In this document: piece after piece, positions 1 through 41,539 of the stretch
Position numbering within the stretch: the first letter of the stretch is position 1
How the letters are laid out: each line of letters begins with the position of its first letter
Virus record (IMG/VR): IMGVR_UViG_3300012582_000008
Coordinates: 1 to 41,539 of that record
Direction: 5' to 3' (one strand)
Source of the DNA: a virus
Length of the DNA stretch: 41,539 nucleotides
Program-made: the position numbers and the translations under genes
The notes under the pieces: generated by a model
Told to the model about the DNA's origin: nothing
Databases searched by the model: none
Seen by the model: the letters and a program-made list of their open reading frames with translations, nothing else

Positions 1-2
1 CC

Positions 3-1163
3 GGCACCACCGTGGTCTCGGTCGACACGGTGGGCCTGACCATCACCATGTCGGTGGCCTCCACCGGCAATGCGTTTACCGACACCGTGAGTCTCACCAT
101 TCCGGTGTTTGGTCGCATCACTGATCCGGGGTTTTTGGGTGCCGATCGGATTCTCTTCATTGAGGGGTGGTTGATGTGCAATCAGCCGCGCACCCGCACT
201 TTTTACACCACCGGGCCGGTGCCCTATTCGATGCTGTTTCCCGGCGCGTTCTTTGCGCTCAAGGATTCAAGCACCGATAATTTGGTCACGCTCATGGAGA
301 ACACGCGCGAGGCGTGGCTCATCGGCGAGCGCACCAGCGAGGTCTGGTTCAACGCGGGCGGCACCAATTTTCCGTTTCAGCGCTTGCCGGGTGTCGGGCC
401 GCAGATGGGCTGCGCCGCGGTGCATTCGATCGCGCGCGGTGGCGCCCAGTTGGCCTGGTTGGGGCGCAATGAACAGGGCCAGAACGTGGTGGTCTGCACC
501 AGTCAATACACCTGGTCGCGGCTCTCGAATCATGCGGTGGAACACGCCATCTCACAATACCCGGTGGTCTCGGATGCCATCGGTTACTGCTACGAGGAAG
601 AGGGTCACCTGTTCTACATGCTGACCTTTCCAACCGCCGATGTCACCTGGTGTTATGACTTCACCAGTCAGACATGGGCCAAGCGCTTAAGCTACGACCC
701 GGTGGCTGGCCTGTATCACCGGCACCGCTCCAACTGCTTCATGGATTTCGGCGATGTGCGCATTGTCGGCGACTATTCCACCGGGCAGTTGCATCAGATG
801 AGCCGCAACTTCTACACCGATGCCGGTAACCCGTTGCGCGCCTTGCGCCGCACGCCGCACCTATGGAAGAAAGAGGACCGCGAGCGGCTATTCTTTGCGC
901 AATTACAGATTGAATTCACCCCCGGCGTGGGGCTGCAGGTGGGTCAAGGGTCGAGCCCGCAAGTGATGTTGCGCTGGTCGGATGATGGCGCGTTCACCTG
1001 GAGCAACGAACATTGGACCACCATCGGCCGTGCTGGTCAGACCAAGAACCGCGCCATCTGGCGCCAGTTGGGGCAAGCGCGCGATCGGGTTTGGGAAGCG
1101 GTCATCAGTGATCCGGTACCGCGCGACATCATCGGCGCCACCCTCTTTGCGGAATCAAGCTAA
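3..1163 (+). CDS. P22 gp10-like tail accessory factor (3' part; split by the contig ends)
   Basis: This is the C-terminal part of a gp10-family protein (packaged-DNA stabilization, head-to-tail adaptor ring), about 386 residues. The frame is open from the first bases, so the true start lies at the other end of the contig (40965). Closing the circle over the shared CCGGCAC gives an uninterrupted protein reading VIPAGTTVVSV across the junction. The body is rich in aromatic and Trp residues typical of the family (for example EAWLIGERTSEVWF near 102-115 and FAQLQIEF near 298). The family plugs the portal after packaging together with gp4 and gp26. It is followed by a TAATG overlap with the next gene. 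Family assignment is by recognition and genome position; the split is seen directly. Confidence 0.85.
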   Translation, partial: GTTVVSVDTVGLTITMSVASTGNAFTDTVSLTIPVFGRITDPGFLGADRILFIEGWLMCNQPRTRTFYTTGPVPYSMLFPGAFFALKDSSTDNLVTLMENTREAWLIGERTSEVWFNAGGTNFPFQRLPGVGPQMGCAAVHSIARGGAQLAWLGRNEQGQNVVVCTSQYTWSRLSNHAVEHAISQYPVVSDAIGYCYEEEGHLFYMLTFPTADVTWCYDFTSQTWAKRLSYDPVAGLYHRHRSNCFMDFGDVRIVGDYSTGQLHQMSRNFYTDAGNPLRALRRTPHLWKKEDRERLFFAQLQIEFTPGVGLQVGQGSSPQVMLRWSDDGAFTWSNEHWTTIGRAGQTKNRAIWRQLGQARDRVWEAVISDPVPRDIIGATLFAESS

Positions 1164-1507
1164 TGGGCACCAGTCAATACCGAACCGTCCCGACCTATGA
1201 ACAGCAGATGACACCGGGCAGTCACAATGATGCTGCGTGGTACCGCTATTTTCAGCAAAACGAATCCGGTACGCCGCCGAGCAGCGAGATGCCGGTTACC
1301 ATCGCAGGTTCGCCGTTTAGCTTCACCGCGCCGTCCAAGGGCTTTGTGATTCTGTCGGGCGGCACGGTAGGCAATGTGATGTTCTCGCGCACCACCGGTA
1401 CCTTCTACTTGACCGGGCAGACCGCGGGCGTATTCCCCATGGCACAGAACGATGTGCTCAAAGTCACCTACAGCGTGCGACCCACGCTGATATTCGTGCC
1501 CACGTGA
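1163..1507 (+). CDS. Small virion-region protein, unknown function
   Basis: A 114-residue protein whose ATG shares one base with the upstream stop (TAATG), so it is probably translationally coupled to the gp10-like gene. It is rich in Thr, Ser, Gly and Pro with alternating hydrophobics in the second half (FVILSGGTVGNVMFS, GTFYLTG), which suggests a beta-rich fold. It occupies the place where P22 carries the tail needle gp26, but has no long coiled coil, so I do not call it a needle. Probably a structural or tail protein, inferred from position only. Confidence 0.6.
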   Translation: MGTSQYRTVPTYEQQMTPGSHNDAAWYRYFQQNESGTPPSSEMPVTIAGSPFSFTAPSKGFVILSGGTVGNVMFSRTTGTFYLTGQTAGVFPMAQNDVLKVTYSVRPTLIFVPT

Positions 1508-2334
1508 ACGCACTCGAATCGGCGACCAAACTTGAAGGCGCATTGCAAGCCCTGCCGCAAGTCGCTTGCGATGTGATGCACGCGTTTGCGCCGGGGATTT
1601 ACATACGGCAAGTAATCTTGCCCGCGGGCACCTTCGTGATGGGCCATCGGCACAAAAACGCGCACTTGAACATTATGCTGCAGGGACATCTGACACTCTG
1701 CAATGACGATGGCACACGCAGCGACTTGCGCGCGCCCATCGTCTGTGTCGCCGCACCGGGGCGCAAGATTGCCTACGTGCATGAGCGCACCGTGTGGCTG
1801 AATCTGTATGCCACACCGGACACCGATGTCGAGAATCTGGAGAGAACCTACCTCGATAAAACTCTGGAATGGGAGCAATTGAACACCGAATTCAACAACG
1901 CCCTCACCCTCAATCGAGAGGATGATCGCGCCGACTTCGACAATTTTCTGTGGGAGACCGGCTTGAATGCGGAGAGCGTGCGGCGCGAATCGGAAAACAC
2001 CGTGGATCAAATCCCGTTTCCGGTAGGCGCCTACAAGTGCAAGGTGGGCGCATCGCAGATCGAGGGGCACGGGCTGATCGCGACCGCCGATATCGTGCCC
2101 GGCGAGATGATCGCGCCCGCACGCCTGGAATTGAAGCGCACGCCCGCGGGCCGCTATACCAACCATGCCAAGCTGCCGAACGCGCGCATGGAGCGCTCGC
2201 GCTTTGCCGATTGCGATGATATCTACTTGATTGCGGCGCGGCCGATCGGCGGCACCTTAGGCGGCCAAGATGGCGAGGAAATCACCGTCAATTACCGCGA
2301 GGCGCTCACCTTGAATCAGCGAGTCACGCAATGA
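1504..2334 (+). CDS. Cupin-SET domain fusion protein (putative protein lysine methyltransferase)
   Basis: A 276-residue protein beginning at GTG (GTGA overlap with the preceding stop). Residues about 25-105 look like a single cupin: GHRHKNAHLNIMLQG (47-61) supplies the metal-binding HxH pair and conserved Gly, and PGRKIAYVH (85-93) resembles the second cupin motif. Residues about 175-270 look like a SET domain: IEGHGLIATADI (186-197) matches the N-terminal SET strand, RYTNHAKLPNA (217-227) matches the RxxNHSxxPN cofactor-binding motif with Ala in place of Ser, and GEEITVNY (257-264) matches the GEELxxDY motif. Known SET enzymes transfer methyl from SAM to lysine. It lies between gp10-like and ejection-protein genes, so a virion or early-infection substrate is possible; that is inference. 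The 1468-2166 minus-strand frame is a shadow. Confidence 0.7.
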   Translation: MNALESATKLEGALQALPQVACDVMHAFAPGIYIRQVILPAGTFVMGHRHKNAHLNIMLQGHLTLCNDDGTRSDLRAPIVCVAAPGRKIAYVHERTVWLNLYATPDTDVENLERTYLDKTLEWEQLNTEFNNALTLNREDDRADFDNFLWETGLNAESVRRESENTVDQIPFPVGAYKCKVGASQIEGHGLIATADIVPGEMIAPARLELKRTPAGRYTNHAKLPNARMERSRFADCDDIYLIAARPIGGTLGGQDGEEITVNYREALTLNQRVTQ

Positions 2335-3119
2335 GCGCGGTCGCGGCGGCGGTGGTCGCAGGCGGCGCCATTGTGGGGTCGGTAATCAGCGCGGACGCAT
2401 CCAAGAGTGCCGCGAATCAACAGGCACAATCGGCACAGAACGCGCTCAATGTGCAAACAGGCATGTATGACAAGACCGTCGCCAATGAAATGCCCTACAT
2501 GCAGGCGGGCCAGGGCGCGACCTCGCAATTGAATTACTTGCTAGGCACCAGTGGCACGCCCGGCACTGCGCCGAACGGCAACAATTCGGCCGGTGGTTTC
2601 GGGTCGCTGAATGCGCCGTTCACCACCGACATGATGAAGCAGTATTCCCCGGCGTACCAGTTCCAGCTGCAGCAAGGGCAGCAAGGGGTGCTCAACCAGT
2701 CGGCCGGCCAGTCGGGCGCGCTCTCCGGGGCCGCGCTCAAGGATCTGACCAGCTTTAATCAGAATTACGCCAACACCGCGTTCAACAATGCGTTCACGCA
2801 GTACCAGACGCAACAGTCGAATACCTTCAATCGGTTGGCCGGCATTGCGCAGTTGGGTCAGGGCGCGGCCTCGAATCAAGCGACCGGCGGCAGTAACTTT
2901 GCCTCCGGCATCGGCCAAAGCGCGCAGAACATCGGCACCGCACAGGCCGGTGGCACGGTGGGCGCGGCCAATGCCATCAGCGGCGGCATCAACGCGGCAA
3001 CGCCGTGGCTGTATGCGGGCGGCGGCGGTGGCGGCTTCACTCCGCTCAATGCGTCAAGTCAATTGGGTACCACCTCCGGGTGGGGTAATGGCGCCGATGC
3101 GATCCAGGTGAATTTCTAA
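2331..3119 (+). CDS. DNA ejection protein, P22 gp7-like
   Basis: 262 residues, start overlapping the previous stop (ATGA). The N-terminus is a hydrophobic Ala/Val/Gly helix (AAAVVAGGAIVGSVIS, 4-19), followed by an Ala/Gln-rich stretch and a Gly/Ser/Asn-rich body (GGGGGG near 233). This plan, a hydrophobic N-terminal helix plus a Gln-rich low-complexity body, is typical of small ejectosome proteins in P22-like phages (gp7), which leave the capsid and help build the conduit across the envelope. Gene order (this, then two more Gln/Ala-rich proteins, then receptor-binding proteins) supports the role. The function is inferred from architecture and position. Confidence 0.7.
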   Translation: MSAVAAAVVAGGAIVGSVISADASKSAANQQAQSAQNALNVQTGMYDKTVANEMPYMQAGQGATSQLNYLLGTSGTPGTAPNGNNSAGGFGSLNAPFTTDMMKQYSPAYQFQLQQGQQGVLNQSAGQSGALSGAALKDLTSFNQNYANTAFNNAFTQYQTQQSNTFNRLAGIAQLGQGAASNQATGGSNFASGIGQSAQNIGTAQAGGTVGAANAISGGINAATPWLYAGGGGGGFTPLNASSQLGTTSGWGNGADAIQVNF

Positions 3120-4459
3120 TGGCCGACTATCAGGCCGTCGCGCTCGGCATTAAGCCGGCGGACCCGAATCAAGGCTTTGACTCGCTCAATAATATCTTAG
3201 GCTTGCAGCAGAAGCGCCAGGGGCTGCAGATTCAGGCGCAGCAGTTACAGCAAGAACAACTGAAGACGCAACAGCAGCAAGGCGTACAGGATTTCTTCAA
3301 AGACTTTGACCCGACCGCGCACATTGGCACTGACGGCACCACCGATGTCAATAGCGTGCATACCAGCGACAGTTACAAGAATGCCGGCAATGCCAAGCCG
3401 CTGATCGATCAGACCTTGGGCCAGATCAAACAACAGCAGTTGACCGCCAAGCAGGGGCTGCAAACGTTGGACGATGATACCTTGGGCAGTTACGCGCGCG
3501 CGATGAACACGGTGCAGAACGATCCCGATGTGCAGGCGGATAATGAGGCAGGGCGCAAAAAAGTCGATCAACTGCACCAGCAATTCGCTTCCTTGAGCCC
3601 GCAGGCGGCGCGGGTGGCAGGGACCTTTGCGCCGATCACGCAACACGCGCAGCAAGGGCACTTGTCCAAAGCGGTGGGCGCGGTCGGGTTGATGGGCGCC
3701 GATGTCATCGCACAGCGCGGCCAGCAGAATCCGCAACAGACTTCCAACGCTGCGGGACAGGTTCTGAATCGCGATGTGGGCAGCGGTGCGCTCAGCCAGC
3801 CGCCCACCAGTACGGCGGTCAATCCAACCACCTCTGAGGTGGCGGGACGCACCGCACGCACCACGGCGGTTGCGGGCAGCGACACCGATCGCGCGAATGA
3901 AATCAGCGCCAAAGTTCAGCCCTCGCAAGCTGGCATCGGCATTACGCAACGGGTCGATGACTTAGCGAATCAAATCAAGTCCGGCAAGTTTGCCGACTGG
4001 GTGGTGAAGAAGGCCGCCGCCGCGGGCGGAGAAGATCCGGCGATTACTGCGCGGCAATTGCTCGAAAAGGATTTGGGCCAGGTCAAGGCGTCCGCGACCG
4101 CAGGTGCCGGCACCGATCAGAAAATGCAAACCGTACTGTCTGGTTACCCGGAAGCGACCAGCGCCACCGATACCATCCATGCTGCAATGGATTACATTCG
4201 CGGTTCGTTCCGTCAAAACCTCGCGCGTGGGGAACTGTTGAACAATTACCGCAGCAAGAATCCGCAGTTGAATGGGTTGCAGCATGCGGATGATGTGCTC
4301 ACTAGCCATACCGATCCGCTGATGCACGAATTCAAAGCCTTGAAAACACCGGGCGAGCGCATCGAGTTTTATAAGCGCAATTTTCACGAGCGCGGCAAAG
4401 CCGAAGACTTCAAGAATCGAGTGACCGGCATGGATCATTTAAATGTCTTTGGACAATGA
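3119..4459 (+). CDS. DNA ejection protein, P22 gp20-like
   Basis: 446 residues, start sharing one base with the upstream stop (TAATG). Residues 30-60 are a Gln/Leu-rich coiled-coil segment (QIQAQQLQQEQLKTQQQQG), and the rest is helical, Gln/Ala-rich and without a transmembrane segment. It is the second of three consecutive genes in gp7-gp20-gp16 position. gp20-type proteins are packaged in the head and ejected before DNA. Assignment rests on composition and synteny; no catalytic motif is seen. Confidence 0.65.
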   Translation: MADYQAVALGIKPADPNQGFDSLNNILGLQQKRQGLQIQAQQLQQEQLKTQQQQGVQDFFKDFDPTAHIGTDGTTDVNSVHTSDSYKNAGNAKPLIDQTLGQIKQQQLTAKQGLQTLDDDTLGSYARAMNTVQNDPDVQADNEAGRKKVDQLHQQFASLSPQAARVAGTFAPITQHAQQGHLSKAVGAVGLMGADVIAQRGQQNPQQTSNAAGQVLNRDVGSGALSQPPTSTAVNPTTSEVAGRTARTTAVAGSDTDRANEISAKVQPSQAGIGITQRVDDLANQIKSGKFADWVVKKAAAAGGEDPAITARQLLEKDLGQVKASATAGAGTDQKMQTVLSGYPEATSATDTIHAAMDYIRGSFRQNLARGELLNNYRSKNPQLNGLQHADDVLTSHTDPLMHEFKALKTPGERIEFYKRNFHERGKAEDFKNRVTGMDHLNVFGQ

Positions 4460-6308
4460 GCTTGATGCGGCTTATGGTCCTGCCGCGCCGTCAGCGGATG
4501 CGCCACCGTCCGATAGTGAATTGGATGCGGCTTATGGGTCAGCGGCCGACATAAAAACCGCCGCCGCTGAGAAATCAAAAAATCCCTATGATCCGAATCG
4601 CACTGCTTTTGGTGATCCGATCGAGCAAGGGCTGCATGAAATGGGCAGCGGTCTGTATCACAATATCGTGGGCGGCTATAAGGGGCTCTACACGCTCGCC
4701 GCCACCCGTGACGCATCCAAGGCAGCGCAGGCCGTCACGGAGGAGACATCCAAAGCCTATCAGCATCCCGCCGAGGATGAGGACGCGAACCTGCCGCCAG
4801 AAATGCGTACTCCGGCGATGCGCAAGGCGCGTGAGCAACTGCACATGGCACCGGCCACCGAATTAGGTGACATCGCAGAGCGGCATGGCGCACCGCCATG
4901 GCTGAGCACTGCGGCGGCGGTATTCCCCACCGCCTTGTCGACGATGGCGGGCGCGCGAGGCTTAGGCCCTGAGGCGCCAAAGCTTACCCCCGCCGGCGCA
5001 CCGGAAACCGCGCAAGCGGTCGTGAACAAGGCGAGCGGCGCTCAGTCGATGGGCGCCGCGGGCGTGCCGGTGGATGTGTCGGCTATATCGCCCGAAGGGC
5101 AGGCCGCAGTTGCAAAGACTGATGCGAACAATTTGAATACCGCGGCACTGCAAAATCACATGGAAGCAGAAAAGCATGGCGTGCAGTTGACCGAAGGCCA
5201 GGCGCGGGCCGATCCGGAAATCTACTCGCGCGAACAGAATTCGACGCATCCCGATATCGTCAAGCGCATCAATGCGCAAGAGGGACAGATGACTGATGCG
5301 CTCGATACCATTCGTCGCGAGGCTTCGCCATCGACCGTTCATAATGATGTGATCCAAAACGGGCAAACCGCCGTGGATTCCTTGAAAGCCTATGACGAAC
5401 CGGTGCAAGCGGATATCAGAGCCAAATATAAGGCACTCGAACAGGCCAACGGCGGTAGTCTGCCGATCGATGCGGGTTCCTTCGTATCGGATGTGGATGC
5501 TGTGCTGAAAAAGAAATTTCTAACGGGTAGCGTCCCAACCGCAGCCAAAGAGTTTTTAGACAGTATGCGCGCCGGTGATCCGCTTGATTTCGAGCGTTTC
5601 GAGGACGCGCGCAGTCGTTTGGCCGAAGCGCAGCGCAATGGGGGAAGCGAAGGCACCGCAGCGAAACTAATCCGGGGCAAGCTTGAGCAAATGCCGCTTG
5701 CGCCGGAAGCCGCGAAGTTGAAAGGGTTGGCGGATACCGCGCGTGATGCCGCGCGCACACGATTCGAAGCCCTGGAGGCGGACCCGGCATATCAGGCGGC
5801 AGTCGATGATGTCGCGGGTGGCGTTAAGAAAAGCGCTCCCTCGCCGCTCGCGGATAAATTCTTAGATCACTACGCGCTGAATGCCCCGAAGGCGAATCTC
5901 GACACCATGATGGCGAAATTAGATGAGGGTGGCAAAGGCGCGGTGGCCTCGCATACGTTGAATGCGGTTCGCAAGGGCGCGATCAATTCGAACGGCAAAG
6001 TACTACCGAAAGGTTATAACGATGCGATGCAAAAGTATGGCCCAAAACTCGATTCGCTGATTGCGCCGGAGACCAAAGAGGGCTTGGAATCTTTGGGCCG
6101 CGTCATCACCAAAGCCAAGGTGGCGCCGCCCGGCCACTCGGTTAACTACTCTAAATCGGGTGTGATTATCAATGCCGCCAAGGGCATCGGTGAAACGGCG
6201 CTCAATGCCAAGACGCTGGGGATGGGAGTGCCCTTCGTTAAGGGCATGTTGGAGGATCAGTTTGCCAAGAAAGTCTTGGCGCCCTATGCCGGAATCGAGC
6301 GGCCCTAG
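4443..6308 (+). CDS. DNA ejection protein / large internal virion protein, P22 gp16-like
   Basis: 621 residues, starting 17 bases inside the previous gene. The N-terminus carries a short tandem repeat (ELDAAYGPAA at 6-15, ELDAAYGSAA at 26-35). A hydrophobic segment lies near 152-170 (WLSTAAAVFPTALSTMAGA) and the remainder is long and helical. Position matches P22 gp16, the largest ejection protein. The C-terminal peptide FAKKVLAPYAGIERP is repeated with few changes at the end of the small gene on the opposite strand. Function is inferred from synteny. Confidence 0.65.
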   Translation: MSLDNELDAAYGPAAPSADAPPSDSELDAAYGSAADIKTAAAEKSKNPYDPNRTAFGDPIEQGLHEMGSGLYHNIVGGYKGLYTLAATRDASKAAQAVTEETSKAYQHPAEDEDANLPPEMRTPAMRKAREQLHMAPATELGDIAERHGAPPWLSTAAAVFPTALSTMAGARGLGPEAPKLTPAGAPETAQAVVNKASGAQSMGAAGVPVDVSAISPEGQAAVAKTDANNLNTAALQNHMEAEKHGVQLTEGQARADPEIYSREQNSTHPDIVKRINAQEGQMTDALDTIRREASPSTVHNDVIQNGQTAVDSLKAYDEPVQADIRAKYKALEQANGGSLPIDAGSFVSDVDAVLKKKFLTGSVPTAAKEFLDSMRAGDPLDFERFEDARSRLAEAQRNGGSEGTAAKLIRGKLEQMPLAPEAAKLKGLADTARDAARTRFEALEADPAYQAAVDDVAGGVKKSAPSPLADKFLDHYALNAPKANLDTMMAKLDEGGKGAVASHTLNAVRKGAINSNGKVLPKGYNDAMQKYGPKLDSLIAPETKEGLESLGRVITKAKVAPPGHSVNYSKSGVIINAAKGIGETALNAKTLGMGVPFVKGMLEDQFAKKVLAPYAGIERP

Positions 6309-6352
6309 TCTCGTTCAATTCCTGCGTAGGGTGCCAGGGATCTTTTTGCGAA
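6261..6352. repeat. Inverted 48-base coding repeat between convergent genes; probable bidirectional terminator
   Basis: The last 16 codons of the plus gene (6261-6308) and of the minus gene (6305-6352) are inverted copies of each other. I count 33 of 48 bases and 12 of 15 residues identical, and most base changes fall at third codon positions. The two stop codons overlap (CTAG at 6305-6308). The arms can fold into an imperfect long hairpin, and TCTTTTTG follows on the plus strand (6351-6358), so it may also terminate transcription. Confidence 0.7.
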
Positions 6353-6466
6353 TGCATCCTCATTCTCTTGAGTGCCAAGCCGATTCACGCGGTTCTCGTG
6401 ATCGCGGCGCATCCCGTCTTTGATGAAAAGATAGAGGACCACAAGTCCGAAGCCAATGTAGATCAT
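6305..6466 (-). CDS. Small membrane protein with duplicated C-terminal peptide
   Basis: 53 residues. One N-terminal transmembrane helix (MIYIGFGLVVLYLFI, 1-15) is followed by a charged segment (KDGMRRDHENRVNR) and a tail ending FAKRSLAPYAGIERD. That tail is nearly the same as the C-terminus of the ejection protein encoded on the facing strand. AAGAGG lies 8 bases upstream of the ATG, and the start overlaps the stop of the upstream minus-strand gene (ATGA). Preservation of the tail peptide despite many synonymous changes argues that it is translated. Function unknown; a membrane or virion-associated role is possible. Confidence 0.7.
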   Translation of the reverse strand: MIYIGFGLVVLYLFIKDGMRRDHENRVNRLGTQENEDAFAKRSLAPYAGIERD

Positions 6467-6570
6467 GCGCGGCGCCTCTTGTGTTCATCAATCGCGAATC
6501 GCACCAGCAAGAAAATACCGCCGATACCAACACACACCATGAGCATCAACACTGAAAGGAATCTTAACAT
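6463..6570 (-). CDS. 35-residue single-span membrane peptide
   Basis: Starts at ATG with GGAG six bases upstream. It is almost entirely one hydrophobic helix (LRFLSVLMLMVCVGIGGIFL) followed by a charged KRRR tail, and ends in an ATGA overlap with the 53-residue gene downstream. The two genes form a minus-strand mini-operon inside a plus-strand late region. Function not recognised. Confidence 0.6.
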   Translation of the reverse strand: MLRFLSVLMLMVCVGIGGIFLLVRFAIDEHKRRRA

Positions 6571-6580
6571 TTAGGTCTCC

Positions 6581-8491
6581 ATGACAACGACAGTTCTCGC
6601 GCCCTACCTCACACAACAGTTCTTCGGCAATAACGGCGCTTTCTTGAGTGGTGGGCAACTCTTTACCTACCAGGCCGGCACTAACACGCCGATCTCGACC
6701 TACGTAGATAGCATAGGCGTTACCACCAACACAAACCCGATTGTACTTAATGCGCGTGGCGAGTGTTCACTTTGGTTAATTCCGAATACTGGATACAAGT
6801 TCGTGCTGCAGGACAGCAGCGGCAATCCCATCTGGACCCGCGACCAGGTGATCCAGGCGCAGCTGCTGACCCTGTTCGGTGGGGTTGACACCGGGGCTGC
6901 GAATAACTATCTGCTCAATTTCACCTGGCCGTATACCGCCTACGCGAACGGCGAAGTGATTTACTGGATTCCGGCCAACAGCAACACCGGTCCGTCGACG
7001 CTCAATGTAAACGGTCTCGGCGTGATCCCGATCACCAATATCAATGGGTCTGCGCTCGGCGCGAATCAAATCATCGCCGGCACCACCGCCGCAGTGATGT
7101 ATTACCAGGGCGCGTTCCAGTTGCTGTCGATAGGCGCGTTTGCCGGGGTCACCATCGGCACCTTCGGCCAAGAGGTGCCGATCGCATCGGCCGCCACCGT
7201 CGATCTAGGCACCGCGCCCGCGCATGTGGTGCAAATCACTGGCACCACCACCATTACGTCGTTTGGTTCGTCCGCCAATATTCTCGCGCCGGTCTACCTG
7301 GTGCGCATCGCGCAATCGCTCACCCTCACCTATAACTCGGTCTCAATGATTTTGCCCGGCAACACCAATATCATCTCGACCGCAGGCGATACGCTGATAG
7401 CGCAGTACTTAGGCTCCGGAAACTGGAAAGTCGATTTCTATCAGTCCTCCACCGGTAGCACCGCGAACGCGAAAATCAAACCCGCGGACACCGTGCTGGT
7501 GAGCAACGCAACACTCACCCCGGACCCGGATCTACAGAGCAACATGCTGGCGATCGGCCGCTACGCGTGGGAAATCTTTTTGTTGTTCGATTCGGTCGCG
7601 GGCGGCGCGGGTTTCAAATGGAGCAATGACGGTACCGCGGTCGACTCGCGCGCCGCCGCGCCCGCGGTGGTCTCAGGCTTTGTCAATGGCGCGGCCTATG
7701 GGCCGAAAGCCGAATCACCCTATGGCGCTACCATCAGCTATGCGACGGTGGGCACCGCCGCCAATAGCAACGCCGTGCTCTACAAGGGCAGTTTGCTGGT
7801 GTCAACTCCCGGCACCTTCGGCATCACCTGGGCGCAGGCCGCCAGTACCGCAAGCTCGACCACACTGCGCGCGGGGAGTTACTTGACCGTGTCGTTGCTC
7901 AACACGGGCGCGAGCGCCAACATCATTCAGCACGTCTATTCGACTCCCGGCTCGTTCACCGAAACCGTACCCAATGGCTACAACACGCTCACGCTGGAGG
8001 TGTGGGGCGCGGGCGGTGGCGGCGGCGGTGGTCTGAATAGCGCACCCAATGGCGTTGGGGGCGGCGGTGGCGGGTCGGGCGGGTATTGCCGTAGCTCGAT
8101 CAGTGTGACCGGCCTAGGGGGCAGCACCGTGGCTTATACGGTCGGTGCCGCCGGTATCCCGGCCGGCAATGGCGGTAATTCGAGCGCATCCTCCGGCACG
8201 TTGGTGATTGCGACGCTCACCGGCGGCGGGGGCCTCACCGGCGCGAGCGCGCCTCCGGCCGGTCAGGGCGGGGTGGGTGGTACGGCCACCGGCGGCACGG
8301 TGGTCAATACGGCTGGCAACACGGGCGGTGCCGGGCAAACCAACGCCGCTGGCGGCTCTGGTGGCCTTGGCGCCTTTGGCATCCCCGGCATCAATGGCGG
8401 CGGTACCGCGGGCGGTGGCGGCGGGTCACTGGCGCACCTCGCCGGCTTTGCGGGCGGCACCGGCTTAGTGATTTTCTCCTACGCGCCATGA
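6581..8491 (+). CDS. Tail fibre / receptor-binding protein with glycine-rich C-terminal domain
   Basis: 636 residues. The N-terminal ~85 residues (LAPYLTQQFFGNNGAFLSGG onward, with ARGECSLWL at 58-66) are shared with the next gene and probably form the particle-anchoring domain. The middle is a beta-rich Thr/Ala/Ile sequence. The C-terminal ~150 residues are extremely Gly-rich (GAGGGGGGGL, GVGGGGGGSGG), starting with PNGYNTLTLEVWGAGGGG and ending GLVIFSYAP. This matches the glycine-rich C-terminal domains of many tail fibres, which bind host surface structures through polyglycine loops. The ATG is close to the divergent small-gene start. It overlaps the next gene by ATGA. Confidence 0.8.
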   Translation: MTTTVLAPYLTQQFFGNNGAFLSGGQLFTYQAGTNTPISTYVDSIGVTTNTNPIVLNARGECSLWLIPNTGYKFVLQDSSGNPIWTRDQVIQAQLLTLFGGVDTGAANNYLLNFTWPYTAYANGEVIYWIPANSNTGPSTLNVNGLGVIPITNINGSALGANQIIAGTTAAVMYYQGAFQLLSIGAFAGVTIGTFGQEVPIASAATVDLGTAPAHVVQITGTTTITSFGSSANILAPVYLVRIAQSLTLTYNSVSMILPGNTNIISTAGDTLIAQYLGSGNWKVDFYQSSTGSTANAKIKPADTVLVSNATLTPDPDLQSNMLAIGRYAWEIFLLFDSVAGGAGFKWSNDGTAVDSRAAAPAVVSGFVNGAAYGPKAESPYGATISYATVGTAANSNAVLYKGSLLVSTPGTFGITWAQAASTASSTTLRAGSYLTVSLLNTGASANIIQHVYSTPGSFTETVPNGYNTLTLEVWGAGGGGGGGLNSAPNGVGGGGGGSGGYCRSSISVTGLGGSTVAYTVGAAGIPAGNGGNSSASSGTLVIATLTGGGGLTGASAPPAGQGGVGGTATGGTVVNTAGNTGGAGQTNAAGGSGGLGAFGIPGINGGGTAGGGGGSLAHLAGFAGGTGLVIFSYAP

Positions 8492-10407
8492 CCGCCATCC
8501 TCGCACCGCCGTTACGCTTTCGTGGCGTGGATAACTTTGGGTTGGCGCTGGTCGGCGGGCAACTGAGCAGCTTCATTGCCGGCACCTCCACCCCGCAGGC
8601 CACCTATGTAGACTCTACGCAGACTACGCAGAACGCCAACCCGATCATTCTCGATGCGCGCGGCGAGTGCAATCTCTGGCTTGACCCCACCAAGATTTAT
8701 AAATTTGCGCTGACCGATCAATTCGGCAATCCCGTATGGACGCAGGATCAGGTTCAGGGGTCACTCACCGCGGCGGCACTGACACAAGCATTTCTCGGGT
8801 CGATTCTCTATCCGCAGACGGCGGCAGAGATTGCCGCTGGCGTAAGTCCGATAAACTATGGCTATGCAGCTCTAAATCCCTACCGATATGGAGCCGATGG
8901 CCTTGGGGGCGCCAACGATGCAACAGCACTAGCAAGAGTGCAGTTGGTGCTCACTCAACTCTATCCCGCCGCGCCTCCCGCTACCGGAATAAACACATGG
9001 CTTAACGGCATGGCCGCTGCGGGCGTGCCGCAAACATCGCAGGAAGCCGCCGCCGCGATTGTTCCAACTTTCTACATTAACAAATTTGTTCCAACGCCAA
9101 AACGCTACGGTGCTGCGGGGGATGGCGTTACCAATGATACCGCCGCTTTGCAACGTTGGATTAATTCGACTGCCAATGACCTTGAACTCGATGACCTGAC
9201 TTACCTAAGTTCAGGACTAAATATCAGTCGAGCCGGCGTGCGAATCTACGGTAACGGTCAAAACTCGATCCTCAAAATCACCGGCGCGGTCGGTTCCTGC
9301 GGATTGCAGTTCGTCACCGCGGGACAAGTGGGTGTGCCTGGTGGCGCAGCCGCCGCTACACATTTCGGGGCTGGATTTATCGGCCGAGATTTTCGTATTC
9401 AATGCGTTGCATCGGCTAATCAGATTTACGGAATCTGGTGCAACAATGCTGAGATTACCAGTTTAGAGAATGTGACCATTGATTTAACGGGCAATACCTT
9501 CGCTGGCGCCGTGCGCAATGCAACGTATGGTTTGCTGGGTTATTTCCAGCAGGATGGCACGTTTCGCAAGTGCACCTTCACGAGCGGAGCCGGCGCGAAT
9601 TCCGATGGCATCATATTGACCGGTACTCTAGCATCCAACATCAGTTCAAATAATAATCTCTTTGAAGCTTGTCGAGCGCAATCTTGCGGCGGGTATGGAG
9701 TGCGCAACGTCATTGGCGATGGGAACGTATGGATTGGCGGAAAGTTGCAAAACAATACGACAGGCGGTTGGATAGAATCAGATGATGGTCTAGGTAACGG
9801 ACCTAGCAATACATTTCTCAGCGGTACCGCATTCGAAGTGAATTCGGGCGATGACATACGCGTGCAGAACGGCAATCATCTGATTGTCCGTGACAGTGCA
9901 TTCGAGAGCACCACCGCAACCAACCACATAAACCATACGTTCGGGAACAATTCAGTTTACGACAATAATCTTTCTTTCCCTGGGAAACCGGTCATTATCT
10001 CAGGCGGTAGCAATGTAAGGTGGAACTCTAACAATCTGTCATTTGGAACTCGCACCTTTACCGATGGTGTATTACAGCGCGAGCCCGTCACTGCCCTGAC
10101 ATTTGCCGCATCAATCGCGACTGATGCATCACAGGGTGATCTATATCGAGTCACGGCGACAAGCAATACTGCGATCACCTTTACGACTCCAACCAATACG
10201 AGCTTAGGACAGCGACTTCGTTATGAAGTAATCAACAATTCCGGCGGTGCAATGGGCGCCGTCGCGTTCAGTGCCGCCTTTCTATTGGTTGGCGCAGCAG
10301 CATTCGTCTCGCCGGCATCAGGCAAGCGCCGTGTCATTGAATTCTATTATCCCGTTAGTGGATTAAATCAATTCGTTGAAGTAACGCGCAGCACGGCGGA
10401 CATCTGA
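8488..10407 (+). CDS. Tailspike with pectate-lyase-type beta-helix
   Basis: 639 residues. The N-terminus (GGQLSSFIAGTSTPQATYVD; ARGECNLWL) is paralogous to the preceding protein. Around residue 205 comes RYGAAGDGVTNDTAALQRW, the signature opening of pectate-lyase-3/tailspike beta-helices, followed by Asn/Gly-rich rungs (GNGQNSIL, SNNNLFEACRA, GNHLIVRDSAFES). Such spikes bind and often cleave surface polysaccharide. From about base 8850 onward the DNA becomes visibly richer in A and T with a different codon choice, which suggests that the receptor domain was acquired separately from the anchor. Specific enzymatic activity cannot be stated. Confidence 0.85.
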   Translation: MTAILAPPLRFRGVDNFGLALVGGQLSSFIAGTSTPQATYVDSTQTTQNANPIILDARGECNLWLDPTKIYKFALTDQFGNPVWTQDQVQGSLTAAALTQAFLGSILYPQTAAEIAAGVSPINYGYAALNPYRYGADGLGGANDATALARVQLVLTQLYPAAPPATGINTWLNGMAAAGVPQTSQEAAAAIVPTFYINKFVPTPKRYGAAGDGVTNDTAALQRWINSTANDLELDDLTYLSSGLNISRAGVRIYGNGQNSILKITGAVGSCGLQFVTAGQVGVPGGAAAATHFGAGFIGRDFRIQCVASANQIYGIWCNNAEITSLENVTIDLTGNTFAGAVRNATYGLLGYFQQDGTFRKCTFTSGAGANSDGIILTGTLASNISSNNNLFEACRAQSCGGYGVRNVIGDGNVWIGGKLQNNTTGGWIESDDGLGNGPSNTFLSGTAFEVNSGDDIRVQNGNHLIVRDSAFESTTATNHINHTFGNNSVYDNNLSFPGKPVIISGGSNVRWNSNNLSFGTRTFTDGVLQREPVTALTFAASIATDASQGDLYRVTATSNTAITFTTPTNTSLGQRLRYEVINNSGGAMGAVAFSAAFLLVGAAAFVSPASGKRRVIEFYYPVSGLNQFVEVTRSTADI

Positions 10408-10823
10408 TGAGCGTCGCCGACCTCATCAAATCCTTCGAAGGCTGCAAGCTCATCGGCTACCCGGATATCAAGGGCGTGCCCACCATCGGCTGGGGACACA
10501 CGGGGCCTGAGGTGTATGTCGGTCTCTTGTGGACGCAATGGCAGGCGGACAACGCACTCGATCATGACGTGGCGGAAGCCGCGCTGCTGCTGCATCGCTA
10601 CTCACCGGGTCCCTTCGCACCGGGCGCCCTCGATGCCTTGACCGACTTCGTGTTCAACGAAGGCGTCGGCCATTATCGCACCAGCACGTTGATGACCTAC
10701 GTCAATGCGCGCGAGTGGAGCGCGGTCAAAACGGAACTCCTCAAATGGGAATATGCGGGCGGCCAGCCGATCGCCGGCCTTGAGCGACGGCGCCAGGCCG
10801 AAGCGGACTTGATCGCCGCATGA
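10407..10823 (+). CDS. Endolysin, GH24 (T4-type) lysozyme
   Basis: 138 residues. The catalytic triad spacing of T4-type lysozymes is present: E11 in KSFEG, D20 in GYPD and T26 in PTIGWGHTG. It cleaves the MurNAc-GlcNAc bond of peptidoglycan. There is no obvious signal peptide or SAR anchor, so it should need a holin for release, and one is encoded next. The start overlaps the tailspike stop (TGATG) and the end overlaps the holin candidate (ATGA). The length is short for the family (about 140-165) but the core is complete. Confidence 0.93.
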   Translation: MSVADLIKSFEGCKLIGYPDIKGVPTIGWGHTGPEVYVGLLWTQWQADNALDHDVAEAALLLHRYSPGPFAPGALDALTDFVFNEGVGHYRTSTLMTYVNAREWSAVKTELLKWEYAGGQPIAGLERRRQAEADLIAA

Positions 10824-11032
10824 ACTGGCTACGCACACAATGGCAGTGGCTCAAAGCGAATCGCACCAAAGTCGCCGGCTATTCGGGCGCGCTCGCGGGC
10901 GCAGTGCAAGGCGTCTTGCCAGAAATGGGCGTGTTCCTCTCGGTCAAGCAAATGGCCGCGACCACGATGCTGGTGGGCATTGCGGTGGCCGTCATCGGGC
11001 ACTTGAATACCCGGAAAGACGATGGTCTATGA
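10820..11032 (+). CDS. Holin candidate
   Basis: 70 residues with a charged, Trp-rich N-terminus (NWLRTQWQWLKANRTK), a moderately hydrophobic Ala/Gly stretch (GYSGALAGAVQGVLPEMGVF) and a clear transmembrane helix (AATTMLVGIAVAVIGHL, about 46-62), ending in charged residues. Position directly after the lysozyme and before Rz fits a holin, which forms inner-membrane lesions at lysis time. The exact holin class is unclear. Confidence 0.7.
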   Translation: MNWLRTQWQWLKANRTKVAGYSGALAGAVQGVLPEMGVFLSVKQMAATTMLVGIAVAVIGHLNTRKDDGL

Positions 11033-11333
11033 CCCCACCATCACGCAACGTGTGCGCTCAGCGCTCATCGATGCCGGGCACCCGGACTTAGCCATTGAGA
11101 CCATCAGCGCCGGCATGCGCGAGATTGAAACGGAACTCGCGCGTCTGAAACGCGATGTGAAGATCCTGCAGGATGCGGAGCGCGACCGCTTGACGCAGAC
11201 CGGCGCTTGGACCTTTGTCAAGGCGAAACTCGATCGCGAGTCGGTGAATTGGATGAAATGGGGCATTCGTGCGACGCTCGCCGCGGTGGCCGCGTTGCTG
11301 CTTAAACTCGCATGGAAGGGCTTGCACATATGA
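11022..11333 (+). CDS. Lysis-cassette membrane protein (second holin or antiholin candidate)
   Basis: 103 residues. Residues 28-60 are a charged helix likely to form a coiled coil (REIETELARLKRDVKIL), and the C-terminus has one transmembrane helix (WGIRATLAAVAALLLKLAW, about 79-97). It overlaps the holin candidate by 11 bases. A tail-anchored coiled-coil protein in a lysis cassette may modulate the holin, but this is inferred from topology and neighbours only. Confidence 0.6.
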   Translation: MVYDPTITQRVRSALIDAGHPDLAIETISAGMREIETELARLKRDVKILQDAERDRLTQTGAWTFVKAKLDRESVNWMKWGIRATLAAVAALLLKLAWKGLHI

Positions 11334-11503
11334 GTGATTTATCCGATGAAGAACGGATTGAACTGGTAGCCGCGACCTTGCGCGGACTTCGCTTGGAAGT
11401 CGAAGGCATGCGCATTCACAACGCATCAAGCGTGGATTTTCTGTTAGAGGAAATCAAAAACCTAACTAAGGCGGTGTGCCTCTTGGCGAGCAAACGCAAG
11501 TGA
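11330..11503 (+). CDS. Small acidic helical protein in the lysis cassette
   Basis: 57 residues starting at the ATGA overlap with the previous gene. It begins MSDLSDEERIELVAATLRGL and is predicted helical with a mixed charge pattern. No membrane segment and no known motif. It is kept because both ends overlap neighbouring genes in the usual coupled fashion. Confidence 0.55.
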   Translation: MSDLSDEERIELVAATLRGLRLEVEGMRIHNASSVDFLLEEIKNLTKAVCLLASKRK

Positions 11504-11943
11504 CCGCGATCGAGCGCCTGGTGCTGGAAATCGCGGGCGCGCTCTTTTTGGTATGGGGCACGGTGCTGTACTTAGAGCATCGGGGCGCCGCGCAGTGCCG
11601 GGCCTCGGATATGCTCGCCGCCGCCGCGCAAGCCGCGCGTAACGAAGCACAGGCACACGATGATGCGAAATTGGTCAATTCAGAGGCCGCAAGCTATGCG
11701 CAAACATTGGCTCTACCCGCTCCCGCTGATAGTCCTCATGTCAGCTTGTGCCACTACACGCCCGCAAGCGTGCCCCAGACCGCCGCCGCCCGACCCCGCA
11801 CTGATGAGCCTGCCGCAGACCGAACAGCAGATACGCTCGCTGCTGCGCCCGATCTAGGGCCGGCGCTGGTCAAGTTGGGGGTGAATGCCGATGCGCAGAT
11901 GCATGGGCTTCAGACCTACATTCGCGAGGTGTGCTTACGCTAG
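11500..11943 (+). CDS. Rz: Rz-like inner-membrane spanin
   Basis: 147 residues from GTG (GTGA overlap with the upstream stop). An N-terminal transmembrane helix (VLEIAGALFLVWGTVLYL, about 7-24) is followed by a periplasmic Ala-rich helical domain (DMLAAAAQAARNEAQAHDDA). This is the i-spanin layout: anchored in the inner membrane and reaching across the periplasm to a lipoprotein partner to fuse the membranes. The partner Rz1 is encoded inside this gene in another frame, which strongly supports the call. Confidence 0.8.
   Translation: MTAIERLVLEIAGALFLVWGTVLYLEHRGAAQCRASDMLAAAAQAARNEAQAHDDAKLVNSEAASYAQTLALPAPADSPHVSLCHYTPASVPQTAAARPRTDEPAADRTADTLAAAPDLGPALVKLGVNADAQMHGLQTYIREVCLR
11696..11857 (+). 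CDS. Rz1: Rz1-like outer-membrane lipoprotein spanin, embedded in Rz
   Basis: 53 residues entirely within the Rz gene in a different frame. It starts MRKHWLYPLPLIVLMSAC: a basic start, a hydrophobic segment and a lipobox LMSAC at 14-18, with Cys18 as the lipidation site. The mature part is Pro-rich (CPRPPPPDP), as in lambda Rz1. It pairs with the i-spanin to disrupt the outer membrane. Its presence indicates a Gram-negative host. An upstream in-frame start at 11660 is possible but would lengthen the signal unusually. Confidence 0.85.
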   Translation: MRKHWLYPLPLIVLMSACATTRPQACPRPPPPDPALMSLPQTEQQIRSLLRPI

Positions 11944-11956
11944 CGCCGGAACTTCG

Positions 11957-12142
11957 TCATTCGCTCTTCGGCGGCGCCTGCTCCGCCTGAATCCGCTGAT
12001 AGACTTCTTCGCGGTGCACCTTGATGGTGTCTGGCGCCTCAATGCCGATGCGCACATTCGCGCCGCGCACCGCCAAAATCCGCACCGTAACATCAGCACC
12101 GATCTTCAATGACTGTCCGCTCCGCCGCGTTAGAATCAACAT
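11957..12142 (-). CDS. csrA: CsrA/RsmA carbon storage regulator
   Basis: 61 residues with full-length CsrA layout: [15 protein letters not shown] at the N-terminus, [20 protein letters not shown] for strands 2-4, and the conserved [13 protein letters not shown] helix. CsrA dimers bind GGA motifs in mRNA leaders and alter translation or stability; key residues L4 and R44 of the family correspond to L4 and R43-45 here. GCGAGGGA lies 8 bases upstream of the ATG. It is the last gene of a three-gene minus-strand operon, convergent with the lysis genes and only 13 bases from the Rz stop. A phage copy may reprogram host or phage mRNA. Confidence 0.93.
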
Positions 12143-12162
12143 AGCTGCATTCCCTCGCAAAG

Positions 12163-12636
12163 CTACATCTTACCTTCGAGCGTCGCCAACACCAATAATG
12201 CGGTCAAGTGCACCGGATCTTCATTATTCGCCTTGGCGCGAATCCCCTTGAGCAACCCCACGCAGGCGTGGACGCGCCGCTTCATTCCTACATCTTCACC
12301 ATTGCCTACTTTGAATGCCGCGTTCTTGCGTTCCTTTCCCGGAGCACCACTCTTCCCGTTAATCCAATTGGAGAGCATCCCGGTAGTAATCTTGAGGTCC
12401 CTCGATACGTTCGTTATTCGCTCACCCGTTTTCACCCGATTGATCGCCGCCCATTTGAACTCATCTGAGTATTTTTTTGTTCTGCGATCCGATGCGTTTT
12501 CTTTCTTCATCCAGCGCCGAAGCACCGAGTGACTGATTGCAAGCTCATTAGCGACCTTTTGCACCGGTTCGTTAATGAGGCGCGCCAGGATCGTAGCGCG
12601 TTGCTCATCCGAGAACGTGCGTCGTCTACTCGCCAT
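12163..12636 (-). CDS. Double helix-turn-helix DNA-binding protein (transposase-like HTH repeats)
   Basis: 157 residues with two similar domains. The first (about 6-46) is [16 protein letters not shown] followed by [17 protein letters not shown]. The second (about 54-96) is [15 protein letters not shown] followed by [17 protein letters not shown]. Both have the pattern of IS3-family InsE/homeodomain-like HTHs, but no transposase catalytic domain follows, so it is more likely a regulator than part of an insertion sequence. The C-terminal 60 residues are helical ([20 protein letters not shown]). It overlaps the zinc-ribbon gene by 11 bases and precedes csrA. It could be a repressor or activator in the absence of a recognisable CI. 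Confidence 0.7.
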
Positions 12637-12910
12637 TTCGCTTCGCTCCCTTCAATTGTTTGCGCGCTACCTTGCGCAGTTCCGTGGCACTGACGAACGG
12701 TTTCGGGACCGGCACCGCGCGCAAGTTGCCGGGCTCGCGCGCGACCACCTCCATGCGCATATCGTAGATGTGCAGCTTGCGGCGGCGATTCAGGATCTCA
12801 GCGTTGGAGCGCTTCGACCAGCGGCCGAAGGATGAGCGGCAATTACTACAGGTCGTCAGCTGCGATTTGGGCGCAAGCTCGTTCTCTTCACACAGCACAC
12901 AGATAGCCAT
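12626..12910 (-). CDS. Small zinc-ribbon protein
   Basis: 94 residues with two Cys pairs in the N-terminal third (CVLCEE at 4-9 and CSNC at 21-24), suggesting one zinc site, followed by a basic region with FGRWSKRSNAEILNRRRKLH. The Lys/Arg-rich C-terminus ends [23 protein letters not shown] lies upstream of the ATG. It is the first gene of the leftward csrA operon. Nucleic-acid binding is likely from composition; no specific family is recognised. Confidence 0.65.
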   Translation of the reverse strand: MAICVLCEENELAPKSQLTTCSNCRSSFGRWSKRSNAEILNRRRKLHIYDMRMEVVAREPGNLRAVPVPKPFVSATELRKVARKQLKGAKRNGE

Positions 12911-12981
12911 TAGGGGTTCCCTCCTTTCATGTGTTAAGCGAAGTTTAGCGCGTAATGCAACCCATTGAAAAGCGTGATTAA

Positions 12982-13009
12982 CTCTCTCTCTCTCTCTCTC
13001 TCTCTCTCT
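12982..13009. repeat. (CT)14 dinucleotide microsatellite
   Basis: Fourteen uninterrupted CT units, directly after GCGTGATTAA and 72 bases upstream of the leftward csrA operon. On the minus strand it reads as (GA)14. Such tracts are rare in compact phage genomes and are prone to slipped-strand length change. Confidence 0.95.
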
Positions 13010-13047
13010 GCGAATGGCGTTTGGTGGCGAGTGTTGGCGCTTAAAGT

Positions 13048-13097
13048 GTTACCAGGTGTGTACCGGCACGGCTAAGTCATTGATTTAATAGCTATGG
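13048..13097 (+). repeat. Composite repeat copy A (integrase side)
   Basis: Contains GTTACCAGG (13048-13056), GTACC (13060-13064), CTAAGTCATTGATT (13072-13085) and GCTATGG (13091-13097). The same elements recur in the same order and orientation at 21730-21770. The first spacer differs (15 versus 5 bases). May be recombinase or regulator binding sites. Confidence 0.7.
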
Positions 13098-13126
13098 CGA
13101 ATGATGGGGAATCACCTACGAGCATG

Positions 13127-13135
13127 TGTTATAAT
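13127..13135 (+). promoter_or_regulatory. Extended -10 promoter for the integrase
   Basis: TGTTATAAT is a perfect extended -10 element (TGnTATAAT). No good -35 is seen, which is acceptable for an extended -10 promoter. It lies about 160 bases upstream of the integrase ATG, leaving a leader containing the inverted repeat at 13237-13277. Confidence 0.55.
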
Positions 13136-13236
13136 GCGAATCGTACCGATATCATGCACTTACGAATATGCAAACGTCGGTAAAAATAGACTGAAAACAC
13201 GATGAAACATGAAACAACATTACTCACCATCACCAT

Positions 13237-13277
13237 AACTGTTACCAGTTTGTGACCAAAAAATTTTGGTAACAGTT
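13237..13277. repeat. 11-base inverted repeat before the integrase
   Basis: AACTGTTACCA (13237-13247) and TGGTAACAGTT (13267-13277) are perfect inverted copies separated by 19 bases. There is no T-run after it and it ends at the integrase Shine-Dalgarno, so an operator or a translation-control hairpin is more likely than a terminator. Confidence 0.7.
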
Positions 13278-13293
13278 AAAGGAAAGGAAACAC

Positions 13294-14304
13294 ATGGGAA
13301 CTCTAGTAAAGCGCGGATCGAAACACCGCGCAGTAGTGCGCATAGTCGGGCAGAAAACGCTTACGAAAACCTTCGATAAAATCCGCGAAGCTCAAGTCTG
13401 GATAGCGGCCACCGAGACCGGCCTACGCCAGATCCGAGCGACCGAGCCCAACGATAAATTGAATTTGAGCCAAGTGCTCATCAAATATCGAGATGAAATT
13501 CTCGCTCAAAAACCCTACAAAGTAAGCGTATCAGTGCCGTCGCGATTCGCTGTCGAATTCGCCGGTGTGACGCTGGTACAGATGACACATGAATGGTGGT
13601 TAAAATCCGTGCAGGATTGGGCGGTCAAACCGGCCAGCGCTAAACGCTACATGTTGTTCCTAGTGGGTGCATTGCGGGCGGCTGAGGATTTGAAATGGGG
13701 TATCAAGGTAGATTGGGAGAGTTATCATGAGGCCCGTAAAGCACTCAGTCGGCGGGGTTTGATTGCGACTGGCAGAGCACGTGATCGGCGCGTGAGCGAT
13801 GAAGAAATCGCATTGCTCAAGCAACAATTGACAGGCGCATCAATTCCCCTCGCTGATATGATGGATTTTGCTGTTGGAACGGCCATGCGGGTCGGTGAAA
13901 TTTGCCGCATAACCTGGGTTGATATCGATCAGCGCAGCAAAGTTGTCATCATCCGCGACCGCAAAGACCCGAAGCATAAATCAGGAAATGACAAGAAAGT
14001 GCCGTTGCTGGGCAGTACACTTGAGATAATCAAGCGACAACCGACAACCGATTCCAAAGTTTTCCCATGGAAACCAAACTCAGTCAGTCGTCTATTTACC
14101 TATGCGGCGCGCGTCGCAGGCATTCAAAATATTCATTTCCACGATTTGCGCCATGAAGCGATCACGCGATTGTTCGAGCAAGGGTTCGCAATCCCAGAGG
14201 TCGCGATAGTGTCAGGCCACACAAATTGGGACATGCTTCGCAAGTACACCCACATCAAACCCGAAAGCCTGCACGGCGGCCCGCGGCAAGCGAGGATCGC
14301 ATGA
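13294..14304 (+). CDS. int: Tyrosine recombinase integrase
   Basis: 336 residues. The catalytic set of tyrosine recombinases is present: R199 in GTAMRVGEICRITW, a beta-hairpin lysine (K224 or K235) in DPKHKSGNDKKVPL, H283 and R286 in HDLRH, H309 and W312 in SGHTNW, and nucleophile Y318 in RKYTHI. Residues about 55-150 form the core-binding domain and the N-terminal 50 residues resemble an arm-binding domain. It performs site-specific integration and, with an excisionase, excision, so the phage is temperate. AAAGGAAAGGA lies just upstream of the ATG. It is followed by three tightly coupled small genes. Confidence 0.95.
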   Translation: MGTLVKRGSKHRAVVRIVGQKTLTKTFDKIREAQVWIAATETGLRQIRATEPNDKLNLSQVLIKYRDEILAQKPYKVSVSVPSRFAVEFAGVTLVQMTHEWWLKSVQDWAVKPASAKRYMLFLVGALRAAEDLKWGIKVDWESYHEARKALSRRGLIATGRARDRRVSDEEIALLKQQLTGASIPLADMMDFAVGTAMRVGEICRITWVDIDQRSKVVIIRDRKDPKHKSGNDKKVPLLGSTLEIIKRQPTTDSKVFPWKPNSVSRLFTYAARVAGIQNIHFHDLRHEAITRLFEQGFAIPEVAIVSGHTNWDMLRKYTHIKPESLHGGPRQARIA

Positions 14305-14540
14305 ACAAACCCATTCACCCCTCGCGGTTCGGCAGCGCACGCAAGCCGCGTATGTATGTGAAGCCCGGCGAAGCCTATAAGGTTGCTCAGCGACGGTGGC
14401 GCCGACGATGGGACGATTATCGAGATGGCGCCATCATGTGTGAGTGCCTGTATCAGGCCAGCGTATCAAACAAAAAACATTTCTTTCGCGCGTTCTACGG
14501 CATCGAAATGCATTGGCTGATAAAGGAGTTCCCAGCATGA
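14301..14540 (+). CDS. Small basic protein downstream of integrase
   Basis: 79 residues, starting in an ATGA overlap with the integrase stop. It begins MNKPIHPSRFGSARKP and contains a strongly basic aromatic segment (AQRRWRRRWDDYRDG). No family recognised. Coupling to int suggests co-transcription. An upstream in-frame start inside int is unlikely. Confidence 0.6.
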   Translation: MNKPIHPSRFGSARKPRMYVKPGEAYKVAQRRWRRRWDDYRDGAIMCECLYQASVSNKKHFFRAFYGIEMHWLIKEFPA

Positions 14541-14758
14541 AAACCTTCGAACTGACGGAACAGAAAGCGATCGTTGCGGCGCTCGACCGAGCGCTCGCGC
14601 ACATCGAATACAATCTGCGACATCCGGCGAGTCACTGCCTGGCGCTCGCGGACATTGAATTCGACATCCAAACACTGCAGCTGATGCGCGTCACCCATCA
14701 GTTGATTATTCAGCTGATTATTCAGCGCAACACCGCACACCCGCGGGGGAACGTATGA
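14537..14758 (+). CDS. Small helical protein, unknown
   Basis: 73 residues, ATGA overlap with the gene before, and AAAGGAG 9 bases upstream of the ATG. It is helical (KAIVAALDRALAHIEYNL) with a repeated LIIQLIIQ near the end. No motif recognised. Part of the int-linked small operon. Confidence 0.6.
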   Translation: MKTFELTEQKAIVAALDRALAHIEYNLRHPASHCLALADIEFDIQTLQLMRVTHQLIIQLIIQRNTAHPRGNV

Positions 14759-14949
14759 GCAACCGCTTCCGCTGTATTCCTGAGTGGCGAAATAGCGCGG
14801 GCGTAACGCTCACCTATGCCGAATGGGTGGCCGACGGTCGGCCGATAATTCATCGCTGGCTTTTGATCGACCTCGACGAGTGCGCCATTGTATTCGTGGC
14901 GCACACGCTGGAGGACTGCCAGACGCGCCGCGATGCGCTCTCCAGCTAA
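14755..14949 (+). CDS. Small protein, unknown
   Basis: 64 residues, starting in an ATGA overlap. Tryptophan-containing and probably compact (EWRNSAGVTLTYAEWVADG). Last gene of the rightward int operon; its stop overlaps the end of the convergent HTH gene, and a terminator follows at once. Function not recognised. Confidence 0.6.
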   Translation: MSNRFRCIPEWRNSAGVTLTYAEWVADGRPIIHRWLLIDLDECAIVFVAHTLEDCQTRRDALSS

Positions 14950-15218
14950 CGGCGCCTGGCCCGTCCCTTCGGTGGGGCGGGCCTTTCTTTCAAGCCCTGC
15001 ATCCCCTCCGCCTTGCGCTCGGCCCAATACGCGGCCAACACCTCCCGATCGATCACGTGGCGCTTGCCTAGCTTGTAGCTTGGCACCGGGAAGCGGCGCT
15101 CCAGAATCGAATTCTTGATTGACGCCGCCGTCATACCAAACTGCGCCGCGATCTCGCGCACATCGATCCAGCTTTGCTCGGCGGCCGCGGTGATGATACT
15201 CGCAACTGCTGCGTTCAT
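14946..15218 (-). CDS. Excisionase-like / AlpA-type HTH protein
   Basis: 90 residues from the ATG at 15218. The core WIDVREIAAQFGMTAASIKN is an HTH, followed by the wing-like FPVPSYKLGKRHVIDREVL and AAYWAERK, a pattern seen in small excisionases and AlpA/MerR-like regulators. The tail is basic and Pro-rich (PAPPKGRARRR). It lies convergent to int and is the last gene of the recombination operon. Could be Xis or a transcriptional regulator; both fit. Confidence 0.65.
   Translation of the reverse strand: MNAAVASIITAAAEQSWIDVREIAAQFGMTAASIKNSILERRFPVPSYKLGKRHVIDREVLAAYWAERKAEGMQGLKERPAPPKGRARRR
14958..14990 (+). terminator. Rho-independent terminator after the int operon
   Basis: GGCCCGTCCC (14958-14967), loop TTCGGT, GGGGCGGGCC (14974-14983) then TTTCTTT. 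Ten paired positions with one wobble. It sits within the 3' coding end of the convergent minus-strand gene. Confidence 0.8.
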
Positions 15219-15219
15219 T

Positions 15220-16089
15220 TTAGTAGACCTTGATTTTTTGATCGTCATTCGGTTGACATACCATGGTGTTGCGGCTGGCGACCGTGTTCCCGCGACGCCG
15301 CCAGTTCCACCCCTTGATGACCATCCGCATACGGATAGACAAGGGGAACTTTGAGACGCGCTCAGCATCCCTTATAAAAGCGGCGCGCAAAATATATTCA
15401 GGATCAGTGCGCGTCAATTCCTCGCCGGTGTACAAGCCCCGCATAAACGCGCTCGCTTGCTCTTCATGCTTGCGGCTGAACATCTCATAGAGCGCGGTAC
15501 CTGAGCCTAAGCTCATCGGCCGCGCCTCATGCGGATAGCCCGTGAGCGTTTCGGCGCATTCAAATAGCGAGGGATGAGCTTTGACGTATTCAATGATATC
15601 CGTATTGCTTAATCGGTCTTTGCCGCGCATCACGCCGCGCTCGATACGCGCACACCATTGCACGGCGGTGGCCACGGCATCGATTTGATACTTGAGCCGA
15701 TCTTGAAAATGCAGCGACAGCGCATCGGCTCCGGTGCGCACCGCGCCGGTATCTATGGTGCGAAATGCTTCTGGCGAGATACCGTAGACCACCAGCGATT
15801 GAATCGACTTACCCGCCTCGATGATCGCGAATAGCCGGTGCTGACCGTCCAAGACTTGCTCATCATCCGCAATGACGATGGCTTGACCGTTCACTTGCCA
15901 ATTGCCGGAAAGAATCTCATTCGCCAAGAACGTGACGTGACGCTTGCGCAAGGGACGATTGTTTTTGTTACAGCGCAGCCATTCGGTCGCATCGCGCGGC
16001 GTGATGGTCATCACTTCGGCCACGATGTTTTTATCGGTGCCGTAGATCTTCGCGGCGTGCGGGAATTGGATAATTTTTGGGCCGGTCAT
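15220..16089 (-). CDS. ParB/DGQHR-domain phage protein
   Basis: 289 residues from the ATG at 16089, preceded by GAAGGA. The VLDGQHRLFAII segment (79-90) is the core of ParB/sulfiredoxin-like and DGQHR families, following NGQAIVIADD. The rest is helical. Phage members occur near recombination and replication genes; ParB-fold members can bind CTP or act as nucleases, but the phage group is poorly characterised. Last but one gene of the leftward recombination operon. Confidence 0.7.
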   Translation of the reverse strand: MTGPKIIQFPHAAKIYGTDKNIVAEVMTITPRDATEWLRCNKNNRPLRKRHVTFLANEILSGNWQVNGQAIVIADDEQVLDGQHRLFAIIEAGKSIQSLVVYGISPEAFRTIDTGAVRTGADALSLHFQDRLKYQIDAVATAVQWCARIERGVMRGKDRLSNTDIIEYVKAHPSLFECAETLTGYPHEARPMSLGSGTALYEMFSRKHEEQASAFMRGLYTGEELTRTDPEYILRAAFIRDAERVSKFPLSIRMRMVIKGWNWRRRGNTVASRNTMVCQPNDDQKIKVY

Positions 16090-16099
16090 AGTGGTTCCT

Positions 16100-16378
16100 T
16101 CAGAATGGGATATCGTCACCGAAATCAGTTTCAGGAACCGGCCTCTTAATCGGCGGCGGATTGCGCACGCCGCCGGGCACTTCGCTTGTCTGCTTTGGCT
16201 TGAAGCGCAGACTCATAAATTTCTTGCCGCTGCGATCCACGTTCACCCACGCGTCCACCCAAAAGGCGACGCGGTTGACTTCACATTGGCCGCGATAGTC
16301 GGGGCGCGCTTCGTTGCCTTCCTTGTCGTTGCGGAACAGCGCACCGCGCATGTTGTTGTCGTAGACTTTGTCGCTCAT
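16100..16378 (-). CDS. Small ssDNA-binding-like protein with SSB-type C-terminal tip
   Basis: 92 residues. The N-terminal 63 residues (MRGALFRNDKEGNEARPDYRG, here from residue 10 and split for brevity) resemble a small conserved phage family with a probable beta-barrel (FWVDAWVNVDRSGKKFMSLRF). A Pro-rich linker leads to the last residues ETDFGDDIPF. E. coli SSB ends DFDDDIPF, the peptide that recruits repair and replication proteins, so the resemblance is striking. It sits between the exonuclease and ParB-like genes. Role as recombination-associated ssDNA-binding protein is inferred. ATGA overlap with the exonuclease stop. Confidence 0.65.
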   Translation of the reverse strand: MSDKVYDNNMRGALFRNDKEGNEARPDYRGQCEVNRVAFWVDAWVNVDRSGKKFMSLRFKPKQTSEVPGGVRNPPPIKRPVPETDFGDDIPF

Positions 16379-17022
16379 ACCGCCTCATTCATGATGTGCT
16401 GATACTCGCTCTCGACCTCGCTCAAGAATTTATGTGCCGCCTGTTCGTATAGCGGTATCTCGGCATCGCCACGCTCAACGCGCACCCGTAGGAACTGCTT
16501 GCGCGGCGGCAAGCGGTCATCGAAGCTGATGAGGTCACAGAACACCGCGCCCGATACCCACAGGTTGTGCCGCACTTGCGCGCGATAGTCGTTGAGCAAT
16601 GATGCGGGATTCGCGCGGTAGGCTAAGTGCTGCGCGGTCATCGGGCACTTCAACTCGATGATGCCGGAGAAATTATTGATGTCCCCATCGAGCGAACAAC
16701 CGGCCAAGCACTCGTTCATGGCGAGAAAGCCAGTACGGCGCACCAGCGCGCCCATGGTGGCCTCATAGGTCGCGAACGCCAAGGGTTCCAAGCTGATGCC
16801 GCGCTGCATATCAGCGTTCGCAAAGAAAGTCTCGCGCGCCTCGCCGTTCACGCGCTCACCGATGAGTTGGTAGAGATACTTCTCGCGCGTCTTGGAGGGT
16901 TCATTGCCGCGACCCTTCATGAAAATCACTTCGGCCTTCGAGCCGGTCAGGCGCCCGGCGCGCGCCGCACGCCATTCAGGGGAGCGTTGCTCACACTCGA
17001 TGACGGTGAAGGCTAGCCCCAT
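16375..17022 (-). CDS. YqaJ-type viral recombinase exonuclease
   Basis: 215 residues from the ATG at 17022 (it overlaps the stop of the small membrane gene). The lambda-exonuclease/YqaJ fold motifs are present: RSPEWRAARAGRLTGSKA (13-30), the acidic E79 region and the PD-(D/E)xK core with D112 in SLDGD and E123-x-K125 in IIELKCP. These enzymes resect dsDNA 5' to 3' and feed ssDNA to an annealing protein, here the ERF encoded upstream. Five in-frame codons lie further 5' but overlap the neighbour more. Confidence 0.9.
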   Translation of the reverse strand: MGLAFTVIECEQRSPEWRAARAGRLTGSKAEVIFMKGRGNEPSKTREKYLYQLIGERVNGEARETFFANADMQRGISLEPLAFATYEATMGALVRRTGFLAMNECLAGCSLDGDINNFSGIIELKCPMTAQHLAYRANPASLLNDYRAQVRHNLWVSGAVFCDLISFDDRLPPRKQFLRVRVERGDAEIPLYEQAAHKFLSEVESEYQHIMNEAV

Positions 17023-17192
17023 AGCAGAAACCAGCACCAGACACCCAAATAGAGCGCGACAATTAGCTCGATGAGGTCCCCCAACCGCGAGTGATTCGGC
17101 GCGCGCGGATAGACGTTGACGGCCACAAAACTGAACCGAAAAATAATTTCGGCCATATAGATCCAGAACGAGAGGAGGATGAACGTTCTCAT
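17013..17192 (-). CDS. 59-residue two-span membrane protein inside the recombination operon
   Basis: Starts with an ATGA overlap on the ERF stop and ends (TAG) inside the first codons of the exonuclease gene, so both ends are coupled. Two hydrophobic segments: FILLSFWIYMAEIIF (about 4-18) and LIELIVALYLGVWCWFLLW (about 40-58), separated by a short polar loop. A membrane protein between an annealing protein and an exonuclease is unexpected; it fills the only gap in the operon. Function not recognised. Confidence 0.7.
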   Translation of the reverse strand: MRTFILLSFWIYMAEIIFRFSFVAVNVYPRAPNHSRLGDLIELIVALYLGVWCWFLLWG

Positions 17193-17950
17193 GGCGTCTC
17201 AGGCGTGCGTTGCGCCAGCACCTTTAAGCTGGCCCAGTCGGCCGCGTAGTGCAGCACCAGCGTCGCACGCGTGGTATCCGAGAGACCGCGCCAGGCTTCG
17301 GCCAATGCGCTTGAGCCCTCGGTGGCGGCATCATTGAGCGCGGTCCATACATCGGGATGCACCGGCGGCGGTGGTTCACCGGTTTGCGCGCCATCATCGT
17401 CGGGCATATCGACGGTCGAGAGGCCGGTGACCGCGAGCAAGGTGTAGCGCTGCAAATAACTGTTGGCCGAAGCGATGGCCTGAATCGAATTCTTGCCGCC
17501 CGAATCATCGGCGAGCGAGTACAGCGAGACGCTTTCCTGGTGCCCCGCAACATGGGTGAGCGTGCAAGTGACGGTAATTTTATTTTGCTCTTGCAGCATG
17601 CTCCATGAATGCGCGAGGCCGTGCGGCGCCAGGGCCTGGGTAATTTTCGTGGTCACCTCATAGTGCGTCGCATGATCGTATTCGGTCACGGTGCCGGCAC
17701 GGTTGGTGAACTTCACGTGCTTGTCTTTGAGTAAGGTCGGTGCATTCGCTTTGAACGCCACCATCGCCGCGGCATAGGAGCGCGCCGCCTGTGCGCGGTC
17801 CCAGCGGTCTTTCAGGTCGAGCAGTTGGCTCACGCGCACTAAATCGAATTCGGTGGCGGTTGTGGCGCGCTCGATGATGTGCAGCAGCATACTCACATCC
17901 GTGCTGGGCACCGCGCTGACCATTTGAGTGGTATCGATGGTTTCAGTCAT
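17189..17950 (-). CDS. erf: ERF-family single-strand annealing protein
   Basis: 253 residues. Matches the ERF superfamily: YDHATHYEVTTKITQALAPH, TLTHVAGHQES, then LADDSGGKNSIQAIASANSY and LQRYTLLAVTGL, with an acidic DMPDDDG segment. ERF proteins form rings that anneal complementary strands; P22 Erf is the prototype and helps circularise terminally redundant DNA. The C-terminal 60 residues are a variable Pro/Ala-rich tail. It is the first gene of the leftward operon and starts 157 bases from the divergent Cro-like gene. Confidence 0.9.
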   Translation of the reverse strand: MTETIDTTQMVSAVPSTDVSMLLHIIERATTATEFDLVRVSQLLDLKDRWDRAQAARSYAAAMVAFKANAPTLLKDKHVKFTNRAGTVTEYDHATHYEVTTKITQALAPHGLAHSWSMLQEQNKITVTCTLTHVAGHQESVSLYSLADDSGGKNSIQAIASANSYLQRYTLLAVTGLSTVDMPDDDGAQTGEPPPPVHPDVWTALNDAATEGSSALAEAWRGLSDTTRATLVLHYAADWASLKVLAQRTPETP

Positions 17951-18106
17951 GGGGGAATCCCTTATGTTCGGTACCGTACTGATACGCTAAGGATCGTTAC
18001 GCTACGCTTTATTCGAGGGCCGTCAAATTTAATTCGTACAGCGCGTCGTGCGCGTGAGGGATCACGAGAGAGTTAACTTTCGTAATAACCCGGCGTACAA
18101 TGTTCC
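17951..18106. promoter_or_regulatory. Divergent early control region between erf and cro
   Basis: Rightward promoter candidate: TTAACT (18073-18078), 17-base spacer, TACAAT (18096-18101), only 5 bases from the Cro-like start, so the message is nearly leaderless or initiation lies further up. AGTTAACTTT (18071-18080) contains a palindromic AGTTAACT that recurs at 26484 and may be an operator. The region also has repeated TACGCTA/GTTACGCTACGC direct repeats at 17981-18008. It is the expected place for early operators. Confidence 0.55.
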
Positions 18107-18295
18107 ATGTGGAAGTCAAGTGTTTTACGGCATTACAAGTCAGCAAGCGCCATCGCGCGCCTGCTCGGGATTTCAAAAGCCGCTATTTCTCAATGGGATG
18201 AGTTGATCCCTGAGGGACAGGCGTACAAGCTCGAATCCCTCTCGCGCGGTAAATTGAAAGTGCAGCGCAAGCTCTACGCCAGGGCGGCGGCATGA
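18107..18295 (+). CDS. cro: Cro-like repressor (P22 Cro/DicC family)
   Basis: 62 residues. SASAIARLLGISKAAISQW (13-31) is the HTH and PEGQAYKLESLSRGKLKVQ continues the P22 Cro pattern (IPEKDAYRLEIVTAG in P22). Length matches P22 Cro (61). Cro blocks early promoters and favours lytic growth. It starts the rightward early operon and overlaps the HNH gene by ATGA. A CI partner is not seen in the divergent position. Confidence 0.85.
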   Translation: MWKSSVLRHYKSASAIARLLGISKAAISQWDELIPEGQAYKLESLSRGKLKVQRKLYARAAA

Positions 18296-18636
18296 GCGAG
18301 TGGGCGCAGCAATACCGCGATCCGCGCTGGCAGCGTCGGCGGCTGGAGATTATGGGTCGTGCAGATTTCCGCTGCGAATACTGCAACGCGGGAAATGACA
18401 CGCTGAATGTTCACCACAAGCTTTACCGTAAGGGTGCCGCGCCGTGGGAATACACGGATGAGGAGTTGGTCTGCATCTGCGAGTGCTGCCATGAAGAAGA
18501 GCATGAGTTATGGCACGACTTAAAGTTTATTTGCAGTAAATTTAGCCTGCATTTTCTACGGGGCCTGGTGTATCACGCTGCTGACATGCGCGCCGGGTTT
18601 GAGGCCGCGCACCCTGAGTTATCCGATGAACAATAA
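18292..18636 (+). CDS. HNH-fold protein
   Basis: 114 residues with FRCEYCNAG (24-32), LNVHHKLYRKG (38-48) and CICECCHEEEHELWH (62-76): two Cys pairs plus an HH motif, as in HNH endonucleases. The catalytic His is probably in NVHHK. C-terminal 35 residues are helical. Start in an ATGA overlap with cro; overlaps the next gene by 11 bases. Nuclease activity is likely but not certain, because divergent members exist. Confidence 0.7.
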   Translation: MSEWAQQYRDPRWQRRRLEIMGRADFRCEYCNAGNDTLNVHHKLYRKGAAPWEYTDEELVCICECCHEEEHELWHDLKFICSKFSLHFLRGLVYHAADMRAGFEAAHPELSDEQ

Positions 18637-19597
18637 GTGGATCAAGTTCGAAAAGGAACTAGCCACCGGGGACCCTAAAGTGCTGCGCATCGCGTCACGC
18701 TTGCGTAACGCATGCGTAACGCCGGAATCACTCTACACACTCGCAACCTTGGGCGCTTTGACCCGTTTGTGGAGCTTCGCCGACACGCACATACGTGACG
18801 ACGACACGCTGTCGAGTACCATCGCAGAGATAAATGAGGTCATCGGGATCGCAAATTTCTGCGACCTCTTGCCACCGGAGTGGCTTCAAGTTCTCGACGG
18901 CGATCGCGTACATTTACCTGATTTCCTTGCGCATAACGGCATCAAAGCACGGACCCGTGCGCTCGGCGCTGGGCGCCAGAAGCGCTATCGGGCAAAGCAT
19001 AACGGTAGCGTAACCCCTAAATCACGCAAGAGTAACGGAAAGAGTAACGCTGAAGTAACGGAGCATGCGTTACCTAAGACCTCAGACCTTCAGACCTCTA
19101 AAGAATCCCCTATAGATCCCCCTTTACCGAAAAAAGCGAAAGCGGAGAAGAAACCCACCGAGAACAAACGGGGAGCGCAAATCGCCGAAGACTGGGCGCT
19201 GACGCCAGCGCTGCGCGAGTTCGCGGCCGATAACGGGCTGGACGCGGAGCGCACCGCTGAGCAGTTCAAAGCGTATTGGGGGGCGGCGAGTGGCGGCACG
19301 TCGTACAAACGCAATTGGAACTACGCGTTTCGCACCTGGTGCTGGAAGGCGCTTGAATACGCGAAAGCCAATGCAGCGCGCAATGGCAACGGCCACAACA
19401 CCGCGCCCGCCGCCAACCGGGATGCCGCGGCCTGGGCCGAAGCGCGCACGCATGCCAAGGCGACCGGCTTTCGCCCGCCGTACGAGCACGAATCGGTGAG
19501 CGCGTACCAAACCGCCGCGAAGAACGCTTCGCTTGCACGCCCGCCGGAGGCGCTGCGCTTGGGGCTCGCGGGCCTGACCGCGAGGCTCACCCGATGA
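18626..19597 (+). CDS. Replication initiator / DnaT-like protein candidate
   Basis: 323 residues starting at MNNKWIKFEKEL, overlapping the HNH stop. An N-terminal domain (1-120) resembles phage replication proteins with a winged-helix (LYTLATLGALTRLWSFAD; EINEVIGIANFCDLLPPEWL), then a basic, Ser/Lys-rich linker (RQKRYRAKHNGS; KKAKAEKKPTENK) and a C-terminal domain with ERTAEQFKAYWGAASGG and KRNWNYAFRTWCWKALEY, typical of primosomal O/DnaT-like proteins that load helicase. No helicase gene follows, so it would recruit host DnaB. Family call is by pattern. Confidence 0.6.
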   Translation: MNNKWIKFEKELATGDPKVLRIASRLRNACVTPESLYTLATLGALTRLWSFADTHIRDDDTLSSTIAEINEVIGIANFCDLLPPEWLQVLDGDRVHLPDFLAHNGIKARTRALGAGRQKRYRAKHNGSVTPKSRKSNGKSNAEVTEHALPKTSDLQTSKESPIDPPLPKKAKAEKKPTENKRGAQIAEDWALTPALREFAADNGLDAERTAEQFKAYWGAASGGTSYKRNWNYAFRTWCWKALEYAKANAARNGNGHNTAPAANRDAAAWAEARTHAKATGFRPPYEHESVSAYQTAAKNASLARPPEALRLGLAGLTARLTR

Positions 19598-19794
19598 AGC
19601 CCATCAAACACGCCTGGATGCTGCGTGGGCGCGATTACGCCGACATGCGCTACCAGTGCCTGCATTGCGGCGCGGTGAAAATCTCGCATCGCGGGCGCGG
19701 CAACTTCGCGGTGCTGCGCTACCGCACGGCCGCCGGCCAGGTGACATTGCTGAATCCGGTATGCGCGCGCTTGCCGGAGGAGGTCTTGCCATGA
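19594..19794 (+). CDS. Small zinc-finger-like protein
   Basis: 66 residues, ATGA overlap at the start. One CxxC pair in YQCLHCGAVK and a basic centre (HRGRGNFAVLRYR). The second metal ligand pair is not obvious (one later Cys). Function not recognised. Part of the early rightward chain. Confidence 0.55.
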   Translation: MKPIKHAWMLRGRDYADMRYQCLHCGAVKISHRGRGNFAVLRYRTAAGQVTLLNPVCARLPEEVLP

Positions 19795-20072
19795 CCGAGA
19801 AATATTTCCGCGGCTTCCACGCGATCGGCGAGGTAGCGAAAAAAGCGCAGCGCATTGCCGACCATGCGGGTAGATTCACCCGTGGCATGGTGATCCTTCG
19901 GTTGTATCGCACCGACTACGACCTGGTGGCACGCTGGCCGAACGCGGCCAAGATGCATGGCTTCGAGTTCAGCGAAGGGCTGATTTCATTCAAGGGCTTC
20001 CGGGTGGCGTACAGCAGCGGCGCTGAGCGCTACGCAAGGGCCACCAGCGGCGATCGGCCGTTACCCCTATGA
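19791..20072 (+). CDS. Small early protein, unknown
   Basis: 93 residues from the ATG at 19791, with GGAGGAGG upstream and ATGA overlap. Starts MTEKYFRGFHAIGEVAKKAQ; contains MVILRLYRTDYDLVARWP and a C-terminal GFRVAYSS strand. No motif recognised. An in-frame upstream start at 19656 would overlap the previous gene deeply and lacks this ribosome site. Confidence 0.55.
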   Translation: MTEKYFRGFHAIGEVAKKAQRIADHAGRFTRGMVILRLYRTDYDLVARWPNAAKMHGFEFSEGLISFKGFRVAYSSGAERYARATSGDRPLPL

Positions 20073-20287
20073 GCCGCGCCCGCGCCATCAATGAAAAGTG
20101 CCGCGATTGCATCTACGACGCGTGCGCACCGGGCAATTGGCGCCAGCAAGTCTCGCGCTGCACGATCGCAGCGTGTCCTCTGTGGCCCTATAGGCCGCAA
20201 TCTAAGTCTACTTGCGCTGCGAAATTAGCCCCGCAACAGGATAGTGTGGGCCTACCCCTTACCGAGGGAGCGCACCCCGGTGCGTAG
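20069..20287 (+). CDS. Cys-rich small protein (CRDC...CPLWPYRP type)
   Basis: 72 residues. KCRDCIYDACAPGNW and RCTIAACPLWPYRP give five or six Cys in the first 35 residues, a pattern common in small phage proteins of unknown role found near nin-like genes. Probably zinc-binding. The C-terminal half is low in structure. Starts in an ATGA overlap. Confidence 0.6.
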   Translation: MSRARAINEKCRDCIYDACAPGNWRQQVSRCTIAACPLWPYRPQSKSTCAAKLAPQQDSVGLPLTEGAHPGA

Positions 20288-20597
20288 GGCATCCCGGCGC
20301 GACTCGGTGCACGCACCGGCCATGGCTGAACTGATCGCCATGGGCTTCAGTGTCGCGGACACCTCGCTGTGCGGCGATGACTTCCCGGATTTGGTCATCG
20401 GCAAGCACGGGCTCACCGGGTTGGTAGAACTCAAAGTCAAGCGTCCCGGTCGCATGACCATGGACAAGTTGGTGAGCGTGGGCCAGCGCGAATTCGCCAC
20501 CAATTGGCGCGGCGCGCCGATTATCTTTGCGTTCAACGCCGACGAGGTGCGTGCGGCGTTTGATTTCGAACTGCGTAAATACGGGGTACTGAAATGA
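20280..20597 (+). CDS. VRR-NUC / PD-(D/E)XK nuclease-like protein
   Basis: 105 residues from GTG at 20280, which has GAGGGAG nine bases upstream and overlaps the previous stop. The motif DFPDLVIGKHG then TGLVELKVKRPGR supplies D, E and K of the PD-(D/E)xK fold; GQREFATNWRGAPIIFAFNADE follows as in VRR-NUC and resolvase-like proteins. Possible junction resolvase or nickase of the replication module. A start at 20244 is possible but less well supported. Confidence 0.65.
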   Translation: MRRASRRDSVHAPAMAELIAMGFSVADTSLCGDDFPDLVIGKHGLTGLVELKVKRPGRMTMDKLVSVGQREFATNWRGAPIIFAFNADEVRAAFDFELRKYGVLK

Positions 20598-20839
20598 ATC
20601 TATGTAAATGCGGTCGAAAGAAATTCGGGCACGAAAATCTATGCGCGCACTGTCGCAACGCACACCCGGTGCGTCAGCACGATACCGACAGCACGCCAAG
20701 TTATAGCCCAAGCCTGTATCCGGATACCAGCAGCGGCATGGATAGCGGCAGCGCGAGTGCATCGGACACCAGTTCGTCCGATAGCTTCAGCGGCGGCGGC
20801 ACTAGCGACGGTGGCGGCGCGTCGGGGAGTTGGGAATGA
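20594..20839 (+). CDS. Zinc-finger protein with Ser/Gly-rich tail
   Basis: 81 residues. N-terminal zinc module CKCGRKKFGHENLCAHC (4-20) followed by a low-complexity Ser/Asp/Gly tail (SSSDSFSGGGTSDGGGASGS) ending in Trp-Glu. Tail composition differs sharply from its neighbours and is probably disordered. ATGA overlap at its start. Function unknown. Confidence 0.6.
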   Translation: MNLCKCGRKKFGHENLCAHCRNAHPVRQHDTDSTPSYSPSLYPDTSSGMDSGSASASDTSSSDSFSGGGTSDGGGASGSWE

Positions 20840-21195
20840 AGCCGCTCAAAAAAGACTTGGTGCCCGCCAAGCCGGTCAAGGCGAGCGGCTCGAAGGCGAT
20901 CCGCGCGCAGCGGCGCAAGGTGTATTACGCAACGCGCCCCGGCATCACGCTCGCCAATAAAAAGCGCACGCTTTCCAGGCACCTCCGCAACTTTCCTGAG
21001 GACACACAAGCGAAGGTGTTCTACGTGGAACGCTATCGCGAGGGGGCGCTCGCCGCGCAGCTGGAGCGGGTGAGCGGCAAGGCGCGCAAGCGTGCCGTGG
21101 CTCGCGAACGTCGCATACGCCGCCTGGCGCAGATCCGGCACGACTGGTTTATGCCACCGCCCGCGCCGCCCGCGTATGTCCCCGACCTGCAATAG
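20836..21195 (+). CDS. Basic small protein, unknown
   Basis: 119 residues from the ATG at 20836 (ATGA overlap). Very Lys/Arg-rich (KPVKASGSKAIRAQRRKVYY; RVSGKARKRAVARERRIRR) with a Pro-rich end (MPPPAPPAYVP). Nucleic-acid binding is likely from charge. No family recognised. Confidence 0.55.
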   Translation: MKPLKKDLVPAKPVKASGSKAIRAQRRKVYYATRPGITLANKKRTLSRHLRNFPEDTQAKVFYVERYREGALAAQLERVSGKARKRAVARERRIRRLAQIRHDWFMPPPAPPAYVPDLQ

Positions 21196-21409
21196 CTGCA
21201 AACACTTCGCGGAACGCGCGTATAAGCCCGTGGAGGCGTCCTTGGGCGAATGCCGGCGCTACCCTCAGCCGATCGCGCAGCGCCGCTCCTATGGCTGCGG
21301 GGAGTGGCAGGCGGCGAAGCCTGAGTGGATACGTGAGGCATGCGCACCGTTGCGCGCCAAGGCGAAGGCACGTGCCCAAGCGCATACACGCCAAACTCTC
21401 GACCGGTGA
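21176..21409 (+). CDS. Small four-Cys zinc-finger protein
   Basis: 77 residues. CNSCKHFAE (5-13), GECRRYPQP and YGCGEWQA give four Cys in the arrangement of a small zinc knuckle found in many phage accessory proteins. C-terminus is basic and helical (LRAKAKARAQAHTRQ). It overlaps the previous gene by 20 bases. Confidence 0.6.
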   Translation: MSPTCNSCKHFAERAYKPVEASLGECRRYPQPIAQRRSYGCGEWQAAKPEWIREACAPLRAKAKARAQAHTRQTLDR

Positions 21410-21626
21410 CGTGCTGCGCTACCAGTGCATGGTCTGCAACCTCACCATGGCCGCAGCGGCGCGCAAACTTGGGCTCGATCCGCGTACTTTCCGCCGCTAC
21501 GTGCGCGGCCAGCGCGATGTTCCACGCTACTTGCCATACGCCATGCTGGGGCTCATCACAGAACTGAAAGGACGGGGGCGTATTGCGCCCAAGCCGCCCC
21601 GATTAGACAACCTGACGGCCGCTTGA
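21372..21626 (+). CDS. Small HTH protein at the end of the early operon
   Basis: 84 residues from GTG at 21372 (AAGGC upstream; an ATG at 21432 is an alternative). NLTMAAAARKLGLDPRTFRR (about 20-39) reads as a helix-turn-helix and YVRGQRDVPRYLPYAMLGLI follows. Position as last gene of the rightward early operon fits a regulator; no further evidence. Confidence 0.55.
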   Translation: MPKRIHAKLSTGDVLRYQCMVCNLTMAAAARKLGLDPRTFRRYVRGQRDVPRYLPYAMLGLITELKGRGRIAPKPPRLDNLTAA

Positions 21627-21729
21627 GCGATTTGGGCCTCTCCCGCGTCCCTACGCACGTGAGCGGTGCGAGCACCATGCTGCACCACAACAGTAATGCG
21701 TATCATGGCGCAACTGTTACCACGTAGCT

Positions 21730-21770
21730 GTTACCAGGCGAGCCTAAGTCATTGATTGCGCACGCTATGG
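21730..21770 (+). repeat. Composite repeat copy B
   Basis: GTTACCAGG (21730-21738), CTAAGTCATTGATT (21744-21757) and GCTATGG (21764-21770), same order and orientation as upstream of the integrase. A further GTTACCA precedes it at 21716-21722. Confidence 0.7.
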
Positions 21771-21783
21771 TCGCGCGCAGTTT

Positions 21784-21798
21784 ATCCTAGCCTAGGAT
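21784..21798. repeat. Palindrome ATCCTAG-C-CTAGGAT
   Basis: Seven-base perfect arms around one base; size and symmetry of a dimeric repressor operator. No T-run follows. Confidence 0.55.
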
Positions 21799-21968
21799 TT
21801 CAGCCTGGGGAACGCCCGAATTCAGGGTCCTGAAGGGCTTCAACCTTAATTTTCGAGGGGGTGGGTCCCGGTCTAGGTATGAGGGCCCCATCCCGCAAAG
21901 ATTCGTCTGGCTACATGTTGCGTTGCACAACGCTTTCATTAAGAGCGATCGCGAAAAATTTGGCCGAC

Positions 21969-21977
21969 TTATCCACA
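21969..21977 (+). promoter_or_regulatory. DnaA box 1
   Basis: TTATCCACA, an exact match to the DnaA consensus TTATNCACA, in an AT-richer stretch; a second copy lies 153 bases downstream in the same orientation. Confidence 0.55.
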
Positions 21978-22121
21978 GCTTATTGCAACGCACAATCAAT
22001 CTTAACTTGACACGCAATTTTACGTAACGCAGGCTCTAAGAGTATGAATAGAGGCGGAGCCACCCTGTAGTTAGGTATCGGAGAGCGGTTGGAATTAAGC
22101 GTGATTAACTTGTAGGACAGG

Positions 22122-22130
22122 TTATCCACA
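22122..22130 (+). promoter_or_regulatory. DnaA box 2
   Basis: TTATCCACA again, followed by GGTGAGGAGGAAGG, the ribosome site of the gene at 22149. Could serve replication initiation or DnaA control of that gene. Confidence 0.55.
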
Positions 22131-22148
22131 GGTGAGGAGGAAGGGGTG

Positions 22149-22376
22149 ATGACAACCGTAGATTCAACCAGTGATGCGAGGACCGTCAACAACGTAATGC
22201 GCCACGCGTATCGCGTCCTGACTGACGATGAGAAGGCAATCATGCAAAAAATCAAAGACGATGGCCTGGCGCTTCACCAGTACGTCGAATCGCTCGGCGT
22301 CTCGCGCGAGCTATCGGTCGCAAAGACCAAGATTGAAGAAGCTGTGATGTGGGCAATTAAGCATTTAACACGCTGA
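22149..22376 (+). CDS. Acb2/Tad1-hairpin-like small protein (anti-CBASS/Thoeris candidate)
   Basis: 75 residues from the ATG at 22149, with a very strong AGGAGGAAGG. The pattern NNVMRHAYRVLTDDEKAIMQ, then IKDDGLALHQYVESLG and SRELSVAKTKIEEAVMWAI, matches the small two-helix family that I recall annotated as Acb2/Tad1 hairpin domain. Acb2 proteins bind cyclic oligonucleotide signals and block CBASS defence; Tad1 relatives sequester Thoeris signals. Family call is from memory and not searched; nucleotide binding here is inference. It stands alone with its own leader, just before the accessory gene island. Confidence 0.6.
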   Translation: MTTVDSTSDARTVNNVMRHAYRVLTDDEKAIMQKIKDDGLALHQYVESLGVSRELSVAKTKIEEAVMWAIKHLTR

Positions 22377-22382
22377 ACTGCT

Positions 22383-22541
22383 ATGGCTCTCCGCGCCTCA
22401 GACCTAGACCCAGCCACGCGCGAGCGATTACTCGCGCTCACTGGCCTGTTGCCCAAGAAAAAGCGCGTCAAGCCCAACGGGGGTAGCGGGCTATTAATGC
22501 TTTTCTCGGTTTCTAGCGTGCTTTTCTGCTTCTCCGCATAA
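22383..22541 (+). CDS. Short ORF, possibly a truncated gene
   Basis: 52 residues: MALRASDLDPATRERLLALT, then KKKRVKPNGG and a hydrophobic end. The N-terminus resembles the leader of phage VRR-NUC or similar nucleases, but the catalytic domain is missing. Its last 48 bases overlap the convergent minus-strand gene. It may be a remnant whose 3' part was replaced by the leftward island. Confidence 0.35.
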   Translation: MALRASDLDPATRERLLALTGLLPKKKRVKPNGGSGLLMLFSVSSVLFCFSA

Positions 22542-22691
22542 AAATATTAATTCCTTCTGATTTGGCGGGGGTTCGAATTTCTCCTCGCCAAAAAATGCCA
22601 CCGAAAAGCGGATCGGTGCCGAGGAAATGATCTCCATTTCTACCTCAATCTCTTTGCCGCGCAAGGTGGTTTTGAAGCGCTGTTTATTCAC
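22494..22691 (-). CDS. Small protein, unknown (last gene of the leftward island)
   Basis: 65 residues if started at GTG 22691, which overlaps the stop of the upstream gene (GTGAATAA); a start at GTG 22736 would add 15 residues. Core TTLRGKEIEVEMEIISSAPI then RFSVAFFGEEKFEPPPN looks beta-rich. No clear Shine-Dalgarno, so translation is probably coupled. No family recognised. Confidence 0.5.
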   Translation of the reverse strand: MNKQRFKTTLRGKEIEVEMEIISSAPIRFSVAFFGEEKFEPPPNQKELIFLCGEAEKHARNREKH

Positions 22692-22896
22692 GGGGTTGCG
22701 AATGCTGTGCTGAAGCGGGTGTGTCGGAAGTGTCACCGGGAGCGTCTGAGCGTGGATCTGCGGCGGGTTTTGGAGCAGCGCTTTGCGCGCAAAGCCTAGC
22801 CAATTTCGCGACTGATCCAGTCAAGTCAATAAGGGCTGCTTCGAGCCTAGTGACCTGTTCGGCCAGATCCCGCAGGCGTTTTTCTATGCTGCTCAT
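22684..22896 (-). CDS. Small coiled-coil protein (SlyX-like)
   Basis: 70 residues. SSIEKRLRDLAEQVTRLEAA (2-21) forms a heptad-rich coiled coil like SlyX/phage accessory proteins, followed by an Ala/Pro/Asp-rich disordered tail (AAPKPAADPRSDAPGDTSDT). ATGA overlap with the gene before. Function unknown. Confidence 0.6.
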   Translation of the reverse strand: MSSIEKRLRDLAEQVTRLEAALIDLTGSVAKLARLCAQSAAPKPAADPRSDAPGDTSDTPASAQHSQPRE

Positions 22897-23162
22897 TGGC
22901 TCGGTAGCGCCTCTATCACCATCCGATTATCGCCCCCTCTCAACTGCATCACCCAGGCGTGAAAGCTTAAAGTCGCCGGGCACCAGGCGCGAATCAGGCG
23001 CCGTTCGTGCAATTCGTCGATGGTCGCTAAGAATCCATGGGCGCAGTCCGGGCACACCGCATAGCTGCCGAAGAGGTATCCGCCCGACGTTGGGTTGCCG
23101 CACCATTCTTTGTTACAGAGGTCGCAGCACACCGAATCGCCCATGTCGTAGGAGCGTCTCAT
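22893..23162 (-). CDS. Small zinc-ribbon protein
   Basis: 89 residues. CCDLCNKEWCGNP and AVCPDCAHG supply a Cys4 site; the rest ends RAWCPATLSFHAWVMQL. Start at 23162 overlaps the upstream stop (ATGA) with GAGAGGGG nearby. No family recognised. Confidence 0.6.
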   Translation of the reverse strand: MRRSYDMGDSVCCDLCNKEWCGNPTSGGYLFGSYAVCPDCAHGFLATIDELHERRLIRAWCPATLSFHAWVMQLRGGDNRMVIEALPSQ

Positions 23163-23359
23163 TCGCCCCTCTCATACGCAATGCAGTCGCAACCTTCCAC
23201 CGTGCACGCGGTAGAGCCAGGATAGCCGGGCACGTGCCCATGCTCCTCCGGCGCGTGTCCGCAGTGGCACGCCACGCTGAAATGGGGCGAGGCTTCATCC
23301 CGCACCGCGGCCCGCATGCGCTCCAAGGTTTCTTTGATTCTATCGGCGGTGAGTTTCAC
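23159..23359 (-). CDS. Small Cys/His-rich protein
   Basis: 66 residues from GTG 23359 (AGGAG eight bases upstream; GTGA overlap). A helix VKLTADRIKETLERMRAAV leads to CHCGHAPEEHGH and CTVEGCDCIAYERG, a probable zinc site of the type seen in small phage accessory proteins. The alternative start at 23401 has no such ribosome site. Confidence 0.6.
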   Translation of the reverse strand: MKLTADRIKETLERMRAAVRDEASPHFSVACHCGHAPEEHGHVPGYPGSTACTVEGCDCIAYERGE

Positions 23360-23523
23360 TGCGGTAACTCCTGTTTCCAGCGCACGCCACAGTTCGAGCA
23401 TTCCATGGTGACAATGTCCCCGCCCGGATAACCGTCCTCTTGTTCGCCGACTTCATGAGCCGCGTCATGCTGTACGGGAAAGCCCATTTCCGGCTTCCAC
23501 GGATTTTCCTTGGTGCAAATCAT
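23356..23523 (-). CDS. Small protein with a Cys pair
   Basis: 55 residues from ATG 23523 (ATGA overlap). MICTKENPWKPEMG at the start and VTMECSNCGVRWKQELPQ at the end; GGDIVTMECSNCG looks like half of a zinc ribbon. No family recognised. Confidence 0.5.
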   Translation of the reverse strand: MICTKENPWKPEMGFPVQHDAAHEVGEQEDGYPGGDIVTMECSNCGVRWKQELPQ

Positions 23524-23750
23524 CGCTTCACCGCGGCAGGCTGTGAGCCTATGGCCGGATCGTTGTCGATCTGCCACGACCAAAAGGCATTGCGAGCGGC
23601 CAGGTATTCAACCATCTTGGTGAGCGCATATTCGTTGACGAAACCACCAGCGGTCGGTGCCCAAACCCAAAACCCATCGACCTCCTGATAGATACGGTTC
23701 TCAGCTTCCTCGCGCTTGATCCATTCGTACAAACCCGCATCCTTATTCAT
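23520..23750 (-). CDS. Small acidic Trp-rich protein, unknown
   Basis: 76 residues, ATG 23750 in an ATGA overlap. Begins MNKDAGLYEWIKREEAENR; contains DGFWVWAPTAGGFVNEYALT and AFWSWQIDND. Compact and acidic, as many anti-host phage proteins are, but no specific match. Confidence 0.55.
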   Translation of the reverse strand: MNKDAGLYEWIKREEAENRIYQEVDGFWVWAPTAGGFVNEYALTKMVEYLAARNAFWSWQIDNDPAIGSQPAAVKR

Positions 23751-23953
23751 GGCTTTGCCGGTCTAAATTCGTTCAGCGCCTTCCAAAACTCAATACAAAG
23801 ACGCCGGGTATGGGCGCGTCGCTTAACCGGGATTTGGCAGCGAGACTCTGCAACCACGATTGCGCCTTCCAACATATCGTCCACCGTCACATCGCCAGGG
23901 CATAGTTCGTCCAGCAGCGTATTGAGCATCTGTCGCGCTTCGGTGTATTTCAC
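23747..23953 (-). CDS. Small helical protein, unknown
   Basis: 68 residues from GTG 23953 (AGAAGG upstream). Acidic N-terminal half (LNTLLDELCPGDVTVDDML), basic middle (VKRRAHTRRLCIEFW). Ends in ATGA overlap with the next gene. No family recognised. Confidence 0.5.
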   Translation of the reverse strand: MKYTEARQMLNTLLDELCPGDVTVDDMLEGAIVVAESRCQIPVKRRAHTRRLCIEFWKALNEFRPAKP

Positions 23954-24080
23954 GGTTTGACACCTTCTGTGTCGAGAGTGAATCTAGGCTAATAGTGCCA
24001 TCGGGACGCTCTTGCCAGCCCAAGGCGCTCACCATGTCCTGAACGAATAGGGACTGGCGTGCGCATCGCAGCCTAACCAT
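23823..24080 (-). CDS. Possible small gene overlapping the next one out of frame
   Basis: 85 residues from ATG 24080, which overlaps the upstream stop as ATGGTTAG, the coupling style used elsewhere in this operon. The first 45 residues (SLFVQDMVSALGWQERPDG; TISLDSLSTQKVS) look protein-like and fill an otherwise empty gap. The last 43 residues run through the downstream gene in another frame and look like shadow sequence (WRCDGGRYVGRRNRG), so a lost stop or an indel is possible. Confidence 0.4.
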   Translation of the reverse strand: MVRLRCARQSLFVQDMVSALGWQERPDGTISLDSLSTQKVSNREIHRSATDAQYAAGRTMPWRCDGGRYVGRRNRGCRVSLPNPG

Positions 24081-24249
24081 GCTCAGTTTCTCCGCTGTCC
24101 TGTGACCGTATCAAGTAATCGCAATCACAATATCCTGCCGGAAGCACACATCCGATCCCGTCACACTCGAAAATATGGCACCCGTAGCGGTGTCCCACTG
24201 CCGGACCACCCTCTGCAATATCCTCGCGCTCGATTCCTGATTCAGCCAT
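24073..24249 (-). CDS. Small acidic Cys-containing protein
   Basis: 58 residues from ATG 24249, with GGAGGA seven bases upstream. MAESGIEREDIAEGGPAVG leads to HRYGCHIFECDGIGCVLPAG and CDCDYLIRS: five Cys and a His, probably a small metal-binding fold. No family recognised. Confidence 0.55.
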   Translation of the reverse strand: MAESGIEREDIAEGGPAVGHRYGCHIFECDGIGCVLPAGYCDCDYLIRSQDSGETEHG

Positions 24250-24275
24250 GCTCTGTTCCTCCATCGGCCTGTGAA

Positions 24276-24446
24276 TTAGCATTCTTCAACGGCTTCTCCA
24301 ATGATCTTGCGAACCTCAGCGGCGACCTTTTTGTAGACCTCGGCAGCCCTCGGCTCAGCCGATTCAGCCAGCCAATCCCAGACCGCACAGGCGGCACTGA
24401 GTGTGGCTCGAAAGGTCTGCAACTGCATCTCATCGATCGGTGGCAT
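24276..24446 (-). CDS. Small helical protein, unknown
   Basis: 56 residues: MPPIDEMQLQTFRATLSAAC, AVWDWLAESAEPRAAEVYKK and VAAEVRKIIGEAVEEC. Amphipathic helices throughout and a protein-like composition. Its ATG lies two bases after the stop of the gene before. The longer frame on the same strand in this place (24242-24433) is Arg/Pro-rich shadow. Confidence 0.55.
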   Translation of the reverse strand: MPPIDEMQLQTFRATLSAACAVWDWLAESAEPRAAEVYKKVAAEVRKIIGEAVEEC

Positions 24447-24448
24447 GC

Positions 24449-24628
24449 TCACGCCTTCACCTTGGCATCAGACTGTGACTGTTTACGTTCGGCCTTCGCT
24501 CCGGCCACAAAGGCCTCTACCAGCGGGGCGTAATATTTGGTCACGCCGCGTCTGCTCTTGGGGAACTCAGATTCGACGTACGCCCTTGCCAGGCGGTACT
24601 GGCGGGCAAGGATCGATTCACGAGCCAT
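24449..24628 (-). CDS. Small basic helical protein, unknown
   Basis: 59 residues: MARESILARQYRLARAYVES then KSRRGVTKYYAPLVEAFVAG and a Lys-rich tail. AAGAGGTG lies 5 bases upstream of the ATG. No family recognised. The 44 bases between this start and the previous gene's stop hold no ORF. Confidence 0.55.
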   Translation of the reverse strand: MARESILARQYRLARAYVESEFPKSRRGVTKYYAPLVEAFVAGAKAERKQSQSDAKVKA

Positions 24629-24672
24629 GTTTCACCTCTTCCCGGTCGCAATGAGCCGCAGGCGCCAGGTGG

Positions 24673-25269
24673 TCACGGTAGCCGGCTCTGGTATCGTTCG
24701 ATTTCCTTGAGCAATGCGAAGATCACCGCATTCTCATTGCCGCCGATTAGCTTACCGGCGCGCCACAACCGCGCGATATGCAGCGCGCGGTCGAGTGGGT
24801 AGTTTTCTTCATCCGCCAATGTGTGCGCGAGTTCCGTGGTCAGAGAGTCGATACGTTTGCGCAGCATGTCGTTCTCAGAAACCAGCGCCTCCATAGCGCG
24901 AAATTCGATTGCATCGTCTGCTTTGCGCTGGTCATTCTCGGCCCGCAACGCTTGCGCCAATTCCGGCGCATCGTGGTGCGACCAGAGCGTATCCTCTGGC
25001 GGCTCGCCTTTGAGCGCATTCACCACGCCGCATAGTAAATCACCTTGGCGCTGAATCAGGCGGTAGTTATTGTCCTCTTCCTCCTTCGCGTCGGCGGCGC
25101 TTTTCCAATCGGTGACTTGCCGGCGAACCGCCGCTGCCGATTCCGCGACCATCGCGGAGTAGTCGGCGAGCAACTTGTCGTAGTCCGCCGCGGTCACAAA
25201 TGCCGTAGTCGCTTCCATGCCAGGCATCTGGTTCGGCGCGATTTCGTGACGCGTGTAGCGATTAACCAT
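24673..25269 (-). CDS. Coiled-coil accessory protein, unknown (Ead/Ea22-like architecture)
   Basis: 198 residues from ATG 25269, which overlaps the upstream stop as ATGGTTAA; an ATG nine bases upstream is also possible. Helical and charged, with coiled-coil segments at FRAMEALVSENDMLRKRIDS and a preceding region rich in Ala/Glu/Lys. The C-terminus (ENAVIFALLKEIERYQSRLP) resembles the end of Ead/Ea22-type accessory proteins of lambdoid phages in style only. It is the largest gene of the island. Confidence 0.6.
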   Translation of the reverse strand: MVNRYTRHEIAPNQMPGMEATTAFVTAADYDKLLADYSAMVAESAAAVRRQVTDWKSAADAKEEEDNNYRLIQRQGDLLCGVVNALKGEPPEDTLWSHHDAPELAQALRAENDQRKADDAIEFRAMEALVSENDMLRKRIDSLTTELAHTLADEENYPLDRALHIARLWRAGKLIGGNENAVIFALLKEIERYQSRLP

Positions 25270-25432
25270 GGCACTCATCCGCCTTTTTAAGTAACAGTTG
25301 TGCGAGCGCTCGCGCCTCATCGGGCGAGAATATGATGTGCCCGCAGCCGTTTTCATCGGTCTTCAATTCCGGATGATTAATGATGACCTGGCGCTCATCT
25401 TGAGTAAGCCCAACTTCGAGCCAGCCGTTCAT
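25262..25432 (-). CDS. Small protein, unknown
   Basis: 56 residues: MNGWLEVGLTQDERQVIINH, PELKTDENGCGHIIFSPDEA and RALAQLLLKKADECHG. Contains HIIFSPDEARALAQLLLK, a strand-helix pattern common in small phage proteins. ATGA overlap at its start and ATGGTTAA at its end, so it is coupled on both sides. Confidence 0.6.
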   Translation of the reverse strand: MNGWLEVGLTQDERQVIINHPELKTDENGCGHIIFSPDEARALAQLLLKKADECHG

Positions 25433-25692
25433 GCGGCCGCCAATTTATACGCCACCGCAAAGACCGCAACGCGCGGCATATCGTCCCATTCGATGAAGTA
25501 CGCATAACCGAGGTCGGGCGCGAAGACCGAGCCTAAGACCGTGCCTAAGGTGCCGGTGGGCGTGGTGTCGCCCGGATCGCTTTTCGCTTTGACAATGCGC
25601 GCGCCCTTGCGGTGCGGCACATCCTCGGTCGCGTCCTCATCGCAGAAGGCGCCCGTATAGCCTTCCTTGTATTTGAATTCAGGCGCTTTCAT
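25429..25692 (-). CDS. Small beta-rich protein, unknown
   Basis: 87 residues from ATG 25692. EFKYKEGYTGAFCDED, then GTLGTVLGSVFAPDLGYAYF and IEWDDMPRVAVFAVAYKL suggest a small beta-barrel. Resembles conserved phage proteins of unknown function that read like SH3-type barrels (LGTVLGS ... YFIEWDD). Overlaps neighbours on both sides. Confidence 0.55.
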   Translation of the reverse strand: MKAPEFKYKEGYTGAFCDEDATEDVPHRKGARIVKAKSDPGDTTPTGTLGTVLGSVFAPDLGYAYFIEWDDMPRVAVFAVAYKLAAA

Positions 25693-25867
25693 GGGTATCA
25701 CAATTTCTCTGGCCGATTGCAACAGCGCGATACGTTTCCATGGTAGTGGAATGAGCCGTATGGAACCATCGCGGCAACAGTGGCAGCGGGTACGTGCACC
25801 TGCCGAAGTGCGGATTTTTCGGGTACGCAGTCTTGTCGAAATAGCGGCAGTTTGCGCAGACGCTCAT
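25679..25867 (-). CDS. Small Cys-containing protein
   Basis: 62 residues: MSVCANCRYFDKTAYPKNPH with CANC (4-7), GRCTYPLP and QRNCDTHES, giving a Cys4 zinc-knuckle arrangement similar to the one at 21176. ATGA overlap at its start. Function unknown. Confidence 0.6.
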   Translation of the reverse strand: MSVCANCRYFDKTAYPKNPHFGRCTYPLPLLPRWFHTAHSTTMETYRAVAIGQRNCDTHESA

Positions 25868-25974
25868 GAGTCGATCGCCTCATTCCACGGATTGACCCCC
25901 GGATTAGGCTCCGCGCCATTGTTGCGGATTTTGGCCCATGACCAGGGTTCGGTCGGTGAGACGTGTAGTTCCAC
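25864..25974 (-). CDS. 36-residue peptide, first gene of the leftward island
   Basis: Starts GTG with AAGAGG seven bases upstream: VELHVSPTEPWSWAKIRNNG then AEPNPGVNPWNEAIDS. The stop overlaps the next start (TCATGA on the plus strand). Proline- and tryptophan-rich. Very short, so the call relies on the ribosome site and coupling. Confidence 0.5.
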   Translation of the reverse strand: MELHVSPTEPWSWAKIRNNGAEPNPGVNPWNEAIDS

Positions 25975-26046
25975 GGGGTGGCCTCTTGCGCTGCGGGAAA
26001 AGAATCACTTGCCGGACACACTTTACGTTAAGTAAACTAATCCCCT
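25975..26046. promoter_or_regulatory. Divergent promoter region with palindrome
   Basis: Short spacer between the leftward island and the rightward operon. TTTAC-GTTAA-GTAAA (about 26021-26035) is an inverted repeat positioned to control both directions. No firm -35/-10 pair assigned. Confidence 0.4.
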
Positions 26047-26364
26047 ATGTCAAGCGCACCGCATTTCACGCTAGAAGAGTATCGCGCGGCGGTGCAGAAA
26101 ATGCGCGAAGCGGCACGCTTGACCGCTGTCAATAATCCAAGCCCTGAATTCTCATTCACTGCGGGCATCGTCGGCGGCATGCTGCTGGCGGCGGCGGAGC
26201 AAATTGAACGCTTAGCCAAGATAATCGCCGATGATCCACATCAGACCGAGTATTGGCGCTTGTGGTGCAATGTCTATGATGGCCCGATTGCTTGGGGCGA
26301 GCGCGATGCATTCGAGCAAATCGAATTTCTCTCGGAGCAATTGAAGCAGGTTCTAGCACGATGA
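26047..26364 (+). CDS. Small helical protein, unknown
   Basis: 105 residues, ATG 26047. Helical with FTLEEYRAAVQKMREAARL and GIVGGMLLAAAEQIERLAK, then EYWRLWCNVYDGPIAWGERD. No membrane prediction despite the GGMLLAAA stretch, which is short. First gene of a rightward unit; overlaps the next by ATGA. Confidence 0.6.
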   Translation: MSSAPHFTLEEYRAAVQKMREAARLTAVNNPSPEFSFTAGIVGGMLLAAAEQIERLAKIIADDPHQTEYWRLWCNVYDGPIAWGERDAFEQIEFLSEQLKQVLAR

Positions 26365-26474
26365 CCTATTCGATGATTCCTGGGAGCCGCAATCCCGCCG
26401 AGTGGGAGTGGCAAAAACTGCGGTGGCGTGCGGAGAAAATTAGTGCCGCCGGCTCGCCCACGTTACGGGCTTAA
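26361..26474 (+). CDS. 37-residue peptide, unknown
   Basis: MTYSMIPGSRNPAEWEWQKL followed by RWRAEKISAAGSPTLRA. ATGA overlap with the preceding gene. Short and Trp-rich; function unknown. Confidence 0.45.
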   Translation: MTYSMIPGSRNPAEWEWQKLRWRAEKISAAGSPTLRA

Positions 26475-26528
26475 TTTGACTTAAGTTAACTTTGTTGTAC
26501 GCTTCGTAAAACAGTGAGGGGGCCGACA

Positions 26529-27044
26529 ATGAAGCTCATTCAAGCGATGAAAAAGCTCAAGGATTTGGCGATCAAAGCCGAAGATTTGCGCAAAAAAGTG
26601 GCGCTCTACTGCGCCGACCTATCAATCGAAACCGCGCAATATCCCGACCAGAAGCGGCAGATTGCCGAATGGATTCAGGCGCACGGCGATCTACTCAAGG
26701 AAATGCTTAAGCTACGCTTTGCGATTCAGAAAACCAACTTGGCGACCGAGGTCACCATGGAACTGGGTGGCAAGCAGGTTTCGAAGTCGCTCGCCGAGTG
26801 GATTCATCGGCGGCGTGACTTGGCCAAGTTCGAAATGGAAATGTGGACCCGCTTGACCGATCGCAATTTGAAAGAGCAGAACGTACAGACCACGCCTGGT
26901 GGTGTGGTGACCGAGGTACGGATTCGCCGCTACTTCGATCCGGCCGAGCGCGATGCGAAAGTCGAACTGTATCGCGCCGAACCATCGGTGATCGACGCGA
27001 CATTAGAGACAGTGAATGCGGTCACCGATTTGCTTGAAGTTTAG
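26529..27044 (+). CDS. DUF6847-like phage protein
   Basis: 171 residues from ATG 26529, GAGGGGG upstream. MKLIQAMKKLKDLAIKAEDL, KKVALYCADLSIETAQYPDQ and AEWIHRRRDLAKFEMEMWTR match a conserved helical phage family that I recall as DUF6847. RRYFDPAERDAKVELYRAEP and DATLETVNAVTDLLEV complete it. No biochemical role is known to me. The leader holds another AGTTAACTTT (26484-26493). Confidence 0.65.
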   Translation: MKLIQAMKKLKDLAIKAEDLRKKVALYCADLSIETAQYPDQKRQIAEWIQAHGDLLKEMLKLRFAIQKTNLATEVTMELGGKQVSKSLAEWIHRRRDLAKFEMEMWTRLTDRNLKEQNVQTTPGGVVTEVRIRRYFDPAERDAKVELYRAEPSVIDATLETVNAVTDLLEV

Positions 27045-27420
27045 GTATGTCCAACACGCAGAGTAAAGTCCGAAGTAACGAAACGCGCGACTCACGGCGA
27101 TACGGGAGTCAACATCAACGGCACTTGAAATGCCGAGTAGCTCAGTGGTAGAGCACTGCACGTTAATGCAGCGGTCGCCGGTTCGAATCCGGTCTACGCT
27201 TGGAAATAAAGTCTCAAGATTCAAGGTTAGGAGACAGAAAGGCTTAATTTTTTGAAGGGCGAGAGGTGGAAGGTTGAAGGGCGCGGCACGGTAACACGTG
27301 AAACCCTGATTCTAGAGTTAGATTTTTCGTTTTCTATGGATCTCTACAGGCTTCCCGTCGTGGGTGGGCTCTTTATGATGGAGTTGAAGTTCGATCAAAC
27401 AACCTAAAGGGGCAACCAAG
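27045..27420. other. Non-coding gap with a tRNA-like element
   Basis: 376 bases without a convincing gene. It holds the tRNA-Asn-like element and then AT-rich sequence (GATTTTTCGTTTTCTATGG near 27325) that may contain a promoter for the gene at 27421; no clear -35/-10 pair could be fixed. Confidence 0.4.
27131..27201 (+). tRNA. Degenerate tRNA-Asn(GTT)-like element
   Basis: A canonical D arm (GCTC-AGTGGTA-GAGC), a 5-bp anticodon stem (CTGCA/TGCAG), a 5-base variable loop and a canonical T arm (GCCGG-TTCGAAT-CCGGT) are all present. The anticodon loop is only six bases, CGTTAA: GTT (Asn) with U33 missing. The acceptor stem pairs at only four of seven positions and no CCA is encoded. It is probably a decayed phage tRNA or a tRNA mimic rather than a working tRNA. 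Confidence 0.5.
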
Positions 27421-27834
27421 ATGAACATCGATGAAGCGATTAATAAAGCCGCCGATCATATCGAGCGCAATCCGCAGCACTACAGCTTTGGTCAAGGCCA
27501 AGTGATACGCGGCCATCGGGCGTGCATGCTGGCGCGCATTGGCGAGATGGCCGGCATGCTGGAGGGGACCGGGCACGATGTGGTCGCACAGCGGTTGTTA
27601 GGCATGGGTCCGAATGAATTCTATTCGCAGATTGCGCAGGTAACGCCCTTGGACGGCACTGATCCGGTGCGCAACGTGCGCACCATCCCTAAGGCCATGC
27701 GCATGGTAGCCAAGCAGTTCATCGGCATTCCGGTCAATGTGCGCGAGATTTTCGAGCCGCGCATCATCCCGCCGCCGGCTCCCCCCGCTATTCACGTCAA
27801 TGATCCCGTGATCCCTGACGAAGTCCCGTTTTAA
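27421..27834 (+). CDS. Small protein, unknown
   Basis: 137 residues, ATG with AAAGGGG upstream. MNIDEAINKAADHIERNPQH begins a helical part; the C-terminal third is Pro-rich (PRIIPPPAPPA) and ends DPVIPDEVPF, an acidic-aromatic tip loosely like SSB-type tails. No family recognised. It starts the unit leading into the late region. Confidence 0.6.
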   Translation: MNIDEAINKAADHIERNPQHYSFGQGQVIRGHRACMLARIGEMAGMLEGTGHDVVAQRLLGMGPNEFYSQIAQVTPLDGTDPVRNVRTIPKAMRMVAKQFIGIPVNVREIFEPRIIPPPAPPAIHVNDPVIPDEVPF

Positions 27835-27844
27835 GGAGCATCCC

Positions 27845-28051
27845 ATGCCACTATTTGAAGTTGCGATTATTCAAAAGCCCACCAAGAAAGAGATGGAAGA
27901 GGGAACCGCCATCGAAAAATTGGTGTTTGGGCCGGAGCCGGTTATTGCGCGCGATGGGCAATCGGCGGCCATCACCGCGGTGACCGGACCCAAGGCCCCG
28001 GTGGGTCTCGATATGACCCGCGCCGAGGTGATCGTCCGCCCTTTTGCCTAG
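27845..28051 (+). CDS. Small conserved phage protein; zero-frame product of a candidate frameshift gene
   Basis: 68 residues: MPLFEVAIIQKPTKKEMEEG, TAIEKLVFGPEPVIARDGQS and a conserved ending EVIVRPFA. AAGGAGC lies 5 bases upstream of the ATG. I recognise it as a conserved small phage protein of unknown role. Its last sense codons CCT TTT form a slippery heptamer with the preceding C, just before the TAG stop, and an open frame continues in -1. Confidence 0.7.
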   Translation: MPLFEVAIIQKPTKKEMEEGTAIEKLVFGPEPVIARDGQSAAITAVTGPKAPVGLDMTRAEVIVRPFA

Positions 28052-28102
28052 GGCCTTCGGAGGACGCGCAGGCGGCCCGATCGCGGGCCTTCGATCCGAA
28101 GG
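28039..28102 (+). promoter_or_regulatory. Candidate programmed -1 ribosomal frameshift signal
   Basis: C-CCT-TTT (28039-28045) fits X-XXY-YYZ in the correct frame, one codon before the stop. After an 8-base spacer comes a stem of CCTTCGGA (28054-28061) with TCCGAAGG (28095-28102), enclosing a second perfect hairpin GGCCCG-ATCG-CGGGCC. Heptamer, spacer and structure match known -1 signals. No test of efficiency is possible from sequence. Confidence 0.55.
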
Positions 28103-28278
28103 CAGCGGCCAGTCAGGTGTTGCGCGCGGCGGCGATGCCCGGCTTATCGGACGCGATGTCCGATCAATTGGTGATGATAGGCGCGACCGCACTGGGCACC
28201 GGTGTGAACTATGCCAGTGCCAAATTGGGCACGCAAAGTTACTCTGCACTGTCATTACCTGGAACCATCCGTAATTGA
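28045..28278 (+). CDS. -1 frame extension (or separate short gene)
   Basis: After slippage the -1 frame reads CLGPSEDAQAARSRAFDPKA then ASQVLRAAAMPGLSDAMSDQ and LVMIGATALGTGVNYASAKL to a TGA at 28276. The fused product would be about 144 residues. The sequence is protein-like, with a possible membrane-active helix. No ATG/GTG/TTG start exists in this frame near its beginning; a separate gene could start at GTG 28117 or ATG 28135, neither with a good ribosome site. Confidence 0.45.
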   Translation, partial: CLGPSEDAQAARSRAFDPKAAASQVLRAAAMPGLSDAMSDQLVMIGATALGTGVNYASAKLGTQSYSALSLPGTIRN

Positions 28279-28324
28279 TCGTCATTAGTTTGCGATGATT
28301 TTTGACAGCTAGAAAATAACGCCT

Positions 28325-28362
28325 AGAGTGAGTGGAGACCTTACCGGTCTGGGGCTCACTCT
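28325..28362 (+). promoter_or_regulatory. Long hairpin abutting a TTG start
   Basis: AGAGTGAG (28325-28332) pairs perfectly with CTCACTCT (28355-28362), with an inner AGACC-TTACC-GGTCT hairpin. Only TTTG follows, a weak terminator tail. It ends at the base before the TTG of the next gene and could control its translation or be a terminator from which Q acts. Confidence 0.55.
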
Positions 28363-28791
28363 TTGATTAGCGAGACACGTCGACGACTCAAAGAATGGGG
28401 CAAGTGGGCCGCCGGTGGTGAGCCCACCTTGTCCTCCATGTTCAAGTCGATTTTCAGCGGTCGCGGCGCGCAGGACTTGCGCGAAATGCCGGACTATATC
28501 CAGGAAGTCGACCATATCGTGTGCATCGCGCCGCGCGACATTCGCGCGGTCCTCATCAAATTCTACGGTACCGGTGGCACGGTGCAATCGAAGGCCATCG
28601 CGATGGGGCTCGACCGCCGTTCGTTACGCCGTCGCACCGATCGCGCCGACTGGTACGTCCACTCACAACTTGACCAAGCGCCCGCAAAGGCGTATTCAGG
28701 CGGGCACAATGACACCGCGTGTCGGACACGCCCGTGTATTGCCCCTCACCCATCAGGAAAACCCTGGAGTCTCTATGCCCGGCAAGAATGA
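28363..28791 (+). CDS. Antitermination protein Q-like / late regulator candidate
   Basis: 142 residues if started at TTG 28363. SETRRRLKEWGKWAAGG at the N-terminus and then an HTH-like segment GTVQSKAIAMGLDRRSLRRR (about 73-92) after IAPRDIRAVLIKFYGTG have the overall plan of phage Q/RinA-type late regulators. It stands a few genes upstream of the packaging genes, where lambda-like phages place Q. There is no clear Shine-Dalgarno, only GGGG before the TTG, and a hairpin covers the start. Last 40 residues look unstructured. Call is by architecture and position. Confidence 0.55.
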   Translation: MISETRRRLKEWGKWAAGGEPTLSSMFKSIFSGRGAQDLREMPDYIQEVDHIVCIAPRDIRAVLIKFYGTGGTVQSKAIAMGLDRRSLRRRTDRADWYVHSQLDQAPAKAYSGGHNDTACRTRPCIAPHPSGKPWSLYARQE

Positions 28792-28957
28792 GAATCGTCC
28801 ATCCGAACATGGTATGAGCCGCGCCAAAGGCTCGCACGGTTCGGAAACCGTGAAGTCGATTGAGCATGTGGGCTCGTCTGGGTCGCATGGCGTGCGCTTC
28901 AAAATGCCGAAAGAGGTCGTTGACCACTCGCGGGTGCGTGCGGAGCTTAAGGAATAA
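28775..28957 (+). CDS. Small protein, unknown
   Basis: 60 residues from ATG 28775 with GGAG five bases upstream. MPGKNENRPSEHGMSRAKGS is polar, followed by SHGVRFKMPKEVVDHSRVRA. Overlaps the previous gene by 17 bases and the next by one (TAATG). Confidence 0.55.
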   Translation: MPGKNENRPSEHGMSRAKGSHGSETVKSIEHVGSSGSHGVRFKMPKEVVDHSRVRAELKE

Positions 28958-29139
28958 TGTACAAGAAATCCGAGCACGCGCCACTCAAAGGCATGCACGA
29001 TCCGGATTCGGCGCTCAGCGGCGCGGCCTTGGTCGCGCGCGTCATGGCGCATAACGAACGCGTGGCGGAGCAGAACAGCCCGAAGCAGGGCGTGCGTTTT
29101 GAGTTGGAGGCCAACGACCACGCCAAGACATGCCGTTGA
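28957..29139 (+). CDS. Small protein, unknown
   Basis: 60 residues, TAATG overlap, AAGGA upstream. MYKKSEHAPLKGMHDPDSAL then SGAALVARVMAHNERVAEQN and GVRFELEANDHAKTCR. No motif recognised. Confidence 0.55.
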   Translation: MYKKSEHAPLKGMHDPDSALSGAALVARVMAHNERVAEQNSPKQGVRFELEANDHAKTCR

Positions 29140-29258
29140 TGGCCGCGCAACCGCAAAAATCCTTGAGTGACTTCATCGGGCGCCTCATGGGCGCGGTGAA
29201 GCGCAAGCCCAAGCCCTATGCGCAGGTGCGCGAGGCACAGAGGAAAGCGAAAGCATGA
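29130..29258 (+). CDS. 42-residue peptide, unknown
   Basis: MPLMAAQPQKSLSDFIGRLM then GAVKRKPKPYAQVREAQRKA: an amphipathic helix followed by a strongly basic tail. It starts ten bases inside the preceding gene and its stop overlaps the next start (ATGA). Confidence 0.45.
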   Translation: MPLMAAQPQKSLSDFIGRLMGAVKRKPKPYAQVREAQRKAKA

Positions 29259-29545
29259 TTACCCCAACGGTCGGGCGCGTGGTTTGGTATCGGCCGGCTC
29301 CGACCGAGACTATCACCGGCAATGATGGCGCGCAGCCGCTGGCTGCAATCATTGCGCATGTTTGGAGTGACACATGTGTGAATCTTGCGGTGATCGATGC
29401 CAATGGCGCTATGACCAATCGCACCAGCGTGTTTCTGTATCAGGGTGATGACTACCCGCGGCCTAGCTCGCAATTTGCCGAATGGATGCCGTACCAAAAA
29501 GCGGTAGCAGCTGGGGACATTCCTCCAGCCAAACATGCAACATGA
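29255..29545 (+). CDS. Small conserved-looking phage protein, unknown
   Basis: 96 residues, ATGA overlap. TPTVGRVVWYRPAPTETITG, LAAIIAHVWSDTCVNLAVID and FLYQGDDYPRPSSQFAEWMP resemble a small phage family found near lysis or packaging genes; the VGRVVWYRP and NLAVIDANG strands suggest a beta-barrel. Role unknown. Confidence 0.6.
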   Translation: MITPTVGRVVWYRPAPTETITGNDGAQPLAAIIAHVWSDTCVNLAVIDANGAMTNRTSVFLYQGDDYPRPSSQFAEWMPYQKAVAAGDIPPAKHAT

Positions 29546-30030
29546 AGGCATGTACCAGTTGCAAAGAAACAAAAGACCTTTCCGAATTTTATTGGACGAC
29601 ACGAAGAAATGGTGATCGCGCACGGCATAGCATTTGTTGCGTTTGCCGGCGTGCGCAATTTCGTCTATGGGCTTCTAGTGAACGCGGCAAAGCAGTGAAA
29701 CGCTCTGGAATTATGCGACGCGAATACGGCATTACGGAGCAATGTTATTCAGAAATGATGGCCCGCCAAGGTGGCGTATGCGCCATCTGCATGTGCACGG
29801 AGAGAAAACGTCATCGCACTGGTGGGGCTGTTCGGCTATGTGTGGACCACGACCATGTAACCGGTAACCCTCGGGCGCTATTGTGCAGTTCGTGCAATGT
29901 AGGGCTCGGCTCCTTTCAAGATAAGTCGCGATTGCTTGGAGCGGCGGCCGCTTACTTGAATCACTACGAAGCGCTGGAACTCGCCGCAGCGGCGCGCGCC
30001 GCAGGGCCGGAAGCCTCCTACGAAACCTGA
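29542..30030 (+). CDS. Endonuclease VII-like (His-Me finger) nuclease
   Basis: 162 residues, ATGA overlap. CTSCKETKDLSEFY (4-17) and CCVCRR form one zinc site; CAICMC and CSSCNVGLGSF another; LCVDHDHVTGNPRALLC carries the DHDH-type His-Me catalytic core. This is the phage recombination endonuclease VII layout, which resolves branched DNA before packaging, although many stand-alone members behave as homing nucleases. Position just upstream of packaging genes suits either. Confidence 0.85.
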   Translation: MKACTSCKETKDLSEFYWTTRRNGDRARHSICCVCRRAQFRLWASSERGKAVKRSGIMRREYGITEQCYSEMMARQGGVCAICMCTERKRHRTGGAVRLCVDHDHVTGNPRALLCSSCNVGLGSFQDKSRLLGAAAAYLNHYEALELAAAARAAGPEASYET

Positions 30031-30314
30031 TGCGCGAGTTGAAGTATCGGCGCCTGATGTTGGTCGCCTTTAACAAGCATGCGCGGGAAGAGAACTGCTT
30101 TCACGTCGTGGCGGAATTGAATCCTGACGTCCACTGGACGTTTGATTTGATTCAGGCGCAAGTTTTGCGCCCGATGTTCCATACGATTTACAGCAAAATG
30201 ATTCCTACCATGCCGAGTCTTGGCAATGACGGGCACGGCAATCCGACCGAGAAAGGGATGCAGGCGCTCTGCGAGTGGGAAGAGAAGTATTTCGGTGCGC
30301 CCGATCCGCCATGA
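30030..30314 (+). CDS. Small protein, unknown
   Basis: 94 residues, ATG sharing a base with the upstream stop (TGATG). LKYRRLMLVAFNKHAREENC at the start, then FDLIQAQVLRPMFHTIYSKM and EKGMQALCEWEEKYFGAPDP. Mixed helix and loop. Function not recognised. Confidence 0.55.
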   Translation: MRELKYRRLMLVAFNKHAREENCFHVVAELNPDVHWTFDLIQAQVLRPMFHTIYSKMIPTMPSLGNDGHGNPTEKGMQALCEWEEKYFGAPDPP

Positions 30315-30712
30315 GTGGTCGCGGTGTTAGGCTCGCGGATAAAGCGCTCAACTTTATCGCTCCCGGCCGGCGCATACGCCCGCTACGCGACCAGATCATC
30401 GTCAAACCGGTGCCGCTCTGGCTGTCCGACACCATCAACGCCGATTGGAGCGGTGAAGTCGTGCGTGGAGTCGTCATTGCCGCCGGCCCCGGCTGTTACC
30501 CCAACATCCACCGCCGCGGATTCAAAGACGGCAAGCCATACCGCACCGTGCGACAGTCGAGCGTATTCCGGCCCACCGAGGTCCGAATAGGCGACATCGT
30601 ACAGTTGGGCGGCATGGAAATTGGCGGTTACCTCTGGCCGAAAGTCTGGGCTGAGGGTGAATGGTGCGTCATCTGCCGCGAAGAAGATGTGGCGGTGCTC
30701 GAATGCCGATGA
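30311..30712 (+). CDS. GroES-like co-chaperonin
   Basis: 133 residues. IRPLRDQIIVKPVP (18-31) matches the first strand of GroES (IRPLHDRVIVK in E. coli); EVVRGVVIAAGPG matches the second (RGEVLAVGNG); VRIGDIVQLGG matches VKVGDIVIF; EWCVICREEDVAVLE matches EVLIMSESDILAIV. An insert of about 20 residues (NIHRRGFKDGKPYRTVRQSS) lies in the middle and the mobile loop region is altered (SDTINADWSG). T4 gp31 and related phage co-chaperonins help fold capsid protein with host GroEL. It is placed directly before terminase. Functional replacement of GroES is inference. Confidence 0.75.
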   Translation: MSGRGVRLADKALNFIAPGRRIRPLRDQIIVKPVPLWLSDTINADWSGEVVRGVVIAAGPGCYPNIHRRGFKDGKPYRTVRQSSVFRPTEVRIGDIVQLGGMEIGGYLWPKVWAEGEWCVICREEDVAVLECR

Positions 30713-31290
30713 CCCCGGAACAGAAAAAAATCAACGGCGATCGGTTGCGTGCCTACGCCAAGAAACCCGGCGAGGGCGGTCGGCCGGTGGGCTCGCGCAA
30801 CCGCTTGCAAGCGGGCTTTATGCACGCGCTCGCCGATGATTTCGCCAAGTACGGCAAGGGCGCCATTGAACACGCGCGGCGCATTGACCCCATGGGCTAC
30901 GTCAAGACCATCGCGGCGCTGATGCCGAAACAGTTTGAGCAGACCACCCCGTTAGAGGAATTGAGCGATTCCGAACTCATCGGCGCCATTGCCCTTATCC
31001 GATCCAAACTTTCTATTGGCGTTGGAGAAGGAATTAGAGAAACGCAAGAGCCGCAATCGGCTGACCGACTACCAGCCTTACCCGAAGCAACTGGAGTTCC
31101 ACCGCGCCGGTCTCGACTACCGCGAGCGGTTGTTGATGGCGGGCAACCAGCTGGGAAAGACGCTGGCCGCCGGCATGGAAACCGCGATGCACCTGACCGG
31201 CCAGTATCCGGAAAAATGGCCGGGCCGACATTGGGGCCGGCCAGTGGTGGGCTGGGCCGCGGGGGTCACGGGCGAATCGACGCGGGATAA
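30709..31290 (+). CDS. Terminase small subunit candidate (long overlap with large subunit)
   Basis: 193 residues if read to 31290. The first ~105 residues look genuine: KKPGEGGRPVGSRNRLQAGF, KYGKGAIEHARRIDPMGYVK and ELSDSELIGAIALIRSKL resemble small DUF5681-type proteins often found before terminases. After about 31020 the sequence turns Arg/Gly/Pro-rich (RRSRLPRAVVDGGQPAG) while the terminase reads in another frame, so the tail is probably a shadow. Either a stop was lost or there is a 302-base overlap. The ATG at 30709 overlaps the preceding stop; an ATG at 30703 is also possible. Confidence 0.55.
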   Translation: MTPEQKKINGDRLRAYAKKPGEGGRPVGSRNRLQAGFMHALADDFAKYGKGAIEHARRIDPMGYVKTIAALMPKQFEQTTPLEELSDSELIGAIALIRSKLSIGVGEGIRETQEPQSADRLPALPEATGVPPRRSRLPRAVVDGGQPAGKDAGRRHGNRDAPDRPVSGKMAGPTLGPASGGLGRGGHGRIDAG

Positions 31291-32410
31291 CCCGCAGCGA
31301 ATTTTGTTAGGTCGCACCGGCGCGCTCGGTACCGGTGCGATCCCCAAAGATTGCATCATCGATACCAGCGCATCACGGGGGTTGGCCGATGCGGTCGATA
31401 CCATCCATGTGCGCCATACCTCTGGCGGCGTATCGATCCTGCAATTGAAGTCCTACGAAAAGGGCCGCGAGAAATGGCAGGGCGAAACCCTGGATTTCGT
31501 TTGGTTCGATGAGGAGCCAGATGAGGACATCTACACCGAGGGCCTCACGCGCACCAATGCGACCGGCGGCATGACCTTCATTACGTTCACGCCGCTCAAA
31601 GGCATCACCGGCGTGGTGCGGCGTTTCATCATCGATCATTCGCCCGGCACGCACTACGTGCAGATGACGATTGACGATGCCGCGCATTATACCGCTGAGC
31701 AGCGTGATGCGATTATCTCAAGCTACAAATCGCACGAACGCGATGCACGAATTCGAGGTATCCCGCAATTAGGATCAGGGCGCGTGTTTCCCGTCAATCA
31801 AGATGATCTCACGGTGGACGCGTTTCCGATTCCGGAACACTGGCCGCAGATCGGCGGCTTAGACTTTGGTTGGGATCACCCTTCCGCGGCGGCGCGCCTC
31901 GCCTGGGATCGCGACAACGATATTCTCTATGTCACCGCGGTGCACCGCGCGCGCGAGCAAACGCCGGTGATGTTCTCCGCGTCCGTCAAGCCATGGGGCG
32001 CCTGGTTGCCGTGGGCCTGGCCGCACGACGGGTTGCAGCACGATAAGGGCTCCGGTGAGCAGCTGGCGGCGCAGTACCGCGCGCAAGGGCTGAACCTCAT
32101 CAAGGTACGCGCGACCTTCGAGAACGGCACCAATGGCCTAGAGGCCGGTGTCGCCGAGATGCTCGACCGCATGCAGACCGGGCGTTTGCAAGTGTTTGCG
32201 CATCTCGCGGATTGGTTTGAGGAATTCAATCTGTACCATCGCAAAGAGGGCCTCATCGTGACGCTGAACGATGACCTCATGTCGGCGACCCGTTACGCCA
32301 TGATGATGCGGCGGTTTGCCTGCGTGCACGCTAAGAAAGTCGCGGCGCTCTTGTTCGAACAGAAATTCCCTTCATCGGGCCGCAACGACGGCCTAGGGTG
32401 GATGCAATGA
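30989..32410 (+). CDS. Terminase large subunit
   Basis: 473 residues from TTG 30989 (another TTG at 31016 is possible). Walker A AGNQLGKT (51-58), Walker B LDFVWFDEE (168-176), coupling-type TFTPLKG (199-205) and a nuclease domain starting IGGLDFGWDHPSAA (288-301, D292) with later acidic residues (HDKGSG; NDDLMSATRYA). This ATPase-nuclease packages DNA into the prohead through the portal; P22-like relatives package headfuls. Start is uncertain because it lies inside the small-subunit frame and has no clear ribosome site. Confidence 0.93.
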   Translation: MPLSDPNFLLALEKELEKRKSRNRLTDYQPYPKQLEFHRAGLDYRERLLMAGNQLGKTLAAGMETAMHLTGQYPEKWPGRHWGRPVVGWAAGVTGESTRDNPQRILLGRTGALGTGAIPKDCIIDTSASRGLADAVDTIHVRHTSGGVSILQLKSYEKGREKWQGETLDFVWFDEEPDEDIYTEGLTRTNATGGMTFITFTPLKGITGVVRRFIIDHSPGTHYVQMTIDDAAHYTAEQRDAIISSYKSHERDARIRGIPQLGSGRVFPVNQDDLTVDAFPIPEHWPQIGGLDFGWDHPSAAARLAWDRDNDILYVTAVHRAREQTPVMFSASVKPWGAWLPWAWPHDGLQHDKGSGEQLAAQYRAQGLNLIKVRATFENGTNGLEAGVAEMLDRMQTGRLQVFAHLADWFEEFNLYHRKEGLIVTLNDDLMSATRYAMMMRRFACVHAKKVAALLFEQKFPSSGRNDGLGWMQ

Positions 32411-32601
32411 CCCCGAATGAAATCCGTTACCGCGAAGCGCTTCGGCATGTCGCGGTGCAGATTAATCCGCGCTACGAAACATCTGAGCTAATCATTCATC
32501 GCTTGCCCGCTATTCTCGAATTCATCGAGGACATATTGGAGGGCGGCAAGCGCCCCGGCTTCGATGACTTCATCCGTGAGAAACTAGACGCTAGTGCCTA
32601 G
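32407..32601 (+). CDS. Small protein between terminase and portal
   Basis: 64 residues, ATGA overlap with the terminase stop. MTPNEIRYREALRHVAVQIN then PAILEFIEDILEGGKRPGFD: helical, acidic. Its last bases overlap the portal GTG. Function unknown. Confidence 0.6.
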   Translation: MTPNEIRYREALRHVAVQINPRYETSELIIHRLPAILEFIEDILEGGKRPGFDDFIREKLDASA

Positions 32602-34771
32602 CATCCCGCGTGCGCAGGATAAATCAGCAGTCACGGATCAAGAAATTATAGCGGAGTGCGCGGCACGGTTGCGACTCTGTGCCGATGCGGAGACTGAAAA
32701 CCGCAGCAACGGCATGATGGCGATGGAATTTCGCGACGGCAATCAGTGGCCGGATGACCTGTACAACCAGCGCAAGATTGATAAGCGGCCCTCACTCACC
32801 ATCAATCATACCAATACCTTCGTACGCCGCGTGGTCAACAACATGCGCCAGCAACGGCCGCGCATCAAAGTGCACCCGGTGGGCGATGGCGCCGATGTCA
32901 GCAAAGCCAATGTCATCGGTGGATTGATTCGGCACATTGAGAATCTCTCGCAAGCATCGATTGCCTACGACACCGGCGGGGAATCGGCGGTCACCATCGG
33001 CTGGGGTTATTGGCGGGTGGCATCGGATTTTCTGGCGCCCGACAGTTTCGACCAGGAACTGAAAATTGTGCCGATTCGCAACCCGTTCACGGTCTATATG
33101 GACCCGTCCTCGGTGATGCCAGCCGGTGAGGATGCCGACTGGGTGATTCTGTCGCACAAAATGAAGCGCGTGGATTATGAGCGCGAATTCCCCGATGCGG
33201 ACAAGGTGAGCTACCAGGTGGTGGGCTCGGGCGATGAATTGTCCGACTGGGAGAGCAAAGACGATATTCGTCTCGCCGAATACTATCGGGTGCGCAAAAC
33301 TCAGGACACGCTATATCGCATGACCAACGGCATGGCGCTGTTCAAAGATCAGATCGAGGAATTGTCCGAGGAATTGGCCGCCGCGCAGGTCACCATTGCG
33401 ACCAACGGCCAGGGCAAGCAAGTGTCGCGCCCCTCGACGCGGCGCTTAGTCGAGTGGTACCAATTGAACGGGTTGGCCATTGTCGATCGGCGCTCGAAAG
33501 ATGATGACCCGTTGCCGGATGAGTGGATACCGGTGATCCGCTGCGAGGGCAACGTACTCGATTTGAATGGCCGGGTGCGCCGCAAGGGCATGGTCGCGGA
33601 TTTGATGGACCCGGCGCGCATGTACAATTACTGGCGCACGATGGAAACGGAACTCCTAGCGCTCGCGCCCAAGGCGCCGTTCATCGTGGCCGCCGGTCAG
33701 TTAGATGGTCATCCGGAATGGAAAGATGCTAACCAAAAGCCTTATTCTGCATTGGTCTATGAGCCGGCGTTTGTTGAGCAGCCTGATGGCTCCAAACAAG
33801 TTTTGCCGCCGCCACAGCGTATGCAGCCCATACCAGTACCGGCGGGCGCAGTGCAGGCCGCGCAAGGGGCGCAGCAGGATCTCATGGCGGTGGCGGGTAT
33901 GCCGCACGAGCCGTCCGCGGACGTGCCTGGTGCGGCTATCTCCGGCGTTGCGTTACAACGGCGTCAAGCTTTGTCGGATATCGGTCACTTCCAGTATTAC
34001 GATAACCAGACGCGCGCGATAGCCCATACCGGGCGGATTCTGCTGCAACTGATCCCGTTCTACTACGACACCGAGCGTATGCAGCGCATCATCGGTGAGG
34101 ACGGCGTGCCCTCGATGCAGGCCATCAATCAGCCGCAAGCCGGGCCGCCCACCGGCGATGGCACCGCGGTGATGCAGGTTAAGAATGACCTTACCATCGG
34201 CCGTTACGATGTGGTGATGGACACCGGCCCCGGCTACGAGACCAAGCGCCTCGAAGGCGCGGAGAGCATGTTGGAACTCCTAAAAACGCCACTCGCCGAG
34301 CCCATCGTCAAGGTGGGTTCGGATGTCATCGTGCGCGGCATGGATTTCAACGGCGCCTCGGATTTGGCCGATCGGCTGATGCCGACGAATCCGCAGAGCA
34401 TGGATAAATTGATCCAAAGCTTGCCGAAAGAGGCGCAAGGCGTGGTTCAAGCGTTGCAACAGCAGATGGGCCAGCAGTCGCAACTGATCCAGCACTTGCA
34501 ACTGGAAATCAAGTACAAGACCGATATTGAAAAAGGTTGGATGGGTGTGGAGCGCGACAAGTTGCAACTCAAGCAAAAAGAGTCGCACGAATCGAATCTC
34601 ACCAAGAAAGAAGACACGCACGTGCGGGCGGTCACCGCGCGCGATGTCGCCGAGATTCAGGCCGGCGCGCAGTTGCTCAATACGCACGCCGAAGCCGCTC
34701 ATGAAAGTGTGGCGCGGCGCGAAACGCTGGCCGCCGCCGAGAAAGCCGAACGATCTAACGGCGCCGCTTAA
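32594..34771 (+). CDS. Portal protein, P22 gp1-like
   Basis: 725 residues from GTG, the same length as P22 portal as I recall it. FRDGNQWPDDLYNQRKIDKR, LTINHTNTFVRRVVNNMRQQ and RPRIKVHPVGDGAD match the P22 gp1 family; VPIRNPFTVYMDPSS and DADWVILSHKMKR follow as expected. The C-terminal 110 residues are Gln-rich and then strongly helical (LQQQMGQQSQLIQHLQLEI; EKAERSNGAA at the end), consistent with a barrel. The dodecameric ring is the packaging channel and head-tail vertex. Confidence 0.93.
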   Translation: MPSIPRAQDKSAVTDQEIIAECAARLRLCADAETENRSNGMMAMEFRDGNQWPDDLYNQRKIDKRPSLTINHTNTFVRRVVNNMRQQRPRIKVHPVGDGADVSKANVIGGLIRHIENLSQASIAYDTGGESAVTIGWGYWRVASDFLAPDSFDQELKIVPIRNPFTVYMDPSSVMPAGEDADWVILSHKMKRVDYEREFPDADKVSYQVVGSGDELSDWESKDDIRLAEYYRVRKTQDTLYRMTNGMALFKDQIEELSEELAAAQVTIATNGQGKQVSRPSTRRLVEWYQLNGLAIVDRRSKDDDPLPDEWIPVIRCEGNVLDLNGRVRRKGMVADLMDPARMYNYWRTMETELLALAPKAPFIVAAGQLDGHPEWKDANQKPYSALVYEPAFVEQPDGSKQVLPPPQRMQPIPVPAGAVQAAQGAQQDLMAVAGMPHEPSADVPGAAISGVALQRRQALSDIGHFQYYDNQTRAIAHTGRILLQLIPFYYDTERMQRIIGEDGVPSMQAINQPQAGPPTGDGTAVMQVKNDLTIGRYDVVMDTGPGYETKRLEGAESMLELLKTPLAEPIVKVGSDVIVRGMDFNGASDLADRLMPTNPQSMDKLIQSLPKEAQGVVQALQQQMGQQSQLIQHLQLEIKYKTDIEKGWMGVERDKLQLKQKESHESNLTKKEDTHVRAVTARDVAEIQAGAQLLNTHAEAAHESVARRETLAAAEKAERSNGAA

Positions 34772-34824
34772 GTCGGCGAATCAATTTTCCCCCAAGCAAT
34801 GCGCTTCACTGCGCAGAGAGTTCT

Positions 34825-35868
34825 ATGGCCAAAGTCGTCACCTCCCAAGGTATTCAGGATTTCGTGCAGGCGGGCAAATTTGAGCAGATCAAAAATGATC
34901 CGCCCAAAAAGAAGCAGACAGAGGCACCGCCGCTGGAGGTCAAAGACAAGCCCGTGGTCGCCGATGTCAGCGATGATAAGAAAGACGACAAAGAACCGAA
35001 AAAGCCGGCGCATGACGCACCGGATGAAGACTTGGATGACGATGACGACACGCGCGCCGATATGGACAAGGATGAAAAGCTGCGCGATCGCATTGCGCGC
35101 AAGAATGCCACCATCAATCGTAAGCATCGCGAAATGCGCGAGGCGCGTGAAGCGGCGGATGAAGCCGAGCGCTTTGCCGAGAATCAGTATCAACGGGCTA
35201 CGCGTGCCGAAGCGCGAGCCGAGGCGCAGGAGCGCGAGTTAGCGGAGTGGCGGGCGAAAGCCGCGCCGCTAGAGAAGAAAGAGGAAAAGACGAAACCTGA
35301 CCCGAAGGCGTTCTACGACGACAAAGGTCAATTCAAGGCGTTTGAATACGCAGAGGAACTAGCCGCTTATTCAGCCAATAAAGCGGTTGCCGATGATCGG
35401 GCCACGCAGGCCGAGGATAAACGCAAAGCAGAGCACGCCGCGGCCGAAACCCAAGCACGGGAACGGGTGGCGGAAACGTCGAAGAAGTATCCGGATTTTG
35501 CCGAAGTGATGCAGGCGTGTGACTTGCAAACGCATAACGCGGTGCTGCAATACCTCTCCGCCAGCGAACACATCGGCGAGGTGAGTTACTACCTCGCAAA
35601 ACATCCGGACTTCGTCGAGCGCATCAACAAATTGAATCCGCTCAAAGCGATTGCGGAAATCGGCAAACTCGAATTGACCTTTGAAAAACCGCCAGCAAAA
35701 GCAGACGAGAAATCGGATGCAACGCCTGCGGTGAAAACCTCTGGAGCGCCAGCGCCCATCAAGCCCTTGTCATCCGCGACGACCGTGAACACCAACACGG
35801 ACCCTGCGAAGATGAGCTACAAGGAATTGCGCGCGTATGAACGGTCGCGGAACCGTCGGCGCTCCTAA
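34825..35868 (+). CDS. Scaffolding protein
   Basis: 347 residues. Acidic/Lys-rich disordered N-terminal third (DEDLDDDDDTRADMDKDEK), long charged helices (EAREAADEAERFAENQYQRA; TRAEARAEAQERELAEWRAK), and a small basic C-terminal helix-turn (MSYKELRAYERSRNRRRS) like the coat-binding domain of P22 gp8. It lies between portal and coat as in P22. It directs coat assembly into proheads and exits later. Confidence 0.85.
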   Translation: MAKVVTSQGIQDFVQAGKFEQIKNDPPKKKQTEAPPLEVKDKPVVADVSDDKKDDKEPKKPAHDAPDEDLDDDDDTRADMDKDEKLRDRIARKNATINRKHREMREAREAADEAERFAENQYQRATRAEARAEAQERELAEWRAKAAPLEKKEEKTKPDPKAFYDDKGQFKAFEYAEELAAYSANKAVADDRATQAEDKRKAEHAAAETQARERVAETSKKYPDFAEVMQACDLQTHNAVLQYLSASEHIGEVSYYLAKHPDFVERINKLNPLKAIAEIGKLELTFEKPPAKADEKSDATPAVKTSGAPAPIKPLSSATTVNTNTDPAKMSYKELRAYERSRNRRRS

Positions 35869-35892
35869 AACAACTTTTAGGAGAACGTCCCC

Positions 35893-37248
35893 GTGGCAAA
35901 CAATTTGCTCACGATGAGCTATATCACTAACGAAGCTCTCGTGGTTTTGGAAAATGAGTTAGTCATTGCGAATCGAGTGGAGCGTCAGTACTCCAACGAA
36001 TTTGCGCAGACCGGCGCGAAAGTCGGTAACACCGTGAGCATCCGCAGGCCGCCCCGTTACAAGGGCACCTACGGGCCGCCGCTCAACGTGGAGGACAGCA
36101 ACGAGACCTATGTTCAGATTCCGCTGAACTATCAGTTCCACGTTGACGTGCAGTTCACCACGCAGGATTTGGCCTTGAGCATGGACATGTTCAAGCAGCG
36201 CATTTTGCGGCCGCAGATTGCGGCGGTGGCGAATCGCGTCGATTCCGATACGGCGCAGTTCGCGTATCTGAATACCGCGGCTTCGTTGGGCACGCCAGGC
36301 ACCAGCCCGAACAGCCTGAAGCTCTTCACTGATGCGCGCGCCATTCTGGCGGCTGAAGCCTGTCCGCGACAGGGTGAGAAGAACGTGGTGCTCGATCCGA
36401 TCAGCATGTCCTCGATGGTGGCAACGGTTCAGGGCTTATTCAATCCGCAGGCGCGTATCAGCGAATTCATCGATGCGGGCATGATCGCCCGCGAATTCGC
36501 CGGCCTCGACTGGTGGGAAGATCAGAACATTCCGGTATTCACCGCAGGCGCTCAGGGCGGCACACCGATCCTCACCACGCCGATCGCGGGCACCGCATTC
36601 CAGACCACCGGATGGTCGCAGCAAGGTACCGTCTCGACGCAAGGCTGGAGCAACAGCACCGGCGTGATTACGGTCGGTGACGTGATCCAGTTCGCAGGCT
36701 GCTTTCCGGTCAATCCGCAAAACCGCCTGCAGTACGGGAAGACCACGCGGCAGTTTGTGGTGCTACCACCGGGCGGCTTTGTGACCCCGGCGAACGGCGC
36801 GGCGGCACCGGGCCTCACCTACGGGGCGGCGACCTTGGCGGCCGGCACCTTCAACCCGGCGACCGGCGTCTACACCTCAAGCGGTACCGGCACCCTGACA
36901 TTGACCATTGGCGATGCGGTCATCAGCGGCGGGCAGTTCCAGAACGTTACCGCTGCGCCGGCCTCCGCTGCGACGATCACGGTCAATGGCGGCGCCGCAC
37001 AGGCGAACCTGGTGAGCCCGCAATCCTTAGCGTTCCACAAGTACGCCTATGCGCTGGCCTTCGCGGACTTGCCGCTCCCGCGCGGCGTGGAATTCGCAGC
37101 GCGTGCCTATGACGATGAGGATGTGGGTATGTCGATTCGCTGCGTCACGCAATACACCATCAACAACGACAGCGAGCCCACGCGCGCCGATGTGTTGTAT
37201 GGCCCCGCGAGCTTGTATCGCACGCTTGGCATCCGGGTTGCCGGCTAA
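35893..37248 (+). CDS. Major capsid (coat) protein, P22 gp5-like
   Basis: 451 residues from GTG with AGGAG 8 bases upstream. SYITNEALVVLENELVIANR, VERQYSNEFAQTGAKVGNTV and SIRRPPRYKG match the P22 coat N-terminal arm; ISMSSMVATVQGLFNP and GMIAREFAGLDWWEDQNIPV follow. A Gly/Ala/Thr-rich insert lies around 295-365, where P22 coat carries domain regions. HK97-fold shell protein. Slightly longer than P22 coat (430). Confidence 0.93.
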   Translation: MANNLLTMSYITNEALVVLENELVIANRVERQYSNEFAQTGAKVGNTVSIRRPPRYKGTYGPPLNVEDSNETYVQIPLNYQFHVDVQFTTQDLALSMDMFKQRILRPQIAAVANRVDSDTAQFAYLNTAASLGTPGTSPNSLKLFTDARAILAAEACPRQGEKNVVLDPISMSSMVATVQGLFNPQARISEFIDAGMIAREFAGLDWWEDQNIPVFTAGAQGGTPILTTPIAGTAFQTTGWSQQGTVSTQGWSNSTGVITVGDVIQFAGCFPVNPQNRLQYGKTTRQFVVLPPGGFVTPANGAAAPGLTYGAATLAAGTFNPATGVYTSSGTGTLTLTIGDAVISGGQFQNVTAAPASAATITVNGGAAQANLVSPQSLAFHKYAYALAFADLPLPRGVEFAARAYDDEDVGMSIRCVTQYTINNDSEPTRADVLYGPASLYRTLGIRVAG

Positions 37249-37264
37249 TTAGGAGCATAGAACC

Positions 37265-37720
37265 ATGGCTAATCTAGGACCCGCAACGACCGTCACCGCT
37301 TCCACGGTGGCGACTCTGACCCCGGTCAATACCCTCACCAACCCCGGCCCGCAGGGCCTTAACTCTCTGCGGCTTTTGGCCTCGGCGCGCGCGGTCAGCT
37401 TGGCGGCCACCGGCGATGCGGCGGTGATGCCGGTCATCAACGCGGCAAGCTACGTGCCTACCGTGGTACTCACCACCAACTCAACCGGCGGCACCGTCGC
37501 CGGTGTGTCGTTGGGTGTGTTCACCGCGGCGGCGGCGGGCGGTACCGCGGTTCGTGCGAATGGCGCGCTCACCGGTCAGACCACATCCACGTTCGCGTTT
37601 GTGCAAACCGCGAGTTCCGCGGCCACCTTGAGCACCGCACAGAACCTATTCGTGAACGTCGGCACCGCAGTAGCGGGCACCACCACGGATATTTTTGTGT
37701 ACGGCTACGACGTTTCGTAA
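37265..37720 (+). CDS. Head decoration-like protein
   Basis: 151 residues, AGGAG upstream. Low-complexity Ala/Thr/Val beta-rich sequence (VNTLTNPGPQGLNSLRLLAS; TQNLFVNVGTAVAG; DIFVYGYDVS at the end). Directly follows the coat gene and is closed by a strong terminator, so coat and this gene may be expressed in high amounts together. A decoration or head-stabilising role is inferred. Confidence 0.6.
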   Translation: MANLGPATTVTASTVATLTPVNTLTNPGPQGLNSLRLLASARAVSLAATGDAAVMPVINAASYVPTVVLTTNSTGGTVAGVSLGVFTAAAAGGTAVRANGALTGQTTSTFAFVQTASSAATLSTAQNLFVNVGTAVAGTTTDIFVYGYDVS

Positions 37721-37760
37721 ATCCCCCCCTGACGAAGGTCTCATCAGCCTTTGTCTACTT

Positions 37761-37792
37761 CGGGCTCCGCTTATGGGAGCCCGTCTTTTTTT
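37761..37792 (+). terminator. Strong Rho-independent terminator after coat and decoration genes
   Basis: CGGGCTCC (37761-37768), 7-base loop, GGAGCCCG (37776-37783), then TCTTTTTTT. Perfect 8-bp GC-rich stem. It lies inside the late region and would lower expression of the tail genes relative to coat unless antiterminated. Confidence 0.9.
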
Positions 37793-37808
37793 AGGAGTAT
37801 TCATTCCT

Positions 37809-38162
37809 ATGACGACAGTTATTCCAGGGGGTTCCCCTTCCGTCGTATTCAATAGAGACGGTGTGCGAATCACTTCTTTAACAGCGACGGTATCGTCACT
37901 GCCACCCGCAGCGATTGTTCGACATTCCGCAACTACGGTTGCTTTGGTCTCTGCCATCAATACGGACGATCACGTGATTTTGCCGGCGGATGCAGAACTC
38001 GGTGACACAGTGGAAGTGTATTTCAGCGGAAGTTTCGCATCCGTGGTCCCGGATTCCGGCTCGCAGATCAATGGGAATGGAACAGATATTGCTGTTCATG
38101 TGCTTTCTGCAATTTTCAGAAAGGTGTCAGCTACACAGTGGTATGGACCATCAGTTGCCTAG
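37809..38162 (+). CDS. Small structural-type protein after the terminator
   Basis: 117 residues from ATG 37809, AGGAG 11 bases upstream. TTVIPGGSPSVVFNRDGVRI, DTVEVYFSGSFASVVPDSGS and INGNGTDIAVHVLSAIFRKV, ending QWYGPSVA. This resembles small beta-rich virion proteins of unknown role. The DNA is less GC-rich than its neighbours, so it may have been gained separately. Confidence 0.55.
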   Translation: MTTVIPGGSPSVVFNRDGVRITSLTATVSSLPPAAIVRHSATTVALVSAINTDDHVILPADAELGDTVEVYFSGSFASVVPDSGSQINGNGTDIAVHVLSAIFRKVSATQWYGPSVA

Positions 38163-38171
38163 GAGAATTTC

Positions 38172-38501
38172 ATGCTGAATGATATTTGTCGCGGGAATGT
38201 ACAAGGAACATTCCTTCTTAACGTCACATTTTCAGGTGCGTCAGTGGCCGCTAATACGACCGCACAACAAACCATCACGGTCCCTGGAATACTTGTGGGC
38301 GATCAAATTTCCGAAATTGGCAAAGCAACCTTCCAAGCGGGTCTTATTATCGTGGTTGGCTCGGTGACCGTTGCGAACGCTGTTTCCATTACGTTCGGAA
38401 ATCTAACGGCCTCTCCCATCGTGCCCACCGCGGGCGATACCTATACGCTAGAGGTCAATCGGCCTTCGTTGCCAAATCCACAGCCCTCAGTAATTCAGTG
38501 A
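38172..38501 (+). CDS. Small structural-type protein, unknown
   Basis: 109 residues, AGGAG upstream. FLLNVTFSGASVAANTTAQQ, TITVPGILVGDQISEIGKAT and LIIVVGSVTVANAVSITFGN suggest a small beta-sandwich, a pattern found in decoration or tail proteins. Same AT-richer base use as the preceding gene. Confidence 0.55.
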   Translation: MLNDICRGNVQGTFLLNVTFSGASVAANTTAQQTITVPGILVGDQISEIGKATFQAGLIIVVGSVTVANAVSITFGNLTASPIVPTAGDTYTLEVNRPSLPNPQPSVIQ

Positions 38502-38504
38502 TAT

Positions 38505-39803
38505 ATGGCTGACTACATCGGCACGCAGGGGCAATCAGGATTTCCCCGACAGAATCGATATCCCACCACCAACACGATTTGGGGTAACTCGCGGGTACAA
38601 CAGGACCCAACCTCGCTCTTTTTCGATTCCTTCGATGCGTCCATTGATACCGCCAACAAATGGGCCATCAGCAACGGCGGCGGTGGTGTGTTGCCGGCCT
38701 ATACGGTGGCGAGCGCCACTTTAAGCAGCGGTACCACATTGAATGGCTTCTCAGTGATGAAGACCATTCCGACGTTTCCGCCGCGCCAGCCCTCGCTGCT
38801 GATCTTCGAAACCGCGATCAACATTGAATTTCCGGTACTCGCCACCGGCTATCGTTTTTGGGGCTTTGGCAACGCGCCGACGACACCCACGATTGCCGCG
38901 CCGGTCACCGATGGGGTGGGCTTCGAGGTCTCGACCACCGGGCAAATGTATTGCGTGAGTTGGGCCGCGGGCACACGCAATGTCATCGCGGATTTATCCC
39001 CCTCCACCGGCAACGGCGCGCAGCCGCAAAACGGCGGTGTGCACGGATACTTCGTGTATTTTCGCGCGAATCAGTGCTTTTTCGCGATCGACCAGCCCGA
39101 TAACGTCGTGGCGCTGTTCCCCAACGGCGCGCCTGGGCCGAATGTCAACACGCTGCCCATGACGTATGTGGCGGTGTCGAATGGCAGCACCGCGGTGACG
39201 CTGGTAGTCAATGGCGTGTCGATGGGCGATTACGGCCGCAACAACATTTCGATTTCCGATGGAACATTTGCATTTCGCCAGATGACAGTGGGTGTCAATG
39301 GGGGCCTTGCGAATTCCCCGCTCGATGGGTCGAAGGCGACCTATAGCGCATCGGTGACCGGGTTGGTTGGGCTCGCGGGCGATATCTTTATTCTCAATGG
39401 CAGCACGACGAAAACCATTCGCGTGACGCATGTCGAATTCAGCGGCATCGCGACCGCTGCTGCTGACATGGATGTCTCGCTCATCAAGCGCAGTACCGCC
39501 GATACCGCAGGCACCGCGGCCGCCGCGACGCCGCACGATTCAGCCAGTGCCGCCGCGAGCGCCGTTGCTCAATCGTACACCGCCGCACCAACCCCCGGCA
39601 CGACGGTGGGGACCGCTGTGCGTGTCGCCAAAGTTGAAATTGCGACCGCCGCCGCGCAAGCACAATTCATCGTATGGGACTTCGGTAATCGTCCCAGTCA
39701 AGCGGTGGTGCTGCGTGGGGTGGCACAGGGTCTTGCGATGAACGTGAGCGCCACGCAACTTGGCGCGCTCTACGACATTAGCTACGAATGGACCGAGGAA
39801 TAA
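38505..39803 (+). CDS. Virion protein, unknown (head or tail)
   Basis: 432 residues. YIGTQGQSGFPRQNRYPTTN at the start; the middle (FFDSFDASIDTANKWAISNG; FVYFRANQCFFAIDQPDNVV) reads like a lectin or concanavalin-type beta-sandwich; C-terminal AVRVAKVEIATAAAQAQFIV and VVLRGVAQGLAMNVSATQLG. Placed between coat and gp4-like genes, it is probably a head fibre or tail-vertex protein; inferred only. Confidence 0.6.
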   Translation: MADYIGTQGQSGFPRQNRYPTTNTIWGNSRVQQDPTSLFFDSFDASIDTANKWAISNGGGGVLPAYTVASATLSSGTTLNGFSVMKTIPTFPPRQPSLLIFETAINIEFPVLATGYRFWGFGNAPTTPTIAAPVTDGVGFEVSTTGQMYCVSWAAGTRNVIADLSPSTGNGAQPQNGGVHGYFVYFRANQCFFAIDQPDNVVALFPNGAPGPNVNTLPMTYVAVSNGSTAVTLVVNGVSMGDYGRNNISISDGTFAFRQMTVGVNGGLANSPLDGSKATYSASVTGLVGLAGDIFILNGSTTKTIRVTHVEFSGIATAAADMDVSLIKRSTADTAGTAAAATPHDSASAAASAVAQSYTAAPTPGTTVGTAVRVAKVEIATAAAQAQFIVWDFGNRPSQAVVLRGVAQGLAMNVSATQLGALYDISYEWTEE

Positions 39804-40964
39804 ATGGCGAGCACCGCGCTCGATATCATCACCGGCGCGCTATTAAATCTGAACAGCTATTCGCCGGGTGAAACGCTGGCCAATAGCGACGCACAAAGCG
39901 CGCTCGCGGTGCTCAATGATTTGCTCGACTCGCTCTCGGTCGATCAGTGCTTTGTCTACACGCAGACCGAGACCGTCTACAGTTGGATCGCGGGCCAGTA
40001 TCAGTACAGTGTCGGCAATCCGGTGGGCGGTACCTTCGTGGGCTATACGGTGGTCGGTAGCCCGATCATCACCGGGGTCACGGTGCCGGCGAATATTGTC
40101 GCCAATGGCGATCTGACTGACCTCAATGTGGCAATTCCCGCAGGCGCCACTATCCTCGCGTTTTCCGGCAACACCAATGCCACGGGCATTACCTTTACCG
40201 TGCCGCCGGTGGGTTCGGCCGGCACACTGACCGCGATCTGGCCCGCCGCCAGCGGCCGCTATCTCATCACCTTCAGCGATGGGGAAACGCGCACCGGCAT
40301 TTTCACATTGAATAGTACCGCGGTGAACTGGTTCACCGCATTGACCGGCACGCCCACCGTGGTCGCCTCGGTGAACATCAACACCATCACCATGTCGGCC
40401 AATGCGTTAGCCACACAAATCACTGCGGATACCTTCACCTACACCGTGCCCGGTGATATCAAGATGGGCCGCCCATTGCGCTTCCGCGATGGCTTCACCC
40501 GGTCGAGCACCGGCGGCATATCCAACCTCGACTACTCGTTCTCAATGATTTCCTTTGATCGCTACAAAGAGGAACTGTTGAAGAACGTGCAAGGGCCGTG
40601 GCCCTATGTCGCGGCGTATCAGCCGACCTTCCCCTATGGCACGCTCTATGTGTACCCCGCGCCCGGCACCAACTATAGCGCGCACTTGTTCACCGATCTG
40701 CTGCTCTCGAATTTCGCACAGACCACCGCGCCGTATGCGTTGCCACAGGGCTACACGCGGGCGCTGAAGAAGTTGCTGGCGTTGGAACTCGCGCCGAACT
40801 ACGGCAAGACACCGAGCCCGTTGCTCATGACCCAAGCGAAAGAAGCGAAAGAACTCATCAAGGCGGTGAATGATACGCCGGTGGTGACCTTGCGCTTCGA
40901 TTCGGCGATTGCGCGCGCGCAGACCCAAGACGCGGGCTGGATTATTCGCGCCGGATTTTTGTAA
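39804..40964 (+). CDS. P22 gp4-like head-tail connector with inserted beta-domain
   Basis: 386 residues. ALDIITGALLNLNSYSPGET, LANSDAQSALAVLNDLLDSL and SVDQCFVYTQTETVY match the gp4-type connector that adds to the portal. The C-terminal part continues it (FPYGTLYVYPAPGTNYSAHL; ALKKLLALELAPNYGKTPSP). Between about 75 and 220 lies a Thr/Ile/Val-rich insertion containing IVANGDLTDLNVAIPAGATI, similar to a segment of the gp10-like protein. P22 gp4 is about 166 residues, so the insertion explains the size. Confidence 0.75.
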   Translation: MASTALDIITGALLNLNSYSPGETLANSDAQSALAVLNDLLDSLSVDQCFVYTQTETVYSWIAGQYQYSVGNPVGGTFVGYTVVGSPIITGVTVPANIVANGDLTDLNVAIPAGATILAFSGNTNATGITFTVPPVGSAGTLTAIWPAASGRYLITFSDGETRTGIFTLNSTAVNWFTALTGTPTVVASVNINTITMSANALATQITADTFTYTVPGDIKMGRPLRFRDGFTRSSTGGISNLDYSFSMISFDRYKEELLKNVQGPWPYVAAYQPTFPYGTLYVYPAPGTNYSAHLFTDLLLSNFAQTTAPYALPQGYTRALKKLLALELAPNYGKTPSPLLMTQAKEAKELIKAVNDTPVVTLRFDSAIARAQTQDAGWIIRAGFL

Positions 40965-41539
40965 GTGTTCAGGGGCGGCGATTTCGGGTTTGTCGGGGAT
41001 GCGTATCAAGCGCCGATGGTACTGCAGGATGCGCAAGATGCGATTAATTTCTACCTCGAAAGATCGCCAAAAGAAGACTCTAAGATGCCGAACGCGTTGC
41101 TAGGCGCGCCCGGTTTGAACCCGGTGACCTCGACGCAAACTGGCCAAGTGCGCGGCGCCTGGGTTCTGCCCGGCAATATGCAAGCGTTGGTGGTCACCGG
41201 TAACGGGTTGTACTTGGTCACCATCACGGTGCCAGCGACTCAGACCTCGCCGCCACAGTACGCCGCTGCGATGGTCGGAACCTTGCTCACCAATTCAGGC
41301 CCGGTGGTGATGCGTGATAACGGCGTGTTGCAGAATGGCTTCGGCGGCTATTGCCTGATTGTTGACGGCACCTACGGCTATTACTACTTGCTGTCGGGCA
41401 CGCCGTACGTCAACACCTTCGGCGCGAGTTTGAGCCTGGCGAGCAATCTGATTACCTTGCCGGGCGTGTTGCCGCCGGGTCTGATTGTGGCGAGTACCCC
41501 GACCTTGTCGGATACCAGCGGCGTGATTCCGGCCGGCAC
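40965..41539 (+). CDS. P22 gp10-like tail accessory factor (5' part)
   Basis: 191 codons plus two bases to the contig end, from GTG immediately after the previous stop. VFRGGDFGFVGDAYQAPMVL then DAQDAINFYLERSPKEDSKM and LLGAPGLNPVTS are the typical gp10-family N-terminus. Continues at base 3 of the window. The combined protein is about 578 residues, longer than P22 gp10 (472), and carries an IPAGTTV-type small insert at the junction. The start is chosen by adjacency to the stop; no strong ribosome site is seen. Confidence 0.85.
   Translation, partial: MFRGGDFGFVGDAYQAPMVLQDAQDAINFYLERSPKEDSKMPNALLGAPGLNPVTSTQTGQVRGAWVLPGNMQALVVTGNGLYLVTITVPATQTSPPQYAAAMVGTLLTNSGPVVMRDNGVLQNGFGGYCLIVDGTYGYYYLLSGTPYVNTFGASLSLASNLITLPGVLPPGLIVASTPTLSDTSGVIPAG

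Follow-up and report, generated by a model that had tools for sequence, protein, structure and literature searches.

The window analysed here is one strand of a viral genome, the whole 41,539-nt stretch at positions 1-41,539 of IMG/VR record IMGVR_UViG_3300012582_000008. The virus is a P22-like podophage, in which Pfam and PHROG matches identify genes for coat, portal, scaffold, terminase and integrase. The C-terminal part of a gp10-like head-closure/tail gene lies at 12..1163 on the plus strand (phrog_578, E=9e-83) and the 5′ part at 40965-41537. Because this gene leaves the end of the record and appears to resume at its start (3-1163), the record probably represents a complete genome, either circular or joined at its ends. 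The integrase-like gene (13294-14304; phrog_1, E=1e-44) indicates that the phage is probably temperate; its cultured relative, Rhodoferax phage P26218, has been described as lytic (PMC4657236). Two tail-spike/fibre-like genes (6581-8491 and 8488-10407) have a common N-terminal region, with phrog_26190 matched in both, as if attached to the same adaptor, and the second carries a pectate-lyase-like domain.

A gene for a 276-aa cupin-SET protein with a GTG start occupies positions 1504..2334 on the plus strand (ORF call, Pfam, PHROG, AlphaFold2). It is preceded by a 114-aa ORF without a family match (1163..1507, plus strand), a candidate tail-tip or needle-like part, and followed by a translationally coupled gene for a gp7-like DNA-ejection protein (2331..3119, plus strand; phrog_598, E=5e-28). 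Stop/start overlaps flank the gene on both sides, with a 4-nt GTGA at 1504-1507 upstream and ATGA at 2331-2334 downstream. A sequence-only reading had placed the gene between gp10-like and gp7-like virion genes, and the phrog_578 and phrog_598 matches bear this out, with the 114-aa ORF intervening upstream. The same reading equated the site with the gp26/gp14 slot of P22. The position roughly corresponds, but no sequence link to gp14 was found: P22 gp14 matches DUF2824 and phrog_651 and the window protein matches neither. P22 gp26 is the tail needle, a trimeric coiled coil; the model of the window protein is a cupin plus a SET domain and not a needle.

The family phrog_34170, of unknown function, matches the cupin-SET protein over its full length (residues 11-274 of 276, E=1e-71), and the N-terminal half also matches the cupin-only phage families phrog_12032 (E=2e-30) and phrog_24280 (E=1e-24). 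An AlphaFold2 model built from 34 aligned sequences, the window protein and relatives from the fetched loci, has a mean pLDDT of 92.9 over the whole protein. It consists of barrel strands at residues 23-103, helices at 109-163, SET strands from residue 175 and a C-terminal helix at 264-275. Foldseek relates the first part of the model to small cupins and the last part to MLL1, SETD8 and vSET. The proposed fusion of a cupin to a SET domain is thus supported by the Pfam SET match, the phage cupin families and both predicted folds. All the motifs on which the proposal was built are present (H48-R49-H50, G188-H-G190, R217-YTNHAKLP-N226 and G257-EEITVN-Y264), and structure prediction, the check it had called for, recovers a SET fold with the residues of the SAM pocket. 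The SET domain is under purifying selection, with a median dN/dS of 0.057 over 23 independent pairs against 0.047 for the cupin, by a simple Nei-Gojobori estimate.

The SET domain extends over residues ~168-276 (2005..2331, plus strand) and lacks a SET-I insert (Pfam, AlphaFold2, Foldseek). Pfam SET (PF00856) is matched in the window protein with E=1.9e-5 and 25.4 bits, above the curated cut-off of 22.4, and in 34/34 aligned relatives with a best E of 2.8e-8. Residue conservation was counted over 79 distinct SET sequences from the fetched loci, 78 of them readable at some positions. The predicted SAM-binding GxG motif, G188-H-G190 (2065..2073, plus strand), has G190 in 79/79 and G188 in 78/79. 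In the R217-YTNHAKLP-N226 motif (2152..2181, plus strand), predicted to serve in SAM binding and the active site, N220 is kept in 78/78 and H221 in 77/78. The predicted catalytic Tyr264, in G257-EEITVN-Y264 (2272..2295, plus strand), is kept in 78/78, and R212, T213, G216 and R217 are found in all 78 readable rows. Membership of the SET superfamily is indicated by the fold together with the GxG, (R)xxNHxxxPN and catalytic Tyr motifs, and by these residues the predicted methyltransferase core is intact.

The SET module alone (residues 139-276) is predicted with a pLDDT of 91.5; among PDB structures vSET matches it best (TM 0.65 on target). The SET-I region is nearly absent, with ~11 profile columns between the SET halves versus ~45 residues in MLL1. 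Since it is in SET-I that the fold varies, its loss is compatible with membership of the superfamily. It does tell against the methyltransferase reading in one respect, as the usual substrate channel is incomplete without it. The helical linker (residues 109-163; 1828..1992, plus strand; AlphaFold2) may take over the role of SET-I; its last part, from ~residue 139, accompanies SET even in stand-alone SET genes. Two cyanobacterial stand-alone SET proteins, L102:5815-6396 (193 aa) and L103:5923-6393 (156 aa), are distantly related to the phage SET and have more sequence separating the two SET halves.

The cupin barrel covers residues ~20-106 (1561..1821, plus strand; AlphaFold2, Foldseek, phrog_12032/24280). 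It has the double-stranded beta-barrel cupin fold in the AlphaFold2 model and by Foldseek similarity to small cupins; Pfam Cupin_2 matches just 4/34 aligned members, and no significant sequence match to solved structures was found for this part. The sequence-only reading had offered a 2-oxoglutarate demethylase/hydroxylase-like function for the cupin. The fold and the HxH of the window protein, with its canonical motif-1 spacing (G42-x5-H48-x-H50-x3-H54-x6-G61), would allow for such an enzyme working with or against SET. Across the cupin-SET family H48 is present in 72/75 and H54 in 70/75 relatives, but position 50, the second metal ligand, is Gln in 46/75, the motif-2 His position (89) is Ile or Val in most relatives, and the homologous cupin Bbp23 of phage BPP-1 has none of these His. 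The HxD/E...H metal triad of 2-oxoglutarate/Fe(II) (JmjC-like) oxygenases is absent. Because the metal-site residues are not conserved, the oxygenase reading is unsupported; the dioxygenase/demethylase candidate was rejected on this residue conservation, and a partnership of this kind with SET is extremely improbable. With no conserved metal site, a structural or adaptor role of the cupin is more likely. As far as found, the 'short tail fibre' label on cupin relatives appears to come from annotation; a search of the open-access literature for the cupin in virions found annotation, no experiment and no proteomic report.

The family is widespread: a scan of IMG/VR gave 449 relatives, and the 80 best were examined. 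The fusion is also found in two cultured phages, Rhodoferax P26218 and Pseudoalteromonas PH1, and a scan of bacterial genomes gave ten matches, mostly on phage-sized contigs. The usual gene order is gp10-like, at least one variable gene, cupin-SET and gp7-like, followed by further large genes at the gp20/gp16 position. The gp7-like gene directly follows cupin-SET in 100/107 loci (47/54 at 80% redundancy), and three of the seven exceptions are without a readable gene after cupin-SET in the fetched stretch. The zth2-2 group has no gp7 match after cupin-SET. The cupin of BPP-1 and related phages is flanked by terminase and portal and is not next to an ejection gene. Adjacency to gp7 is not universal because of this placement and of the zth2-2 group. 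In Krylovirinae a cupin-only homologue sits between tail tubular protein B and a gp14-like protein, in the slot of T7 gp13; a table in a review (PMC8954989) gives T7 gp14 as the counterpart of P22 gp7. In Dickeya phage Amaethon two gp7-like (phrog_21132) genes, L010:5225-5899 and 6384-7004, flank the cupin gene.

SET and cupin occur together in three arrangements. Besides the cupin-SET fusion of the window, a reversed SET-cupin is present in loci L205 and L211 and probably, as a frameshifted copy, in L202, and in L239 and L241, both from one sample, separate genes for SET (130 aa), cupin (168 aa) and the gp7-like protein are joined by ATGA overlaps. Pfam SET is confirmed in L205, L211 and L239. 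The SET domain is an accessory module, since cupin-only relatives occupy the same cassette: the cupin-SET locus L113 has flanking genes in common with L115, where the cupin is without SET, and two further cupin-only loci, L114 and L116, have a cassette of this kind. On a cupin tree with few columns and many open forks, the cupin-SET label changes at least four times on well-supported branches.

A GNAT-like gene adjoins 37 cupin-only genes in the fetched loci (14 after removal of 80% redundancy), upstream in each; the figure of 37 is not a frequency, because the loci were partly picked by queries from GNAT-bearing phages. The order is terminase-GNAT-cupin-portal in BPP-1-like phages and tail tube-GNAT-cupin-internal virion protein in Acinetobacter phages. 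SET and GNAT are not mutually exclusive, since some cupin-SET phages carry both: in L059 a GNAT gene (2398-2850) lies directly upstream of cupin-SET and in L007 one (9096-9584) lies two genes downstream. Pfam GNAT is confirmed in L003, L119, L125, L007 and L059. One cupin is thus repeatedly accompanied by two lysine/amine-modifying folds of different chemistry. Taken together, the three SET arrangements, the cupin-only relatives and the GNAT genes argue that the cupin is the core protein of the cassette and the modifying enzymes are its exchangeable partners.

The window protein can be read as a SAM-dependent protein-lysine methyltransferase, a minimal SET-I-less SET tethered to the cupin of a podophage assembly/ejection cassette. 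That it modifies a phage virion protein or a host target, as first suggested from the motifs, is a plausible predicted role. The preferred form of this reading, for and against which the balance is about even, is a late-expressed lysine methyltransferase positioned by its cupin on a virion or ejection protein. Cupin-SET would be expressed late, with the virion genes, and the cupin would dock the enzyme on an assembly intermediate. There the SET domain would methylate one or more lysines of a virion protein before or during packaging of that protein. The simplest substrate would be the co-translated gp7-like ejection protein or its partners. Among gp7-like proteins no lysine is conserved specifically with SET, the best column having Lys in 22/48 with SET versus 13/42 without. 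Because of this, and because the BPP-1 cupin is not beside the ejection genes, gp7 is just the simplest candidate. A broader and more tentative proposal is that the cupin is an adaptor recruiting either SET, fused at either end or unfused, or a GNAT acyltransferase to modify an ejection or virion protein, as an exchangeable podophage module.

Other readings give the SET domain a different target, or none. The protein could be carried in the virion, enter the host with the ejection proteins and methylate a host protein early in infection, in takeover or counter-defence. The conserved position beside ejection genes and the annotation of cupin relatives as tail or structural proteins are consistent with such a route. 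Gain and loss of SET between close relatives would be expected of an accessory host-directed function, and vSET, whose fold is the nearest, has a host protein as its substrate. However, presence of the protein in the virion is only presumed, and the exchange of GNAT and SET at the same cupin would be explained at least equally well by a phage target common to both. The stand-alone SET gene in L239 and L241 also means that SET need not belong to a structural protein. An early host target is on balance unlikely.

It is also quite improbable that SET is no longer catalytic and has a structural or peptide-binding function within a tail/assembly protein. The gene does sit among structural genes and SET-I, the usual helper in forming the substrate channel, is almost absent, but the GxG, NH and catalytic Tyr hardly vary even between divergent sequences, stand-alone and reversed forms included. 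Were SET to methylate its own cupin in cis, marking this one tail/assembly protein for maturation or timing, the fusion and the tight gene pairing in three arrangements would be accounted for. The invariant K88 of the cupin would offer a site, but this lysine is just as constant where the cupin has no SET, so something else accounts for its conservation, and the likelihood of modification in cis is accordingly small.

If the broader proposal, an exchangeable module in which the cupin recruits SET or GNAT, is true, phages would assemble or inject their DNA with the help of a post-translational modification not recognised before, and its catalyst would be a new SET subfamily that lacks SET-I. 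An intact SET kept by a widespread phage lineage and coupled to a protein of the injection cassette would point to lysine methylation in assembly or genome delivery. The proposal is directly testable, because there are several natural arrangements, close relatives with and without SET, and the cultured phages P26218 and PH1.

SET enzymes are familiar chiefly as writers of chromatin marks in eukaryotes. The closest known system is vSET (A612L) of chlorella virus PBCV-1 (PDB 3kma, 1n3j), likewise a viral small SET and the best structural match. It is a histone H3-Lys27 methyltransferase by its PDB title and a stand-alone enzyme of an algal virus; it differs from the phage protein in having no cupin, lies outside a phage virion cassette and shares 23% identity. 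The top viral structure match (BFVD) is A0A6J5PTS6, a 263-aa 'SET domain containing protein' of an uncultured Caudovirales phage; this entry, like the family phrog_34170, is catalogued with no function or mechanism assigned and no survey of its architectures. In the open-access literature no paper was found that describes the phage cupin-SET fusion, and nothing relevant on SET-domain methyltransferases of podoviruses, on SET proteins in phages generally or on methyl-lysine on phage virions. Term look-ups in papers on phages P26218, X14 and PBR31 returned nothing on the cupin-SET protein.

Homologous cupins without SET are represented by BPP-1 Bbp23 and by phrog_12032/phrog_24280 ('short tail fiber protein', 'tail fiber adhesin'). 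Cupin-only proteins hold the same cassette slot in P22-like and Krylovirinae phages, and some of their lineages have a separate GNAT gene immediately upstream in place of SET. A cobavirus GNAT gene adjoins internal virion proteins and has been suggested to correspond to T7 gp13 (PMC6775973). The T7 gp13/cobavirus GNAT resembles cupin-SET in lying beside ejection protein genes and in having an amine/lysine-modifying fold, but that fold is an acetyltransferase and no homology to cupin-SET was seen. The cupin-SET module and its repeated partnership, with a predicted activity and a candidate substrate, would surprise a specialist and allow a clear test. SET enzymes, phage cupins and the family as phrog_34170 are already known; new here is one SET module with one cupin in three arrangements, plus GNAT as an alternative partner.
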